Assembly: GCA_913062955.1 (NCBI GenBank)
Contig: CAJXZP010000008.1
Location: 1 to 64,000, forward strand
Source: an uncultured Flavobacteriales bacterium
GTDB taxonomy: Bacteria; Bacteroidota; Bacteroidia; Flavobacteriales_G; Salibacteraceae
Direction of reading: 5' to 3'
Length of the DNA: 64,000 nucleotides
The notes under the pieces were generated by a model, which was not told the origin of the DNA, made no database searches, and saw nothing but the letters and a program-made list of their open reading frames with translations. A program made the translations under genes and the position numbers. Positions within the stretch are counted from its first letter, which is position 1, and each line of letters begins with the position of its first letter. This document shows positions 1-64,000 of the stretch, in pieces.

Positions 1-809
1 GCGTTTTTACTCATATTAGAACCGGTATTCACCGCTAAATCCAATTTGTTTGTTCCTTGCTTTAAAACAATATTAATAACCCCAGCAATCGCATCAGAAC
101 CGTATTGAGCCGCAGCACCATCTCTAAGAATTTCGATTCTTTCAATAGCAGCAGTGGGAATCGCATTTAAATCTGTACCCACAGATCCGGCACCTACGGT
201 TCCATTAATATTTATTAATGCGGAGGTATGTCTTCTTTTACCATTAATTAAAACTAATACTTGATCCGGACCTAAGTTTCTTAAGGATGCGGGATCAATA
301 TGATCCGTTCCATCTGAAACTGTTTGCGGCTGCGATGAAAATGAAGGTGCAACCATATTCAGGATATCATTAACAGATGTTTGTGAACCTAAAGCAGTTA
401 ACTCTTTCATTTCTAAAACATCTACAGCCACAACGCTTTCTGTTTGCGTTCGGTTTGGATTCCGTGTACCAACTACCATAAACTCATCCATTTTAATATC
501 AGCCGATACTAAAAGTACATTTATAGTTGTTCTATTGTTCACGGCCACCTCTTGGGAGGCATAACCAATGTAGCTCACAATAAGGGTATCCGAACCGGAG
601 GCATTTAATGTAAACTTTCCATTTATATCGGTGGTGGTACCTGTAGTGGTATTTGCTTTTAAGACAATAGTTGCCCCAATTATGGTTTCACCCGTAGTTT
701 TATCGGTTACGGTACCCGAAATGGATTGCGCACTAACTATTCCTGAAAAAAGAATAGAAATCGCAATAGGCACAATTTTTTGCAGCCAAACTTGTAATGT
801 TTTTCTCAT
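1..809 (-). CDS. TonB-dependent receptor, N-terminal part (runs off the left edge); signal peptide + CarboxypepD_reg-like domain + plug domain
   Basis: Reverse-strand translation from ATG at 809: MRKTLQVWLQKIVPIAISILFSGIVSAQSISGTVTDKTTGETIIGATIVLK...VLVLINGKRRHTSALININGTVGAGSVGTDLNAIPTAAIERIEILRDGAAAQYGSDAIAGVINIVLK; classic TonB plug motif, open to the window edge. Confidence 0.9.
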   Translation of the reverse strand, partial: MRKTLQVWLQKIVPIAISILFSGIVSAQSISGTVTDKTTGETIIGATIVLKANTTTGTTTDINGKFTLNASGSDTLIVSYIGYASQEVAVNNRTTINVLLVSADIKMDEFMVVGTRNPNRTQTESVVAVDVLEMKELTALGSQTSVNDILNMVAPSFSSQPQTVSDGTDHIDPASLRNLGPDQVLVLINGKRRHTSALININGTVGAGSVGTDLNAIPTAAIERIEILRDGAAAQYGSDAIAGVINIVLKQGTNKLDLAVNTGSNMSKN

Positions 810-1225
810 GTTTTATTTAGTTTTAGTATATATAGATTACTACAATATAAATGTTATCCTAAAGAAAACCAGCATCTTACCCCATAAAAACCCAATTCCA
901 CTCCAATCACAACCTAATACCAACTCATTAAAGACCAACACATTCCCTAGTCTCACTGGTATTCGTCTAAATTTCACTCCCCAAGTTTAATTTGATTTCT
1001 CCTGATCTATCTCATAATTTCCCCTAAACAGATGCCAAAAAACAAACAAAACCATAAGGCGCTGACTGTCAATACGTTTAGACACGTGCATCATTAGCCT
1101 GGGCCTAAAAACCTACATTCTTATGGGTTGAATGCTCCCAATTTTAAGTTAAAATTCCATCATTTAGAAAAGAGAAGAAGAAAGAATATTAAAATTGGAT
1201 ATTGATTACGAAAACAACCTCTGCA

Positions 1226-1609
1226 TTAAAGTTCTTTTCGTTTCCAAATCATAGCAATGCATGTAAATCCGGCAATCCCAAAGCCATCGGCTACTAAGTC
1301 CAAATAATCCATGTTACGTGTGGCTAAAAACCCTTGACTTAATTCTTCTACAATGACGAACATAGAAACTAGGATCGTTCCTAAAAAGGGCTTGTATTTC
1401 CCTATGGAAAGTCGTTTATTTTTAAGCGACCTATTTATTAAAAGGGTTAAGATTCCGAATAGAAAAAAATGCCCCCATTTATCCGGATAGGGTAAGAAAC
1501 GAACCATTTTGGTAAAAACAATAGTTCCTCCGGTATCGGCTGTGTAAATGATCCAGAGTATAAATAAGGTAAAACTGACGGTAAGTATGTTAACGATTTT
1601 TGAATGCAT
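1226..1609 (-). CDS. VanZ-like family membrane protein
   Basis: 127 aa, multiple TM segments, PDKWGHFFLFGILTLL motif. Confidence 0.7.
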   Translation of the reverse strand: MHSKIVNILTVSFTLFILWIIYTADTGGTIVFTKMVRFLPYPDKWGHFFLFGILTLLINRSLKNKRLSIGKYKPFLGTILVSMFVIVEELSQGFLATRNMDYLDLVADGFGIAGFTCIAMIWKRKEL

Positions 1610-1730
1610 TCTAAGCTAACGAAAGAGAATTATCATTATTAGCTCGATTGTTGAGCAATTCTGTTAACAATTCCAAAATTTAAATCTTCTATGCTTTTTT
1701 TATATTTCATTCTTGATAAAGAATAAAATT

Positions 1731-1934
1731 TCAATCTGGATATTTTGTTAAATACCCCCCCTTATTTTCATTATTACGGGAAGTTCCATAGGCTTCTTGG
1801 ACCGTATCTGACTCACTCTTTACGGGCTTAATCCCCTCCATTTTTTCAGGTGATTTAACTTTGTTCTCGAACCAATAATGGCTCAGGCAAATCAAAATCA
1901 TACCTAAATAAATGAAACCATTCCTCTTTTTCAT
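1731..1934 (-). CDS. small hypothetical membrane-anchored protein
   Basis: 67 aa ORF with N-terminal hydrophobic segment; no family recognised. Confidence 0.35.
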   Translation of the reverse strand: MKKRNGFIYLGMILICLSHYWFENKVKSPEKMEGIKPVKSESDTVQEAYGTSRNNENKGGYLTKYPD

Positions 1935-2429
1935 TCGTATCCACCCTTTTAACTTTCAATTCATTTTCTTCGAATACAAAGTTTAAATCAAAAGTTATCG
2001 AGTCCTAAGAAATGGTGTGAAACAAACGTTTAAAGGGGTGAGTTGAACACGAGCTTAAGAGATCCCAAGTAAATGTCTCCCAAAACACAAAAGCCCTACC
2101 CTACCCGTTCTGAAATACGTTACCGAATATTGAATCCGCTACCTGTACTTCGCAAAACAAGCCACCTAAAAAAAAGAAAATGAGACAAATATCACGAGAT
2201 TTTCACCCCGTACAAAGAAGAAACTAAAGGTAAATATTCGAAGTGTATTTATCCCAATTAATGGATGGAATCAAACTCAAAAAGGAAATAACCATTTGCA
2301 TTTCCCAACATGTATGGCGAAATATTCGTTGCATCTTTTCAATTAATAGAAGGTTTACAACTCCTAAATTTCAATTACATTTAGCCCTTTAATTCTTTTT
2401 AGAATTGTTCGAAAATTTGAAATCATACG

Positions 2430-3884
2430 ATGCAAAAAACCATTAAGATTATTTTAGGTCCAATATTGGGTTTGATTACCTATTACCTTTTAATGAATCA
2501 AACCCAAGATCATAAAATTGCTGCGACCGGTGGAATTGGAACTTGGATGGCTGTTTGGTGGATTACCGAGGCGGTAAACATTTATTTCACGGCTTTAATT
2601 CCGATTACTTTCCTTCCCTTTCTGGGGGTAGTCAGTATGAAAGAACTCGGGCCGATGTATATGCCCGACATCATTTTCTTTTTCATAGGTGGTTTCTTAT
2701 TGGCCTTTGCACTAGAAAAATGGGAAATCCATAAACGTATTGCATTAAAAATTCTTTTGGTGATCGGGAACTCTCCTCAAAAATTATTACTGGGCTTTAT
2801 GCTCACTAGTTATTTTTTATCGATGTGGATATTGAATACTGCGGTTGTGATGATGCTACTTCCGGCTACTATGGCGGTCTTCAAACAAATTCAAGACAAG
2901 GATACAAACAACGATCTTTCCACCCCCTTTCTTTTAGGAATTGCCTATGCTGCAAGTATTGGCGGTACCGCCACCTTAATAGGGACCGCACCCAATTTGT
3001 ATTTTATGGATTTCTTTAATGAAAACATGACCAATTACGAGCCCGTTACATTTGGAGGCTGGTTTATGATCGGATTACCTGCTAGTTTAGTTTTTGTTTT
3101 TTGCGCATTCTGGGTTATTCAGAAAAGGTATTTAAAGCATACCTCTTCGAGCTTATTTCAAGTAAGTGAAATCAGAAAGCAATATGCAGACCTCGGTAAA
3201 ATCACCCCAGATCAATGGGTAGTTAGTTTAGTATTTGGGGTCACCGTAGTGCTTTGGTTTACCGCCAAAAATTTGGATATTGGAAGTTTCCATTTCCCCG
3301 GTTGGTTAGCTCTTTTCAATAATCCAACCTACATTAAAGAAAGTACCATTGCTATGTTATCCGCTTTTGTTTTGGTGGTTACTCCATCGCAAACTAAAAA
3401 AGGAAATTTACTGGATTGGGAGGCTGCTAAAAAAATCCCCGTAGGCATTATTTTTCTATTTGGAGGAGGATTCGCCTTAGCCAAAGTAATAGGTACGAGT
3501 GGTCTAGGAATATGGCTAGGTGATCAGTTGGTATTCCTAAAAGAGTTCAACCCTGTGGTTGTCGTTATTGGCTTAGCCTTGTTTATGACATTCTTTACGG
3601 AACTAACCTCTAATACGGCCTCTACTATATTGATATTACCTATTCTAATGCCTGTAGCTCAAAACGTAGATATTCATCCCATGATAATAATGATGCCGGT
3701 AGTGATGTCGGCTTCCTTTGCGTTTATGCTCCCCGTAGCGACTCCACCCAACACTATTGTATATGGTACTGAAAAAATAAAAATAAAAGATATGATTCGA
3801 ACCGGATTAATTTTAAATTTAATTGGCGTTGCCATTTCATTGTTGGCGGTATTAGTATGGGGACGCTTCCTTTTTGGGTGGTAA
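2430..3884 (+). CDS. DASS/SLC13 family sodium:dicarboxylate-type transporter
   Basis: 484 aa, many TMs, AASIGGTATLIGTAPNL and SNTAST motifs typical of the DASS family. Confidence 0.88.
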   Translation: MQKTIKIILGPILGLITYYLLMNQTQDHKIAATGGIGTWMAVWWITEAVNIYFTALIPITFLPFLGVVSMKELGPMYMPDIIFFFIGGFLLAFALEKWEIHKRIALKILLVIGNSPQKLLLGFMLTSYFLSMWILNTAVVMMLLPATMAVFKQIQDKDTNNDLSTPFLLGIAYAASIGGTATLIGTAPNLYFMDFFNENMTNYEPVTFGGWFMIGLPASLVFVFCAFWVIQKRYLKHTSSSLFQVSEIRKQYADLGKITPDQWVVSLVFGVTVVLWFTAKNLDIGSFHFPGWLALFNNPTYIKESTIAMLSAFVLVVTPSQTKKGNLLDWEAAKKIPVGIIFLFGGGFALAKVIGTSGLGIWLGDQLVFLKEFNPVVVVIGLALFMTFFTELTSNTASTILILPILMPVAQNVDIHPMIIMMPVVMSASFAFMLPVATPPNTIVYGTEKIKIKDMIRTGLILNLIGVAISLLAVLVWGRFLFGW

Positions 3885-3998
3885 TTACACGGTTTATTCC
3901 ATCTCTATTAAAACGGATTGAAATCATTAAAAGAAGAATAAATCTCATTTAAAATCTCACACGCTCCGGGGATTCTATATCTGATATAAAACCAAAAC

Positions 3999-4026
3999 GG
4001 CCCCATAAACACACGTTTATGGGGCC
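3999..4026 (-). terminator. rho-independent terminator of the downstream end of the minus-strand heavy-metal-binding gene
   Basis: 12-bp perfect stem GGCCCCATAAAC-acac-GTTTATGGGGCC followed on the minus strand by GTTTTGGTTTT. Confidence 0.7.
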
Positions 4027-4041
4027 AATTGTAAAGCAAAA

Positions 4042-4242
4042 TTATTTTTTAATCAAATCCATATTACACACAGGACAAGATTCATTCGTGCTATAAGTTT
4101 TATCATTTTCACATTTCATCGGACAATAATATTCACTTATTTCCTCATTTTCTGCTTTTGAACCTGTCGTATTATCTGAACAACTTTGAATTCCTATGCT
4201 GGAACCAAAAGTCAAAAAAAATAAAAAGAGTACCTTTTTCAT
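4042..4242 (-). CDS. small heavy-metal-binding-domain lipoprotein
   Basis: MKKVLFLFFLTFGSSIGIQSCS lipobox then EYYCPMKCENDKTYSTNESCPVCNMDL (CPM..CP.C.M motif). Internal ATG preferred to the longer ORF start. Confidence 0.75.
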   Translation of the reverse strand: MKKVLFLFFLTFGSSIGIQSCSDNTTGSKAENEEISEYYCPMKCENDKTYSTNESCPVCNMDLIKK

Positions 4243-4252
4243 TTGAATCTCG

Positions 4253-6304
4253 TTATTGAACAATTAAACTATTTGAAATAATTTGATCCTCAGAATGAAC
4301 AATCACTTTATAAATCCCTTTGGCCCAATTCGTAGTTTGAATATGTATTCTGGAATCTGAAAATTTAGATGAATACACTAAATTCCCTGTAGCACCATAA
4401 ATATTTATGTTTACGCTTTCTTGCGAATCGGATGGATTGACAATGGTAAATTGACCTTTCGCTGGATTAGGAAAAACTTTAAGTACATTTTGCTTAGCTA
4501 CATCGGAAATATTCAGTGCACCTATGTTTATAACACTGACAGTATTTGCATCGTAATCTACATACCAAATCCTACCGTCCGGACCAATTTTCACACCCAT
4601 AATCCCCTGAGCTGAAGTGTTTATCTTTCCCAATTCAATTGCGGGTATGGTAGAAATATCATAAATGATAATATCTCCCGAAGAGTAATCGCTAATAATC
4701 ATTCTGTCACCAACGATATCTATTCCTGCGGGTTCAATTAGCCCCGTGTTTACTACATCTTCAGTGGTATATCCTGTCATATATCGATATTGAACCACAC
4801 TTTCAAAGGGACCAAAAGTAGGAGTCCCTCCCAAGTTACCCGTATTCTTGTCCAATCTAAAAACCTTCTTATTTCCGTAATCAACTACATAAACCCAGTT
4901 ATCCTTTAATACTAAATGACTCACCACTTTTTCGTTTGGATCTTTAGCTACTGTAAAATCTGAATACCTAAGGATTTTAGCATCTCCATGAAAAGAGGCT
5001 CCGGGTCCATGGTCATCCACAAAATCATATCTTACGATATCATTATTATATCCATCAAAAACCCAAAATACATTTTCATTTTCACTCGCAATCCCCTGTG
5101 CATTCGGACTTACATGAAGCATATCCAAGTGACTTCCATTTCCCCCAGAAGGCTCTGCATAAATTGATAAATCGCTGGACCAAAGAGACGGTCCTGTAAA
5201 GGGCGCACCACCATTATGATTAGCATCAAATACGCCTAGCGAAGTGGCAAAATTTCCATTCGAACTAAAAGCAATTCCAGTGGGTAATGACATAAAATGC
5301 CACGCATTTCCATCCACCTTATGAATATTCGTTTGATTCGTTTCTGCTGGATTATCGATAGTAATTGTGCTCCCTCCTACTTGCTCTGTTCTTTTATTTA
5401 CAACCCACAACTGATTCTTTGAAAGAACAGGATGGAAGTCTAAATCCGTAGGTTTCGAAACCAAATCCGAAGAATTAACTACCTCCTGAAAATGGATCTC
5501 ACTGGTTAAATAATAATCAATAATATTCGGGATCCCCGCTCCAATTTCAATATCTCTAAAAAGGGTATCGTTACTCGGGTTTAAATCTGACCCCCCATTT
5601 ATATTTGAAGCCCAAATCTTTAGGGAGTGATTACCCAAAGTTGCATTCCATAATGACGAATGATCAAAGCTACCAGTTTCAAAGTTTTGAATATTTAAAC
5701 CCGTTAAACTCATGGTTTGAACAGGGTCATTATCAATTTGATAGTTCACATCAAGACTATTCACTACGGCCGATCCATAATTAAAAAAGACCCCTTTTAC
5801 GCTCTTATTTCCTAAATCCTCATACACATTTGGAGATGAAATACTATACAGGGATACATCTCTAATAGGAGGTTCTTCAGCCGTAAAATGAAACCTTAGA
5901 AAGCCACCTGTAATCGCATCAAATGAATTCACCATATATCCATTTACCGTAATTTCAAATTCAAATCCTCCATCGGCATAATCATCCACATATATAAGGT
6001 CATACTCATTCCCAACCGGCAAACACCAAGGTCCTTCTGTAATATGAAGATTACCTCCGTAACCTCCAGAAGGTTGATTTTGCGCACCTGCGCCATTACA
6101 TCCTACAGCAGCATTACCTCCTGAAGCAATGGTTCCATTACCACATGAATTTCCAGTAGGAACAATTTCCCAATATCCCTCAGAACCATATTGATCCGTA
6201 GAAACGGTTAATTCAACGGATACTTCACCAGTGGGACATTGAGTGAATCCTGAAAAACTTATTATTACAATTGCAAATACCCAAATTAACTTTAAAGTTT
6301 TCAT
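4253..6304 (-). CDS. secreted NHL/beta-propeller-like protein with T9SS type A sorting domain
   Basis: 683 aa, signal peptide; C-terminus VLKVFPNPAKGQFTIVNP...WAKGIYKVIVHSEDQIISNSLIVQ is a type A CTD; central 'AGIDIVGDRMIISDYSSGDIIIYDIS' propeller-like repeats. Confidence 0.82.
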   Translation of the reverse strand: MKTLKLIWVFAIVIISFSGFTQCPTGEVSVELTVSTDQYGSEGYWEIVPTGNSCGNGTIASGGNAAVGCNGAGAQNQPSGGYGGNLHITEGPWCLPVGNEYDLIYVDDYADGGFEFEITVNGYMVNSFDAITGGFLRFHFTAEEPPIRDVSLYSISSPNVYEDLGNKSVKGVFFNYGSAVVNSLDVNYQIDNDPVQTMSLTGLNIQNFETGSFDHSSLWNATLGNHSLKIWASNINGGSDLNPSNDTLFRDIEIGAGIPNIIDYYLTSEIHFQEVVNSSDLVSKPTDLDFHPVLSKNQLWVVNKRTEQVGGSTITIDNPAETNQTNIHKVDGNAWHFMSLPTGIAFSSNGNFATSLGVFDANHNGGAPFTGPSLWSSDLSIYAEPSGGNGSHLDMLHVSPNAQGIASENENVFWVFDGYNNDIVRYDFVDDHGPGASFHGDAKILRYSDFTVAKDPNEKVVSHLVLKDNWVYVVDYGNKKVFRLDKNTGNLGGTPTFGPFESVVQYRYMTGYTTEDVVNTGLIEPAGIDIVGDRMIISDYSSGDIIIYDISTIPAIELGKINTSAQGIMGVKIGPDGRIWYVDYDANTVSVINIGALNISDVAKQNVLKVFPNPAKGQFTIVNPSDSQESVNINIYGATGNLVYSSKFSDSRIHIQTTNWAKGIYKVIVHSEDQIISNSLIVQ

Positions 6305-6477
6305 CTTTAATACAGTTTAATACCTAACATTTCACTTTTCGCAAAACATTGATTTTTTAATAAAAAATTTGATTAGTGAACATCCCTTTCATTCGATGAA
6401 TATGACCATATTCAAATAAAATAAGAAGAATGTGACCACTAGGGTTAAAAGTGTATTTAAGGTTATATACTACAGTT

Positions 6478-6891
6478 TCAAATTCTAAAAACCTGGTATT
6501 CAATTTTTATATTCACATAGATTTGAGGAGGGTAATAGTTTGTTTCCTCCTGCGCTAAAAGGGTATGGTTTTTTTCATTTATGCGATTATTACCTCGGTA
6601 TGCAAAATCCAGTAAAGAACGAATCTCGGATGATTCTTTTTTAACCTGATCCTTTAGGTGGCAATATTCATACCCATTTTCACAGCAATTAGAAGTCATG
6701 CTTTCTCCCTTAATGGGACACACATTTTCCATTTGATTCATCCCACAGGAAAGGTCTTCTTTAACAAAACCCAAAGATGACTTCACCAATTCTCCCCCAC
6801 AAAAATGTTTAGAAACAGTAAAGCCAATAGAGCTACATAACATTAGCATTCCAAATAGGCAGGTAATTACTTTTTTTAATACGTGGTTCAC
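6478..6891 (-). CDS. HYC_CC_PP-like small secreted Cys-rich protein
   Basis: 137 aa; signal peptide, HFCGGELVKSSLGF, CCENGYEYCHLKD, terminal PPQIYVNIKIEYQVFRI; pattern typical of this Bacteroidota family. Confidence 0.65.
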   Translation of the reverse strand: MNHVLKKVITCLFGMLMLCSSIGFTVSKHFCGGELVKSSLGFVKEDLSCGMNQMENVCPIKGESMTSNCCENGYEYCHLKDQVKKESSEIRSLLDFAYRGNNRINEKNHTLLAQEETNYYPPQIYVNIKIEYQVFRI

Positions 6892-7305
6892 GACTGAAAT
6901 ATAACACCATTTGTAAAAACATGAAAATTTAATTCAACTCACCCATAAACAATTTAAATATCTTACACATAGCTATTTACGTCATTACCTCAGGGATTCG
7001 CATTCGATATTCCCGATCGTCAAGCAAAGGCAACTATTGTAACAACCGCATTCGAAACTAATTCTTTACCCAAATCCCATCTCGATATGAGAATCTCACT
7101 TCTAATTGATTTGTAATTTTCATAAAACCTACAGAACGAAAACCTGACTTCCACCCAACAAAAAAAAGGATCGAATCAGCACAAATTCTAGAGCAACGAA
7201 ACTTTTACACCCGCCACAAAAAAGTATAAAACATTCCGCAAGGAGACTTTCATTTAATTAAAAATCAATCCTGCTAAAGGGATGACATGTCAAATTTATA
7301 CGAGG

Positions 7306-7947
7306 TTATAGATGTACGAATGGATTGGCAAATTTTTCATTTCCAATACTCGTTTCTGGACCGTGACCACAATATACAATCATTTCATCCGGTAATAAAT
7401 ACATTTTTTCTTTTATGGATTTTTCCAAAACATCAAAATCACCCCCCGGTAAATCCGTTCGACCAATGCTATTTTGAAACAATACATCACCAGCAACTAC
7501 CCAATTCGATTTTTCGGAAATCAAAGCAATATGTCCGGTGCTATGTCCTGGCACATGAATAACTTTAATCACCTCCCCATCCAAAGTCAACTTGTCACCA
7601 TCTTCCAAAAAATGCGTAATGGGAGGGGAAGGAATGTAGGGTAATCCGTAAACCGAACAGGCCCGTTCGTTTCCACTTAACGTTGACTCTCCATCCTTAT
7701 GACCGGTAGGTAATAAATTCCATTCATCTTTTACATATTGATTTCCAAAAACATGGTCTAAATGAAAATGAGTCAATACCAATTTTACTGGATTTAGTTT
7801 ATTCTCTTCTATAAAGGATTTTAATCGTTGATTTTCTTCCGAGTTAAAACAACCAGGATCAACGATGAAACAGTCGCCATTTGCAGCTGAAATAATAAAA
7901 GTATTCTCTTGAAATGGATTAAAAACCAACTTGTGTACTGTCAACAT
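7306..7947 (-). CDS. MBL-fold metallo-hydrolase (glyoxalase II-like)
   Basis: THFHLDHVFGN, HVPGHSTGHIALI, GDVLFQNSIGRTDLPGGD, YCGHGPETSIGNE motifs. Confidence 0.92.
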   Translation of the reverse strand: MLTVHKLVFNPFQENTFIISAANGDCFIVDPGCFNSEENQRLKSFIEENKLNPVKLVLTHFHLDHVFGNQYVKDEWNLLPTGHKDGESTLSGNERACSVYGLPYIPSPPITHFLEDGDKLTLDGEVIKVIHVPGHSTGHIALISEKSNWVVAGDVLFQNSIGRTDLPGGDFDVLEKSIKEKMYLLPDEMIVYCGHGPETSIGNEKFANPFVHL

Positions 7948-8057
7948 ACGTTACTATTTAGAATGGCCGAAATTAAATTTATTGAAGCGCACAATAAATC
8001 TTATTTTTACACCTTTAACATTAAACTTTTCGATTCGCAAATTTAGAGCGAACCTTA

Positions 8058-11000
8058 ATGAATACAATTTCAAAATACCGCTTTTTATTTACTGTTTTAG
8101 CTATGCTATTTATTTCGCATTTGGCTATGTCTCAATTCTATAGAGGCTCGTATCAAGAATTTGGAAAAAACAGGATGCAATTCTTCCAACCTAATTGGCA
8201 GCATCAAGACTACGAAAATTACAATATTTATTTTTACGGGACTGGACGTCCACTAGCCGATTTTGCGGCTCAAGAAAGTAAAAAGACCTTAGCTAAACTC
8301 CAAGAAATGCTCGATTATCGCTTTCGAGGCAAGGTGTATATTTTAGTTTTCAATACCCAATCTGAATTTCAACAAAGTAATATTGGACTAGAAGTCCCAG
8401 ACGGAAGTAATATTGGTGGAACAACGCATTTACAAGGCAATAAACTATTTGTATATTTTAATGGAAGTCATAACGACCTGCAACGTCAAATCCATGGCGG
8501 ACTTACACAGGTGGTAGCCAGCCAATTACTCTATGGGAAAAGCTGGAGAGAGATGGTTAAAAATGCGGCCTTAATGAACATTCCAAATTGGTATATTGAT
8601 GGGCTGGTATCCTACTCTACCGAGCCTTGGAGTGTGGATATTGATGATCGCTTACGTGATTTAGTACTGGATGGTCGCATTGGAAAAATTAACCGACTCA
8701 CGGGAAAGGATGCTACGTTTGCCGGTCATGCCTTATGGTATTACATATCCGAAATATATGGTCCAGAAGTCATTCCTAACATTCTGTACATGTCAAAAAT
8801 TAGTCGTAGTGTCGAAAGTGGTTTTCTTTTTGTACTCGGTCAATCCATGAATGGGGTGGTAGAATCTGCTCAGAAATACTTTTTAGCCAAATACATTTCG
8901 GATGATGCACAGCGAGAGTTACCTGCGGGCGAACCACTAAAAATTAAAACTAAAAAAACGCGAACTTACCAACGAATCACATTAAGCCCGGATGCAAATT
9001 ATGTCGCCTATACCTCAAATGAACTTGGACAATACAAAGTTTGGTTACATGATGTGACCAAAGGAAAAACAAAAAAATTATTAAAGGGAAATCACAAATT
9101 GGAGCGAATTGCCGATGAAAGTTACCCGATTGTTAGCTGGAGTCCTACCTCCAATATTCTAGCGGTAATTTATGAAAAAAAAGGGAAGGTTTTACTGGAA
9201 TTGTACGACATGGAAACCAAGAAATGGGATAAACGCGAATTGGTTCGGGTAGAGAAAGTGTTGGGATTTAATTTTTCTCATGATGGACGGAAAATTGTTA
9301 TTTCCGCAATAAAAAACAGTCAATCCGATTTATTTGTGTTTAACATGTTACAAAACTCGATGCGCCAAATTACAAATGATATTTATGATGATTTGACTCC
9401 GAGTTTCATTCCAAATACCAACAAGATCATTTTTGCATCCAATCGTGCCTCGGATACTGTTCGAGTAAAAAACGATATTGCGCTGATGATGGAAAAAACA
9501 GATTTGTTTATATACGACTATAAGGAAAAACCCAAAGTATATAAAAGGTTAGTTAATTCTCAAGACTTTGATGAACGTCAGCCTTATGCATTAACCGAAA
9601 AATATTTTGCTTATTTAAGTGGTGAAAATGGAATTAGAAATAGATACATTGGTGAAGTAGACAGCGTTATTAGCCATGTAGATACCACCATTCATTACAG
9701 ATACTTTACAAAGACAACTCCCATCTCCAATTACAAACGGAATATCATCTATCAATCCATGAGCGTAGAAAGCAAAAAGTACGCTGAGATGATAAAATAC
9801 CAAGGTAAATACCATTTCTACCTCCAAGATTTTGAGGATGTAAACAAAAAAGAAGTTGTCAATACCGTATTTGGAAAATCAGTTGCGAATCAAAAAGAAG
9901 CCGTCAAAAGACTGGAAGGCGAAAATGCCACTCAATTTGCAGTGGTGGAAGCTCCTCTTCGTGATCAAAAGATATATACAGACTCCTTGTCTTTGAATAT
10001 TAATAACTACACGTTTGGAAATGCTCCTTTGGTAAGAAAGAAAAATGGAGATGGCCCAATTACCAATTCTCGAATGATTACTCTTAAAACGGCAAACATA
10101 AAAAAGGAAGAAGAAAAACCAGAAGAAGAAAAGGCTCCCAATCAAGAAAACTATCGTTTAGCATTTAAAGCTACAGATATAACTACGGCAGTAACATTTG
10201 ATTTTGCGAACCAATTATACCAGCCATTTAATGCAGGCCCTTATAACAATCCTGGAACCGGTATGGTATTTAAAATTAGTCTTTTCGATATCATGGAAGA
10301 CCATAATATTACAGGCGGACTTCGATACGGGCTTAATGGAGCGAGTAAGGAATGGTTTATGACGTATTTGAACCGTAAGAAACGAATGGATAAGGAGTAT
10401 AGCTTTCAAAGACAAACCTTAGACCAACAAAAATCGGTGATTCTCGATAATGTAGGAAATAGTGCTATTTATCCGGCTCAGTCCATTACAAATCAAGCTA
10501 AGGTTGCCTTTTCATGGCCTTTTAGTGAAGTGCTTGCCTTAAAAACCACATTCAATTTAAGAAACGATCAAATAATCACCAAAAGTGTCGATGATTTTTC
10601 GCAACGAGATGAAAACGTAAGCAATAATTGGGGAGGATTAAAATTTGAGTTTATTTTCGATGACACGAGAGATATCGGTCTAAATATTAAAAACGGAGTT
10701 CGTTTTAAAATATTTGGAGAATCGTATGTTGAACTCAATGAAGGATTGAAAGAAATCAATATAATTGGAGCGGATTTCCGTACCTATACCAAAGTACATA
10801 GAAACATTGTTTGGGCCAATAGGTTAGCCGGTAGCACCTCTTTTGGACAACGTAAATTGGTGTATTATTTAGGTTCTGTTGACGAATGGATAAATTTTGG
10901 CGAACGATTCAATACAGATCAAAACATCGCAAGAGATCAAGGCTATTATTGGCAAGCTTTGGCGACTAATATGAGGGGCTTCCAACAAAATATTCGAAAC

Positions 11001-11369
11001 GGGAATACTTTTGTCGTATTAAACTCTGAACTTAGAATTCCAATTTTCCAATATTTAATTGCCAAACCCATTCGTTCTGAATTTATAAAACAATTCCAGA
11101 TAATTGGCTTTGGAGATATTGGTACCGCATGGAATGGACCCGACCCTTATAGTGATGAAAATGCGTTTAATACAAAAACCATTACCTCTGGCGGATCGGA
11201 TGTGACCATACGATTAAATAACAAAAAAGACCCATTGGTTGGCGCACTTGGATTTGGGTTTCGAACAAAGATTTTAGGGTATTATATTCGGTATGATCAT
11301 GCGTATGGAATGGAAGATGGGATATTCTTAAAGTCCCGTGGACATTTAAGTCTTGGACTAGACTTTTAA
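8058..11369 (+). CDS. large outer-membrane protein: degenerate peptidase-MA-like N-domain + TolB/WD40-like PD40 propeller + C-terminal BamA-like beta-barrel
   Basis: 1103 aa, signal peptide; 'ALMNIPNWYIDGLVSYSTEPWS' peptidase-MA-type region; 'ISAIKNSQSDLFVFNMLQNSMRQITNDIYDDLTPSFIPN' PD40 repeats; terminal 'GALGFGFRTKILGYYIRYDHAYGMEDG...HLSLGLDF' barrel. Confidence 0.8.
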   Translation: MNTISKYRFLFTVLAMLFISHLAMSQFYRGSYQEFGKNRMQFFQPNWQHQDYENYNIYFYGTGRPLADFAAQESKKTLAKLQEMLDYRFRGKVYILVFNTQSEFQQSNIGLEVPDGSNIGGTTHLQGNKLFVYFNGSHNDLQRQIHGGLTQVVASQLLYGKSWREMVKNAALMNIPNWYIDGLVSYSTEPWSVDIDDRLRDLVLDGRIGKINRLTGKDATFAGHALWYYISEIYGPEVIPNILYMSKISRSVESGFLFVLGQSMNGVVESAQKYFLAKYISDDAQRELPAGEPLKIKTKKTRTYQRITLSPDANYVAYTSNELGQYKVWLHDVTKGKTKKLLKGNHKLERIADESYPIVSWSPTSNILAVIYEKKGKVLLELYDMETKKWDKRELVRVEKVLGFNFSHDGRKIVISAIKNSQSDLFVFNMLQNSMRQITNDIYDDLTPSFIPNTNKIIFASNRASDTVRVKNDIALMMEKTDLFIYDYKEKPKVYKRLVNSQDFDERQPYALTEKYFAYLSGENGIRNRYIGEVDSVISHVDTTIHYRYFTKTTPISNYKRNIIYQSMSVESKKYAEMIKYQGKYHFYLQDFEDVNKKEVVNTVFGKSVANQKEAVKRLEGENATQFAVVEAPLRDQKIYTDSLSLNINNYTFGNAPLVRKKNGDGPITNSRMITLKTANIKKEEEKPEEEKAPNQENYRLAFKATDITTAVTFDFANQLYQPFNAGPYNNPGTGMVFKISLFDIMEDHNITGGLRYGLNGASKEWFMTYLNRKKRMDKEYSFQRQTLDQQKSVILDNVGNSAIYPAQSITNQAKVAFSWPFSEVLALKTTFNLRNDQIITKSVDDFSQRDENVSNNWGGLKFEFIFDDTRDIGLNIKNGVRFKIFGESYVELNEGLKEINIIGADFRTYTKVHRNIVWANRLAGSTSFGQRKLVYYLGSVDEWINFGERFNTDQNIARDQGYYWQALATNMRGFQQNIRNGNTFVVLNSELRIPIFQYLIAKPIRSEFIKQFQIIGFGDIGTAWNGPDPYSDENAFNTKTITSGGSDVTIRLNNKKDPLVGALGFGFRTKILGYYIRYDHAYGMEDGIFLKSRGHLSLGLDF

Positions 11370-11395
11370 TCCTTCTTAATGATACCTTTGCGGCC

Positions 11396-12715
11396 ATGCA
11401 AAAGGGAGTCAAAAATCAAAAGGAAATATTACAGAAACTAGGAATTAAGGAATTAAATCCGATGCAAGTCGAAGCTTTTAATACCATTGTAGCCCAACCT
11501 GAAATCATTCTGTTATCCCCAACCGGCACGGGTAAAACCCTGGCTTTCTTGCTCCCTATTCTATCGCAACTAGATCCGAACTCCATCGAAGTACAAGCCA
11601 TTATTTTGGCCCCTTCACGAGAGTTGGCTATTCAAATTGAAAACGTTGCTCGCCAAATGGGTTCTGGTTTTAAAACCAATGCCGTTTATGGGGGACGTCT
11701 GTTCACCAAGGACAAACAAGAACTAAAACATCGACCGGCCATTTTGGTAGGAACACCCGGTAGAATTGCCGATCATTTAAGACGGGAATCTTTTGACACC
11801 CAAGAAATAAAAACAATCGTTTTAGATGAATTTGATAAATCGCTAGAAATTGGATTTTTAGATGATATGAGTGAGATTCTATCCCTTTTACCATCTATTT
11901 ACAAAAAAGTATTAACATCTGCGACCCAAGGAGTTGAAATACCTGGGTTTGTCCGTTTAAGAAATCCAACATCTTTAAACTTCCTACAGAAATCTACGCC
12001 TCAATTACAGGTGAAAATAATATCCTCTCCTAAAAAAGATAAATTAGAAACATTAGTCAACGCACTCCGTTTTGTAGGAAACGAACCCGGAATTGTTTTC
12101 TGTAATTTTAAAGAAACTATCGGACGAGTTTCCGATTTCCTAACTGAAAATGGCATCAAGCATGGGTTTTTCCATGGTGGGATGGAACAACGAGATCGAG
12201 AACGATCGTTGATTAAATTTAGAAACGGTACATTTCAAATACTACTGGCTACAGATTTGGCCGCAAGAGGAATTGATGTTCCCGAAATTAAATTCATTAT
12301 TCACTACCATCTTCCTTTAAAGAAACAGGAGTTCACCCATAGAAACGGAAGAACCGCGCGAATGAACCAAACCGGAACAGCTTACGTTTTAACTTGGGAA
12401 GAAGAACGATTACCTGGATTTATTGAGGAGTTGTTTCCAGATGCTGTTGATGTTACTGGAGAACATATAATTGAAGACTGCATTAATTGGATCACACTTT
12501 TCGTTTCAGGCGGAAGAAAGGATAAGATATCTAAAGGTGATATTGCTGGAGCCTTCTTTAAATTAGGAAAGTTAAAACCCAACGAACTAGGTACCATTGA
12601 ACTAAAAACAGATTGTGTTTTCGTTTCGGTACCCGAGTCCAAAGCAGCTCAAGTGATTCAAAAATTAAACAACACCAAAATCAAGAAAAAGAAAGTTCGC
12701 GTTACTTTAGCCTAA
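11396..12715 (+). CDS. DEAD/DEAH-box RNA helicase (DbpA-like C-terminal RNA-binding domain)
   Basis: SPTGTGKT, DEFD, SAT, ARGIDVP, HRNGRTAR motifs; C-terminal KDKISKGDIAGAFFK...VRVTLA. Confidence 0.93.
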   Translation: MQKGVKNQKEILQKLGIKELNPMQVEAFNTIVAQPEIILLSPTGTGKTLAFLLPILSQLDPNSIEVQAIILAPSRELAIQIENVARQMGSGFKTNAVYGGRLFTKDKQELKHRPAILVGTPGRIADHLRRESFDTQEIKTIVLDEFDKSLEIGFLDDMSEILSLLPSIYKKVLTSATQGVEIPGFVRLRNPTSLNFLQKSTPQLQVKIISSPKKDKLETLVNALRFVGNEPGIVFCNFKETIGRVSDFLTENGIKHGFFHGGMEQRDRERSLIKFRNGTFQILLATDLAARGIDVPEIKFIIHYHLPLKKQEFTHRNGRTARMNQTGTAYVLTWEEERLPGFIEELFPDAVDVTGEHIIEDCINWITLFVSGGRKDKISKGDIAGAFFKLGKLKPNELGTIELKTDCVFVSVPESKAAQVIQKLNNTKIKKKKVRVTLA

Positions 12716-12718
12716 AAG

Positions 12719-12952
12719 TTACTCTTTTTCTCTGGGACCTCTTTTATAGATCACGAGTCCGTTCAAAAAGTTACGTAAAATTTGATCTTGTAAAGGCATG
12801 TATTTGGCATGATCTTCGGCTCGGAAGAAAGCACTTAATTCCGTCTTCCCAATTTTGTAATCTACTAATTGTAGAATTTCAATAATATCGTCATCACGTA
12901 ACGATAAAGCTACGCGTAATTTTTTAATAATATCGTTATTTGTTAAGCCCAT
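12719..12952 (-). CDS. DUF1456 (YehS-like) family protein
   Basis: NNDIIKKLRVALSLRDDDIIEILQLVDYKIGKTELSAFFRAEDH...LRNFLNGLVIYKRG. Confidence 0.8.
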   Translation of the reverse strand: MGLTNNDIIKKLRVALSLRDDDIIEILQLVDYKIGKTELSAFFRAEDHAKYMPLQDQILRNFLNGLVIYKRGPREKE

Positions 12953-13854
12953 TATTCTTGGTTTTTCGAATTAAATTTATGGAATCGTTTTTCTTCACGA
13001 TTCATTAATGCATCAAATTTTGAAGGTTCATCGATTGTAATTGTCAAATCTTCTTGGGTAATTGGATGTTTAAATCGTAAGCCTACTGCGCACAAAAACA
13101 AACCTTTTCCTTTAAAAACTACCTCGGCCCGATCATAAATAATATCCCCCATTATTGGATGCCCTAGTTCCGCCATGTGAATTCGTAACTGGTGTGTTCT
13201 ACCCGTCTTCGGATATAAATCTACAAAGGTTAATGCTTCATTTCTCAAGGAAGGCACCGTGTACACCTTTTTATATTCCGTATGCGATCTTTTCTCCTCA
13301 ATAGGTGAGTTGATTTCTCCTTCCTCTGGAACCTCACCTTTTACAATCGCACAATACTTTTTATCAATCTCTTTTTGCTCCAACATTTGCCCTAATAACA
13401 TCAAGGACTTGGCCGTTTTCGCAACAATTAATAACCCACAAGTAGCCGCATCCAATCGATGCACCGGTTTGGCCCATTGTAAAGCATCTGCTTCTGAAGA
13501 AGGTTTAATTTTATCAACCAATGCATTGGTCATGGTTTTAAACTGATTCCCGGAAACGGGGATCCCTCCTGGTTTATTTACAATAGCAAAATGATCATCT
13601 TGGTAAACAATATCAAAATTCAAAAGATATTCTTTGGGTGCATTTCGCTCCAAATCAATCCATTCAACTTTTTGCCCTGGCTTTATCCAAGTTCCTGTTT
13701 TGGCTTTCTCTCCCTGAACTAAAATTTCACCCCGAGTAATGCTTTTTTTAATGGCACTTCGGGAGGGAATTTCCGGAAAAATTGAAGATACATAATCATA
13801 CAATCGTACTTCTATTGTATCCTCAGGAACTATATGTGTTTGTCGAACTATCAC
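12952..13854 (-). CDS. RluA-family pseudouridine synthase
   Basis: KPVHRLDAATCGLLIVAKT, GRTHQLRIHMAELGHPIMGD motifs; S4-like N-terminus. Confidence 0.9.
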   Translation of the reverse strand: MIVRQTHIVPEDTIEVRLYDYVSSIFPEIPSRSAIKKSITRGEILVQGEKAKTGTWIKPGQKVEWIDLERNAPKEYLLNFDIVYQDDHFAIVNKPGGIPVSGNQFKTMTNALVDKIKPSSEADALQWAKPVHRLDAATCGLLIVAKTAKSLMLLGQMLEQKEIDKKYCAIVKGEVPEEGEINSPIEEKRSHTEYKKVYTVPSLRNEALTFVDLYPKTGRTHQLRIHMAELGHPIMGDIIYDRAEVVFKGKGLFLCAVGLRFKHPITQEDLTITIDEPSKFDALMNREEKRFHKFNSKNQE

Positions 13855-14198
13855 GGTGTTTATTTATGGGACAAAGGTAAGGTCAATCCACAGGCATTTG
13901 AAGCATACGGCATTTATTTATTCAAATTTTCACCTCCCATATCAGCTTCGTATCATTCTAGGAATGATAGTTGTCCATATTTTTCCTTCAGGTGTCAAAC
14001 CAAAATAGAAGAACTATTCTGCAGTATACTTGTATTCAAATTTTAGGTAAAACAGTCTATAGGTACATTCGTCACAGGATAAACCTACCTTATCACAAGT
14101 TTTGATGGGAGTTCAGCTAGTTAGCTTTTCTTTGGTGTTTCGTATAATCGCTATTTTTTTTGGGGCCAAAAAAAACCCCATTTAGACGACACTAGTAT

Positions 14199-16196
14199 AT
14201 GTTTAAATTGAGACTACATCATATCACTATCGTTCTGGTAACGGTATTCATTTGTATTCTTTCATTTGCTGTTCAGGCAAGTGAACCGGCAGACCGTATT
14301 CCATTTCCTAAACAGAAAGAAACGGCAATGGATCGTCTAATTTGGTTACGTGAACAAATGGAAACGAGCCATATTGATTCCAACATCGCTGTAGAGCAGT
14401 ATTTCCAAGTAATAAAATTACGTGCGATTAAGGATGAAAACCCTGGATTACTGGCTAATGCGAGTTATAACTTAGGGATATTGTACTTCAATTCAGAGAA
14501 CTACATCAAAGCCATCCCTCCTCTACAAAGCGCTCTAGACAATGTACCCAACCTCCAATACTCGGATAGTTTATTACTTTACAATCATATTACCATTGCA
14601 TTTAAGGAGATTCGCGCATTTAATTCGGCCGTACAATATGTAAGTACGCTCGAATATTTAATGAACAAAAACCCTCAAGAATATGATCGAATTTCCAATA
14701 ACGTCATGTCATTGGATGGCTTATACTATAATTTAGGGATGTATTCTGATGCCATTAGAGTTTTTAGACAAAAAAAATCCAAGGGGATCAATATGGTTCG
14801 CTCTGACCCCTACAAATATGCCGTTGACGCCTTTGATTTGGGCCGATATTTTAGCGCAAACAAACAACCAGATAGTGCCTTACATTATTACAATATATCC
14901 CGAGGAATTGTAGAAAGTTCAAATTTCGAAAACGGAGAATATTTCCTCGGTTTAATCAAAGGGAATTCGGCTGAAACCTTAATCCAACAAAAAAAATATG
15001 AGCAAGCAATTCCCCTTTTAAAAGAAAACTATGTTACTAGTTTAAGAGAAAAGGATCTATCAAACTCGGCTAAGACATTGAATTTACTAGCCCATTGCGA
15101 ACAAAAAACGGGAGATATTGATAATGCCTTACGTCATTTACAAGCCGTTAAAAACCATACCAATAGGCTGAAAGATGGCGATATTATGTATACCAACACC
15201 CTGTATTTAAGTCAAACATTTGGAAAGTTACAACAATACGATTCGGCCTACTGGTATTCCAAAAGGTACATCCAACTCACCGACTCCATTCAGGCAACCC
15301 GAAACATTGAAAAATCGGCTCAGCTTTCTGTATCGGCTGAGCTTCAACATAAGGAGCAAATCATGCAAAAAGCCTTGGTCCAAATGCATAAGGAAAAACA
15401 AAGTTCTGACAAAAACAAACAGATTTTGAATTGGATCATTGCCGCAGCAGTATTATTGGCTATTTCCTTTGTCACCGTTTTAATTCTTCTCCGGAAACAA
15501 AGTGCTTCAAAAAACAGGCTAAAAAAGCTATTAGTTAGTCATGAGCAAAAAACATCTGAAGTTGAGAAATCACTCCATGAAAAGGAATACCTACTTAAAG
15601 AAATTCACCATCGTGTAAAAAATAATTTACAAATTGTTTCTGGAATTCTACAACTTCAAGCCCTACATAGCAAAAACAAGGAAATTAAGCATATTATGAA
15701 CGAAAGCCAGAATAGAATCCAATCTATGGCTCTTATTCATCAAATGTTGTATCAAAATGAAGATTTTAGAAACATTGCCTTTAAACAATATGTTCACAAA
15801 TTAAATCTTCAAATAATGAGTTCATTGATGGTTGATTCCAATAGAATCAAAATCAATATTATTGTAAAAGATGTATATTTAGATGTGGAAACTGCTATAC
15901 CTTTAGGCCTAATTGTAAATGAACTTTTAACAAATGCAGTAAAATATGCCTATCCTGAGGATAGCCAGGGTCAAATAGATGTCTGGCTGAAAAGTGATTC
16001 TGACAATAATTACGAATTAATTGTATCGGATGATGGTGTTGGTTTATCCGAAGGTTTTAATATTACAAGTACGAACACACTTGGGCTACAATTGGTGAAT
16101 ATGCTATCAAAACAGCTTAAAAGTGAACTTAAATACAGAAATAATTCAGGAGCGGAATTCTCCATAAAGTTTAAAATTAAAACGAATGAGTTATAA
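14199..16196 (+). CDS. TPR-containing membrane sensor histidine kinase (HisKA_2/HWE-like type)
   Basis: 665 aa; signal peptide, TPR-like helices, TM ILNWIIAAAVLLAISFVTVLILL, H-box KEIHHRVKNNLQIVSGILQLQ, N-box LIVNELLTNAVKYAYP, DDGVGL G-box. Confidence 0.92.
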   Translation: MFKLRLHHITIVLVTVFICILSFAVQASEPADRIPFPKQKETAMDRLIWLREQMETSHIDSNIAVEQYFQVIKLRAIKDENPGLLANASYNLGILYFNSENYIKAIPPLQSALDNVPNLQYSDSLLLYNHITIAFKEIRAFNSAVQYVSTLEYLMNKNPQEYDRISNNVMSLDGLYYNLGMYSDAIRVFRQKKSKGINMVRSDPYKYAVDAFDLGRYFSANKQPDSALHYYNISRGIVESSNFENGEYFLGLIKGNSAETLIQQKKYEQAIPLLKENYVTSLREKDLSNSAKTLNLLAHCEQKTGDIDNALRHLQAVKNHTNRLKDGDIMYTNTLYLSQTFGKLQQYDSAYWYSKRYIQLTDSIQATRNIEKSAQLSVSAELQHKEQIMQKALVQMHKEKQSSDKNKQILNWIIAAAVLLAISFVTVLILLRKQSASKNRLKKLLVSHEQKTSEVEKSLHEKEYLLKEIHHRVKNNLQIVSGILQLQALHSKNKEIKHIMNESQNRIQSMALIHQMLYQNEDFRNIAFKQYVHKLNLQIMSSLMVDSNRIKINIIVKDVYLDVETAIPLGLIVNELLTNAVKYAYPEDSQGQIDVWLKSDSDNNYELIVSDDGVGLSEGFNITSTNTLGLQLVNMLSKQLKSELKYRNNSGAEFSIKFKIKTNEL

Positions 16197-16965
16197 GGTC
16201 AAAATATATATTGTGGAGGATGAGTACATTACTCAGGCCGTTCTTAAAAACAATGTAGAAGAAATTGGATATACCGTGGTGGGTATGTCGGACACTGCAG
16301 AAAAAGCATGGGAAGATCTCCAAGGTATGGATGTTGATTTAGCCTTGCTAGACATAAATCTTGCAGGCGAAAAAGATGGCATTTGGTTAGCAAAAAAAAT
16401 ACGGGAGAACATCGGCATTCCTTTTATTTTTCTTACTGCCTATGGAGATAAATCGACTATAAATACGGCTGTTAAAACACAACCAAATGGATACCTTTTG
16501 AAACCATTTAATGAAGTAGATATTTATACGGCTATCGAGGTAGCCTTAAATAATTTCAATCAAACTCAAGCCAAACCAAAGCTACAAAGCAAAGAGTTAG
16601 ACGGTGGTACCAAACCACTTCCAACGAGCTCAACAGATGTCTCCGTTGGGAATGATCAAACCATTTATCTAAAAGTGGATAAAATTTTTTACAAGATTAA
16701 ACTATCCGAAATATTCTACGTAAAATCAGATAGTAATTACGTGGAGGTATTCCTGGAAAGTAAAAAACATTTGGTTCGAAGTACATTAAAGAATTTCTCG
16801 GAACTACTACCGGAACATATGTTTTTACAAGTACACCGTTCATATATTGTAAATGTAAAAAAAATTGAAAGCTTGGGTGATGGAGAAGTTCGATTAAATA
16901 GTGACAAAAGCGTACCTTTATCTGCTAACTATAAAGAGGACGTGATCCATAAAGTGGTGCATTAA
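16186..16965 (+). CDS. LytTR-family response regulator
   Basis: REC domain (VEDE, LALLDINL, FLTAY, LLKPF) + LytTR domain (IFYVKSDSNYVEVFLESKKHLVRSTLKNFSELLPEHMFLQVHRSYIVNVKKIES); overlaps the kinase ORF by 11 bp. Confidence 0.95.
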   Translation: MSYKVKIYIVEDEYITQAVLKNNVEEIGYTVVGMSDTAEKAWEDLQGMDVDLALLDINLAGEKDGIWLAKKIRENIGIPFIFLTAYGDKSTINTAVKTQPNGYLLKPFNEVDIYTAIEVALNNFNQTQAKPKLQSKELDGGTKPLPTSSTDVSVGNDQTIYLKVDKIFYKIKLSEIFYVKSDSNYVEVFLESKKHLVRSTLKNFSELLPEHMFLQVHRSYIVNVKKIESLGDGEVRLNSDKSVPLSANYKEDVIHKVVH

Positions 16966-16975
16966 AACAATAATC

Positions 16976-19045
16976 ATGCGGCGTATTCTATTGATATTTT
17001 GTGGTATTTTAAGTTTTGCAATTTCCTTGAATGCGCAAAATTCGGAGGTTTCCAAATACATCCAACAAATGTATATTATTTGGGACTCTACCTATATTAA
17101 CTATTCTGTATCTCATAATGCAGGTGATTCTATTGATGCCATCAATTTATTAAAAAAGACACCTATTCAAGTCCAAGATTCGCTCAGCATCCTTACCCCA
17201 GAACTACTAGAGCAACAAGTACTCTTGCAGGAGGCAAAAACTATTGACGGAGACATGGGTTTAAATATGCGAGCTGATTATGCTTACAACTTAGATCCAG
17301 GGATTGGATTTGAAGACAACTTATTCTACACTCAAAAATTTAGAGTCGGTCTTGAAATGAATTTGTTAAGTGGTGGTTTATTTGCCAATAATACGGCTTC
17401 GAGAATAAAATACAATGAACTAGAAATACGCAGGTTACAATCACCTGAACAGGCAAAAAAACAGGATCGGTATTTAAAATGGCATAATATCATTTACCAA
17501 TTTAACTTAAAAAAAATCGAAGTTTTAAGAGCAAGAGAAAGGCTTGCCCAACATAGGGTTCAAATGGCTACCCAGCTTAATTTCCTAAAACATGTAACTC
17601 AAAAGGATTTAATACATGCTATTTCTAGTCATGCAGAAATTCAAAGCATGTTAAACATATACGAAAGTTATAATTATCAACTTGCTTCGGAATTAAAAGT
17701 CAACAGCCAAGTAGCGACCCAATTCCCTCCCATTGACATTAACTATACCTATTCTTACAAATTATTAGGGACAGAAGAACCAGATTCCATTTCGTCTTTG
17801 ATGATTGAGAATATTGAATTGAGGGATAAAACCATTAACGAATTCAAATTAAAACCTTTTGTGGCTTATAATTTTTACGATTTGGTAAGTGATAATCCCT
17901 CGAATCGAAATTATTTTTCCGTTGGGTTGACGGTGGGAGCTCCATTAAATTTCAACTCAAAAAATAGAGCAAATTTACGAGAAGCAAGATCGCAATTAGC
18001 CCTGCTCCCCACCAGTAGTAGACCGGAAATCCAACAAGACATTTTAACCCAGTTTTACGAGTTTAGATACAAACTAAAACAATACTCTAACCTGCACTAC
18101 AAAAGACAAAGCTACACGGAGTTATTACGACAAGAACAGGTAAAGCATGATATTTCCCCCCTTACTTTTAATCCAATCAGAGCCTTAAAATTAATGGACA
18201 ATGTGATGCAGATTGACATTGAAATGATTGATACCAAACAACAGATGTATCTAAAAGCTCTGAACATTTACACCGACTTGCCATTTAGTAATGCCGAAAA
18301 ACTGATCCATCCGGTTAATATGAAAAGGCAAGACCGACACTCTGGACATTTTAACAGCATTTATGTGTGGAGTAATACCATATTGAAACACGAACCTGCA
18401 GTATTAGCACACTATATCAATTTAAATCCATTTCATAGAGCCACTATTAGTTACAATTCAAATCCCGATGCCCAAATCAGAACAAATAAGTTTATTCATC
18501 ACTTACATCTAGAAGGTATTGATATCGAATTAATGATTGGGAAAAATTCATTAATTGAAGGCGGATTTACCCAACACCTGCAAAAGTTGGATACCCAATT
18601 TGACCTATCCAAAATCACCTCCATTAGTTTGGATGTAGAACCACATACACGCAAAGATTGGCATGAAAACAAAGCAAGCTACATGAAAAAGTATCACGCT
18701 TTATTAGCTGAGGCTCGTGCGTACTGTAACAATAAAGGGCTTCAATTAAGCGTGAGTATCCCAACTCATTACCCCGAAGAAGATATTTTTAAAATTTACG
18801 AAACTGTTGACCGAGTATACTTTATGTGTTACGAAAATGTAAAAACAGAATTTATTATTCGCAAAACCAATAAATATCCCATCGAAAAAACGTATATCGC
18901 ATTACGCACCAATGACTTTAACAATAGATTAGAGATGGAGAATAAATTTAAAGAGCTAAACCTGTCAACAAAGGTGGCTGGCTATTTAGTACATGATCTA
19001 GGATCATTGCTGGAATTTGATCATAATTCTTTAAACAACCAATAA
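16976..19045 (+). CDS. TolC-family outer-membrane-factor-like protein fused to a C-terminal glycoside-hydrolase (GH18-like TIM-barrel) domain
   Basis: 689 aa, signal peptide; about 430 aa TolC-like repeats (FVAYNFYDLVSDNPSNRNYFSVGLTVGAPLNFNSKNRANLREARSQL), then ISLDVEPHTRKDWHENKASYMKKYHALLAEARAYCNNKGLQLSVSIPTHYPEEDIFKIYETVDRVYFMCYE resembling GH18-type strands. Confidence 0.7.
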   Translation: MRRILLIFCGILSFAISLNAQNSEVSKYIQQMYIIWDSTYINYSVSHNAGDSIDAINLLKKTPIQVQDSLSILTPELLEQQVLLQEAKTIDGDMGLNMRADYAYNLDPGIGFEDNLFYTQKFRVGLEMNLLSGGLFANNTASRIKYNELEIRRLQSPEQAKKQDRYLKWHNIIYQFNLKKIEVLRARERLAQHRVQMATQLNFLKHVTQKDLIHAISSHAEIQSMLNIYESYNYQLASELKVNSQVATQFPPIDINYTYSYKLLGTEEPDSISSLMIENIELRDKTINEFKLKPFVAYNFYDLVSDNPSNRNYFSVGLTVGAPLNFNSKNRANLREARSQLALLPTSSRPEIQQDILTQFYEFRYKLKQYSNLHYKRQSYTELLRQEQVKHDISPLTFNPIRALKLMDNVMQIDIEMIDTKQQMYLKALNIYTDLPFSNAEKLIHPVNMKRQDRHSGHFNSIYVWSNTILKHEPAVLAHYINLNPFHRATISYNSNPDAQIRTNKFIHHLHLEGIDIELMIGKNSLIEGGFTQHLQKLDTQFDLSKITSISLDVEPHTRKDWHENKASYMKKYHALLAEARAYCNNKGLQLSVSIPTHYPEEDIFKIYETVDRVYFMCYENVKTEFIIRKTNKYPIEKTYIALRTNDFNNRLEMENKFKELNLSTKVAGYLVHDLGSLLEFDHNSLNNQ

Positions 19046-19067
19046 TTTAAATTACAAACTATACTTT

Positions 19068-20156
19068 GTGAAATCATTAAACTTTAATAGAAAAGCCTCC
19101 ATGTTGAGAAACATGGAAGAGGAAAAAGTATCGAGTAGAACCAAAAACTGGGACAAAATTGTCTATTATGTTGTTCTTGGTTTGATCAGTTTTTTCATTT
19201 TCCGCTATTTTATTAATCAAGTATTCTATGTGCATGCCCAAGGACAAATTCTCTTTAATAGCATTAAAATTCGAGTACCAGATGATATTACCATTCATTA
19301 CTTTAAAGTAAAGGAGGGTGATACAGTGTTATATGGAGATACTCTTTTTGCGTATACAGCCGCAAGAGACGAACAAAGCCGGGGAGCATTTGCTTTTCAA
19401 ATCAAGGATGACAATAACGACAACTCCACTTCGTGGCAACAACGAGAAGTATACCAACTAAATAAAAACATCGTGTTAAATCGCTTACGTATTGGCGAAA
19501 ACATTAATCTAATTGCTTGGTACCAGTCAGAAATTCAAAAACTTCGAAATCAAGTTATTCTTGAAATAAGTTCTAAAAACAAACTAGAATCATACGAAAG
19601 TCAACTTGAAAAACTCACCATTGAAAACAAAAAATACACGAGTGAGATTTATGTTTTTAGGAAGATGATTACTGAATTGGGAGGACAGTCAGAAGAATCC
19701 ATAGAAGACGATTTTGAACATGCACCCACTCCCTATTCTGGTGGTGGGGCTGGCTACATGTCCATGAAAAGACTGTATGTAAGTCCGATGAGCGGGGTAA
19801 TTACTCGAATCTATAAAAGGCCCAATGAAGTTTCTTTAAAATCGGAAGAGATCATGAATGTGCATCAACAAGAAAGCATTTATATCAAAGCTTTTTTCAA
19901 TCCGGAAGACCTTGAGGCTATTGAGGTAGGTAGCGAAGTCTCCCTTATTTTCCCGGATGGCACCACTAGTCACGGACTCATCAGGCGTACGTATACGGCC
20001 ACGTATAGGTTACCCACTGAATTTCAAAAAAAGTACGAGTCAACTACCCGATCCATCGCAGTTGATATTTACCCTTCGGATGATGAACAATTATCCGAAT
20101 GGAAGAAATTTTATAAAATTCCAGTTCAAATCCGAAAAAATCGTTTCCAATGGTAG
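19068..20156 (+). CDS. HlyD-family membrane fusion/adaptor protein
   Basis: Single N-terminal TM, lipoyl-like 'VKEGDTVLYGDTLFAY', coiled coil, 'LYVSPMSGVITRIYKRPNEVSLKSEEIMNVHQQESIYIKAFFNPEDLEAIEVGSEVSLIFPDG'. Confidence 0.85.
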   Translation: MKSLNFNRKASMLRNMEEEKVSSRTKNWDKIVYYVVLGLISFFIFRYFINQVFYVHAQGQILFNSIKIRVPDDITIHYFKVKEGDTVLYGDTLFAYTAARDEQSRGAFAFQIKDDNNDNSTSWQQREVYQLNKNIVLNRLRIGENINLIAWYQSEIQKLRNQVILEISSKNKLESYESQLEKLTIENKKYTSEIYVFRKMITELGGQSEESIEDDFEHAPTPYSGGGAGYMSMKRLYVSPMSGVITRIYKRPNEVSLKSEEIMNVHQQESIYIKAFFNPEDLEAIEVGSEVSLIFPDGTTSHGLIRRTYTATYRLPTEFQKKYESTTRSIAVDIYPSDDEQLSEWKKFYKIPVQIRKNRFQW

Positions 20157-21583
20157 AAGATTTTGAAAAAGGTCAAATTATTGTCGACAAGAATGTGGTA
20201 ACCTACCACGATTTGAAATACTTTATTGTAGAGTTAAATGACAAGTTTCGACCAGATAACCTAATCAAATATGACGTCCTATTAATTGATATTAAAGAAG
20301 ATGAACTGGTTACTTATGTCGTTAAACAGATAAGAACTCATATAAATCCGAGGATTTATATGATGCCCATATTTCTACTCTCTACCACAGATTTTCATGA
20401 AGTGGTTACCACCCATTTAACGGATGGTATTTTACCTTCCATTAACCATTTAGATTCTATTGAACCAAGAGCATTGGACATTAAGGCCAATATTGAACGA
20501 ATCAATCATCCTAAAGTATTAAGTTTTGAGTCCCAAATGATCAACAGAACTTTGAACTTAATGTATACCAGGAATAAAAAGGTCTTAAATCCTATACCCT
20601 ATTTCCATTCTGGAATTGGGTATTATTATCCCGAGCTATCCATCAATTTCGATCATAGGGATGAAAGTGGCGCATTAAAAATTTTGGAGATAGCCGAACA
20701 AGAAGGACTTTTTCAATCCGAGTTTCATGAACGTGTCTATTGCTGTAATAATTGCAATGGTAGTTACTTAAACTATCGGGAAGTTTGTCCAAAATGCAAT
20801 TCTTCAGATTCAATATCTCAAGATTTAGTTCACCATTTCCCCTGTGCCTATGTTGGGCCTATTGAAGATTTCAAAAACAATATTGATGACCAATTAGACT
20901 GTCCGAAGTGTAATAAAACGCTTCGCCATATTGGAGTAGATTATGACAAACCATCGGTATTGTATACTTGTAACAGTTGTCATCACCGCTTCCAAGACTA
21001 TTATACCAAAGCTAAATGTATCACTTGTGGTACCGAAAATGATGTAGAACATTTGGTTCCTTTTTCCATCAAGAAATACATTATGACCAAAAAAGGGGAA
21101 AATGTAGCGATTAATGGATATATCAATATCGAAAAACAATTAGAGTCATTGGAAGGTACGGTAACTATGGCCATTTTCAAAGTACTGTTGACTTACGAAA
21201 TTCAGCGACTACATACGCAAGGCTATCAATCCAATATTGGTTACATCCATGTACAACATGCCGCTGCTGTAGCCGGTGTTTTAGGGCTTGAAAAACAAAA
21301 AGCCTTAATGAATGACTTAGTTCAAATGCTGAAAAGTAATTTAAACCCTTCGGATTTTGTAAGTTTTTACAACTCATCAACAATCGTTTTTTCATTTGTA
21401 AATACCAAACACAAGGAAGCCAAAGAGGCCATCGAAGAAATGAAAGACCTATCAGAAAGGTTGTTACGTAAATCATTTGAAAAGGTTCATATTGAAGTCC
21501 GTACAGATGTTATCGCATTAAAACTAGGAGGTGAGGTAGAATCTGTAGTCAATTCTATGGTATTTCCGTTAACAAAAATGTAA
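20150..21583 (+). CDS. receiver-like + TackOD1-like zinc-ribbon + GGDEF-like (signature-less) cytosolic protein
   Basis: CCNNCNGSYLNYREVCPKCNS ... CPKCNKTLRHIGVDYDKPSVLYTCNSCHHRFQDYYTKAKCITCG (paired CxxC ribbons) followed by a nucleotidyl-cyclase-like C-domain 'NLNPSDFVSFYNSSTIVFSFVNT' in which the GGDEF position reads NSSTI. Confidence 0.6.
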   Translation: MVEDFEKGQIIVDKNVVTYHDLKYFIVELNDKFRPDNLIKYDVLLIDIKEDELVTYVVKQIRTHINPRIYMMPIFLLSTTDFHEVVTTHLTDGILPSINHLDSIEPRALDIKANIERINHPKVLSFESQMINRTLNLMYTRNKKVLNPIPYFHSGIGYYYPELSINFDHRDESGALKILEIAEQEGLFQSEFHERVYCCNNCNGSYLNYREVCPKCNSSDSISQDLVHHFPCAYVGPIEDFKNNIDDQLDCPKCNKTLRHIGVDYDKPSVLYTCNSCHHRFQDYYTKAKCITCGTENDVEHLVPFSIKKYIMTKKGENVAINGYINIEKQLESLEGTVTMAIFKVLLTYEIQRLHTQGYQSNIGYIHVQHAAAVAGVLGLEKQKALMNDLVQMLKSNLNPSDFVSFYNSSTIVFSFVNTKHKEAKEAIEEMKDLSERLLRKSFEKVHIEVRTDVIALKLGGEVESVVNSMVFPLTKM

Positions 21584-21589
21584 ATTCAA

Positions 21590-22909
21590 ATGGATGTTTT
21601 CGGAGCGGAAATACAAGAGTTTTTTCATTACCTAAGATCCGTAGGTTTTAGTAAATTACTTCGTGTTTTTTGGTTTTTCTTCTTTTTTGAGTTTTTTCGT
21701 TATGTTATTGTCGATTTAATTTCGCTCGTTTTCATTATGTGGGACCGAAAACGAAATAGAAACAACTACGAAGATGCCAAACGAAGAATGTGGCTAGAAC
21801 TCCCTTTGGTTTCTATTGTTGTTCCCGGTAAAAACGAAGGAAAACACATCTATAAATTAACCACTTCATTAAAAGAACAAACCTACAAAAACTTCGAGTT
21901 GATAATTGTAGATGATGGTTCAGATGATGATACCGAAATCATTTGTAAAAGCTTAAAAAAAAATGGGCTAATAGACTATTTCATACGAAACGAAGTTCGT
22001 GGAGGAAAGGCTTCAGGCGCCAACACGGCCCTTCGAATAGCCAGAGGAAAATACGTGGTCCACTTAGATGCTGATTGTTCCTATGACTTTGATGCCATTG
22101 AAAACATTATCATACCCTTTTATGAAAGCCCCGATGTAGGTGCCGTAGGAGGCAACGTAATGGTTCGGAATTATAAAGAATCCCTAGCCACCACCCTACA
22201 ATCATTTGAATATACAGATGCCATAAGCATTGGCAGAATGGTAGCTAGCTACTTGGGGATTTACCGTGTGGTTTCGGGTGCTTTTGGTGCCTTTAGAATG
22301 GATATATTACAACGGGTTCAGGGCTGGGATATAGGCCCCGGGTTAGATGGTGACATTACTGTCAAATTTAGAAAACTCGGTTACAAAATAAAGTTTGAAG
22401 ACCGAGCTGTTTGTCAAACCAATGTTCCCAATAGTTTTAGAAAATTAACCAAGCAACGTTTGCGCTGGGATAAATCTCTGATCCGATTTAGACTTAGAAA
22501 ACACTCCGATGTATTTTTCCCTTCTCAAAATTTTAGCTTAACAAATTTCATTTCCTTTATAGAAAACATCACCTACACACTTGTACTGAATATAAAATGG
22601 TACATCTATGCGAGTGATATGATCTATAATTTTGCTTCCGTACTCCCGTTTATTATTGTCATGAACTTTTTTCTTTACACCACCACAAATATGTTTAAGC
22701 TTTTGGTTTTCAATATATTTAGAGAACGGAAAAACACCCCCTTTTCCTACTTCGTTTTGTATGTGCCATTGATGGTTTTCTACCATGGATACTACCTACG
22801 TATCGTAAGAACGATTGCTTATATCAAAGAATTCTTCTTTAAACAATCGTATAAAGACCCATGGAACCCTGAGAAAACTTCCATAAAAGCACTGGAAATT
22901 GGAATTTAA
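21590..22909 (+). CDS. family 2 processive glycosyltransferase (PgaC/BcsA-like)
   Basis: VSIVVPGKNEG, IIVDDGSDDDT, HLDADCS, GLDGDIT, KQRLRWDKS (Q-x-x-R-W) plus flanking TM segments. Confidence 0.9.
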   Translation: MDVFGAEIQEFFHYLRSVGFSKLLRVFWFFFFFEFFRYVIVDLISLVFIMWDRKRNRNNYEDAKRRMWLELPLVSIVVPGKNEGKHIYKLTTSLKEQTYKNFELIIVDDGSDDDTEIICKSLKKNGLIDYFIRNEVRGGKASGANTALRIARGKYVVHLDADCSYDFDAIENIIIPFYESPDVGAVGGNVMVRNYKESLATTLQSFEYTDAISIGRMVASYLGIYRVVSGAFGAFRMDILQRVQGWDIGPGLDGDITVKFRKLGYKIKFEDRAVCQTNVPNSFRKLTKQRLRWDKSLIRFRLRKHSDVFFPSQNFSLTNFISFIENITYTLVLNIKWYIYASDMIYNFASVLPFIIVMNFFLYTTTNMFKLLVFNIFRERKNTPFSYFVLYVPLMVFYHGYYLRIVRTIAYIKEFFFKQSYKDPWNPEKTSIKALEIGI

Positions 22910-24183
22910 CGTTTCACTGCCAAAGACTGTACGGACACAATTTCGCCTCCATCATATAGTTTCAAATAATAAACTCCAATGGGTAAATCTGAAGTAGAAA
23001 TCAACACTACTTTTTGAGAATGACCAACCACTTTGGTTCTCATTAAATGCCCCGTAGTATTGTACAGATACACGACCCTATTTGATGGGGTATTCAAACC
23101 TGTTATTTCCACATTTACATAGGAAGATGATGGATTTGGATACACCGATAAATGCGCATTACTTACAAAATCAGAAACTCCTAAGGTAATGGATACCGTA
23201 TCCAAATAAGTATCCAGCCTACCACATTTAGAGGCCTGTAGTGTTACATAATACTCTCCTGGTGTACCATATATATGTTGTGGACTCTCTATTAAGCTAG
23301 AATCACCATCTCCAAAAAACCATACATAATCATCTGCTTGTGTCGAGTTGTTGGTAAAATCAAACGTACTCTGATTTTGGTTAAAAGAGAAATTCGCAAT
23401 GGGATCATATTCCCCAATATTCCATTGCAACATATTGTCAAACACCACTGATTTTGCTGCCATTCTAATGGTGGAGGCCTCCGAAGCAGTCAAACCGCCA
23501 TCAAATGTAATCAGGGTAGGATCTTTTCTAAATATGGTGACATAAAAAGCACAGGCAGCCGCGTAAGATCCAGCGAGAGAAGGATGTGATTCATCAGGTG
23601 AATACAGTTCTATCAACGGATAATTATTTCGAATATCACGCCAGACCGCCCCTACCGGAGAGACCAAAGCATCATTATCTTCCGCCATTTCCTGATAGCG
23701 TTCGTTCAATAAACTATCCATACCCTCATAGGTACACACCGGTGGCCAAAAAGCACAATTAGATGCATCCCCATTTTTCCGTCCCCAGGTCATAAAAAAA
23801 ATGGGCATCGAACAATCGGATCCCGATCGAATAGAATCACATAATGTTTTAGCATACGGATAAACATCCGATTGCACTTGGCCAATTGGCCAAGATGGTT
23901 CTTGACTTTGGGCTTGCAACACCACAAAATCCCAATCTTGGGCTGCAATTTTTGTGAGCGTTTGATTATTGGTCACATGATTTAAAAATCGCGTCCCACC
24001 CGGAGTTGATTGATCCGTAACCATGCTATCCCCTGCGGTTAATGCCATGTCTTTCAGCAATTCAGGCAAATCATTATAGTAGGTATAACTATTCCCAATA
24101 AACAACACCTTCTTTTCTTGACCATGGCCCATAATGGCGACAACACTTAATCCTAGTAGGATTCCAACAATCTTCTTTCTCAT
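22906..24183 (-). CDS. SGNH/GDSL-like hydrolase with PKD domain and T9SS type A sorting domain
   Basis: VLFIGNSYTYYNDLPELLKDMA, DFVVLQAQSQEP, DESHPSLAGSYAAACAFY; PKD 'YVWFFGDGDSSLIESPQHIYGTPGEYYVTLQA'; CTD 'LSVYPNPSSSYVNVEI...LPIGVYYLKLYDGG'. Confidence 0.88.
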   Translation of the reverse strand: MRKKIVGILLGLSVVAIMGHGQEKKVLFIGNSYTYYNDLPELLKDMALTAGDSMVTDQSTPGGTRFLNHVTNNQTLTKIAAQDWDFVVLQAQSQEPSWPIGQVQSDVYPYAKTLCDSIRSGSDCSMPIFFMTWGRKNGDASNCAFWPPVCTYEGMDSLLNERYQEMAEDNDALVSPVGAVWRDIRNNYPLIELYSPDESHPSLAGSYAAACAFYVTIFRKDPTLITFDGGLTASEASTIRMAAKSVVFDNMLQWNIGEYDPIANFSFNQNQSTFDFTNNSTQADDYVWFFGDGDSSLIESPQHIYGTPGEYYVTLQASKCGRLDTYLDTVSITLGVSDFVSNAHLSVYPNPSSSYVNVEITGLNTPSNRVVYLYNTTGHLMRTKVVGHSQKVVLISTSDLPIGVYYLKLYDGGEIVSVQSLAVKR

Positions 24184-24336
24184 CGTACTTATTTTATTCC
24201 AACCCCATGACTAAAATGTTTATAAAATGGTTGCCTTTCTGTAAGCTTAATTTAACCCAAATTATACTTTTGGCTAAGGTACCGAAAGCTTCATTAAATA
24301 TATTTGAGCGTAAGGTCTAAATAAAATTCCAGTTAA

Positions 24337-26382
24337 ATGATATTATGTCTAGCAGAAAAACCAAGTGTAGCCAAGGATTTAGCAAAAGTTCTGGGGGCAA
24401 AATCGCGCATGGATGGTTATTACGAAGGTAATGGTTATTGGGTTTCATGGACATTTGGACATTTATGTACTTTAAAGGAACCTGGAGATTATACCGAGGT
24501 TTGGAAAAAATGGAACTTGGATGCATTACCCATGTTGCCTACCAATTTTGGTATAAAACTAAAAGATGATAACGGAATAAGAAAACAATACGCTACCATA
24601 GAACGCCTTACCCAAGAATGTAAAGAGGTGATCAATTGCGGGGATGCGGGTCAAGAAGGGGAGTTAATTCAAAGATGGGTATTGGCTAAAGCCAAATTTA
24701 ATAAACCGTTAAAACGTTTATGGATTTCTTCACTTACCGAAGAAGCCATTAAAGAAGGTTTTACCAAATTAGAAGACGGAAACAAATACAATAACCTGTA
24801 TGCAGCTGGAATTGCTCGTGCAGTAGGTGACTGGGTTTTAGGGATGAACGCAACCAGAGTTTTCACACTGAAGTTTGCCGATTTCAAACAAGTTCTTTCC
24901 ATTGGGAGGGTACAAACTCCTACCCTAGCTTTGATTGTAGAACGGCAACATGAAATCAATAAATTTAACTCCGACACCTATTTTGAGTTAAAGACCAAAT
25001 ACCGAGACGTATTATTCTCCGCAGAATCGGGTAAAATCACTGAAAAATTAAAAGGAACGGAATTAATAGATTCCATGAAAGGATCGCAATTTGAAATTAT
25101 TTCCTACACTCAAAAAGAAGGAAAAGAATTACCCCCTTCCTTATATGATTTGACTTCCATTCAGGTAGAATGCAACAAGAAATTTGCTTTTACAGCAGAG
25201 CAAACACTGAATATAGTTCAGAAACTTTATGAACAAAAATTAGTTACCTATCCCAGGGTGGACACCACCTACTTAAGTGATGATATATATCCAAAAGTAG
25301 AAGGAACTTTAAGGAATCTTACGCAGTACGCAGAAATAGTAAATCCTTTATTAGGGAAACCTATTGTAAAATCAAAAAAGGTTTTTAATAACAAAAAGGT
25401 AACCGATCATCACGCCATAATTCCCACTGGAGTCCAAGCCTCCGGATTAACGGACGACTACCAAAAAGTATACGACACTCTTACACGCAGGTTTATTGCC
25501 GTTTTTCATCCGGATTGTATCGTTAGTAATACCACGGTTATAGGGAAAGCTGCCGAAATTGAATTTAAAGCATCCGGTAAGCAAATTCTCAAACCAGGCT
25601 GGCGAGTGGTATACCCAAAAGCGAAAAGTGAAACAAAACCTGAAGCGAAATCTAGCAGTAAATCTGGAGCAAAACCAGAAGACCAGGTGATGCCTGTTTT
25701 TGAAAAAGGAGAAATAGGTCCGCATACTCCTGAGTTACAAGAAAAAAAGACAAAAGCACCTAGTTATTATACGGAAGGGAGTTTATTACGTGCGATGGAA
25801 ACTGCAGGTAAGCAAGTAGATGATGAAGAGTTGCGTGATATTATGAAGGAAAACGGAATTGGAAGACCTTCTACTCGTGCAAATATTATTGAAACCCTCT
25901 TTAAAAGAAACTACATCATTCGGCAAAAGAAAAGGATTTTGGCGACCTCAACCGGAGTTCATTTAATTTCCTTGATCGAAGATGAAACCTTAAAATCGGC
26001 AGAACTTACAGGAATTTGGGAAAAGAAAATACGAGACATTGAAAAGGGTGAATTTTCGGTAGAGGAATTCAAAGCCGAACTATTTGAAATGGTCAACAAC
26101 CTGGTTCACAAGGTCAAACATCAATCTCCGAAGGCCAAAAACATACCCTGCCCAAAATGTAACATTGGGCATTTACTAAAGGGAAAAACTGCCTGGGGTT
26201 GCTCTGATTGGAAACAGGGTTGTAAATTCAAAATTCCCTTTGAATACAAAAAAATAATACTAAGCGAAAAGGATATTGAGAATCTGGTCCACAACAAGGA
26301 GTCTCATTATAGTTACCTAATAAAAGGTAAGGATGAGAAACAAAAAATAAAATTAACAGAGAAACTAACATTATCAGTCTAA
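24337..26382 (+). CDS. topB: DNA topoisomerase III (type IA)
   Basis: MILCLAEKPSVAKDLAKVLG, CGDAGQEGELIQRWV, VLSIGRVQTPTLALIV, LVTYPRVDTTYLS, C-terminal CPKC...C zinc finger. Confidence 0.93.
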   Translation: MILCLAEKPSVAKDLAKVLGAKSRMDGYYEGNGYWVSWTFGHLCTLKEPGDYTEVWKKWNLDALPMLPTNFGIKLKDDNGIRKQYATIERLTQECKEVINCGDAGQEGELIQRWVLAKAKFNKPLKRLWISSLTEEAIKEGFTKLEDGNKYNNLYAAGIARAVGDWVLGMNATRVFTLKFADFKQVLSIGRVQTPTLALIVERQHEINKFNSDTYFELKTKYRDVLFSAESGKITEKLKGTELIDSMKGSQFEIISYTQKEGKELPPSLYDLTSIQVECNKKFAFTAEQTLNIVQKLYEQKLVTYPRVDTTYLSDDIYPKVEGTLRNLTQYAEIVNPLLGKPIVKSKKVFNNKKVTDHHAIIPTGVQASGLTDDYQKVYDTLTRRFIAVFHPDCIVSNTTVIGKAAEIEFKASGKQILKPGWRVVYPKAKSETKPEAKSSSKSGAKPEDQVMPVFEKGEIGPHTPELQEKKTKAPSYYTEGSLLRAMETAGKQVDDEELRDIMKENGIGRPSTRANIIETLFKRNYIIRQKKRILATSTGVHLISLIEDETLKSAELTGIWEKKIRDIEKGEFSVEEFKAELFEMVNNLVHKVKHQSPKAKNIPCPKCNIGHLLKGKTAWGCSDWKQGCKFKIPFEYKKIILSEKDIENLVHNKESHYSYLIKGKDEKQKIKLTEKLTLSV

Positions 26383-26433
26383 GGATCATTAATTTACGCT
26401 ATATTTACTGTCTCAATTTATAAACCAAAGGTT

Positions 26434-28578
26434 ATGGAGAGATTCCGTCTCAAAGAAATAACGGCTACTCTACTATTTTTTACGACTTGTTTTTTTTGTT
26501 ATGGACAATTTTCATTTACACCTAAACGAGCGAATCTAAACCTTAAATTCTCGAACGAAACAGGTTGGACTATTTCAGATATTACAGGTTCAAAAATCCT
26601 GACATCATTCAAGGATCAAAATGCTTATATACAAATTGTCGACCACCAGTTAAAAATATATACCCTACCTAATGGATTGTGGAATACCCACCCCACACTC
26701 CAATTCATGAATAAAATTCATATTCCTCATCAAACCTTTGTAATTGCTACCAATCCTAGTCGATTTGATTCCTTTAGCTCTTTTTGGATATCCGCAACCG
26801 GAGGACATATTCGTATTTTTAAGTATGACGAAACCTTTGAAATAACCACACCAGATGGAAAAAAGCAGAAACGAAGCAACCAAAACGTTACCAATCATAT
26901 TTTCATAAACGGAAATTCTAAAACACAAATATCCAGTAGAAATACCATCTTTATGATTTCCCCAAAGGGCACTATTTTTGAAATTGACCACAAGCTAAAC
27001 ATTTGGAGATTTATTCTTACCAACCGAACTTTAACCCCATGGACTTCCGACCCTCCTACCGAGAAAATGGTCTTTCACATATTCGATTCCAAAGATTTCA
27101 AGACCCTTATCCCTATTGGAAAAAAAGGCAATAAATACATATTTCAAATAATAAATCATGAAAACAAAATGGGAATAGCCTCTCTATCCACCGATTATTT
27201 TCAAATAGAATATCCGATACCGCCCTTATTTGATTTTATTTCACCCTCCCTTTACACCGATTATCATATGGTGTATAACGACAATAAATTGGGGACTCTC
27301 CATTTTTTAGCCTTAGCAGACGAAAATGAAATCCCGATGTTCAAAACGGAATATACGGGGGCAAAAAAATCCATAACCTCCCATGCGAATCAAAACATCT
27401 CTCAGCCTCTTCTCATTGACTATTCTCCCCTTTCCAAAACCAAGTCCTCACAAAATCAGGAATACCTAGAGACTAATCACTTGTTCGGAATTGAAAAAAT
27501 ATCAGATGATTTGCTACTCTATAATGAATATGATAAAGAAAAAGAAATTCACGCTAGTGGGTTGTACCGAGTAAGTCAGGAAAATTGGTACATTAGTCCG
27601 AACCAGAACTTATTAAAATCCTTTCCAAATGCCATCCTTGATTTTAAAATTACAGCAGATGGGAAACCTAGTTACTCCGTTTATTCAAGAAACGGAGGAG
27701 GTTTAGCTTTAAATATTGTAGACAAAAACAGTTCCAAATTTCTCTTTCTCACCTGTCAAGTATTGGAAATGGAAATAGATTCCATGACATGTATTCCTGA
27801 GTATGATACTAATATATTTAAAATTCGAGTAAATGGAAAATGGGGACTTATTGAAATACAAAATGAAAATTTCAAAATCCTTCTTGCCCCAACCTATAAA
27901 CGGATTACGCATTTGGGGGAGAAAAAATCTTTAGTGCTCACTAAAGAGCATTCATTCGATTGGTTTGGGGTGAATTATTCAATTTCAAATTCCTTACCTC
28001 AATTAATTACGGACCAGAACCCTCTTATCATTTATGAACACAACAGCTTTACAAAAGCTCAAAATGCCACCATTGGTACCGCCCAATATATCCACGAACT
28101 CTATATTTACAACAATCCCAATACGAAGGAATCATTAATTTACGATACGAAAGAAAACCTACCCGTTCTTATTACAAATTACACAAAAGCCTACCCCACA
28201 TTTTTACATACAGTGACTTATTTCCACACAAAACCCCGTCATTCCATCTTGAACTACAATTTAAAGATTCAAAAAATCACAAATTTTGATAGTATACACA
28301 TCCAAGGAAATCTGACCCTCTTCCTTAGAAAAGACATGCCAAAGGAAACCTTTACACCATCCAATATAACCATAAAGAATTATCAAATTGGGAGCGCATT
28401 AATCAACAATAAACGCATTAAGGGAGTACAGAAATACGGAGAAATATATTTTCACAACTCCCTTTTCATTGCCAAAGATGCAAGTAAATGGATAATTATT
28501 GATCCCGAAGGAAAGCAAAATTTCCCTCAAGGGCATCCCTCTTTTGCCGCAGCTATCCAATACATCAACAGGCTATAA
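26434..28578 (+). CDS. secreted hypothetical protein with WG-repeat-like segments
   Basis: 714 aa, signal peptide; 'FKIRVNGKWGLIEIQNENFKILLAPTYKRI' WG-like; otherwise unrecognised. Confidence 0.5.
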   Translation: MERFRLKEITATLLFFTTCFFCYGQFSFTPKRANLNLKFSNETGWTISDITGSKILTSFKDQNAYIQIVDHQLKIYTLPNGLWNTHPTLQFMNKIHIPHQTFVIATNPSRFDSFSSFWISATGGHIRIFKYDETFEITTPDGKKQKRSNQNVTNHIFINGNSKTQISSRNTIFMISPKGTIFEIDHKLNIWRFILTNRTLTPWTSDPPTEKMVFHIFDSKDFKTLIPIGKKGNKYIFQIINHENKMGIASLSTDYFQIEYPIPPLFDFISPSLYTDYHMVYNDNKLGTLHFLALADENEIPMFKTEYTGAKKSITSHANQNISQPLLIDYSPLSKTKSSQNQEYLETNHLFGIEKISDDLLLYNEYDKEKEIHASGLYRVSQENWYISPNQNLLKSFPNAILDFKITADGKPSYSVYSRNGGGLALNIVDKNSSKFLFLTCQVLEMEIDSMTCIPEYDTNIFKIRVNGKWGLIEIQNENFKILLAPTYKRITHLGEKKSLVLTKEHSFDWFGVNYSISNSLPQLITDQNPLIIYEHNSFTKAQNATIGTAQYIHELYIYNNPNTKESLIYDTKENLPVLITNYTKAYPTFLHTVTYFHTKPRHSILNYNLKIQKITNFDSIHIQGNLTLFLRKDMPKETFTPSNITIKNYQIGSALINNKRIKGVQKYGEIYFHNSLFIAKDASKWIIIDPEGKQNFPQGHPSFAAAIQYINRL

Positions 28579-28672
28579 TTAGGGTCATTCCATTTCACGA
28601 AACGGGTATAAAAACCCCGCCATTATCGTTTTCAAATAGACCTTAAAAAACTACCTTCGCGCCTCATTTTAA

Positions 28673-30919
<2,247 letters not shown>

Positions 30920-30938
30920 AACCTAGGTTGTATTACAG

Positions 30939-30967
30939 AAAAGACTGCCTCAGAGGCAGTCTTTTTT
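30939..30967 (+). terminator. rho-independent terminator after icd
   Basis: AAAAGACTGCCTcagAGGCAGTCTTTTTT perfect hairpin with U-run. Confidence 0.85.
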
Positions 30968-31019
30968 GTTTTACAGAAATTCTTTATCTTCGGTTAAACA
31001 AACCGAAAAACTAAATATT

Positions 31020-31601
31020 ATGAAAAATACCAAACTCTTTTTACTTTCTGGGATAATGACCCTTTGTATGGTTAACTTATTTGCAGGAGTTAATGATGGA
31101 GGAAAGAAAGGAATACGAGCAGGCTGGCAAATTTCCAACTTTTACGATAATGGAAACTCAGATGACAATCTTAACTCCTTTTATGTTGGCTTATTTGGAG
31201 AAAAAAAATTAGTGCCACTATTACGGTTAGGTGCGGGCTTGGAATACCATACTGTAGGAACCTCACTTTCATCCTCAAACATAACTGCAAAATATACCCG
31301 CCATTCCATTTCTATACCTGTATATCTCCGGATGAAATTAGGCCCTGTATATGCGCTTGGCGGAGTAGCCCCAGATTTCGGAATCTCCAATATTTTTAAA
31401 ATTGATGACGAAAAGATAGACTTAGATGACGAGGCAAAGACCAGCACTTTTGATGCCCCACTTTTTTTAGGAGTCGGTTTCAAAATTGCAATCGTATCCA
31501 TTGAGGCTAGATATCATTGGGGCACCATGAATCTCTCCAAATTAGAAAACAACAATTTCAAACAACAATATTTTCAAATTGGGGCTGCAGTATCCTTTTA
31601 A
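31020..31601 (+). CDS. porin-family/outer-membrane beta-barrel protein
   Basis: MKNTKLFLLSGIMTLCMVNLFAG signal peptide; alternating beta pattern, terminal YFQIGAAVSF. Confidence 0.75.
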   Translation: MKNTKLFLLSGIMTLCMVNLFAGVNDGGKKGIRAGWQISNFYDNGNSDDNLNSFYVGLFGEKKLVPLLRLGAGLEYHTVGTSLSSSNITAKYTRHSISIPVYLRMKLGPVYALGGVAPDFGISNIFKIDDEKIDLDDEAKTSTFDAPLFLGVGFKIAIVSIEARYHWGTMNLSKLENNNFKQQYFQIGAAVSF

Positions 31602-31623
31602 ATCAATTCCTAAACCAATAATT

Positions 31624-31653
31624 AAAGCAAGAGTTCAATCTCTTGCTTTTTTT
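31624..31653 (+). terminator. rho-independent terminator
   Basis: AAAGCAAGAGttcaatCTCTTGCTTT followed by TTTT. Confidence 0.85.
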
Positions 31654-31720
31654 ATGCCTTTAAGTTTTCAACAATTCATTAAAAATCTATCCGTTCTCTT
31701 CTCAACCCTGAAAATGATTT

Positions 31721-31728
31721 TAAATTTG
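31721..31728 (+). promoter_or_regulatory. Bacteroidota -7-like element TAAATTTG upstream of dnaX
   Basis: Matches TAnnTTTG consensus 16 bp before the dnaX ATG; no clear -33 TTG seen. Confidence 0.35.
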
Positions 31729-31744
31729 CGGATAACAAATAAGT

Positions 31745-32827
31745 ATGGAAAATTTTATTGTATCGGCTAGAAAGTATAGACCAACCACTTGGGAAAGTGT
31801 GGTAGGTCAAAAACCCATTACCGACACCTTAAAAACGGCCATTTCCAGTAATCATTTGGCACAGGCCTTTTTATTTACAGGTCCACGTGGGGTTGGAAAA
31901 ACCACCACTGCTAGAATACTAGCTAAAACAATAAATAAAAATGATTTAAAAGAGGCGGTTTCTGAAAATGAAGACTTCGCTTTCAACATTTTCGAATTAG
32001 ATGCCGCTTCCAATAACTCCGTGGATGATATTCGCCAATTAATTGACCAAGTGCGCATACCACCACAAATTGGTTCTCATAAGGTGTATATTATTGATGA
32101 GGTTCATATGCTCTCTACAGCTGCTTTTAATGCATTTTTAAAGACCTTAGAAGAACCACCAGCGCATGCAATTTTCATTCTGGCGACTACCGAAAAACAC
32201 AAAGTCCTTCCGACTATAATTTCTAGATGTCAAGTTTTTGATTTTCAAAGAATAGGTATTTCGGACATTGTAGGTTACCTACAATTCATTTCGGAAAAAG
32301 AAGGTATCAAAGCCGAAGAAATAGCCCTTCATACTATTGCTCAAAAAGCAGATGGAGGAATGCGAGATGCGCTTTCATTATTTGATCAAATTGTCAGCTT
32401 TTCGGGTAACAACATTACCTATACCCATGTCATCGACAGTTTAAATATTCTGGATTTTGATTTTTATTTTAAAGTTACCGATCATATTCTAGATCATAAC
32501 CCTTCGGAATGTTTACTTTTATTCAATACAGTTCTTGAAAAAGGTTTTGATGGTCATAACTTTCTAATAGGAATATCTTCTCATTTTAGGGATTTATTAG
32601 TTTGTTCGGATCGACATACCTTGGTACTATTAGAAACTAGTGATGATTTACGACCGCGATATTTAGAGCAAGCACAAAAGTGCAAAAAGGATTTTTTGTT
32701 AGATGCATTACAATTGCTTTCTGATGTGGATTTCAGATATAAAACCACCAAAAATCAACGACTGCTCATCGAAATTTGTCTCATGCAACTTTCATCCATT
32801 TCTGTAATGGACGAAAAAAAAAATTAA
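31745..32827 (+). CDS. dnaX: DNA polymerase III subunit gamma/tau, zero-frame (gamma-like) product
   Basis: KYRPTTWESVVGQ, FTGPRGVGKTTTARI, ELDAASNNSVDDIRQL, YIIDEVHMLS, LKTLEEPP; stops at 360 aa directly after an A10 tract. Confidence 0.95.
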   Translation: MENFIVSARKYRPTTWESVVGQKPITDTLKTAISSNHLAQAFLFTGPRGVGKTTTARILAKTINKNDLKEAVSENEDFAFNIFELDAASNNSVDDIRQLIDQVRIPPQIGSHKVYIIDEVHMLSTAAFNAFLKTLEEPPAHAIFILATTEKHKVLPTIISRCQVFDFQRIGISDIVGYLQFISEKEGIKAEEIALHTIAQKADGGMRDALSLFDQIVSFSGNNITYTHVIDSLNILDFDFYFKVTDHILDHNPSECLLLFNTVLEKGFDGHNFLIGISSHFRDLLVCSDRHTLVLLETSDDLRPRYLEQAQKCKKDFLLDALQLLSDVDFRYKTTKNQRLLIEICLMQLSSISVMDEKKN

Positions 32828-33492
32828 AAACGTTTCTTGATTACCCTTTATTTGTTCAAGGACTAACGAAAGGCTCCTTAAAAAGGGCTAGTCCAAGTTC
32901 TAAAATCACATCTACACCGTCAAAAGCGATATCTTCACCTAAATCCTTACCAGAAAATAAAACCATTCCTAAAAACACTCCTGTAGCCATTACACCAACG
33001 AACAAGGTACCCACCATGGTGTATAACCCACAGGAGGGAAAAGTAACCCGAAGAAAATCTATTATTCGGATAAAGAAACAAGAAGTTACTGAAAAGGAAC
33101 ACGTAAATATTTACCATGGAGATGAAACTGTAGTCATCGAAAAGATTACCATTTTATGGAAACAGTACTATTCAGAAATGAAAAGTAAATTGGGCGGATT
33201 TTCTTCGAGTATTATTGGTAATTGTGAACCCATCCTATTAGAGGATAAAAAAACGATACATCTAATTTTCAGAAACGAAACAAATGAGATGGAGTTTAAT
33301 AAAATGTCCTTGAAAATTCTGGAGTTCTTAAAATCAAACCTCAAAAACAATCATCTTTCATTCACTACAGAAGTAAGTATGGAAAAGGCGAAAAAGATTT
33401 TATACACGAATCGTGATAAGTTTGATCACTTTGTAGAACAACATCCGAAATTATTGGAATGGGAACAGAAGTTAGGATTAGAATTAAAGTAA
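32776..33492 (+). CDS. dnaX: C-terminal (tau-like) part of DnaX in the -1 frame relative to 31745..32827
   Basis: Continuation KKKLKTFLDYPLFVQ... after the A10 tract; the ORF's nominal start inside dnaX is not a credible independent start. Joined -1 product would be 582 aa (31745..33492). Confidence 0.75.
   Translation: MSHATFIHFCNGRKKKLKTFLDYPLFVQGLTKGSLKRASPSSKITSTPSKAISSPKSLPENKTIPKNTPVAITPTNKVPTMVYNPQEGKVTRRKSIIRIKKQEVTEKEHVNIYHGDETVVIEKITILWKQYYSEMKSKLGGFSSSIIGNCEPILLEDKKTIHLIFRNETNEMEFNKMSLKILEFLKSNLKNNHLSFTTEVSMEKAKKILYTNRDKFDHFVEQHPKLLEWEQKLGLELK
32814..32823 (+). other. A10 slippery tract at the dnaX frame change
   Basis: GAC GAA AAA AAA AAT TAA in frame 0; GGA CGA AAA AAA AAA TTA AAA in the -1 frame. 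Confidence 0.7.
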
Positions 33493-33499
33493 TTTAATC

Positions 33500-35485
33500 C
33501 TATTGTTTCAAAAATTGTTGAACACCTATCACCATATCCTTAGATACAACTTTCACAAAATAGGATCCAGAAGCAAATCTGGAAACATCCATTTGATAAA
33601 TTTGATCTACCTGCGGGTTGGGTATAATTTTTTGAATTAATATTTTTCCAGAAGCGTCATAAACGAAGTATTCAATTTGAGTTCCATTTACTTGACCCAA
33701 CTTAATGTTTACTTTTTCCCTCGCTAAGGTAGGAAATATAGTTAACCTTTCTTGCTCCACTTGGGCTTTATCAGCTAAAGGAAACAATCCCAAATCCTGA
33801 ATAGTGGAACTGGTATCACACACATTCCAAATGGTGAGCGTAACTTCAAATAATCCATAATTTGTAAACGTGTGAATCGGATCAATCATAGTTGAAGAAG
33901 CCCCATCACTAAAGTCCCATGAGACATTTGAAAAATGATCTGATAGATTCGTGAAATCCACCGTTCTATTCACCAAATCAATATCCATTTCAAAATCCGA
34001 AATGGGATCCGCCACTTCAATCACCTCGACTTCATCAGAATCAAAACACCCCGCATTAGAAACCGTTACAGAATATATTCCGGCCTCCCCAAAATGATGC
34101 CCATTTCCAACGTCTCCATTTTCCCAAAGGTAGGTATCAAACACACCTAAGCCGATGTAAGTTGTCGTATTATCACAGATTATCATATCCGGCCCTAAGG
34201 ATACAGATACATTATTATTACTTACAGTAATGGAGTCTACGGTTGAACAACCATGAACATCGCTAACGGTTACCGTATACAATCCGGGTTGAGAAACTAA
34301 GGTACTTTGAACAGAATCGCCATTAGACCATCTAATATTAGAGTACCATCCAATATCCAAAACAAATGGTTCATTGTTACACATTTGACTATTAGGAAAT
34401 TCCAATATTGGAAGCGGGCTCATTAATACATTTACAGTATCAAATCCATAACAACCAGAACTCCCTGTAACTGTTACATAATAGGTCCCAGGTACATTGG
34501 TCGAAATTGAACTTCCACTAGCCCCATTACTCCATTGATATGTGGTATATACAGAGGCCACTGTTAAAATGGTGGAGTCTCCTTCACAAAAGTAAATATC
34601 AGATGGCATAGATGGAGGTGTCGTAGACTCGTAAAAAACATTGATAGTATCAGAATAAATACATCCATAAAAATCTACTACATAAAAAGAGTATGTTCCG
34701 GAAGTATCAATATCGATACTAGATACCGTATCCCCAATATTCCATATAAACCCCAATAATTCATCCGAAACTCCAAGAACTAAAACTTCACCTTCGCAAA
34801 TCACCGTATCATTGGGAACAACATCTAAGGGGGCCAAATACTCTAACAAAGCCATGGAGTCAACCGCCAAACACCCATCTGCATTGGTCACACTAACTTT
34901 ATATTGACCCACCCCATTTATCACTATATTTTCGCCTACCGCTCCATTATTCCATTGGTATGAATTCACACCTGATGAAAGATTTAACGGAAGAAATGTA
35001 TTCGGACAAACAGTGGTGTCTTTTAGTTCACTAAAAACAAATGGAGGATCTATAATTACCGTAATAGTGGTCGTATCATTTAACAGGTTCACATCGGTAC
35101 CTATATGATGTGCCCAAAGAACAATATCATACGAACCTACTTGGTTAAAACTTAAAACTGTTAAAGGTAATTTAGTAGAGGTATTGGGTAAAACATTTCC
35201 AGACCAACCAATACTGCCGAATTGATCACTGGCCAAATACCAACCTAATTGTAGCGAACCGATGCTATCTGAACCAAGATTTTCAATCTCAATTCCAATA
35301 GATACACTCAAACGATCCTCAAAACAAATCCGAATATCGTCTTCCGTATTTACTTTAACATCAATAAAGCTATTTGAATTTTGGCTAGGGGTAAATTTCC
35401 TGGACATATCAGACGCACTTACCTGCCCCATAATAATGAGAGCAAAAACAAAAAATAAAGTTGCTATTTTAGTATTGACCAACAA
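33500..35485 (-). CDS. secreted multi-repeat Ig/PKD-type adhesin-like protein with T9SS type A sorting domain
   Basis: Repeated 'YQWNNG/YQWSNGASG.../IRWSNG.../YLWENGDVG...GxYxVTV' units, PKD 'VSWDFSDGASSTMIDPIHTFTNYGLFEVTLTI', C-terminal LTIFPTLAREKVNIKLG...FASGSYFVKVVSKDMVIGVQQFLKQ. Confidence 0.82.
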   Translation of the reverse strand: MLVNTKIATLFFVFALIIMGQVSASDMSRKFTPSQNSNSFIDVKVNTEDDIRICFEDRLSVSIGIEIENLGSDSIGSLQLGWYLASDQFGSIGWSGNVLPNTSTKLPLTVLSFNQVGSYDIVLWAHHIGTDVNLLNDTTTITVIIDPPFVFSELKDTTVCPNTFLPLNLSSGVNSYQWNNGAVGENIVINGVGQYKVSVTNADGCLAVDSMALLEYLAPLDVVPNDTVICEGEVLVLGVSDELLGFIWNIGDTVSSIDIDTSGTYSFYVVDFYGCIYSDTINVFYESTTPPSMPSDIYFCEGDSTILTVASVYTTYQWSNGASGSSISTNVPGTYYVTVTGSSGCYGFDTVNVLMSPLPILEFPNSQMCNNEPFVLDIGWYSNIRWSNGDSVQSTLVSQPGLYTVTVSDVHGCSTVDSITVSNNNVSVSLGPDMIICDNTTTYIGLGVFDTYLWENGDVGNGHHFGEAGIYSVTVSNAGCFDSDEVEVIEVADPISDFEMDIDLVNRTVDFTNLSDHFSNVSWDFSDGASSTMIDPIHTFTNYGLFEVTLTIWNVCDTSSTIQDLGLFPLADKAQVEQERLTIFPTLAREKVNIKLGQVNGTQIEYFVYDASGKILIQKIIPNPQVDQIYQMDVSRFASGSYFVKVVSKDMVIGVQQFLKQ

Positions 35486-35611
35486 GACTGTTATTAATCC
35501 ATGATTTGTAGGTGCTAAAATTAATCATTTCCTATTAAAAAAAAAAGAAAATTTCACACCAAGGTTAATTCAAAGTTACTAAAAAGAATAATCTATTTAA
35601 ATCCTGTGTTA

Positions 35612-36190
35612 TTACACTTGTTTATTTTTCCTTTCGAAAATAATTGGATTATAATTTACTGGAAATTTGGTATTAACATTACAAAAGAATTTTTCCATAT
35701 AATCAAAGTCATTTTCAAAATTTCCCGTTGGATGAAACACATGTCCAATGTGGACCTCCTTTAACTTATAATCGGCATACGCAAGAACAATTGGAACATC
35801 GACAGCTAGAGACACCCTATAAAATCCAGTTTTCCATTTCGGAACTCGTTTCCGCGTCCCTTCGGGAGTAAATAACATCGCCATTTCATCACTGGCTCCG
35901 ACAATTTTTTTTAATTCCTTAATAAATTCAACACTTTGATTTTTTCGATCTACCCCGATTCCCCCCATCGCTTTTAATAATCCACCATAAAAGGCATCTG
36001 TATGTTCCTTTTTAATCAAAAACCTCCCAGGCACACCTAAACTCCACATAGTAGGCATGGCTAAAAAAAAATCCATATTTGAAGTATGAGGAGCTGCAAT
36101 CAAAACAAACTTCTTCACATCCTGAGGAACCTTTCCAACTAATTTCCAACCGTATAACTTGAATACTAAATTTGCGAACCAATATTTCAT
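35612..36190 (-). CDS. 1-acyl-sn-glycerol-3-phosphate acyltransferase-like protein
   Basis: APHTSNMDFFLAMPT, GGIGVDRKNQ, FTPEGTRKRVPKWKTGFY motifs; start placed at internal MKYW. Confidence 0.88.
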   Translation of the reverse strand: MKYWFANLVFKLYGWKLVGKVPQDVKKFVLIAAPHTSNMDFFLAMPTMWSLGVPGRFLIKKEHTDAFYGGLLKAMGGIGVDRKNQSVEFIKELKKIVGASDEMAMLFTPEGTRKRVPKWKTGFYRVSLAVDVPIVLAYADYKLKEVHIGHVFHPTGNFENDFDYMEKFFCNVNTKFPVNYNPIIFERKNKQV

Positions 36191-36220
36191 AAAACAAAAG
36201 TAAAGAATCAATAGAAAATG

Positions 36221-37609
36221 CTACTTGCCATTTAAAAACTGTTTATTAAAGTTAACCAAATAAACACGTTGAGAGGCTCTTGTTAAAGCAGTATAAAACC
36301 ATCGAAGCAAATTTTCATCTACCATATCATCTACTAAAAAACCATGGTCAATAAATACAGCAGACCATTGTCCTCCTTGTGCCTTATGACAAGTTACCGC
36401 ATATGAAAACTTAACTTGAACCGCATTATAAAAAGCATCATTTAGCGCTTGTTCCTTTGCTTTTTTTCCTTCTCCCAACTCTACATACTCTTCATACACC
36501 TTGTAATACAGGTTTCTTACGTCCGAAATCGGCATAGAAGGTCCTTCAACCATAAGAGCATCGAGCCAGACCTTAATATCAATATCCGGAATTCTATTAT
36601 CCAAAAACCGCACATTTACATCCGCATATTCAAACCCATGTAAAGAATCTTTACCTAACACTTTCAACACCTCAAAAGATTCCCCATTGGCTATAAAATC
36701 ATCCTTGTTTTCTTCATTTTTCAACCAGTGATAATTGTTTTTCACACTCATTAAGACATCCCCTGCTTCCAAGTTATCCTCCCGAAACAACAATCTATTC
36801 CTCACCTCATTATTAAATTGATTTGCCTTCTTATTTGATCGAGTAACTATCAAAACCTCATCCACCCCAAACTCACTGATAGATTCCTCCAAGCTTTCTT
36901 GCAACTCCATTCCATTAATAGATTTGACATCCGTATCGTTTGGACTAAACTTAATCTGATAATCTTTCAATTGCAAAGATTTACGGAGAGCCGTAGCATT
37001 TGCTAAAATCCCAGACTCCTGTGCTTGTCTAACCACCGTATTGAGTTCTATCTCATCTACCTCCATCCGAAATCGATCCACCATATACTCCCTATCTAAT
37101 GCTGGGGAATAGATCATATCCACAGGAGGTAATTGTGCGTTATCCCCTGACATAATTATTCTACACCCAGGGGAACGATAAACAAATCGCATTAAATCTT
37201 CCAGTACATCACGATCTCCTCCAGATCCGGAAGAAAGCATTGAGGCTTCATCCACAATAAAAATAGTGTCTTTGTATTTATTATTTTGAAGTACAAAATT
37301 CATTTCTCCGTCTCCTGCGTCTTTTAGCCAATAAATTTTTTTATGTACGGTAAAAGCAGGTAATCCGCAATAGGAAGAAAGTACTTTAGCCGCCCTACCT
37401 GTGGGTGCCATTAATACCACTTTGTTAACTTTTTGTAAAGTTTTTGCAATATGAGCGAGAACAGAAGTCTTACCTGTGCCTGCAAATCCACGTAATATAA
37501 ATAACTGTAAGGCTGTATTTGAATTAATAAATTGGTTCAATTGGCCAAATGCCCTTGACTGATCAGGGGTTGGACTAAATTGGAATGATTTATGTAAATC
37601 AATGTTCAA
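36221..37609 (-). CDS. RecD/Dda-like ATP-dependent DNA helicase (UvrD_C_2 type)
   Basis: LRGFAGTGKTSVLAHI, APTGRAAKVLSSY, VDEASML, SGDNAQLPPV, VTCHKAQGGQW, YTALTRAS motifs. Confidence 0.92.
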   Translation of the reverse strand: MNIDLHKSFQFSPTPDQSRAFGQLNQFINSNTALQLFILRGFAGTGKTSVLAHIAKTLQKVNKVVLMAPTGRAAKVLSSYCGLPAFTVHKKIYWLKDAGDGEMNFVLQNNKYKDTIFIVDEASMLSSGSGGDRDVLEDLMRFVYRSPGCRIIMSGDNAQLPPVDMIYSPALDREYMVDRFRMEVDEIELNTVVRQAQESGILANATALRKSLQLKDYQIKFSPNDTDVKSINGMELQESLEESISEFGVDEVLIVTRSNKKANQFNNEVRNRLLFREDNLEAGDVLMSVKNNYHWLKNEENKDDFIANGESFEVLKVLGKDSLHGFEYADVNVRFLDNRIPDIDIKVWLDALMVEGPSMPISDVRNLYYKVYEEYVELGEGKKAKEQALNDAFYNAVQVKFSYAVTCHKAQGGQWSAVFIDHGFLVDDMVDENLLRWFYTALTRASQRVYLVNFNKQFLNGK

Positions 37610-37688
37610 GTGCTATTGGTATTGTTAATTGCAAAATAAATTGAATTTAACATGGCAACCAAGGTATACGAGCGATAAAAAAAAATTG

Positions 37689-37696
37689 TAGTTTTG
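37689..37696 (+). promoter_or_regulatory. Bacteroidota -7-like element TAGTTTTG
   Basis: Matches TAnnTTTG, 43 bp upstream of the ATG at 37739. Confidence 0.35.
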
Positions 37697-37738
37697 TGCG
37701 CGTTCAAATAAAAAGGATCGCTTTTACGTATTTGTATT

Positions 37739-38512
37739 ATGAAAGAAGACATTTCAAAGTTTGCCCCAGGGGCGTTTATTACCTTATTAGGTATTGGTTT
37801 ATTAAGTTTCGGAATTAAAGCAGACCAAAACGGAGTGTTTTTAGCAGCCGCAGCTTCTATTCTGGTAGGTGGATTAATTACCATCTTAAATGCCAAAGGA
37901 ATAATAAATAACAAAGCCTCCATGGGAGTTGCAGGTGTATTAATTTTATTAAGTGGTTATCTAGTTTTCCAAAATTATCAGTCTATTGATGAACCTATTC
38001 AATTTAGAAAACAGAAACAAGTAGTCTATTCAGCTGTGATTCAATCATTAAAAGATTTACGTCAAATTGAACTCACCTACAAAAAGGAAAATAATGAGTT
38101 TTGTAACAACATGGATTCTTTAATGAATTTTCTTGCGAACGATTCTATTACCGTAATTGTAAAAAACGGAGATGTCCCCGATAGTTTGGTGGGTCAAGAA
38201 GCGTTAGCAATTGAATTGGGTATTATTACTCGGGACACGGTATTTACACCTGCAATGGAAATGGCATTTAATCCAGATTACATGAAAACTCGTGATAATC
38301 GTTACCCGTTAGATGTAAAAACTTTAAGATATGTTCCTTATTCAGAAAATGTAGAGTTTAGTATTGATGCTGGAGAGATCACTCGATCTTCTGGAGCAAA
38401 AGTGAAAGTATTTGAAATTACGGACACGGCACCATTTGACAAAAATGACATTATGCGTGTTGGATCTATGACGGCCCCGACTACTTCGGGTAATTGGAAA
38501 GAGGAAAAATAG
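37739..38512 (+). CDS. conserved hypothetical membrane protein
   Basis: 257 aa, three N-terminal TM helices then soluble domain; no family named. Confidence 0.6.
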   Translation: MKEDISKFAPGAFITLLGIGLLSFGIKADQNGVFLAAAASILVGGLITILNAKGIINNKASMGVAGVLILLSGYLVFQNYQSIDEPIQFRKQKQVVYSAVIQSLKDLRQIELTYKKENNEFCNNMDSLMNFLANDSITVIVKNGDVPDSLVGQEALAIELGIITRDTVFTPAMEMAFNPDYMKTRDNRYPLDVKTLRYVPYSENVEFSIDAGEITRSSGAKVKVFEITDTAPFDKNDIMRVGSMTAPTTSGNWKEEK

Positions 38513-39360
38513 GACTCATTACACCTTCGATAACATATTCAAAAAAAGGAAGCAGCTTTGATATCAAAGCTGCTTCTTTGTATTCGGCTGCTATCCATAT
38601 CAGCGGCAACAAAATTGATATTGGTTTTTCGGACCCACAAAGTGGTGAACTATTACACATAGATCAATACGAAAAGGGAGAACCTTTAGATACCCAATCA
38701 CTCATTAATACACTTACTCAAAGCTCCTTATGTTTAGGTTTAAAGAGTGCCATAAAAAACACTTTCTACGTCACTACCTCCCGATTTTCAATCGTCCCTT
38801 CTGCATTTTTCACTGTAGAAACTATAAGCGATTGGAAGGTACACAGCTTCGAGTTAGAAGAAAGTGAGGAACTCATTAGTAAATTTATTCCAGAGATTGA
38901 TAGTCATATTATTTTTCCGGTTTCTTCTATTTTAAAAAATGAATTGAAATCAAAAATTGGCCACACGGAATTTGGACATCATTTTGCGTCCTTAATTTCT
39001 ACCTATCATATTTATTACAGGGAAACAGTCGGTTCACAATTATTTATTCATTTCCATTCCACTCAATTCTCATTGGCCCTCTTTGAGGATGAAAAAATGG
39101 TCCTTTTTAATGTGTATGACATGAAGTCATGGGAGGATATCCTCTATTATACTTACTATTGTTTAGAACAATTCAATTTTTCACCTTCCCAAACAAAAAT
39201 TAATCTTGGTGGATATTTTGAATACATTTCAGAACTAACCACTGCACTTCAAAGATATTCAAAACACATCTTTCATTTGAAGGCCAAAGGAATCGATTCT
39301 ATCGATGCAACAAAAGAGGCTAAATTATTAAGTACCATATTTAATTTACAATGCGGATAA
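38494..39360 (+). CDS. DUF3822 family protein
   Basis: ASKHA-like fold pattern, position directly upstream of rsmD-coaD as in other Bacteroidota; TTG start uncertain. Confidence 0.7.
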   Translation: MERGKIGLITPSITYSKKGSSFDIKAASLYSAAIHISGNKIDIGFSDPQSGELLHIDQYEKGEPLDTQSLINTLTQSSLCLGLKSAIKNTFYVTTSRFSIVPSAFFTVETISDWKVHSFELEESEELISKFIPEIDSHIIFPVSSILKNELKSKIGHTEFGHHFASLISTYHIYYRETVGSQLFIHFHSTQFSLALFEDEKMVLFNVYDMKSWEDILYYTYYCLEQFNFSPSQTKINLGGYFEYISELTTALQRYSKHIFHLKAKGIDSIDATKEAKLLSTIFNLQCG

Positions 39361-39890
39361 TAAACGGAAAATATAAATCAAGAAGAATTACGGCTCCCAA
39401 TAACTTACCCGTTCGTCCAACGACAGATATGGCGAAAGAAGGATTGTTTAACGTTATTAATAACGAGTTTCATTTCGACACCTTGGTGGTTTTAGATTTA
39501 TTTTCTGGAACTGGAAATATTTCTTATGAATTCTCATCTAGAGGCGCCAAATCAGTCACCAGCATCGACAATAATCACCATTGCATTCGGTTTATAAAGA
39601 ACACGGCTAGTGAGCTAGGCTTCGAACAGATGAATGTATTGAAATCCGATGTCAAAAAATATGTTGACACTTCCGCCTCGACATTCCGACTAATTTTTGC
39701 TGATCCTCCGTACGATATGGAGGGACAAGAGGATTTATTTAAAACCATTATGCAAGGAAACTTATTGGAAGATCGAGGTTGGCTAATCATAGAACACGAT
39801 GCCCATCACAGTTTTGAAAATCTACCCGGTTTCAAACAACAAAGACGTTACGGATCCGTTAACTTTACGATACTTGAAAAACAATCATAA
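39351..39890 (+). CDS. rsmD: 16S rRNA (guanine(966)-N(2))-methyltransferase RsmD
   Basis: MRIINGKYKSRRITAP, RPTTDMAKEGLFNVI, DLFSGTGNISYE, FADPPYD motifs. Confidence 0.92.
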   Translation: MRIINGKYKSRRITAPNNLPVRPTTDMAKEGLFNVINNEFHFDTLVVLDLFSGTGNISYEFSSRGAKSVTSIDNNHHCIRFIKNTASELGFEQMNVLKSDVKKYVDTSASTFRLIFADPPYDMEGQEDLFKTIMQGNLLEDRGWLIIEHDAHHSFENLPGFKQQRRYGSVNFTILEKQS

Positions 39891-40345
39891 TGAGTAAAAT
39901 TGCTGTATTTCCTGGTTCCTTTGATCCCATTACCGTAGGTCATGAAGACATCATTTTAAGATCAATCGATTTATTTGATCAGATAGTGGTGGCAATAGGC
40001 ACGAATTCTAATAAAAAGAATCTTTATTCAGCAGAAGAAAGAAAAGCTCAGATTGAAATGGTTTTTAAAAACCAGCCTAAAATAATCGTGAAAATATACA
40101 CCGGATTAACGGTGAACTATTGTCAGTCCATTAACGCTAAATTCATCTTGAGAGGAATTAGAACAGCTATGGATTTTGAATATGAAAGAAACATTGGCTT
40201 AATGAATCTTGAATTGGCTCCGGAAATTGAAACTATATTCTTAATGAGTAGTCCCAAATATTCAGCCATTTCTTCTAGCGTAGTACGTGAAATAAAAAGG
40301 CACAATGTCGATATTAGTCCATTCATCCCAAAAGCATTAAACTAA
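39890..40345 (+). CDS. coaD: pantetheine-phosphate adenylyltransferase
   Basis: AVFPGSFDPITVGHEDII, FILRGIRTAMDFEYERNIGLMN, YSAISSSVVREI. Confidence 0.96.
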   Translation: MSKIAVFPGSFDPITVGHEDIILRSIDLFDQIVVAIGTNSNKKNLYSAEERKAQIEMVFKNQPKIIVKIYTGLTVNYCQSINAKFILRGIRTAMDFEYERNIGLMNLELAPEIETIFLMSSPKYSAISSSVVREIKRHNVDISPFIPKALN

Positions 40346-41740
40346 ATGAGAAAACTAATTGGTTTTCTTTTTGTTCTACTGCCCTATTTTTCCATTTCAC
40401 AAAACGTGGAAATCTCAGGGAACGCTCTCTTTTTTGCAGAAGAGGGAATTGAAGTTTTGAGTTATTCCAATCGGATTTCTCACACCTTAAACACCCTTAC
40501 TCAAACCTCTATTTCGGAAAACGGAGATTATAAACTCCTATTTGAATTAGACGCACCGCAGGAAGTTTTAATCCGTATTGAAATGCGCGATTTTCCGGTA
40601 ATAATTTATCCAAATACTCATTTAGAAATTAATTTTTTACCCCTTAGTAATGGAGATAACCAGCAGGTACCATTTCGAACCGGAGTAAAATATTTAAAAA
40701 AACCTGTAAATACAGCTACGTTATTTGATTATCAAAACCTACAATTAGATTTCGCAGAGTATCAATCTCATATTGAGTTAGGAATGGATATATCCATATT
40801 TTACACCCAGTTCTTCGACTCTATAAAGCTCAAATATGATACTATTATTTTAGCCGATCATCAATTCTCTAATCATCTCAACTATTTTAAAGCGAATAGC
40901 CTATTGCAATCCGAAATTAGTAAAACGAAACTATTCAATACCTTCATTAATCACCAGCCCATTCTCTATGACGACCCCGATTTTCTCCGGTTATTTAGTA
41001 CCCTTACGGGAATGCGAATATTTAATCATTTCAAGAAAAACAAACTACAAGTGGAGCAATCCATAAAAGAATACAAAGTTTACGAAGAATTAATGGAGGT
41101 ATTAGCAACAGACACCTTGTTTTTGGATCATGAGACCCGAAGCTTAGCCTTGTTATTGTATAGTATTCGACCAAGAAATTTCCCGGAAATTCCAAACGAT
41201 ATTTGGAGCGGAGTTATTAATCAAATGTCCAATTTCTGTATGTATCCGGAACAAAAACTAGCCGCATTTGAAATTCAAAAAAACAGGAACACCCTTCTCA
41301 AAGGTTCTGAGGCACCAGAAATTGAATTAACAAATTCCAAAGGAGAGCGAGTTTACCTGAGTTCATTTCGAGGGCGACATACGTATTTAGGATTTATTAA
41401 TTCTAAAAGTAGAACATGTGTAAACGATCTACAGGTCATCCAGAAAATAAAGCCGAAATATCGAAGGGTGAATTACGTATTTGTGATTTGCGACCGTGAT
41501 TCGTTAGAAATGGTTAATTTACCCAAGGAATCCAGTAATTTGAAATACTTATTTATTAATAAAAGTTACGCTGCGTTAAAAGAATACAAAATATGGAATT
41601 TTCCGGTCTATTATTTTTTAGACAAGCACGGGTATTTTTTACAATCTCCTGCGCAAAGACCTTCCGAAATAATAGGCGATTTCCAGCTAATTTTCGCCAA
41701 AAAGCCCACCCGGAAACGTTACGAAATCATTAAGAAATAA
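40346..41740 (+). CDS. thioredoxin-like/TlpA-type secreted protein
   Basis: Signal peptide; 'KGSEAPEIELTNSKGERVYLSSFRGRHTYLGFINSKSRTCVNDLQVIQ' thioredoxin-fold region without a CxxC. Confidence 0.7.
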   Translation: MRKLIGFLFVLLPYFSISQNVEISGNALFFAEEGIEVLSYSNRISHTLNTLTQTSISENGDYKLLFELDAPQEVLIRIEMRDFPVIIYPNTHLEINFLPLSNGDNQQVPFRTGVKYLKKPVNTATLFDYQNLQLDFAEYQSHIELGMDISIFYTQFFDSIKLKYDTIILADHQFSNHLNYFKANSLLQSEISKTKLFNTFINHQPILYDDPDFLRLFSTLTGMRIFNHFKKNKLQVEQSIKEYKVYEELMEVLATDTLFLDHETRSLALLLYSIRPRNFPEIPNDIWSGVINQMSNFCMYPEQKLAAFEIQKNRNTLLKGSEAPEIELTNSKGERVYLSSFRGRHTYLGFINSKSRTCVNDLQVIQKIKPKYRRVNYVFVICDRDSLEMVNLPKESSNLKYLFINKSYAALKEYKIWNFPVYYFLDKHGYFLQSPAQRPSEIIGDFQLIFAKKPTRKRYEIIKK

Positions 41741-42347
41741 TTCGATTTACCCCTTTTTTCAATAATCGTTTTACGATAGGGAATGAATTTTTATTCATTT
41801 GTTTAATATCCTTTTTGGTCTTCCACTCCACCAATGCAATACCTTCCTCCTCTTGAGGAATAAGCTGCTGACCTGAAATTGTTTTCATGATATACCAGTA
41901 GGTTTTTTTCAAAACCAAACCATTGCGATCATACATATGAAAAGTAGCATCCAAAAACTGGTCTACACGCAGATGGTGAATACCACATTCCTCCTCCACC
42001 TCACGCATACCTCCATACTCAGGCCTTTCTCCTTTTTTAAGATGTCCCTTAGGTAAGTCCCACTTTCCATTACGATAAATTACCAAAAACTCCATTTTTT
42101 CATTAAACACCATACCTCCTGCAGCATGTACGTATTTAAATTGTGAAATAAATGTAGTCCACAGTTCATCCAAATCAAAATGCGTTATATATACTGGTAA
42201 ACTAGATTTTCCCTTTTCTAAATCCCATACAATTTGTTCCAATTGCTTTCCATTTTTAAATGGAATAATCGTACATTTCTTTTTTATGGAAATCTCCTCA
42301 TTATCCGTTAAAACAATAGGAGTTTTGTTTACAAAAACTTTATACAT
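41730..42347 (-). CDS. NUDIX hydrolase
   Basis: GHLKKGERPEYGGMREVEEECGI Nudix box. Confidence 0.92.
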   Translation of the reverse strand: MYKVFVNKTPIVLTDNEEISIKKKCTIIPFKNGKQLEQIVWDLEKGKSSLPVYITHFDLDELWTTFISQFKYVHAAGGMVFNEKMEFLVIYRNGKWDLPKGHLKKGERPEYGGMREVEEECGIHHLRVDQFLDATFHMYDRNGLVLKKTYWYIMKTISGQQLIPQEEEGIALVEWKTKKDIKQMNKNSFPIVKRLLKKGVNRIIS

Positions 42348-42355
42348 TTGCCCTT

Positions 42356-43000
42356 ATGCTGAAAGATCATTCATCGCTCAAAGTAGCAGAATTTTTACTA
42401 CAAATCAAAGCGGTTGTAATTCAACCGAAAAATCCATTTACTTGGGCTTCTGGATGGAAGTCTCCGATGTATTGTGACAATCGAAAAATTCTTTCTTATC
42501 CGTTGATACGCACGTTTATACGTCATGAGTTTGTAAAGAAAATTGAAGCGCAATATGGTAAACCAGACATCATTGCTGGAGTAGCTACCGGTGGCATACC
42601 CATTGGTGCATTAGTAGCTCAAGAGATGAACTTACCGTTTATTTATGTTCGACCAGAGCCAAAAGGTCATGGTTTAGGAAACCAAATTGAAGGCGTTTAT
42701 GAAGAAGGTCGAATTGTAGTCGTTATCGAAGATTTGATATCCACAGGAAGCAGTAGTTTGAAAGCAATTTCGGCACTTCGAAAAGTAGGATTAATCGTCA
42801 AAGGGCTCGTTGCTGTTTTTAGCTATGGGTTTGAAGTTGCTCAAAACAATTTTTCAGAGGCTGATTGTGATTATCACGTTCTCTCCGATTACAACACGCT
42901 GATTGATCAGGCAATTAAAGGTAATTTGGTAGAGCCAAATCAACTAGAATCTTTAAAAAGTTGGAGAGCAAATCCTTCTACTTGGACACCTAAAGTATAA
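42356..43000 (+). CDS. pyrE: orotate phosphoribosyltransferase
   Basis: FTWASGWKSPMYCDNRKILSYP, GVATGGIPIGALVA, VVVIEDLISTGSSSLKA. Confidence 0.96.
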   Translation: MLKDHSSLKVAEFLLQIKAVVIQPKNPFTWASGWKSPMYCDNRKILSYPLIRTFIRHEFVKKIEAQYGKPDIIAGVATGGIPIGALVAQEMNLPFIYVRPEPKGHGLGNQIEGVYEEGRIVVVIEDLISTGSSSLKAISALRKVGLIVKGLVAVFSYGFEVAQNNFSEADCDYHVLSDYNTLIDQAIKGNLVEPNQLESLKSWRANPSTWTPKV

Positions 43001-43003
43001 CAT

Positions 43004-43405
43004 ATGTTAACTATTGAAAGTACCAAAGTGGATGTCCTCAAAACCTCTCAGGAGGTTTTTGAATTTCTAATCAATTTGAACAACCTGGAGAAATTAATGC
43101 CTCAAGACAGAATTGAATTTTGGAAATCTACAGATGACACTTGCAGATTCGGAATTAAAAACCTGTCTTCTATCGGGATGAAAATCAAAGACATATCTTC
43201 ACCAAATGAAATCATTCTGGAATCAGATGGTAAAAACCCGTTTACTTTTACCTTAACCATTTTCATCCATGATAATTCAGGTAGTGTAAACAGCTACTTT
43301 GTATTTGAAGGGGATGTCAATATGTTTATGAAAGCAATGGTTCAAAAACCGTTAAAGCAATTCTTCGATACTTTGTCAGAAAACTTACCACAGGCAATGG
43401 CTTAA
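43004..43405 (+). CDS. SRPBCC-family protein
   Basis: STKVDVLKTSQEVFEFLINLNNLEKLMP...PLKQFFDTLSENLPQA; conserved position after pyrE. Confidence 0.75.
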   Translation: MLTIESTKVDVLKTSQEVFEFLINLNNLEKLMPQDRIEFWKSTDDTCRFGIKNLSSIGMKIKDISSPNEIILESDGKNPFTFTLTIFIHDNSGSVNSYFVFEGDVNMFMKAMVQKPLKQFFDTLSENLPQAMA

Positions 43406-44184
43406 ATCACCATCCTTGCCTCGTGAAATCCGTAAGAGTTTACTCTCCCATATTCATCTTCTAATACAATCTGCCCTAATTGGTCCACCCCTATTGGGGT
43501 CATTAGGGTTGTTTGCCCCCCTATTACATATTCACATTTTTGATTCTTTCGAAATAGTGCTTCACTGTATTTCAAGGATAAGGTGTCTAAATCTCTTCGC
43601 AAAGAAAGATACCGACTTTCAAGTTGCGAACTTAAATCGGAAAGCAACCTATCCAAATCCAAACCTTTACCCGTTTCCAAGGCAATAGAAGTGGCATTTG
43701 GAACATTTTCAAAAATTCTTTGATTCACATTTAATCCAATTCCAAAAATGGAACTTCCAACTGAATTACCTTTCATAGTCGACTCAATTAATACCCCCGC
43801 AATTTTCAAATCATTCACGTAAATATCATTCGGCCATTTTATTTTGACTTCATCAATTAAAATCTCATCCAAAACACTCTTTAAGGCTAAAGAGACCAAT
43901 TGAACCAAAACAAATTGCCTATGGGCGGGAATAAAACCCGGATAAAAAACATAACTCACCAAAAGATTGGCATTAGGCTCACTAGCCCACACCCTCCCTC
44001 TTTGCCCCTTACCTTGATGTTGGCTTCCTGCTCTAAAAACAGTACCCTCCATTACTTTCAAGTTTTTTACAGCCATCGCTGCCCAGTCATTTGTAGATCC
44101 AATCTCAGCTTCAAAGTACTGAATTTTACCGGTGAAAAGTGTTTCCAATTTTAAATATTTGATACCGTAAATTACAGAAGGCAA
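43402..44184 (-). CDS. birA: biotin--[acetyl-CoA-carboxylase] ligase
   Basis: EIGSTNDWA, GSQHQGKGQRGRVWASEPNANLLVS, KWPNDIYVNDLKIAGVLIES, GIGLNVNQ. Confidence 0.93.
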   Translation of the reverse strand: MPSVIYGIKYLKLETLFTGKIQYFEAEIGSTNDWAAMAVKNLKVMEGTVFRAGSQHQGKGQRGRVWASEPNANLLVSYVFYPGFIPAHRQFVLVQLVSLALKSVLDEILIDEVKIKWPNDIYVNDLKIAGVLIESTMKGNSVGSSIFGIGLNVNQRIFENVPNATSIALETGKGLDLDRLLSDLSSQLESRYLSLRRDLDTLSLKYSEALFRKNQKCEYVIGGQTTLMTPIGVDQLGQIVLEDEYGRVNSYGFHEARMVI

Positions 44185-44333
44185 AGTAAATCTAATTTAA
44201 CATTTTTTAAATCGTTATCCCCATTAATTTCTTAGTATTAATCCTACTGAAAACCAATTATTTCGGGCAATAACCTTGGAATATACAAATTCTTATTATC
44301 CTAATTTAAACCTATGCAATCTTCTTAATTGCT

Positions 44334-44341
44334 TATCTTTG
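44334..44341 (+). promoter_or_regulatory. Bacteroidota -7-like element TATCTTTG upstream of rsfS
   Basis: Perfect TAnnTTTG 22 bp before the ATG; -33 box not clear. Confidence 0.45.
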
Positions 44342-44363
44342 CAAACTATTTTTAAAAATATTG

Positions 44364-44741
44364 ATGTCCAAAAAAAACAGTACTATTTCAGACAATACAT
44401 TAGTTGATGCCATTGTTAAGGGAATGCAAGAAAAAAAAGGTTTAACGATCACTATAGTGGACCTTACGGAAGTTATAAATTCATACGCTAATTACTTTAT
44501 TATTTGTTCGGGTACTTCCAATACCAATGTACAAGCAATTGCAAATAGTGTTGAAGAAATCACTTGGGATTTACTGAAAGAGAAGCCAAAACATATTGAA
44601 GGTTATCGAGAAGCAAACTGGATTCTTTTAGACTTTTTTGATACGATGGTTCACGTTTTTCAAGAAGAAGAAAGAGAACATTTCGACTTAGAAAATCTAT
44701 GGGCAGATGGAAAAATCACTCACATTACTGAAATCCAATAA
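44364..44741 (+). CDS. rsfS: ribosome silencing factor
   Basis: YANYFIICSGTSNTNVQAIANSVEE, EGYREANWILLDFFDTMVHVFQEEEREHFDLENLWAD. Confidence 0.95.
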   Translation: MSKKNSTISDNTLVDAIVKGMQEKKGLTITIVDLTEVINSYANYFIICSGTSNTNVQAIANSVEEITWDLLKEKPKHIEGYREANWILLDFFDTMVHVFQEEEREHFDLENLWADGKITHITEIQ

Positions 44742-44748
44742 TTACTAA

Positions 44749-46836
44749 ATGAGTAAAAATCAACCTAAGCAAAAAAACTCCAACCCCTTTCAAAGTGGTG
44801 GAGCAAAAAAAACACCTACTGGTGGATTTAATTTTTACTGGCTATATGCCATTTTTGCCATTGGATTAATTGGAATCAATTTTTTTAATTGGAATCCTCA
44901 ACCTGAAAACATCAAATATGGGGAATTCAAAGAAATGGTTCAGAAAGGAGAAGTTGAACGATTAGAGATCATCAATTCCGAATTGGGTAAGGTTTACCTT
45001 ACCGAAGAGGCATTAAAAAAAGAAGAACATAGTAAAGAAACTTCTTCCCCTACCGATGAAAATTCATTTTTACCCAAAGGACCTCAGTATGTTTTTAATG
45101 TTCCCCAAGCCGATTTTTTTGGAGAAAACCTAAATCAATGGCAAGAACAATACGGTTTAGAATACGATTACATTAAACAAGAGAATTGGTTTGGTGATAT
45201 ATTAGGTTTTATCCTTCCTATTGCTCTACTGATTGGTTTCTGGTTTTTAATTATGCGTAGAATGGGTGGTGGAGCTGGTGGAGGAAGCCAAATCTTCAAT
45301 ATTGGAAAATCCAAAGCAACATTATTCGATAAAAATGATGCCGTTAAAGTGTCCTTTAAAGATGTTGCTGGTTTATCCGAAGCTAAAGAAGAAGTAAATG
45401 AAATTGTAGACTTCTTAAAACACCCACAAAAATATACTGCCCTAGGAGCGAAAATTCCTCAAGGCGCATTATTGATAGGCCCCCCTGGGACGGGTAAAAC
45501 ATTATTAGCTAAAGCTGTAGCAGGCGAGGCTCATGTGCCATTTTTCTCTCTTTCAGGTTCCGACTTTGTAGAGATGTTTGTTGGAGTAGGAGCATCTCGA
45601 GTTAGAGATTTATTTAAACAAGCTAAAGAAAAAGCACCTTCCATCATTTTCATTGATGAAATAGATGCTATTGGTCGCGCACGTGGTAAAAGCGCGATGC
45701 AAGGCTCAAACGATGAACGTGAAAACACGTTAAACCAACTTCTAACAGAAATGGATGGGTTTGGATCTAATTCTGGCGTAATTATTCTTGCGGCCACCAA
45801 CCGTGCGGATGTTTTAGATTCCGCGTTACTACGTCCCGGACGATTTGATCGTCAAATTCACGTAGATTTACCAGAAATAAACGAACGAAAAGAGATTTTT
45901 CAAGTTCATTTAAAACCATTAAAATTAGTGGAGAACATTGACATTGATTTTTTATCGAGTCAAACCCCAGGATTTTCGGGTGCGGATATCGCCAATCTTT
46001 GTAACGAAGCTGCTTTAATAGCCGCTCGTAAAAAGAAAGCCTCTGTTGATAAACAAGACTTTTTAGATGCTGTGGATCGTATCATCGGTGGATTGGAAAA
46101 GAAAAGCAAAATCATTGCCCCCCACGAGAAAAAAACGATTGCTTTTCATGAAGCGGGTCACGCTACTACTAGCTGGTTATTGGAACATGCATTTCCATTA
46201 GTTAAAGTTACCATTGTACCCAGAGGACGATCTTTAGGTGCTGCATGGTATTTGCCAGAAGAACGTCAAATCACTACCACCGAGCAATTATTAGATGAAA
46301 TGTGCGCCACTCTGGGAGGACGAGCAGCGGAACAAGTTATTTTCGGTAAAATTTCGACAGGCGCTTTAAGTGATCTAGAAAAGGTCACCAAACAAGCGTA
46401 TGCCATGGTGACCTACTACGGATTGGATGAATCGATTGGAAATGTAAGTTATTATGATTCTTCTGGTCAACAAGAATACTCTTTTAATAAGCCGTATAGT
46501 GATAAAACAGCAGAACGAATTGATAAAGCCGTAAGTGATTTAATTGAGCGCATGTATATAAAAACGGTCGCACTTTTAGAAGCTAATAAGGATAAACTTA
46601 CCGCCCTAGCAGAAACTCTTTTAGAAAAAGAGGTGATCTTTAAAGACGATTTAGAAGTCATCTTTGGAAAAAGAACTTTCGAAGGTGATTTGATCAAGGC
46701 TAAAATGATTTTAGAAAGTAAAGAAAAGAGTCCTGCTGCCAAAACTAGGGAAACAAAAACAGCGACCATTAAAGAACCAGAAAAGCCAAAAGCTACGGAG
46801 ACCAAACAGGATAAACAAACGAACGAAGAAAAGTAA
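44749..46836 (+). CDS. ftsH: ATP-dependent zinc metalloprotease FtsH
   Basis: [54 protein letters not shown]. Confidence 0.98.
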
Positions 46837-46909
46837 TATCTAAGTCCTTTATGTTAAGGAACAATTCACCTATTAATTGTAACTTTACTAGGAACAAAAA
46901 ACACATATT

Positions 46910-47134
46910 ATGACTGATTTAGATAAAAATGATTGGGTTAGTATTTTTAAATCAATGGACAAGGTTGATGTCGATTTAAAAAGGTCAAAACTAGAAGCCG
47001 CTGGTATTGAATCGAATACATTCAACCATCAGGATTCTATGCTTACTTCATTAAACAGTACGGATTACTTCGTTTCATTGTATGTACATATAAATGATGA
47101 AGTTAAGGCTATTGATATCATCCAAAATAATTAG
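46910..47134 (+). CDS. DUF2007-like small protein
   Basis: 74 aa, 'VDLKRSKLEAAGIESNTFN...YFVSLYVHINDEVKAIDIIQ'; position between ftsH and cdsA. Confidence 0.7.
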   Translation: MTDLDKNDWVSIFKSMDKVDVDLKRSKLEAAGIESNTFNHQDSMLTSLNSTDYFVSLYVHINDEVKAIDIIQNN

Positions 47135-47146
47135 TACTCGTCCGTC

Positions 47147-47962
47147 TTGTTAACTAGAGCAATTTCAGGTTTGGTATTCATCACATTGGTGATTGGATCG
47201 TTATATATTGGGTATTATTCCTCTTTGGTTCTATTTAGCATCATTGCGTTTATAGGCACCCTAGAATATAGTAATTTATCCAAAAAGCAATCCCTACCGT
47301 ACAAATTAACGGGAGCTCTTTTTAGTAGTTCTTTCGTTTTAGGTATTGGATATTTCATTACGGAACCTCACTCCTTTTGGGTGTTTTCTATCTGGATGGT
47401 ATTTGCCGTTGTATTTGTTATTCAACTATTAAGGTCTGGTTCTAAAACTACGCTAACAGATATTTCCGTAACGGTAGCAGGGGCATTCTATTTGGCAGTT
47501 CCTATGATTTCCTTGTTAATTTTAGGAATTATTCCCTCTTTTAGTCCGGTCGCTTTTAATTGGCTGATTCCATTTTCAATTTTCTTGCTAACTTGGACTA
47601 ACGATACCGGAGCCTATCTTTCGGGGAGAACATTTGGCAAGCACAAATTATTTGAACGAATATCACCAAATAAAACTTGGGAAGGGTCCATAGGCGGGGG
47701 GATTCTGACCCTAATAATTTCTTTAGTATTACATCATTTCGTTGGCACATTTAATGCACCAACGTGGATGGTAATAGCTGTGTTAGTGAGTGTTTTTTCG
47801 AATGTAGGAGATCTTATGGAATCCGCATTTAAAAGAAATGCAGAGGTAAAGGATTCGGGTAGTATCATGCCAGGACATGGAGGAATCCTTGATCGTTTTG
47901 ATGCGATCTTATTAACCGCCCCAGTTGTTCTCGCCTACTTACTTTCAGTTATCGATTTATAG
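47147..47962 (+). CDS. cdsA: phosphatidate cytidylyltransferase
   Basis: NDTGAYLSGRTFGKHKLFERISPNKTWEGSIGG ... SAFKRNAEVKDSGSIMPGHGGILDRFDAIL; TTG start. Confidence 0.95.
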   Translation: MLTRAISGLVFITLVIGSLYIGYYSSLVLFSIIAFIGTLEYSNLSKKQSLPYKLTGALFSSSFVLGIGYFITEPHSFWVFSIWMVFAVVFVIQLLRSGSKTTLTDISVTVAGAFYLAVPMISLLILGIIPSFSPVAFNWLIPFSIFLLTWTNDTGAYLSGRTFGKHKLFERISPNKTWEGSIGGGILTLIISLVLHHFVGTFNAPTWMVIAVLVSVFSNVGDLMESAFKRNAEVKDSGSIMPGHGGILDRFDAILLTAPVVLAYLLSVIDL

Positions 47963-47995
47963 TAACAATTAATTACATTTGCCGAAATTCAAATT

Positions 47996-48649
47996 ATGCG
48001 TTTACACAAAGAAGGAACTATGAGTATCATACTTACAATTATTGTAGGTTCCATACTGGTATATATCGGTTCTCTTTTTTCAGATTACTTTTTTGTACAG
48101 TTAATCCTTGATTTAGGAGCTATCTATATTGTTTGGATGGTCCTCTATTTTTTCAGAAATCCAGACCGTAAGTTTAACGCCATTGAAGGCAATATCTACT
48201 CTCCTGTTGATGGAAAAGTGGTTGCAATCGAACGCGTATTTGTAGATGAGTACTTAAACGAAGAAAGGATTCAAATATCCGTTTTCATGTCTCCATTTAA
48301 CGTTCATATTAACTGGACTCCAATTTCAGGTATCGTAAAATACTTTAAATACCATCCAGGAAAATTCTTGGTAGCATGGCATCCTAAGTCATCTACGCTC
48401 AACGAAAGAACCACCTATGTCGTGGAGAATAAGAATGGGAAAACCATTCTATTCCGACAAATTGCAGGTGCTGTAGCCAGACGTATAGTCCATTACAAAG
48501 AAGAAAAAGACCAAGTAGGTCCATGTGAAGAGTTCGGGTTCATCAAATTTGGTTCGCGTGTGGATCTATTCATTCCCTTAGATTCCAAAGTAACGTGCAA
48601 GATTGATGATAAGGTTCAGGGAAGAAGAAGTGTTTTAGCTGAGTTTTAG
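47996..48649 (+). CDS. psd: phosphatidylserine decarboxylase family protein
   Basis: YFFRNPDR, YSPVDGKVVAIE, FMSPFNVHINWTPISG, EEFGFIKFGSRVDLFIP (GS processing site). Confidence 0.93.
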   Translation: MRLHKEGTMSIILTIIVGSILVYIGSLFSDYFFVQLILDLGAIYIVWMVLYFFRNPDRKFNAIEGNIYSPVDGKVVAIERVFVDEYLNEERIQISVFMSPFNVHINWTPISGIVKYFKYHPGKFLVAWHPKSSTLNERTTYVVENKNGKTILFRQIAGAVARRIVHYKEEKDQVGPCEEFGFIKFGSRVDLFIPLDSKVTCKIDDKVQGRRSVLAEF

Positions 48650-48651
48650 AT

Positions 48652-49347
48652 TTATAAAAAGTTCAGTAATTCTTTCAATGACTTTACTTCATAGCAAGGA
48701 ATAACCAACTTATCTTCCTCTTCAGGATTAAAAAACACCCCATCCATACCAATTTTCTGGGCCCCTTCAATATCTACCAATTGATTATCCCCAATCATTA
48801 AACTCTCCTCTGGCGTAGCATTGGCTAACTTTAAAGAATATTCAAATATAGCCGGATGTGGTTTTTTTGCTCCCGCTTTTTCGGAAGTAATAACGGCATT
48901 AAAAAATGGATGCAAACCACTTTGGGTCATTTTTATATCCTGAATCTCTTCAAAACCATTGGTAATAATATGCATTTCATACCGGCTATTCAACTCAGAA
49001 AGCACATCAATAGCGCCAGGGAAAAGCGTTGTTTTAACCGGACTATTGTCTACGTAATAATCTGCGATTTCAAGGCTTAACGCAACATCTTTTACCCCTA
49101 CATGATACAAAGACTGTCTGAAGCGTTCGGTTCGAAGGGTCTTCTTACTCATCTTACCATTGCGGTAATCTGCCCACATTCTATGATTATATTTCTCGTA
49201 CACCTCAATAAATAGCCTTTCCGACTCAACTCCTCTATCCTCAAGATTAAAATGCGTATAGATTTCAACTAAAGTATGTCTAGAATTGGTTTTAAAGTCC
49301 CACAAGGTGTGATCCAAATCAAAGAAAATGTGATTGTATTTTTTCAT
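48652..49347 (-). CDS. yjjG: HAD hydrolase, YjjG-type pyrimidine nucleotidase
   Basis: FFDLDHTLWDF, ITNGFEEIQ, ITSEKAGAKKPHPAIFEYSL, MIGDNQLVDIEGA. Confidence 0.88.
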   Translation of the reverse strand: MKKYNHIFFDLDHTLWDFKTNSRHTLVEIYTHFNLEDRGVESERLFIEVYEKYNHRMWADYRNGKMSKKTLRTERFRQSLYHVGVKDVALSLEIADYYVDNSPVKTTLFPGAIDVLSELNSRYEMHIITNGFEEIQDIKMTQSGLHPFFNAVITSEKAGAKKPHPAIFEYSLKLANATPEESLMIGDNQLVDIEGAQKIGMDGVFFNPEEEDKLVIPCYEVKSLKELLNFL

Positions 49348-49361
49348 AATGCGCTCGGTAT

Positions 49362-49835
49362 TTACCCCAAATGAAATATTCTCTTCACCAATTCCACAAT
49401 GGGTGCAATAATTGGTTTAGATAGGAAGGTTAATCCTATGGCGACCGGGATAAGAATAACAGCGAAAACTGCAACTACTTTATTTTTCCCCGGAAAAAAT
49501 TTTGCAATAATTAAGGCTGAAATAGGAATAGAAATAATAGGAGCCAAAGCGGCAATCCCAATAATACCTGTATGTATTTTTACTTTTACAATAGCTCTAG
49601 ACCTATTAGAGAAAATGCTTTTTTTCACTTTATCATTCCCCACCAATTTATCCCACCAACTAAAGATAGCAACTCCAAAATAATAAAACAGAGTGGCTCC
49701 CAACAGACTACCGATATAAGTAATGATAATGGTCTCTAAAATCCCAGTCCCCGCAGCTAGCATAATGCTCGGAGCTATTAAAAGTTTGGTACCCGCTAAA
49801 AATAAAAAAAGCGCTATTCCCGCTATGTGAGTCAT
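49362..49835 (-). CDS. small integral membrane protein
   Basis: 157 aa, about 4 TM segments; family not named. Confidence 0.55.
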   Translation of the reverse strand: MTHIAGIALFLFLAGTKLLIAPSIMLAAGTGILETIIITYIGSLLGATLFYYFGVAIFSWWDKLVGNDKVKKSIFSNRSRAIVKVKIHTGIIGIAALAPIISIPISALIIAKFFPGKNKVVAVFAVILIPVAIGLTFLSKPIIAPIVELVKRIFHLG

Positions 49836-49836
49836 A

Positions 49837-50493
49837 TTATTCTTTTTGTCCGTATGCTAAATCACCCGCATCACCTAATCCCGGAATAATATACGATTGC
49901 GCTGTCATTTCTGAATCAATTGCTCCCATCCAAAATGTAGCCTTTGAGCGAACATTCTTGGCCAAATATTGCAACCCTTCAGAGCTCGCAATTATAGCCA
50001 CTATATGAACATGTTCCGGTTGTCCGTATTCCTCAATTAAGGCTTTATATGCCAAAACCATGGATTGTCCAGAGGCTAACATGGGATCACACAGAATTAA
50101 TGTTTTCCCTTTTAGAGTTGGTCCTGACATGTATTCTACTTGTACTTCAAAATCATCAGCTGTCGTGTGCTTTCTATACGCAGATACAAAGGCATTCTCG
50201 GCTTGATCAAAGTAGTTTAATATTCCTTGATGCAAAGGTAACCCGGCTCTTAGTACCGTTGCAATTACAGGATTTCCTTTGGGTACCTCTATATCACAAT
50301 CGCCTAAGGGAGTGGTCACTGTTTCCGTTTCAAAAGAGAGTTTTTTGCTTATTTCATACGCAAAAATCTCTCCTATTCTTTCAATATTCCGCCTAAATCG
50401 CATCGAATCCTTTTGAATCTTAGCACTTCTTATTTCCTTAATAAACTGATTAAAAATGGAGTTCTGTTCTCCTAAGTTGATAAGGTTTTTCAT
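49837..50493 (-). CDS. upp: uracil phosphoribosyltransferase
   Basis: RAGLPLHQGILNYFD, LILCDPMLASGQSMVLAYKAL, YIIPGLGDAGDLAYG. Confidence 0.93.
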   Translation of the reverse strand: MKNLINLGEQNSIFNQFIKEIRSAKIQKDSMRFRRNIERIGEIFAYEISKKLSFETETVTTPLGDCDIEVPKGNPVIATVLRAGLPLHQGILNYFDQAENAFVSAYRKHTTADDFEVQVEYMSGPTLKGKTLILCDPMLASGQSMVLAYKALIEEYGQPEHVHIVAIIASSEGLQYLAKNVRSKATFWMGAIDSEMTAQSYIIPGLGDAGDLAYGQKE

Positions 50494-50510
50494 GACGAAA
50501 TATTTATATT

Positions 50511-52052
50511 TTATTTTGCGATATTTACAGCTCTGGTTTCTCTAATTACGGTGACTCTAACTTGACCTGGATACGTCATTTCTGCTTGAATTTTTTGAGA
50601 AATACCGAATGAAATTTCTCCGGCCATTTTATCATCTACTTTTTCAGATTCCACTAATACACGGAGCTCTCTACCCGCTTGAATAGCATACGCCTTAGTA
50701 ACACCTTCATGATTTAGGGCTAGCTCTTCTAAATCCTTTAAACGTTGAATATAGCTTTCAACGACTTCACGTCTGGCTCCTGGACGCGCACCTGAAATAG
50801 CATCACATACTTGTACAATTGGAGACAATAAACTGGTCATTTCAATTTCATCATGGTGAGCACCAATCGCATTAATAACCTCTGGGTGTTCATTGTATTT
50901 CTCGGCTAATTTCATCCCTAAGATTGCATGCGGTACTTCTGGCTCATCTTCCGGCACTTTCCCTATATCGTGTAACAATCCAGCTCGTTTGGCTAACTTG
51001 GCATTCAACCCTAATTCTGCGGCCATAGTGGCACAAAGGTTGGCTACTTCACGGGAGTGTTGTAATAAGTTTTGTCCATAAGAAGAACGATACTTCATTC
51101 TACCTACCATCTTGATTAACTGTGGATGTAAATTATGAATCCCTAAATCAATAGCCGTTCTTCTACCTACTTCTACTATTTCTTCCTCAATATGTTTGGT
51201 TGTTTTTTTAACCACATCTTCAATACGAGCGGGGTGAATTCGACCATCCGTAACCAATTGGTGTAATGATAAGCGTGCAATTTCCCTACGTACCGGATCA
51301 AAACAAGAAAGAATAATAGCTTCTGGAGTATCATCTACTACAATTTCAACTCCAGTAGCGGCTTCAATAGCACGAATATTTCTACCTTCTCGACCAATAA
51401 TTCTACCTTTTACATCATCACTATCAATGTTGAAAACAGAAACAGAATTCTCAATAGCATGTTCTGTTGCCGTACGCTGAATAGATTGAATTACGATTCT
51501 TTGTGCTTCTTTATTCGCATTAATTTTAGCATCTTCAATAATGTCTTGCATTAATCGAGCGGCATTATTTTTGGTATCCCCTTCTAAAACCTCTAAAAGC
51601 TCTTTTTTAGCATCATCGGCTGATAAACCGGCTATGGACTCTAACCGGGATACCGCTGTGCCCAACGATTTCTCTAACTCCACTTGCTTAGACTGGTTAT
51701 GCTTGATTTGCTTTTCCAGCTTACCCGATAATTCTTGACTCGCTTTTTCTGCTTTATTGATTTCACCAAGTTTCGAATTCAATTTCGTTTCCTTGTGCTT
51801 AACACGTTGTTCGGCTTGGTTAATTTTTTGGTTTCTGTTGTTAACGTCTTTTTCATGATCCGACTTTAACTGTAAGAATTTTTCTTTGGCTTCAATAACC
51901 TTTCTTTCTTTAATCACCTTTGCTTCCGCTTTCGCCTCGTCAATGATCGATTTGTTCCCTTTTTCTATGGTCTTTTTGACTAAGAAAAAAATGACACCAC
52001 CCCCTAGGATTAAACCTATGGCGATTCCTGATACAATACTAATAATATCCAT
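50511..52052 (-). CDS. rny: ribonuclease Y
   Basis: N-terminal TM + coiled coil, KH domain [33 protein letters not shown] domain LLHDIGKV. Confidence 0.96.
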
Positions 52053-52091
52053 TAAATAATTTTTATAGGGACTTCTTCCCTTTTACTAAAT

Positions 52092-52300
52092 AAAAAAACC
52101 TACATCGACTTAGATGCTCGTAAAACCTTGAAAAGTACAAGAGCAGAGACGTCATCTATACATCGCAACCTTCCTCCGTCTTATGCAACGCATAAAATCT
52201 CCTAATAACAAGGATAACCTAGGCCCGGTTTTGATAAGATTAAACATTCTCCTAACGATAAAAATGTTGATTCTACCAAACTTTCTAAATCAATGTAGGT
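52092..52300 (-). ncRNA. ssrS: probable 6S RNA between zapA and rny
   Basis: 17-bp closing stem ACCUACAUUGAUUUAGA / UCUAAGUCGAUGUAGGU (two G-U) bracketing about 170 nt, internal hairpin UUAUGC-guu-GCAUAA, followed by a U-run; located downstream of zapA as 6S RNA is in many bacteria. Confidence 0.75.
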
Positions 52301-52353
52301 AATTGATTCCGTTAACGTAAAAAACGCTAACAATTATGTAAAGAACGTTCTAA

Positions 52354-52650
52354 TTATTTCGCATTGCTAAGATACTGATCCAAATCACCTTCAATTTTCT
52401 GAAGTTTATCTGAAACGGCACCTGAGATATTATCAATCTTATGGTCCACCTCTAAGGCTTTATTAGAAAAAAACAAAGCTGTCATAGCCAGCAAATCTTG
52501 TTTATCACTTACCTCGTAAGTATTTCCTAATTGTTTAATATTATCGTTAACCCGTTTGACGGCCAATCTAATCAATTCTTCTTCCTCTCGATCAATAGTT
52601 AAGGGATACACTCTATTGGCAATATTTACATTAATAGATAACTTACCCAT
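52354..52650 (-). CDS. zapA: cell division protein ZapA
   Basis: 98 aa, 'LSINVNIANRVYPLTIDREEEELIRLAVKRVNDNIKQL...DLLAMTALFFSNKAL'. Confidence 0.88.
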   Translation of the reverse strand: MGKLSINVNIANRVYPLTIDREEEELIRLAVKRVNDNIKQLGNTYEVSDKQDLLAMTALFFSNKALEVDHKIDNISGAVSDKLQKIEGDLDQYLSNAK

Positions 52651-52653
52651 CTC

Positions 52654-52935
52654 CTACTGATTTAATAGCGCAATGCATTTATCAACTTCCCGCACTAATT
52701 CATTTATTTTCAACTTCATTTGTTTCTTCTCTACATCGCTAGAAGCAGATTTTTGAGTAATCCCATCTAGCAGTAGTTTCTGATTCACAGAAGTTAAATC
52801 TTCTTCACCCTTTGATACCTGATCTCTAAGTGACGCATTTTCAGCTTTTAGCATTTCAATTTCAACCAGAGCATTTTGGTGCAAATCTTGTAACCTTTTG
52901 ATTCCAAGATGAATCTTTTCTAATTGTTGTTCCAA
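52654..52935 (-). CDS. small coiled-coil protein upstream of zapA
   Basis: 93 aa heptad-rich ORF immediately upstream of zapA on the same strand. Confidence 0.65.
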   Translation of the reverse strand: MEQQLEKIHLGIKRLQDLHQNALVEIEMLKAENASLRDQVSKGEEDLTSVNQKLLLDGITQKSASSDVEKKQMKLKINELVREVDKCIALLNQ

Positions 52936-53078
52936 AAAAAATCTAATTTATATTTCTTGCCTTGAGCTGTTACAAATTTATACGCCCCGCTTGGATTAAA
53001 CAAGTTTTAACCTTGCGTTGTGCAAAGCATTTTCAACAAAAATTAATCTCAGAATAAAGAATCAATATTTTTGTCCAC

Positions 53079-54803
53079 ATGAAATTATCCATACCAATTT
53101 TCATATTTGTAATTCTTTCTATTACAATACAAAAGGCATCCGCTCAATCAGATTCCCTTCCATCCTTTGGAGCACCACTTCCTATCCCTATGTTCCTTGC
53201 CGGAAACTTTGCCGAACTACGTGGGGGACATTTTCATGGCGGAATTGATATTAAAACAAATCAAACCGAGGGAATCCCCGTGTTAGCGGCTGAAGACGGC
53301 TATATTTCTAGGGTAAAGATTTCATTAGGTGGGTATGGGAATGCCCTTTATATCACGCATCCAAATGGGTACACCACGGCATATGGCCACCTACAAAGAT
53401 TCAATAGAGAGATCCATAAATTTGTTTTGGAACAACAGTATTCCCAAAAGAAATTTACCATTGAGCGTTTTTTCACCGCTTCACAAATACCTGTAAAAAA
53501 AGGAGATACTATTGCCCTTTCCGGGAATTCGGGAGGGTCGGGAGGACCACATCTTCATTTTGAAATTAGGAAAACCATTGGTTCCGTTCCTCAAAACCCG
53601 CTATTATTTGGATTTGATATACAAGATACTATTACTCCCACACTAAAAAACATTGGGATTTATCCCATGAACGACACTAGTTTCATTAATGGCCAAAATG
53701 AACCCTTAATACTCCCCTTAGTAAAAAGAGGAAATTCCTACACCATTTCGAGCAAAAAGCAATTCAAGGCGAGAGGCGTGTTAGGTTTTGGGATAGAAGC
53801 TATTGACAAGCTCAACGGATCGCATAATGTTTGCGGAGTATATAACATTTCTCTATCGGCCGATTCTCATCTTATTTACTCCCACCAAATGGACGAAGTG
53901 CGATTTGAAAACTCTCGATTTATTCAAACTCATGTAGATTTTCATGAAGCAAAGAAGAATAGGCGAAAAATTCAAAAGAGTTTTTTAACCACCTATAACA
54001 ATCTACGGATTTACAAAAACGTAAAAAACAGAGGTTTGGTTTACTTTTCTAAATACGGTCATGCGTTAGATTATTCCATAATAGATGCCTATGGCAATAA
54101 ATCAACGGTTGGATTTCAAATTGGATTTGACAGTCTATCCTACCCAATAAAGCAGGAGACAGACACATTTTCGTTATTTACCTACAAACAAAATGGATAC
54201 TACGAATCAGATGAGCTCAAGGTAAACATACCGAAATACAGTTTGTACGAAAACTTGAAATTCAAAACCTCCAGTACGGACACCCTTAAAAACGGGGTAT
54301 CGAGAGTTCATTATATCCAGGATTTATATACCCCTTTGCAAAAGAAAATGACGGTAACCATAAAAACGAAGGAGGCCACCCAGGCGGAAGGCAATAAATT
54401 TTTCGCTGTTTCTTTGACCAAGGAATTAAGAACCCTTGCTCCAGAGGGTGGATTATTTAATAACGGATGGATCAGTTTCAGAACAAGAAGCATGGGTCCT
54501 TACACCATTTTGGAAGACACGGTTCCGCCCGTAATAAAACCCGTCAACTTTTCAAAAAGCATGACAAACATTCATGAATTGAGTCAATTAAAATGGAAGG
54601 CACAGGATACTATGAGCGGAGTAAAAACATATGAAGCGTTTATTGATGGCGAATGGCACCTACTGGAATACGATTACAAAACAAATTTGGTTTGGATAAA
54701 TTTAGATCACCATTTACCCGAACCAGGAGAACATTTACTAGAGGTGAAAATTGGTGATTCTGTTAACAATTTTAAAACCTTTTCTTTCAATTTTATTTGG
54801 TAA
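53079..54803 (+). CDS. M23-family peptidoglycan endopeptidase-like protein
   Basis: Signal peptide; GGHFHGGIDIKTNQTEGIPVLAAEDGYISRVKIS, GYTTAYGHLQRF, GGSGGPHLHFEIR. Confidence 0.93.
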   Translation: MKLSIPIFIFVILSITIQKASAQSDSLPSFGAPLPIPMFLAGNFAELRGGHFHGGIDIKTNQTEGIPVLAAEDGYISRVKISLGGYGNALYITHPNGYTTAYGHLQRFNREIHKFVLEQQYSQKKFTIERFFTASQIPVKKGDTIALSGNSGGSGGPHLHFEIRKTIGSVPQNPLLFGFDIQDTITPTLKNIGIYPMNDTSFINGQNEPLILPLVKRGNSYTISSKKQFKARGVLGFGIEAIDKLNGSHNVCGVYNISLSADSHLIYSHQMDEVRFENSRFIQTHVDFHEAKKNRRKIQKSFLTTYNNLRIYKNVKNRGLVYFSKYGHALDYSIIDAYGNKSTVGFQIGFDSLSYPIKQETDTFSLFTYKQNGYYESDELKVNIPKYSLYENLKFKTSSTDTLKNGVSRVHYIQDLYTPLQKKMTVTIKTKEATQAEGNKFFAVSLTKELRTLAPEGGLFNNGWISFRTRSMGPYTILEDTVPPVIKPVNFSKSMTNIHELSQLKWKAQDTMSGVKTYEAFIDGEWHLLEYDYKTNLVWINLDHHLPEPGEHLLEVKIGDSVNNFKTFSFNFIW

Positions 54804-54857
54804 TTTCACCGCATTCAATTTGGGCACATTATTCGAGTGTGACATTAGAACAACCGT

Positions 54858-55496
54858 ATGAAGAAATCGTTACTATTCTTACTTTTTATAGCAATAATCA
54901 ATTCCGTTTCATTTGCCCAAGATGAAGTTCCTGATCGAGATATCATTCAATTTTCAGGGGTTATTCTAGATGGGGATAGTTTACAACCGGTACCTTTCAC
55001 CTCTATTATTGTATTACAAAGACATTCGGGTACGACAGCTGATGCCAACGGTATTTTTTCGTTTGCCGCCCAAACGGGGGATTCGATTAAGTTTACCAGT
55101 GTTGGATTTAAAGAGGCCTATTTTGTGATACCGGATACGTTAAATACCAAAAAGTACTCCTTAATTCAGTTAATGTCTACGGACACCATGCTATTACGTA
55201 CGCACATGGTATATCCTTGGCCAAGTAGAGAACAGTTTAAAGAAGAATTTTTAAATACTCGGATTCCTACGGATGATTTGGATAGAGCAAATGCAAATCT
55301 AGCCCAAGCAGAAATGAGAGAGCGCATGCAAAACATGCCTGGATCGGGTAGTGAAAATTTCAAATATGAAAACTACCAACGTGCCCAGCAATCCTATTAC
55401 AATGGGCAATACCCTTCTTGGAGTATATTGAACCCCATTGCCTGGGCTCAGTTTATTAAAGCTTGGGACAACGGAGATTTCAAGAAAAAGGATTAA
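54858..55496 (+). CDS. CarboxypepD_reg-like domain secreted protein
   Basis: Signal peptide; FSGVILDGDSLQPVPFTSIIVLQRHSGTTADANGIFSFAAQTGDSIKFTSVGFKE. Confidence 0.8.
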   Translation: MKKSLLFLLFIAIINSVSFAQDEVPDRDIIQFSGVILDGDSLQPVPFTSIIVLQRHSGTTADANGIFSFAAQTGDSIKFTSVGFKEAYFVIPDTLNTKKYSLIQLMSTDTMLLRTHMVYPWPSREQFKEEFLNTRIPTDDLDRANANLAQAEMRERMQNMPGSGSENFKYENYQRAQQSYYNGQYPSWSILNPIAWAQFIKAWDNGDFKKKD

Positions 55497-55561
55497 ATAT
55501 TATTGCTCAGCAATAAATTAAAAGGTAATTAGTTTATCGAGTAATTAAATCTACCAGTCAC

Positions 55562-58081
55562 TTGAATTTTAAAGTTTCCATCGTTTTTATTGGTTTGATA
55601 TTTGGCCTAGTCTCCTTCGCATTCGCACAGGAACCACACGCAAAAATATCTGGACAAGTCGTTTCCGATCAAAATGTACCGCTCCCCGGAGCCTATATTT
55701 TCGTGGACGATTTTCAACACGGAACGGTCACCGATTCCACCGGGCGCTATTCCCAAACCGTTACGGCCAACAAAGAGTTTAAACTCATTATCGTTTTTAT
55801 TGGATACGATACGAGTTATGCCAAATACACCTTAAAGCCGGGTAAAGAACTGGTAGTGAATTTTGAATTGAACTTTAATTCTCAAAAAATGAAAGCCCTT
55901 GTTATTAAGGGGGGCCGTAAACGAGAAACTGGCCTTACGCCACTTTCGGTAAAGGATGTCACCCAAGTTGCTGGACCAGGATCTGGAATTGAACGCACAT
56001 TAATATTCCAAGGGTCTGGAGTTTCCAGTAGAAATGAAATGAGTTCGCAATACAGTGTACGTGGTGGGAATTTTGATGAGAATTTAATCTATGTAAATGG
56101 CATCCAAATATACCGACCATTTTTGGTCCGGTCGGGGCGACAAGAAGGTTTGAGTTTTGTTAATCCTCATATGGTAGAAAACGTAAACTTTTCTTCGGGT
56201 GGATTTGAATCTAAATATGGGGATAAAATGTCGAGCGTTTTGGATGTCACCTATAAGGAACCTGAAAAATTTTCGGGTTTTGTGGAAGCCAGTTTTTTAG
56301 GTGCACAAATAGCTATTGAACAAGCATCGGACGACAAACGTTTTACCCAAATTCATGGATTTCGATACCGAACCAACCAATACTTACTAAAAGGGTTGGA
56401 TACACAGGGAGAATATCAACCAGAGTTTATTGACTACCAAGGGTATTTTACGTACGACATTTCAGACCGGATAGAACTAGGCGCATTAGCATCTTTCTCT
56501 CGAAACAAATACCGATTTGTGCCTGATACCCGAGTTACAGAATTTGGAACTTTCCAAGAAGCCTTACAGCTTACTGTTTTTTATGATGGTCAAGAAATTG
56601 ACCAATATCAAACCTCTTTGGGAGCATTAACTTTAACTGCTTTACCTAATGATAGTCTGGTATTAAAATTTGGCGCATCCTTAAACAACAGTAATGAGTC
56701 GGAAACCTTTGATATAGAAGGAGCCTATAGGTTGGATGAATTGGATAAAGATTTAGGATCCGATAATTTCGGTCAAGTCGCATTCAATAGAGGCGTTGGA
56801 GGGTTTATCAATCATGCTAGAAATTTTTATGTCGCTACCCTTGCCTCCCTTACCCACGATGGAAAGCATTACGGAAAAAATGCGGATATTTCCTGGGGTA
56901 TTCGGGGAAATTACGAATGGATTGATGATAAATACGAAGAGTGGGAACTTATTGATTCTACGGGATACTCCACCCCCCAGACCCCATCAGATCAAATCGT
57001 ATTGAACCAATCTTATGCCAGTACTAATAAACTAAGCTGGTACCGTTTTAACGGTTATGGGCAATGGAACAGAACCTTTGATTTAGACTCCAATTTACTG
57101 AATGTAAACCTTGGTGCCCGATTCAATTACTTTAGTTATACGAACCAATGGGTAGGCGGACCCCGATTTTTAGTATCCTACACACCCAATTGGACAAAGC
57201 ACTACACGTTTAAAGCCGCTTGGGGTTATTACCATCAACCTCCATCATTTAGGGAAATGCGAAATGTAGCGGGAATAATCAATCCTGAAATTAAAGCACA
57301 AACAGCCATTCATTATGTTTTAGGCCTAGAGCATGACTTTTTGATGTGGGAGCGCCCATTCAAAGTTTCTGCAGAAATATATTATAAAGACCTTAAAAAC
57401 TTAGTTCCGTACGAAGTGGATAATGTAAGAATTAGATATTACGGTACCAATAACTCTAACGGCTATGCCACTGGGATTGATTTCAAAATAAATGGTGAGT
57501 TTGTAAAAGGAGTACAATCTTGGGCAAGTCTTAGTTTTATGACCACCCAGGAAGACTTAACAGATGATTTCTATTACAAACATTACGATGCTAATGGAGA
57601 CCAGGTACAACCTGGAGATCCATTTAACCCCGTTGCAACTACAGAGAGGATTGAACCAGGAAATATTCCAAGGCCTACCGATCAGCGGGTAAACTTCGCC
57701 ATTTTCTTTCAAGATTACCTACCCAATAACCCTACATTCAAAACCAACATCACTATTTATCTAGCTTCGGGATTACCATTTGGCCCACCAAGTTACGAAC
57801 GCTACGATGATGTATTTAGAATGCCACCCTACCGTAGAGTAGATATTGGGTTTTCGAAAGAGCTACTTCAAAACAAGTTTGAGAAACGTAATAAATTAGG
57901 AAAGAGTAACGGTTTTAAAACTTTAAAAAGTATGTGGCTAGCCTTAGAAGTATTTAACGTTTTGGGGGTTCAAAATACCATTTCTTATAACTGGGTACAT
58001 GATATTTCTAATCGATACTATGCCGTACCTAATCACCTTACTCCACGTCAAGTCAATTTGAAATTACAATTGAAATTCTAA
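55562..58081 (+). CDS. TonB-dependent receptor with CarboxypepD_reg-like domain
   Basis: ISGQVVSDQNVPLPGAYIFVDDFQHGTVTDSTGRYS, plug SSQYSVRGGNFDENLIYVNGIQIYRP, long beta-barrel; TTG start. Confidence 0.92.
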   Translation: MNFKVSIVFIGLIFGLVSFAFAQEPHAKISGQVVSDQNVPLPGAYIFVDDFQHGTVTDSTGRYSQTVTANKEFKLIIVFIGYDTSYAKYTLKPGKELVVNFELNFNSQKMKALVIKGGRKRETGLTPLSVKDVTQVAGPGSGIERTLIFQGSGVSSRNEMSSQYSVRGGNFDENLIYVNGIQIYRPFLVRSGRQEGLSFVNPHMVENVNFSSGGFESKYGDKMSSVLDVTYKEPEKFSGFVEASFLGAQIAIEQASDDKRFTQIHGFRYRTNQYLLKGLDTQGEYQPEFIDYQGYFTYDISDRIELGALASFSRNKYRFVPDTRVTEFGTFQEALQLTVFYDGQEIDQYQTSLGALTLTALPNDSLVLKFGASLNNSNESETFDIEGAYRLDELDKDLGSDNFGQVAFNRGVGGFINHARNFYVATLASLTHDGKHYGKNADISWGIRGNYEWIDDKYEEWELIDSTGYSTPQTPSDQIVLNQSYASTNKLSWYRFNGYGQWNRTFDLDSNLLNVNLGARFNYFSYTNQWVGGPRFLVSYTPNWTKHYTFKAAWGYYHQPPSFREMRNVAGIINPEIKAQTAIHYVLGLEHDFLMWERPFKVSAEIYYKDLKNLVPYEVDNVRIRYYGTNNSNGYATGIDFKINGEFVKGVQSWASLSFMTTQEDLTDDFYYKHYDANGDQVQPGDPFNPVATTERIEPGNIPRPTDQRVNFAIFFQDYLPNNPTFKTNITIYLASGLPFGPPSYERYDDVFRMPPYRRVDIGFSKELLQNKFEKRNKLGKSNGFKTLKSMWLALEVFNVLGVQNTISYNWVHDISNRYYAVPNHLTPRQVNLKLQLKF

Positions 58082-58902
58082 AATATCATTCGCATTGCGA
58101 GACCATTCAATTGAGGATGTATTTTTAGATCTACCCCAGAATTATCTTTTTTAAAGTGCATTACGGGAACAAAATATCCGATTAATGCCCCCACAGAATA
58201 TCCCACCAGAACATCGGTAATAAAGTGTTCTCCTGCATCCACCTTGGCCCATCCGGTAACTGCGGGAAGAACTATAGCTCCTGTCCACACGAGTGGCTTC
58301 CACTTACTATGGGGATGTGTATCTGAAAAAACTTTTGCCGCAAAGAAACCAATCCCAGCGGTGGCGGCCGTGCTTTGCGAAAAGAAGGAAAATCGAGCGT
58401 CTAACTCCTGCTTTCTATCCATTGAAACCATTGCATTATAAACGTATGGACGGGTTCTTAAAACAGTCGTTTTTGTTACAGAGGCGACTCCATAGGTGAC
58501 CATTAAAACTTCCATCCCCATAACCCCCATGATGACCCATTGCCTACGAATGGATTTATTTGCCAATAACGTAAGGGAAGCTAGCCCTGTACCCAAAAGA
58601 ACACCTTCGCTAAGTGTATTGGAAGATTCTGAATAATTGAAAATCGTTTTTCTATCCAAGGAATTTACATCCTGGGGATTCAATTGATTCACCTCATCCC
58701 TAGTAAAAGGAGAAACGTTGGTCGAAACCATTTGGCCAACGGTTAGCGTCAAAGCCCCAAAACCGACCAAGGAATAATCCACATTACTCGTTAACTCGTA
58801 AGGGAATTGTGCAATTACCGAAAATTGGAGCATAAAAAAAAGCAATACACTTCCGGCTTTCACCTTCCATGTATTGCTTTTACATTTCATTTTAGAAAAC
58901 AA
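58078..58902 (-). CDS. PAP2-family phosphatase
   Basis: TTVLRTRPYVYNA, SFFSQSTAATAGIGFF, KVDAGEHFITDVLVGYSVGALIG (variant KxxxxxxRP / SxST / SRxxxxxHxxxD motifs). Confidence 0.75.
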   Translation of the reverse strand: MFSKMKCKSNTWKVKAGSVLLFFMLQFSVIAQFPYELTSNVDYSLVGFGALTLTVGQMVSTNVSPFTRDEVNQLNPQDVNSLDRKTIFNYSESSNTLSEGVLLGTGLASLTLLANKSIRRQWVIMGVMGMEVLMVTYGVASVTKTTVLRTRPYVYNAMVSMDRKQELDARFSFFSQSTAATAGIGFFAAKVFSDTHPHSKWKPLVWTGAIVLPAVTGWAKVDAGEHFITDVLVGYSVGALIGYFVPVMHFKKDNSGVDLKIHPQLNGLAMRMIF

Positions 58903-58903
58903 T

Positions 58904-60145
58904 CTAAGCTACGCGTAACTTACTCATTCCCGATTTTTCAAAATGCTCGGTAGCATATGCTAAATCAATAACCAGTTCACTCATTTTGTTTTCCGCTGCT
59001 TCGCTAGGTGTTTCATACATAGCATCTAACATAATGGCTTCACAAATGGCTCTTAATCCACGTGCTCCTAACTTAAATTCGTTAGCTCTTTCTACAATAA
59101 AGTGAAGTACCTCTTCGGTAACAGTCAACTTAATCCCTTCCATTTCAAATAGCTTGGTATATTGTTTTATCAAGCTATTTTTTGGTTCGGTTAAAATATT
59201 TGTCAGCGCTTCTTTATCTAACGGATTCAAATGCGTTAAAACAGGGAAACGACCAATCAATTCTGGAATTAATCCAAAAGATCTTAAATCAGATGGCGCA
59301 ATGTATTGCAACAGATTTTCTTCATCCACCTTCTCCAATTTATTCGTGGTATACCCCATCGGTTGCTTATTAATTCTACGGCTAATTTGGGTTTCGATAC
59401 CATCGAAAGCTCCCCCACAGATAAACAAGATATTTTTGGTATTTACCTCCACCAGTTTTTGTTCCGGATGTTTTCTACCGCCATAAGGAGGTACACCAAT
59501 TACGGTTCCTTCCAATAGTTTCAATAACCCTTGTTGCACACCTTCACCTGATACATCTCTGGTGATAGAAGCATTATCGCCTTTACGGGCAATTTTATCG
59601 ATCTCATCAATAAAGATGATTCCTCTTTCTGCTAATTCCGGATTGTAATCTGCGGCTTGAAGTAAACGCGCCAAAATAGATTCTACATCCTCTCCAACAT
59701 ACCCTGCTTCGGTAAGCACGGTAGCATCTGCAATAGCAAAAGGAACATTCAACACCTTGGCAATAGTTTTAGCCAATAATGTTTTTCCCGTACCGGTACG
59801 ACCGACCATGATCACGTTAGATTTTTCAATCTCCACATCATCATCAGTAACCACTTGGGTTAAACGTTTAAAGTGATTGTAAACGGCAACGGCCAGTACT
59901 TTTTTGGCGTCATCTTGCCCAATAACGTACTCATTTAATTTGTCATTCAACTCTTTCGGTTTGTATAAAGACAGAGCCGATTGCAAAGTATCCCGAAGTT
60001 TATGTTGTGAGTCATCCTCCACAATTTTCATTGCTTGCTCCACACAACTATCACAAATGTGACCGGTAGTTCCGCCAATTAGCATTCCTACTTCATTCTT
60101 TTGTTTCCCACAAAACGAACACTTAACTGGTTTTTCGCTTTTCAT
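58904..60145 (-). CDS. clpX: ATP-dependent Clp protease ATP-binding subunit ClpX
   Basis: CSFCGKQKNEVGMLIGGTTGHICDSC zinc finger, [41 protein letters not shown]. Confidence 0.98.
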   Translation of the reverse strand: MKSEKPVKCSFCGKQKNEVGMLIGGTTGHICDSCVEQAMKIVEDDSQHKLRDTLQSALSLYKPKELNDKLNEYVIGQDDAKKVLAVAVYNHFKRLTQVVTDDDVEIEKSNVIMVGRTGTGKTLLAKTIAKVLNVPFAIADATVLTEAGYVGEDVESILARLLQAADYNPELAERGIIFIDEIDKIARKGDNASITRDVSGEGVQQGLLKLLEGTVIGVPPYGGRKHPEQKLVEVNTKNILFICGGAFDGIETQISRRINKQPMGYTTNKLEKVDEENLLQYIAPSDLRSFGLIPELIGRFPVLTHLNPLDKEALTNILTEPKNSLIKQYTKLFEMEGIKLTVTEEVLHFIVERANEFKLGARGLRAICEAIMLDAMYETPSEAAENKMSELVIDLAYATEHFEKSGMSKLRVA

Positions 60146-60176
60146 GCTGGTAAAATTATAGATTTTGTCCGGAGAC

Positions 60177-60219
60177 AAAAAAAGAGACTGAAATTTGGGG
60201 AATCCCTCCTTTCAGTCTC
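60177..60219 (-). terminator. rho-independent terminator downstream of clpP
   Basis: GAGACTGAAA ... TTTCAGTCTC stem with nested GGGA/TCCC hairpin and U7 on the minus strand. Confidence 0.8.
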
Positions 60220-60242
60220 CAATTAAATTTAGTTATTGTTGT

Positions 60243-60905
60243 TTAGGCTTTTAACAAAACCTCATCAATCATTCCGTAATCTTTGGCTTCAGTAGAAGTC
60301 ATCCAATAATCACGATCTGAATCGGCCCATACCTTATCATATTCTTGACCTGAATGATCCGAAATGATGCTGTATAATTCCTTTTTCAATTTCGCAATTT
60401 CACGAGCTGTGATTTCAATATCAGATGCCTGACCTTGTGCGCCACCCATGGGTTGGTGAATCATTACTCTGGAATGTTTCAATGCCGAACGCTTTCCTTT
60501 GGCACCTGCCGCTAATAAAACAGCTGCCATAGAAGCCGCCATACCTGTACAGATAGTAGATACTTCGGGTTGGATGTATTGCATGGTATCGTAAATACCT
60601 AAACCGGCATACACTGATCCACCCGGACTATTGATATAAATATAAATATCCCGATTTGCATCGGCACTCTGCAAGAACAAAAGTTGTGCTTGAATAATGT
60701 TAGCTACGTAATCGTCTACGCCTGTACCTAGAAAAATAATTCGGTCCATCATTAAACGTGAAAACACATCTAATGCTTGCACATTCATTGTACGTTCTTC
60801 TAGGATATATGGAGTCATTGAAGACTCAATATAATGTTCCATTGCAATGGAACTAATGCCTTTATCTTTTGTTGCGAATTTTTTAAACTCTCTATAATCT
60901 GTCAT
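60243..60905 (-). CDS. clpP: ATP-dependent Clp protease proteolytic subunit
   Basis: SPGGSVYAGLGIYDTMQYI, CTGMAASMAAVLLAAG, HSRVMIHQPMGGAQGQ. Confidence 0.97.
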   Translation of the reverse strand: MTDYREFKKFATKDKGISSIAMEHYIESSMTPYILEERTMNVQALDVFSRLMMDRIIFLGTGVDDYVANIIQAQLLFLQSADANRDIYIYINSPGGSVYAGLGIYDTMQYIQPEVSTICTGMAASMAAVLLAAGAKGKRSALKHSRVMIHQPMGGAQGQASDIEITAREIAKLKKELYSIISDHSGQEYDKVWADSDRDYWMTSTEAKDYGMIDEVLLKA

Positions 60906-60908
60906 TGT

Positions 60909-62306
60909 TTATCCGAATAAGTTTGTTAGACTGCCCATAATACCTTTTTTAGGAGCTTCACCAGTTGCTAATTTAACGAAATCATCATAAGAAACCGATT
61001 TATCTTTCAGCTTTAACGTCTTTTTATAAAAAGTCATCATTTTAGCAAAATAAAGATCTTCGTATACCTTACGGTACTCTTCTTCATTTTTCATAACGTT
61101 CATCGCAGAATCTGTCAATAATTTATCGTCAGGATCAGGCATTCCGTATTGCGCAAATTGCGTCTTCAAACTTTCTTTGGTGTAGTTCATCAACTCATCT
61201 TGATCAATCGCTAAACTATATTTTTTAGTGATCTCACTTTCAATTAAGTTCCACTTCAAACCTTCAGCGTACCCTTCGTATGCGGTCTCCACATCTGCTT
61301 CATTTGCAAATTGTTGTTGGGTAGCCATGAATTCCTTCAAAAAAGAATCTGGTAATTTATGATCAAATTTCTTAGCGTATTCTATTTTGATATCCTTGTA
61401 TAATTGGATGTCTTCGTAACGAACAAAGATTTTCTCCAACTCTTGGGTAATCTTAGTATGAAATTCTTCGGTCGTTTTTACCGTATCTTTTCCATACAGT
61501 TTATCAAAAAGCTCTACATTCAAATCAGCTGGCTCCACATGGAAAATCTCTTCTACTACAAAAGAAAAACTTTCTGAAATCTCCATGACTTGTGTCATTC
61601 CAATGTTTAGCATTTTAGCCAAATCCTCATCTCCTTTAGCGACTGCTTTTGGATTCAAAATGATGTCCTTTCCTTTCGTCAATCCCATCAACTTCTTTTT
61701 CAATTTTGAATCTTCTACAAACTCTATTGAAATCGTTGATTTATGAGAAATACCACCTTCTTTAATTTCACCTGCTTCATTGAGCTCCGTGAACACCCCA
61801 TTCAGCATATCTTTTTCACCGGCTTTTTCGATGTTTGAGAATTTGCCATATTGTTTACGCACATCATCCGAATACTTTTCGATTAATTTTTCGTCCACTT
61901 TAATTTTGTGAGCCGTAAACTTATCTTTTTCCGATACTTCTACCGAAAGCTCTGGAGCAACGCCAATTCTATAGGTAAATGCGGCATCCTTCATGTTATT
62001 TACATCCAATACTAAAGACGGATCTGAAACAGGAATAGGCTGACCTAAAACGGGTATTTTATTTTCTTTAATATACCGATCAACTTGGGTCCCTAGAATT
62101 TGATTAATTTCTTGTCCAAGAAGTTGATTTCCATGCATTTTTCTAATCAGTCCCATTGGAACATGACCTTTTCTGAAGCCAGGCATATTTGCCTTTTTTT
62201 GGTGCATTTTCAATTTATTGGTCACTGTATTTGCGTAATCTAGCGCATCAATATTTACTGTTAAAACTCCAGTTAAATCTTCACTTATTTCGTGTGATAC
62301 TTTCAT
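60909..62306 (-). CDS. tig: trigger factor
   Basis: ANMPGFRKGHVPMGLIRKMHG ribosome-binding motif, PPIase-like middle region, upstream of clpP-clpX. Confidence 0.92.
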   Translation of the reverse strand: MKVSHEISEDLTGVLTVNIDALDYANTVTNKLKMHQKKANMPGFRKGHVPMGLIRKMHGNQLLGQEINQILGTQVDRYIKENKIPVLGQPIPVSDPSLVLDVNNMKDAAFTYRIGVAPELSVEVSEKDKFTAHKIKVDEKLIEKYSDDVRKQYGKFSNIEKAGEKDMLNGVFTELNEAGEIKEGGISHKSTISIEFVEDSKLKKKLMGLTKGKDIILNPKAVAKGDEDLAKMLNIGMTQVMEISESFSFVVEEIFHVEPADLNVELFDKLYGKDTVKTTEEFHTKITQELEKIFVRYEDIQLYKDIKIEYAKKFDHKLPDSFLKEFMATQQQFANEADVETAYEGYAEGLKWNLIESEITKKYSLAIDQDELMNYTKESLKTQFAQYGMPDPDDKLLTDSAMNVMKNEEEYRKVYEDLYFAKMMTFYKKTLKLKDKSVSYDDFVKLATGEAPKKGIMGSLTNLFG

Positions 62307-62525
62307 CTTTATTCTTTTTTTCTTTTAATCAATCACATATCGAACTTACGTCCATACTTGGTATTAATTCTTTTAGCCTTCGTATCAAATTCCATTTGGT
62401 AACGAGACATTTCTTGTAAAAATTAAGGCAACAAAAGTAAGATTTTATCTGGTACCATTTTTCATATATCACTTCTAAAATTTGGGTAAAATCCATAAGA
62501 ATGAAATGGTATACTGGCCTTTCTT

Positions 62526-62533
62526 TATTTTTG
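62526..62533 (+). promoter_or_regulatory. Bacteroidota -7-like element TATTTTTG upstream of the Crp/Fnr gene
   Basis: Matches TAnnTTTG 38 bp before the ATG. Confidence 0.35.
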
Positions 62534-62571
62534 TACTGTCAACAAATAAAAAACGTTACTTTTTATAACTC

Positions 62572-63210
62572 ATGGACGACATTAGAAAAATACTAGACCA
62601 AAAATTCCCTCAGTTTTTTGACTCTGAACTCAAGGACGATATTGCAGCTGTGGGCTCGATAAGAACCATCAACGAAGGATTTCATTTAATGGATGTGGGG
62701 CAATATGTAAAAAGCATCCCACTAATTGTGGCAGGAAAACTCAAGATATTTAGAGAAGACGAAGAGGCAAACGAATTGTTTTTGTATTACCTCCATAACA
62801 ATGAGGCCTGTGCCATCTCTTTAGTGTGTACCCTTAACGACCGGGTGAGTCAGGTCCGAGCGGTAGCGATGGAAGAAACCACTATTATTTCCATTCCAAT
62901 AGAGCATATGGACAAATTCATGATGACCTACCGTTCGTGGTATCAATTTGTGGTACGGACCTATGGAATGCGTTTGAATGAAATGTTACATACAATTGAC
63001 AGCATTGCTTTTAAGAAAATGGATGAACGATTATTGGCCTATTTAGAAAAATTGGCAGAAGTAAATGGTTCAACAATCATCCATGATACCCACCAAAATA
63101 TTGCCGTTGAATTAAACACCTCCCGGGAGGTGATTTCGCGTTTATTAAAACAAATGGAACGGAAGGGGTTCGTACAATTATCACGTAATCGTATTGAAGT
63201 TTTAACTTAG
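62572..63210 (+). CDS. Crp/Fnr-family transcriptional regulator
   Basis: Cyclic-nucleotide-binding-like N-domain; HTH 'HQNIAVELNTSREVISRLLKQMERKGFVQLSRNRIEVL'. Confidence 0.92.
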   Translation: MDDIRKILDQKFPQFFDSELKDDIAAVGSIRTINEGFHLMDVGQYVKSIPLIVAGKLKIFREDEEANELFLYYLHNNEACAISLVCTLNDRVSQVRAVAMEETTIISIPIEHMDKFMMTYRSWYQFVVRTYGMRLNEMLHTIDSIAFKKMDERLLAYLEKLAEVNGSTIIHDTHQNIAVELNTSREVISRLLKQMERKGFVQLSRNRIEVLT

Positions 63211-63226
63211 ACCAAGCGTCATGCCA

Positions 63227-63700
63227 TTACGGGTGAAGTTCTTTTAGAAACGCTTCTATTAAAGTGACATTCAAATCTGTGGATGTGAATATTTGCTTGT
63301 ACTGCAATTGACGGATCACTTTTCCAGATTCAAAATATAAAAGATGTGGAAAAAGAAGCGTGTCCTCTTTTTCCACATCGATATCTTCCAATTGCGTAAT
63401 AAACTTAATGTTTTCAGGGTTTGAATGTGTTAAATCACATACAAACTCCCTATCCGATCTTCTGCGTACTGAATTCATAGGAGCCACACACACAAACTCC
63501 AATCGGTCATTGGATTTCAAGGAACCAAAATAATCCGCTAACTCTGTAAAACATTTGGTACATGCAGGCTGTTTATACACCGCAACAAACCCCGTATACC
63601 CAGCCCATTCAAAATCTCTTAAACTTTGGCCAGTGACGGGCAAAGTGAAGGTTAAACAGCACACCCCAAAGATTAGTTTAGATAACAATTTTGTACACAT
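63227..63700 (-). CDS. hypothetical secreted protein, possibly thioredoxin-like
   Basis: Signal peptide, 'GFVAVYKQPACTKCFTELADYFGSL' with a CxxC. Confidence 0.5.
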   Translation of the reverse strand: MCTKLLSKLIFGVCCLTFTLPVTGQSLRDFEWAGYTGFVAVYKQPACTKCFTELADYFGSLKSNDRLEFVCVAPMNSVRRRSDREFVCDLTHSNPENIKFITQLEDIDVEKEDTLLFPHLLYFESGKVIRQLQYKQIFTSTDLNVTLIEAFLKELHP

Positions 63701-63968
63701 ACATTTTGTAATTTAATTCATGCTCAAAAAACCAATCGTTGTTCCTCGTCTTAAAATCTCCATAAGTCATTCCCTGAACGTTTTTGGGGATTTCAATCTT
63801 AACAACATATAATTTCCCATCTTCAACAAAGTACTTGGAACCATATTCTCCCAATTGAAATGAAGAACAATCTTCGCCAATTACTTCCTCTTGTTCCGGG
63901 TATTTATTGGACAAGCCGGATGAATTCAATTTCCAGTCCCCATCCTTAATCCAGATGTCATAAACCAT
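63678..63968 (-). CDS. hypothetical protein
   Basis: 96 aa ORF overlapping the preceding gene by 23 bp, same strand. Confidence 0.45.
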   Translation of the reverse strand: MVYDIWIKDGDWKLNSSGLSNKYPEQEEVIGEDCSSFQLGEYGSKYFVEDGKLYVVKIEIPKNVQGMTYGDFKTRNNDWFFEHELNYKMYVYKIVI

Positions 63969-64000
63969 CTTTAACCTAGTAGGTTCCGTCCCGGAGTTAT

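Follow-up and report, generated by a model that had tools for sequence, protein, structure and literature searches.

In the window, by which we mean the whole 64,000-nucleotide stretch of DNA that was analyzed, a single uninterrupted open reading frame (16976..19045, + strand) encodes a 689-aa protein in which a TolC-type channel and a C-terminal (β/α)8 barrel are fused. On balance, and with only a modest preference, we propose that this protein is part of a tripartite GT2-HlyD-TolC exporter of the synthase-dependent type for an exopolysaccharide, the channel of which would carry a periplasmic glycosidase cutting the operon's own N-acetylhexosamine polymer. The fold, the conservation of the catalytic residues, the fusion, and the operon are what the computation covers.

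The channel part spans residues 1-435 (16976..18280, +) and begins with a signal-peptide-like stretch, MRRILLIFCGILSFAISLNA, with the signal peptide covering residues 1-~20. In the full-length AF2 model (70 sequences aligned, pLDDT 87.8), the protein up to residue 434 folds as two helix-strand-strand-helix repeats in the order seen in TolC, with strands 96-104/118-128 and 291-303/310-321 and long helices 135-203, 209-240, 349-393, and 400-434, and the barrel follows. Foldseek matched the N-terminal part of this model to Escherichia coli TolC at E=1.4e-12. The Pfam OEP match is weak on the window protein itself (E=0.1, 12.8 bits versus a curated cut-off of 22) and exceeds the cut-off in several relatives, for example with 30.6 bits. 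An earlier note had read a TolC-type sequence followed by a C-terminal domain in one frame; this held, and all three motifs that it quoted are present, ISLDVEPH at residues 550-557, LQLSVSIPT at 589-597, and DRVYFMCYE at 612-620. Its domain boundary needed a slight correction, since the barrel starts at ~459 after a low-confidence linker at ~435-458, entered in our feature list as residues ~436-458 (18281..18349, +) on the basis of a pLDDT dip. Some channel homologs of ~880 aa (L004, L005, L041, and L082) have an extra N-terminal region, which gave a YCF48/BNR match where scanned (L041 and L082). We do not claim a SPOR domain in the N-terminal extensions of some channel homologs because the matches are only marginal (E=0.003-0.03).

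The fusion is not due to chance or to an assembly artifact, since a search of the contig collection found relatives of the barrel domain in 128 stretches and the fused frame is intact in nearly all loci. Eighty loci were kept, nearly all labeled Bacteroidota, and the intact fusion occurs in >80 Bacteroidota genomes. Among 100 relatives other than the window genome, 11 carry it, as do about 9 of 398 genomes in a sample spanning the phylum.

The barrel occupies residues 459-689 (18350..19042, +). AF2 (79 sequences) modeled the C-terminal 250 residues with a mean pLDDT of 92.4 as eight strands alternating with helices, so the (β/α)8 barrel that the earlier note had suspected at ~455-689 is predicted to be complete; a structure other than a TIM barrel, which the note had named as one refuting case, was therefore not obtained. 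Its Foldseek neighbors are GH18 chitinases, GH84 enzymes, and other TIM barrels, but GH18 structures reach TM-scores of only 0.50-0.57, much the same as unrelated TIM barrels (~0.5-0.6), so that structure matching alone leaves the kinship to GH18 unproven. Profile evidence goes further: hhalign aligned the barrel profile with 21 Bacteroidota GH18 sequences at E=5e-5, and a fungal GH18 chitinase aligned in the same register, albeit with weak statistics (E=0.095-0.24, HMM alignment). PF00704 was matched by 9 of the 79 relatives at E<=1, the best at E=6.9e-8, and by the relative L066 at E=2e-5 (24.9 bits versus a cut-off of 29.6). The Pfam scan gave no PF00704 match in the window protein itself, its C-terminal domain alone found no meaningful match in Pfam or NCBIfam, and a phmmer search of the PDB with the single barrel domain returned chance matches only. 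Taken together, we consider the barrel likely to be a remote relative of GH18.

In the hhalign and fungal chitinase alignments, both of which were inspected, E555 of the LDVEP sequence falls on the GH18 catalytic glutamate, as the earlier note had proposed, and MxYE falls on the GH18 motif MxYD. The GH18 signature DxxDxDxE is incomplete in the barrel (consensus G-I-H-L-D-V-E-P-H), and because its first two aspartates are replaced we call the domain GH18-like rather than filing it in GH18; the MxYD counterpart is present as MxY, with the aspartate mostly replaced by glutamate. The putative catalytic DxE, D553-V-E555-P556, lies at the end of strand β4 (18632..18643, +), and M617-C-Y619-E620, with the putative substrate-positioning tyrosine, at the end of strand β6 (18824..18835, +). 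Across 100 aligned homologs, D553, E555, M617, Y619, F648, and D674 are invariant, as is expected of a working active site, although the activity and the substrate remain inferred. P556 is kept in 98/100 and E620 in 94/100 homologs, and Y463, W465, N524, and H673 are conserved in >=98%. The pair H673-D674 at strand β8 (18992..18997, +; 98/100 and 100/100) is a further active-site candidate. DxE and MxY are also kept in a distant family, f68. In distant members, E620 is variable, as are parts of the GH18 motif.

A PgaB-type (GHL13) barrel was considered and rejected, as E. coli PgaB scored negatively against the barrel profile; GHL13 gave only two matches, both below cut-off, in 199 Bacteroidota genomes and was not found in the window's own genome. 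The LD[VI]EP motif and its surroundings are shared with PDB entry 10yv from Cellulomonas fimi (E=0.0032), which carries the depositor label "Putative GH97." The HLD[VI]EP signature of the barrel also occurs in stand-alone proteins that match nothing in Pfam (L104:1435-3378, L105:787-2244, and L106:682-2580). These proteins and 10yv, which share the motif with the window barrel but are not fused to a channel, may possibly represent a wider, unnamed glycosidase family.

The fusion gene lies in a tight co-directional run whose genes are separated, or overlap, by <=22 bp. Upstream are a TPR-HisKA_2 histidine kinase (14199..16196, +; Pfam), a probable regulator of the operon in this genus since it is also adjacent in the congener L003, and a LytTR response regulator (16186..16965, +), 10 bp from the fusion gene and adjacent in two congeners too. 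Downstream are a 362-aa HlyD-type periplasmic adaptor (19068..20156, +; HlyD_3, E=4e-5, above cut-off) with one N-terminal transmembrane helix (hydrophobic segment at residues 31-49), a TackOD1 regulator (20150..21583, +), and a processive GT2 polysaccharide synthase (21590..22909, +; PF00535, E=7e-29). The HlyD gene adjoins the fusion gene in nearly all of the complete loci of relatives, and the order fusion, HlyD, TackOD1, GT2 is constant across Bacteroidota in essentially every complete locus. This phylum thus has a conserved GT2-HlyD-TolC operon that so far lacks a name. One partner HlyD (L112:5296-6834, -) has a C-terminal SPOR domain (E=7.6e-10); SPOR domains bind peptidoglycan in other proteins.

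The GT2 protein is PgaC-like, with a DxD motif, QRLRW, and hydrophobic segments. Its best NCBIfam model is PgaC_IcaA, with 170.7 bits, which is below the cut-off of that model, versus only 34.2 bits for a CelA-like model; PgaC_IcaA as the best named family is in line with a GlcNAc-type polymer. Both DxD and QxxRW are present in 82/82 of the GT2 proteins. Of the domains that mark c-di-GMP control in synthase-dependent exopolysaccharide systems (PilZ, GGDEF, or similar), PilZ was not matched among the scanned operon proteins, and the only GGDEF-like region is that of the TackOD1 protein described below. We found no deacetylase or other sugar-modifying gene in the window operon, and the polymer is therefore unidentified.

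The TackOD1 protein combines a receiver-like N-terminus, a TackOD1 zinc ribbon (PF18551, E=4e-48), and a GGDEF-like C-terminus (E=0.0055). We reject a diguanylate cyclase function because the GGDEF motif was found in none of 90 homologs, most of which have five CxxC motifs each. TackOD1, a zinc-ribbon output domain whose function is unknown, was described from archaea (PMC5847659) and is known mainly from there; here it recurs as a fixed part of a polysaccharide operon in bacteria. The receiver-like domain preceding TackOD1 is intact in the f68 family. In this family (L107, L108, L109, L111, L112, L172, L175, and L176), a separate protein of 106-119 aa that resembles the N-terminal domain of the window TackOD1 protein is encoded between HlyD and the TackOD1 protein, which, where read, has its own receiver domain.

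Enzymatic activity, substrate, stoichiometry, and export function are inferences, for which there are no biochemical data. Our working hypothesis is that the GT2 synthase polymerizes an N-acetylhexosamine-containing chain and extrudes it through the inner membrane, and that the HlyD adaptor would bridge to a TolC-like trimer. Since a TolC protomer has four strands and its C-terminus returns to the periplasm, we infer that the GH18-like barrel is periplasmic on each channel subunit, which would give about three hydrolase domains per channel. There, the barrel may cleave the nascent or leaked polymer of its own operon, in order to trim chains, to release stalled ones, or to clear polymer that has leaked into the periplasm. 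In GH18 catalysis, the glutamate of DxDxE is the acid, the aspartate two residues before assists the acetamido group, and the β6 tyrosine positions it; an N-acetyl group is required at subsite -1 (PMC9323625). From residue conservation, we infer an acetamido-assisted mechanism in which E555 would be the acid/base, D553 the helper, and Y619 the residue positioning the N-acetyl group. That the polymer contains N-acetylhexosamine is itself inferred, because the N-acetyl requirement of GH18-type catalysis fits a PgaC-like synthase. One objection is that the C-terminus of TolC sits outside the tunnel, and it is thus possible that the barrel never touches a chain enclosed in a closed conduit.

Sister operons without the barrel, which were found by searching with TackOD1 rather than with the barrel, bear on its role. 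The channels of G232, G169, and G288 stop where the linker would start, and that of G157 retains the last barrel strands (E=2e-6) and, faintly, the first ones but lacks strands 4-6, which bear DxE and MxY. Only G157 is called a remnant, because the ~120-aa, unrelated-looking C-terminal extension of copy 2 in G300 has no significant match to the barrel profile. In a GT2 tree rooted on E. coli PgaC, the proteins of the barrel-less operons group as a single clade (support, 0.989) inside the barrel-bearing ones, which leads us to suggest, tentatively, that the barrel was lost once; the tree has one weak internal node (0.399) and a long root branch. A UDP-sugar dehydrogenase is encoded within four of five verified barrel-less operons versus none of 82 barrel-bearing ones; L170, the clade's sixth member, has no dehydrogenase, but its channel gene falls outside the contig. 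In L160, L161, L163, and L174, which are barrel-less, the enzyme is of the UDP-glucose/GDP-mannose type and lies between HlyD and TackOD1. The dehydrogenase may hint at a uronic acid polymer, and since the sister clade lost the barrel and mostly gained the dehydrogenase, the barrel may track polymer chemistry rather than channel assembly. This correlation is suggestive only, because it rests on one clade and few genomes, and because the barrel itself was the query with which the barrel-bearing set was assembled.

Among the alternatives, one of the two better placed, although unlikely, is that the barrel cleaves peptidoglycan as a glycosidase and so makes room in the wall for the TolC/HlyD channel to assemble, like the dedicated wall hydrolases of other envelope-spanning machines. 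In its favor, peptidoglycan contains GlcNAc, Foldseek lists the spore-cortex enzyme SleL at rank 25 among the neighbors of the barrel, and SPOR was found in one partner HlyD (E=7.6e-10) and, marginally, at channel N-termini (E=0.003-0.03). However, this explanation is weakened by the sister operons, which retain a channel, an adaptor, and a synthase and cross the same wall, yet have lost the barrel or its catalytic strands. To our knowledge, no other TolC system needs a wall-hydrolase domain. An equally improbable alternative is a noncatalytic barrel, which would merely bind carbohydrate and in this way guide the polymer or hold it in place at the channel. Lectins are common among GH18-like proteins, and the variation of E620 and of parts of the GH18 motif in distant members would suit such a role. 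Against it, D553, E555, and Y619, on which catalysis would depend, do not vary among 100 diverse sequences; in GH18 lectins, by contrast, the catalytic glutamate is typically missing.

Two further explanations are, in our opinion, very unlikely. In the first, the channel would serve ordinary efflux or type I secretion, the barrel would be an unrelated accessory, and the neighboring GT2 would act on something else. OMF and HlyD proteins do usually partner ABC, RND, or MFS pumps, but no gene for any of these was found among the window genes adjoining the operon, which makes ordinary efflux unlikely; furthermore, GT2 and TackOD1 genes adjoin the OMF/HlyD pair in nearly all complete loci, and the processive QxxRW motif is kept in all 82 GT2 proteins. 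The earlier note had named as its other refuting case that the fusion is a commonly annotated TolC subfamily with an efflux function; this did not refute it, as no NCBIfam model matches the channel-barrel fusion and its partners are HlyD, TackOD1, and GT2. The second is that the barrel remodels the polymer by transglycosylation or chain-length control, transglycosylation being possible for GH18 enzymes (PMC9323625), or that its substrate is a polymer from another source in the cell. Because the barrel is physically part of the channel protein and its gene is strictly linked to that of a single synthase, we argue instead that the product of the cognate synthase is the substrate.

The exporter that we favor resembles several known systems. 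For the cyanobacterial XcsAB-TolC cellulose system, tripartite secretion was proposed (Maeda et al. 2018, reviewed in PMC12430437), and it likewise comprises a processive synthase, an HlyD-like adaptor, and a TolC-like channel, with an endoglucanase gene, XcsC, in the set. It differs in that the hydrolase is a separate, unfused cellulase gene, the TolC gene is unlinked, and the synthase is of the BcsA type with PilZ, whereas the window GT2 is PgaC-like with no PilZ match; the phylum is another, and probably the polymer too. In Zymomonas, BcsZC fuses the cellulase BcsZ to BcsC, the pore of the cellulose system (PMC7112194), and thus also joins a periplasmic hydrolase to an outer membrane exopolysaccharide pore, but the window protein has a GH18-like barrel placed C-terminal to a TolC-fold channel used with HlyD. 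The PgaABCD system for PNAG in E. coli shares a PgaC-like GT2 and a periplasmic hydrolase domain (PgaB) serving an outer membrane exporter; however, PgaB is a lipoprotein of its own that includes a deacetylase, its GHL13 barrel has no profile similarity to that of the window, and the system has neither HlyD nor TolC. As for GH18 glycosidases, the (β/α)8 barrel, D-x-E at β4, and M-x-Y at β6 are common to both, and the window barrel is distinct in being compact (~230 aa), in the replacement of the first two aspartates, and in its fusion to a channel.

The claim that the hydrolase is fused directly to the export channel is thus supported, with its enzymatic activity and substrate inferred, and the claim that this architecture was unrecognized held in part: the idea of such a fusion is known from BcsZC, but we did not find these parts described. 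The open-license literature that we searched contains no TolC-GH18-like fusion, an absence that is no proof. Hydrolase-exporter fusions are therefore already known in general, and the pairing of TolC with a GH18-like domain, the activity of which is inferred, appears to be new. We regard as an open bet a bolder reading, namely, an undescribed class of exopolysaccharide machine in Bacteroidota whose channel is itself an enzyme, under the control of TackOD1, with three GH18-like hydrolase domains in a TolC-type trimer that would process the polymer of the partner GT2, and in which polymer-switching lineages lost the enzyme.

The role of the hydrolases or lyases of exporters (PgaB, PelA, BcsZ, and AlgL) is disputed between trimming, clearance of stalled chains, and help in export. 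Enzyme and channel in one polypeptide imply a fixed stoichiometry, and this design, together with the existence of relatives with and without the catalytic strands, makes the role of the hydrolase testable by point mutants. The operon also lends support, through gene linkage, to the tripartite synthase model, which until now had been proposed only for cyanobacteria, and it suggests a possible role for the uncharacterized TackOD1 domain.

Other genes were observed around these operons. In f68 genomes (L160, L161, L174, and L170; L107, L108, and L111), the operon contains or is directly followed by a gene for a lipoprotein-like protein of ~400-655 aa, the copy in L111 having no Pfam match. In the window, the convergent gene at 22906-24183 (-) may encode a secreted esterase-like protein; its product has a weak DUF4886 match, a PKD domain, and a sorting domain for type IX secretion.
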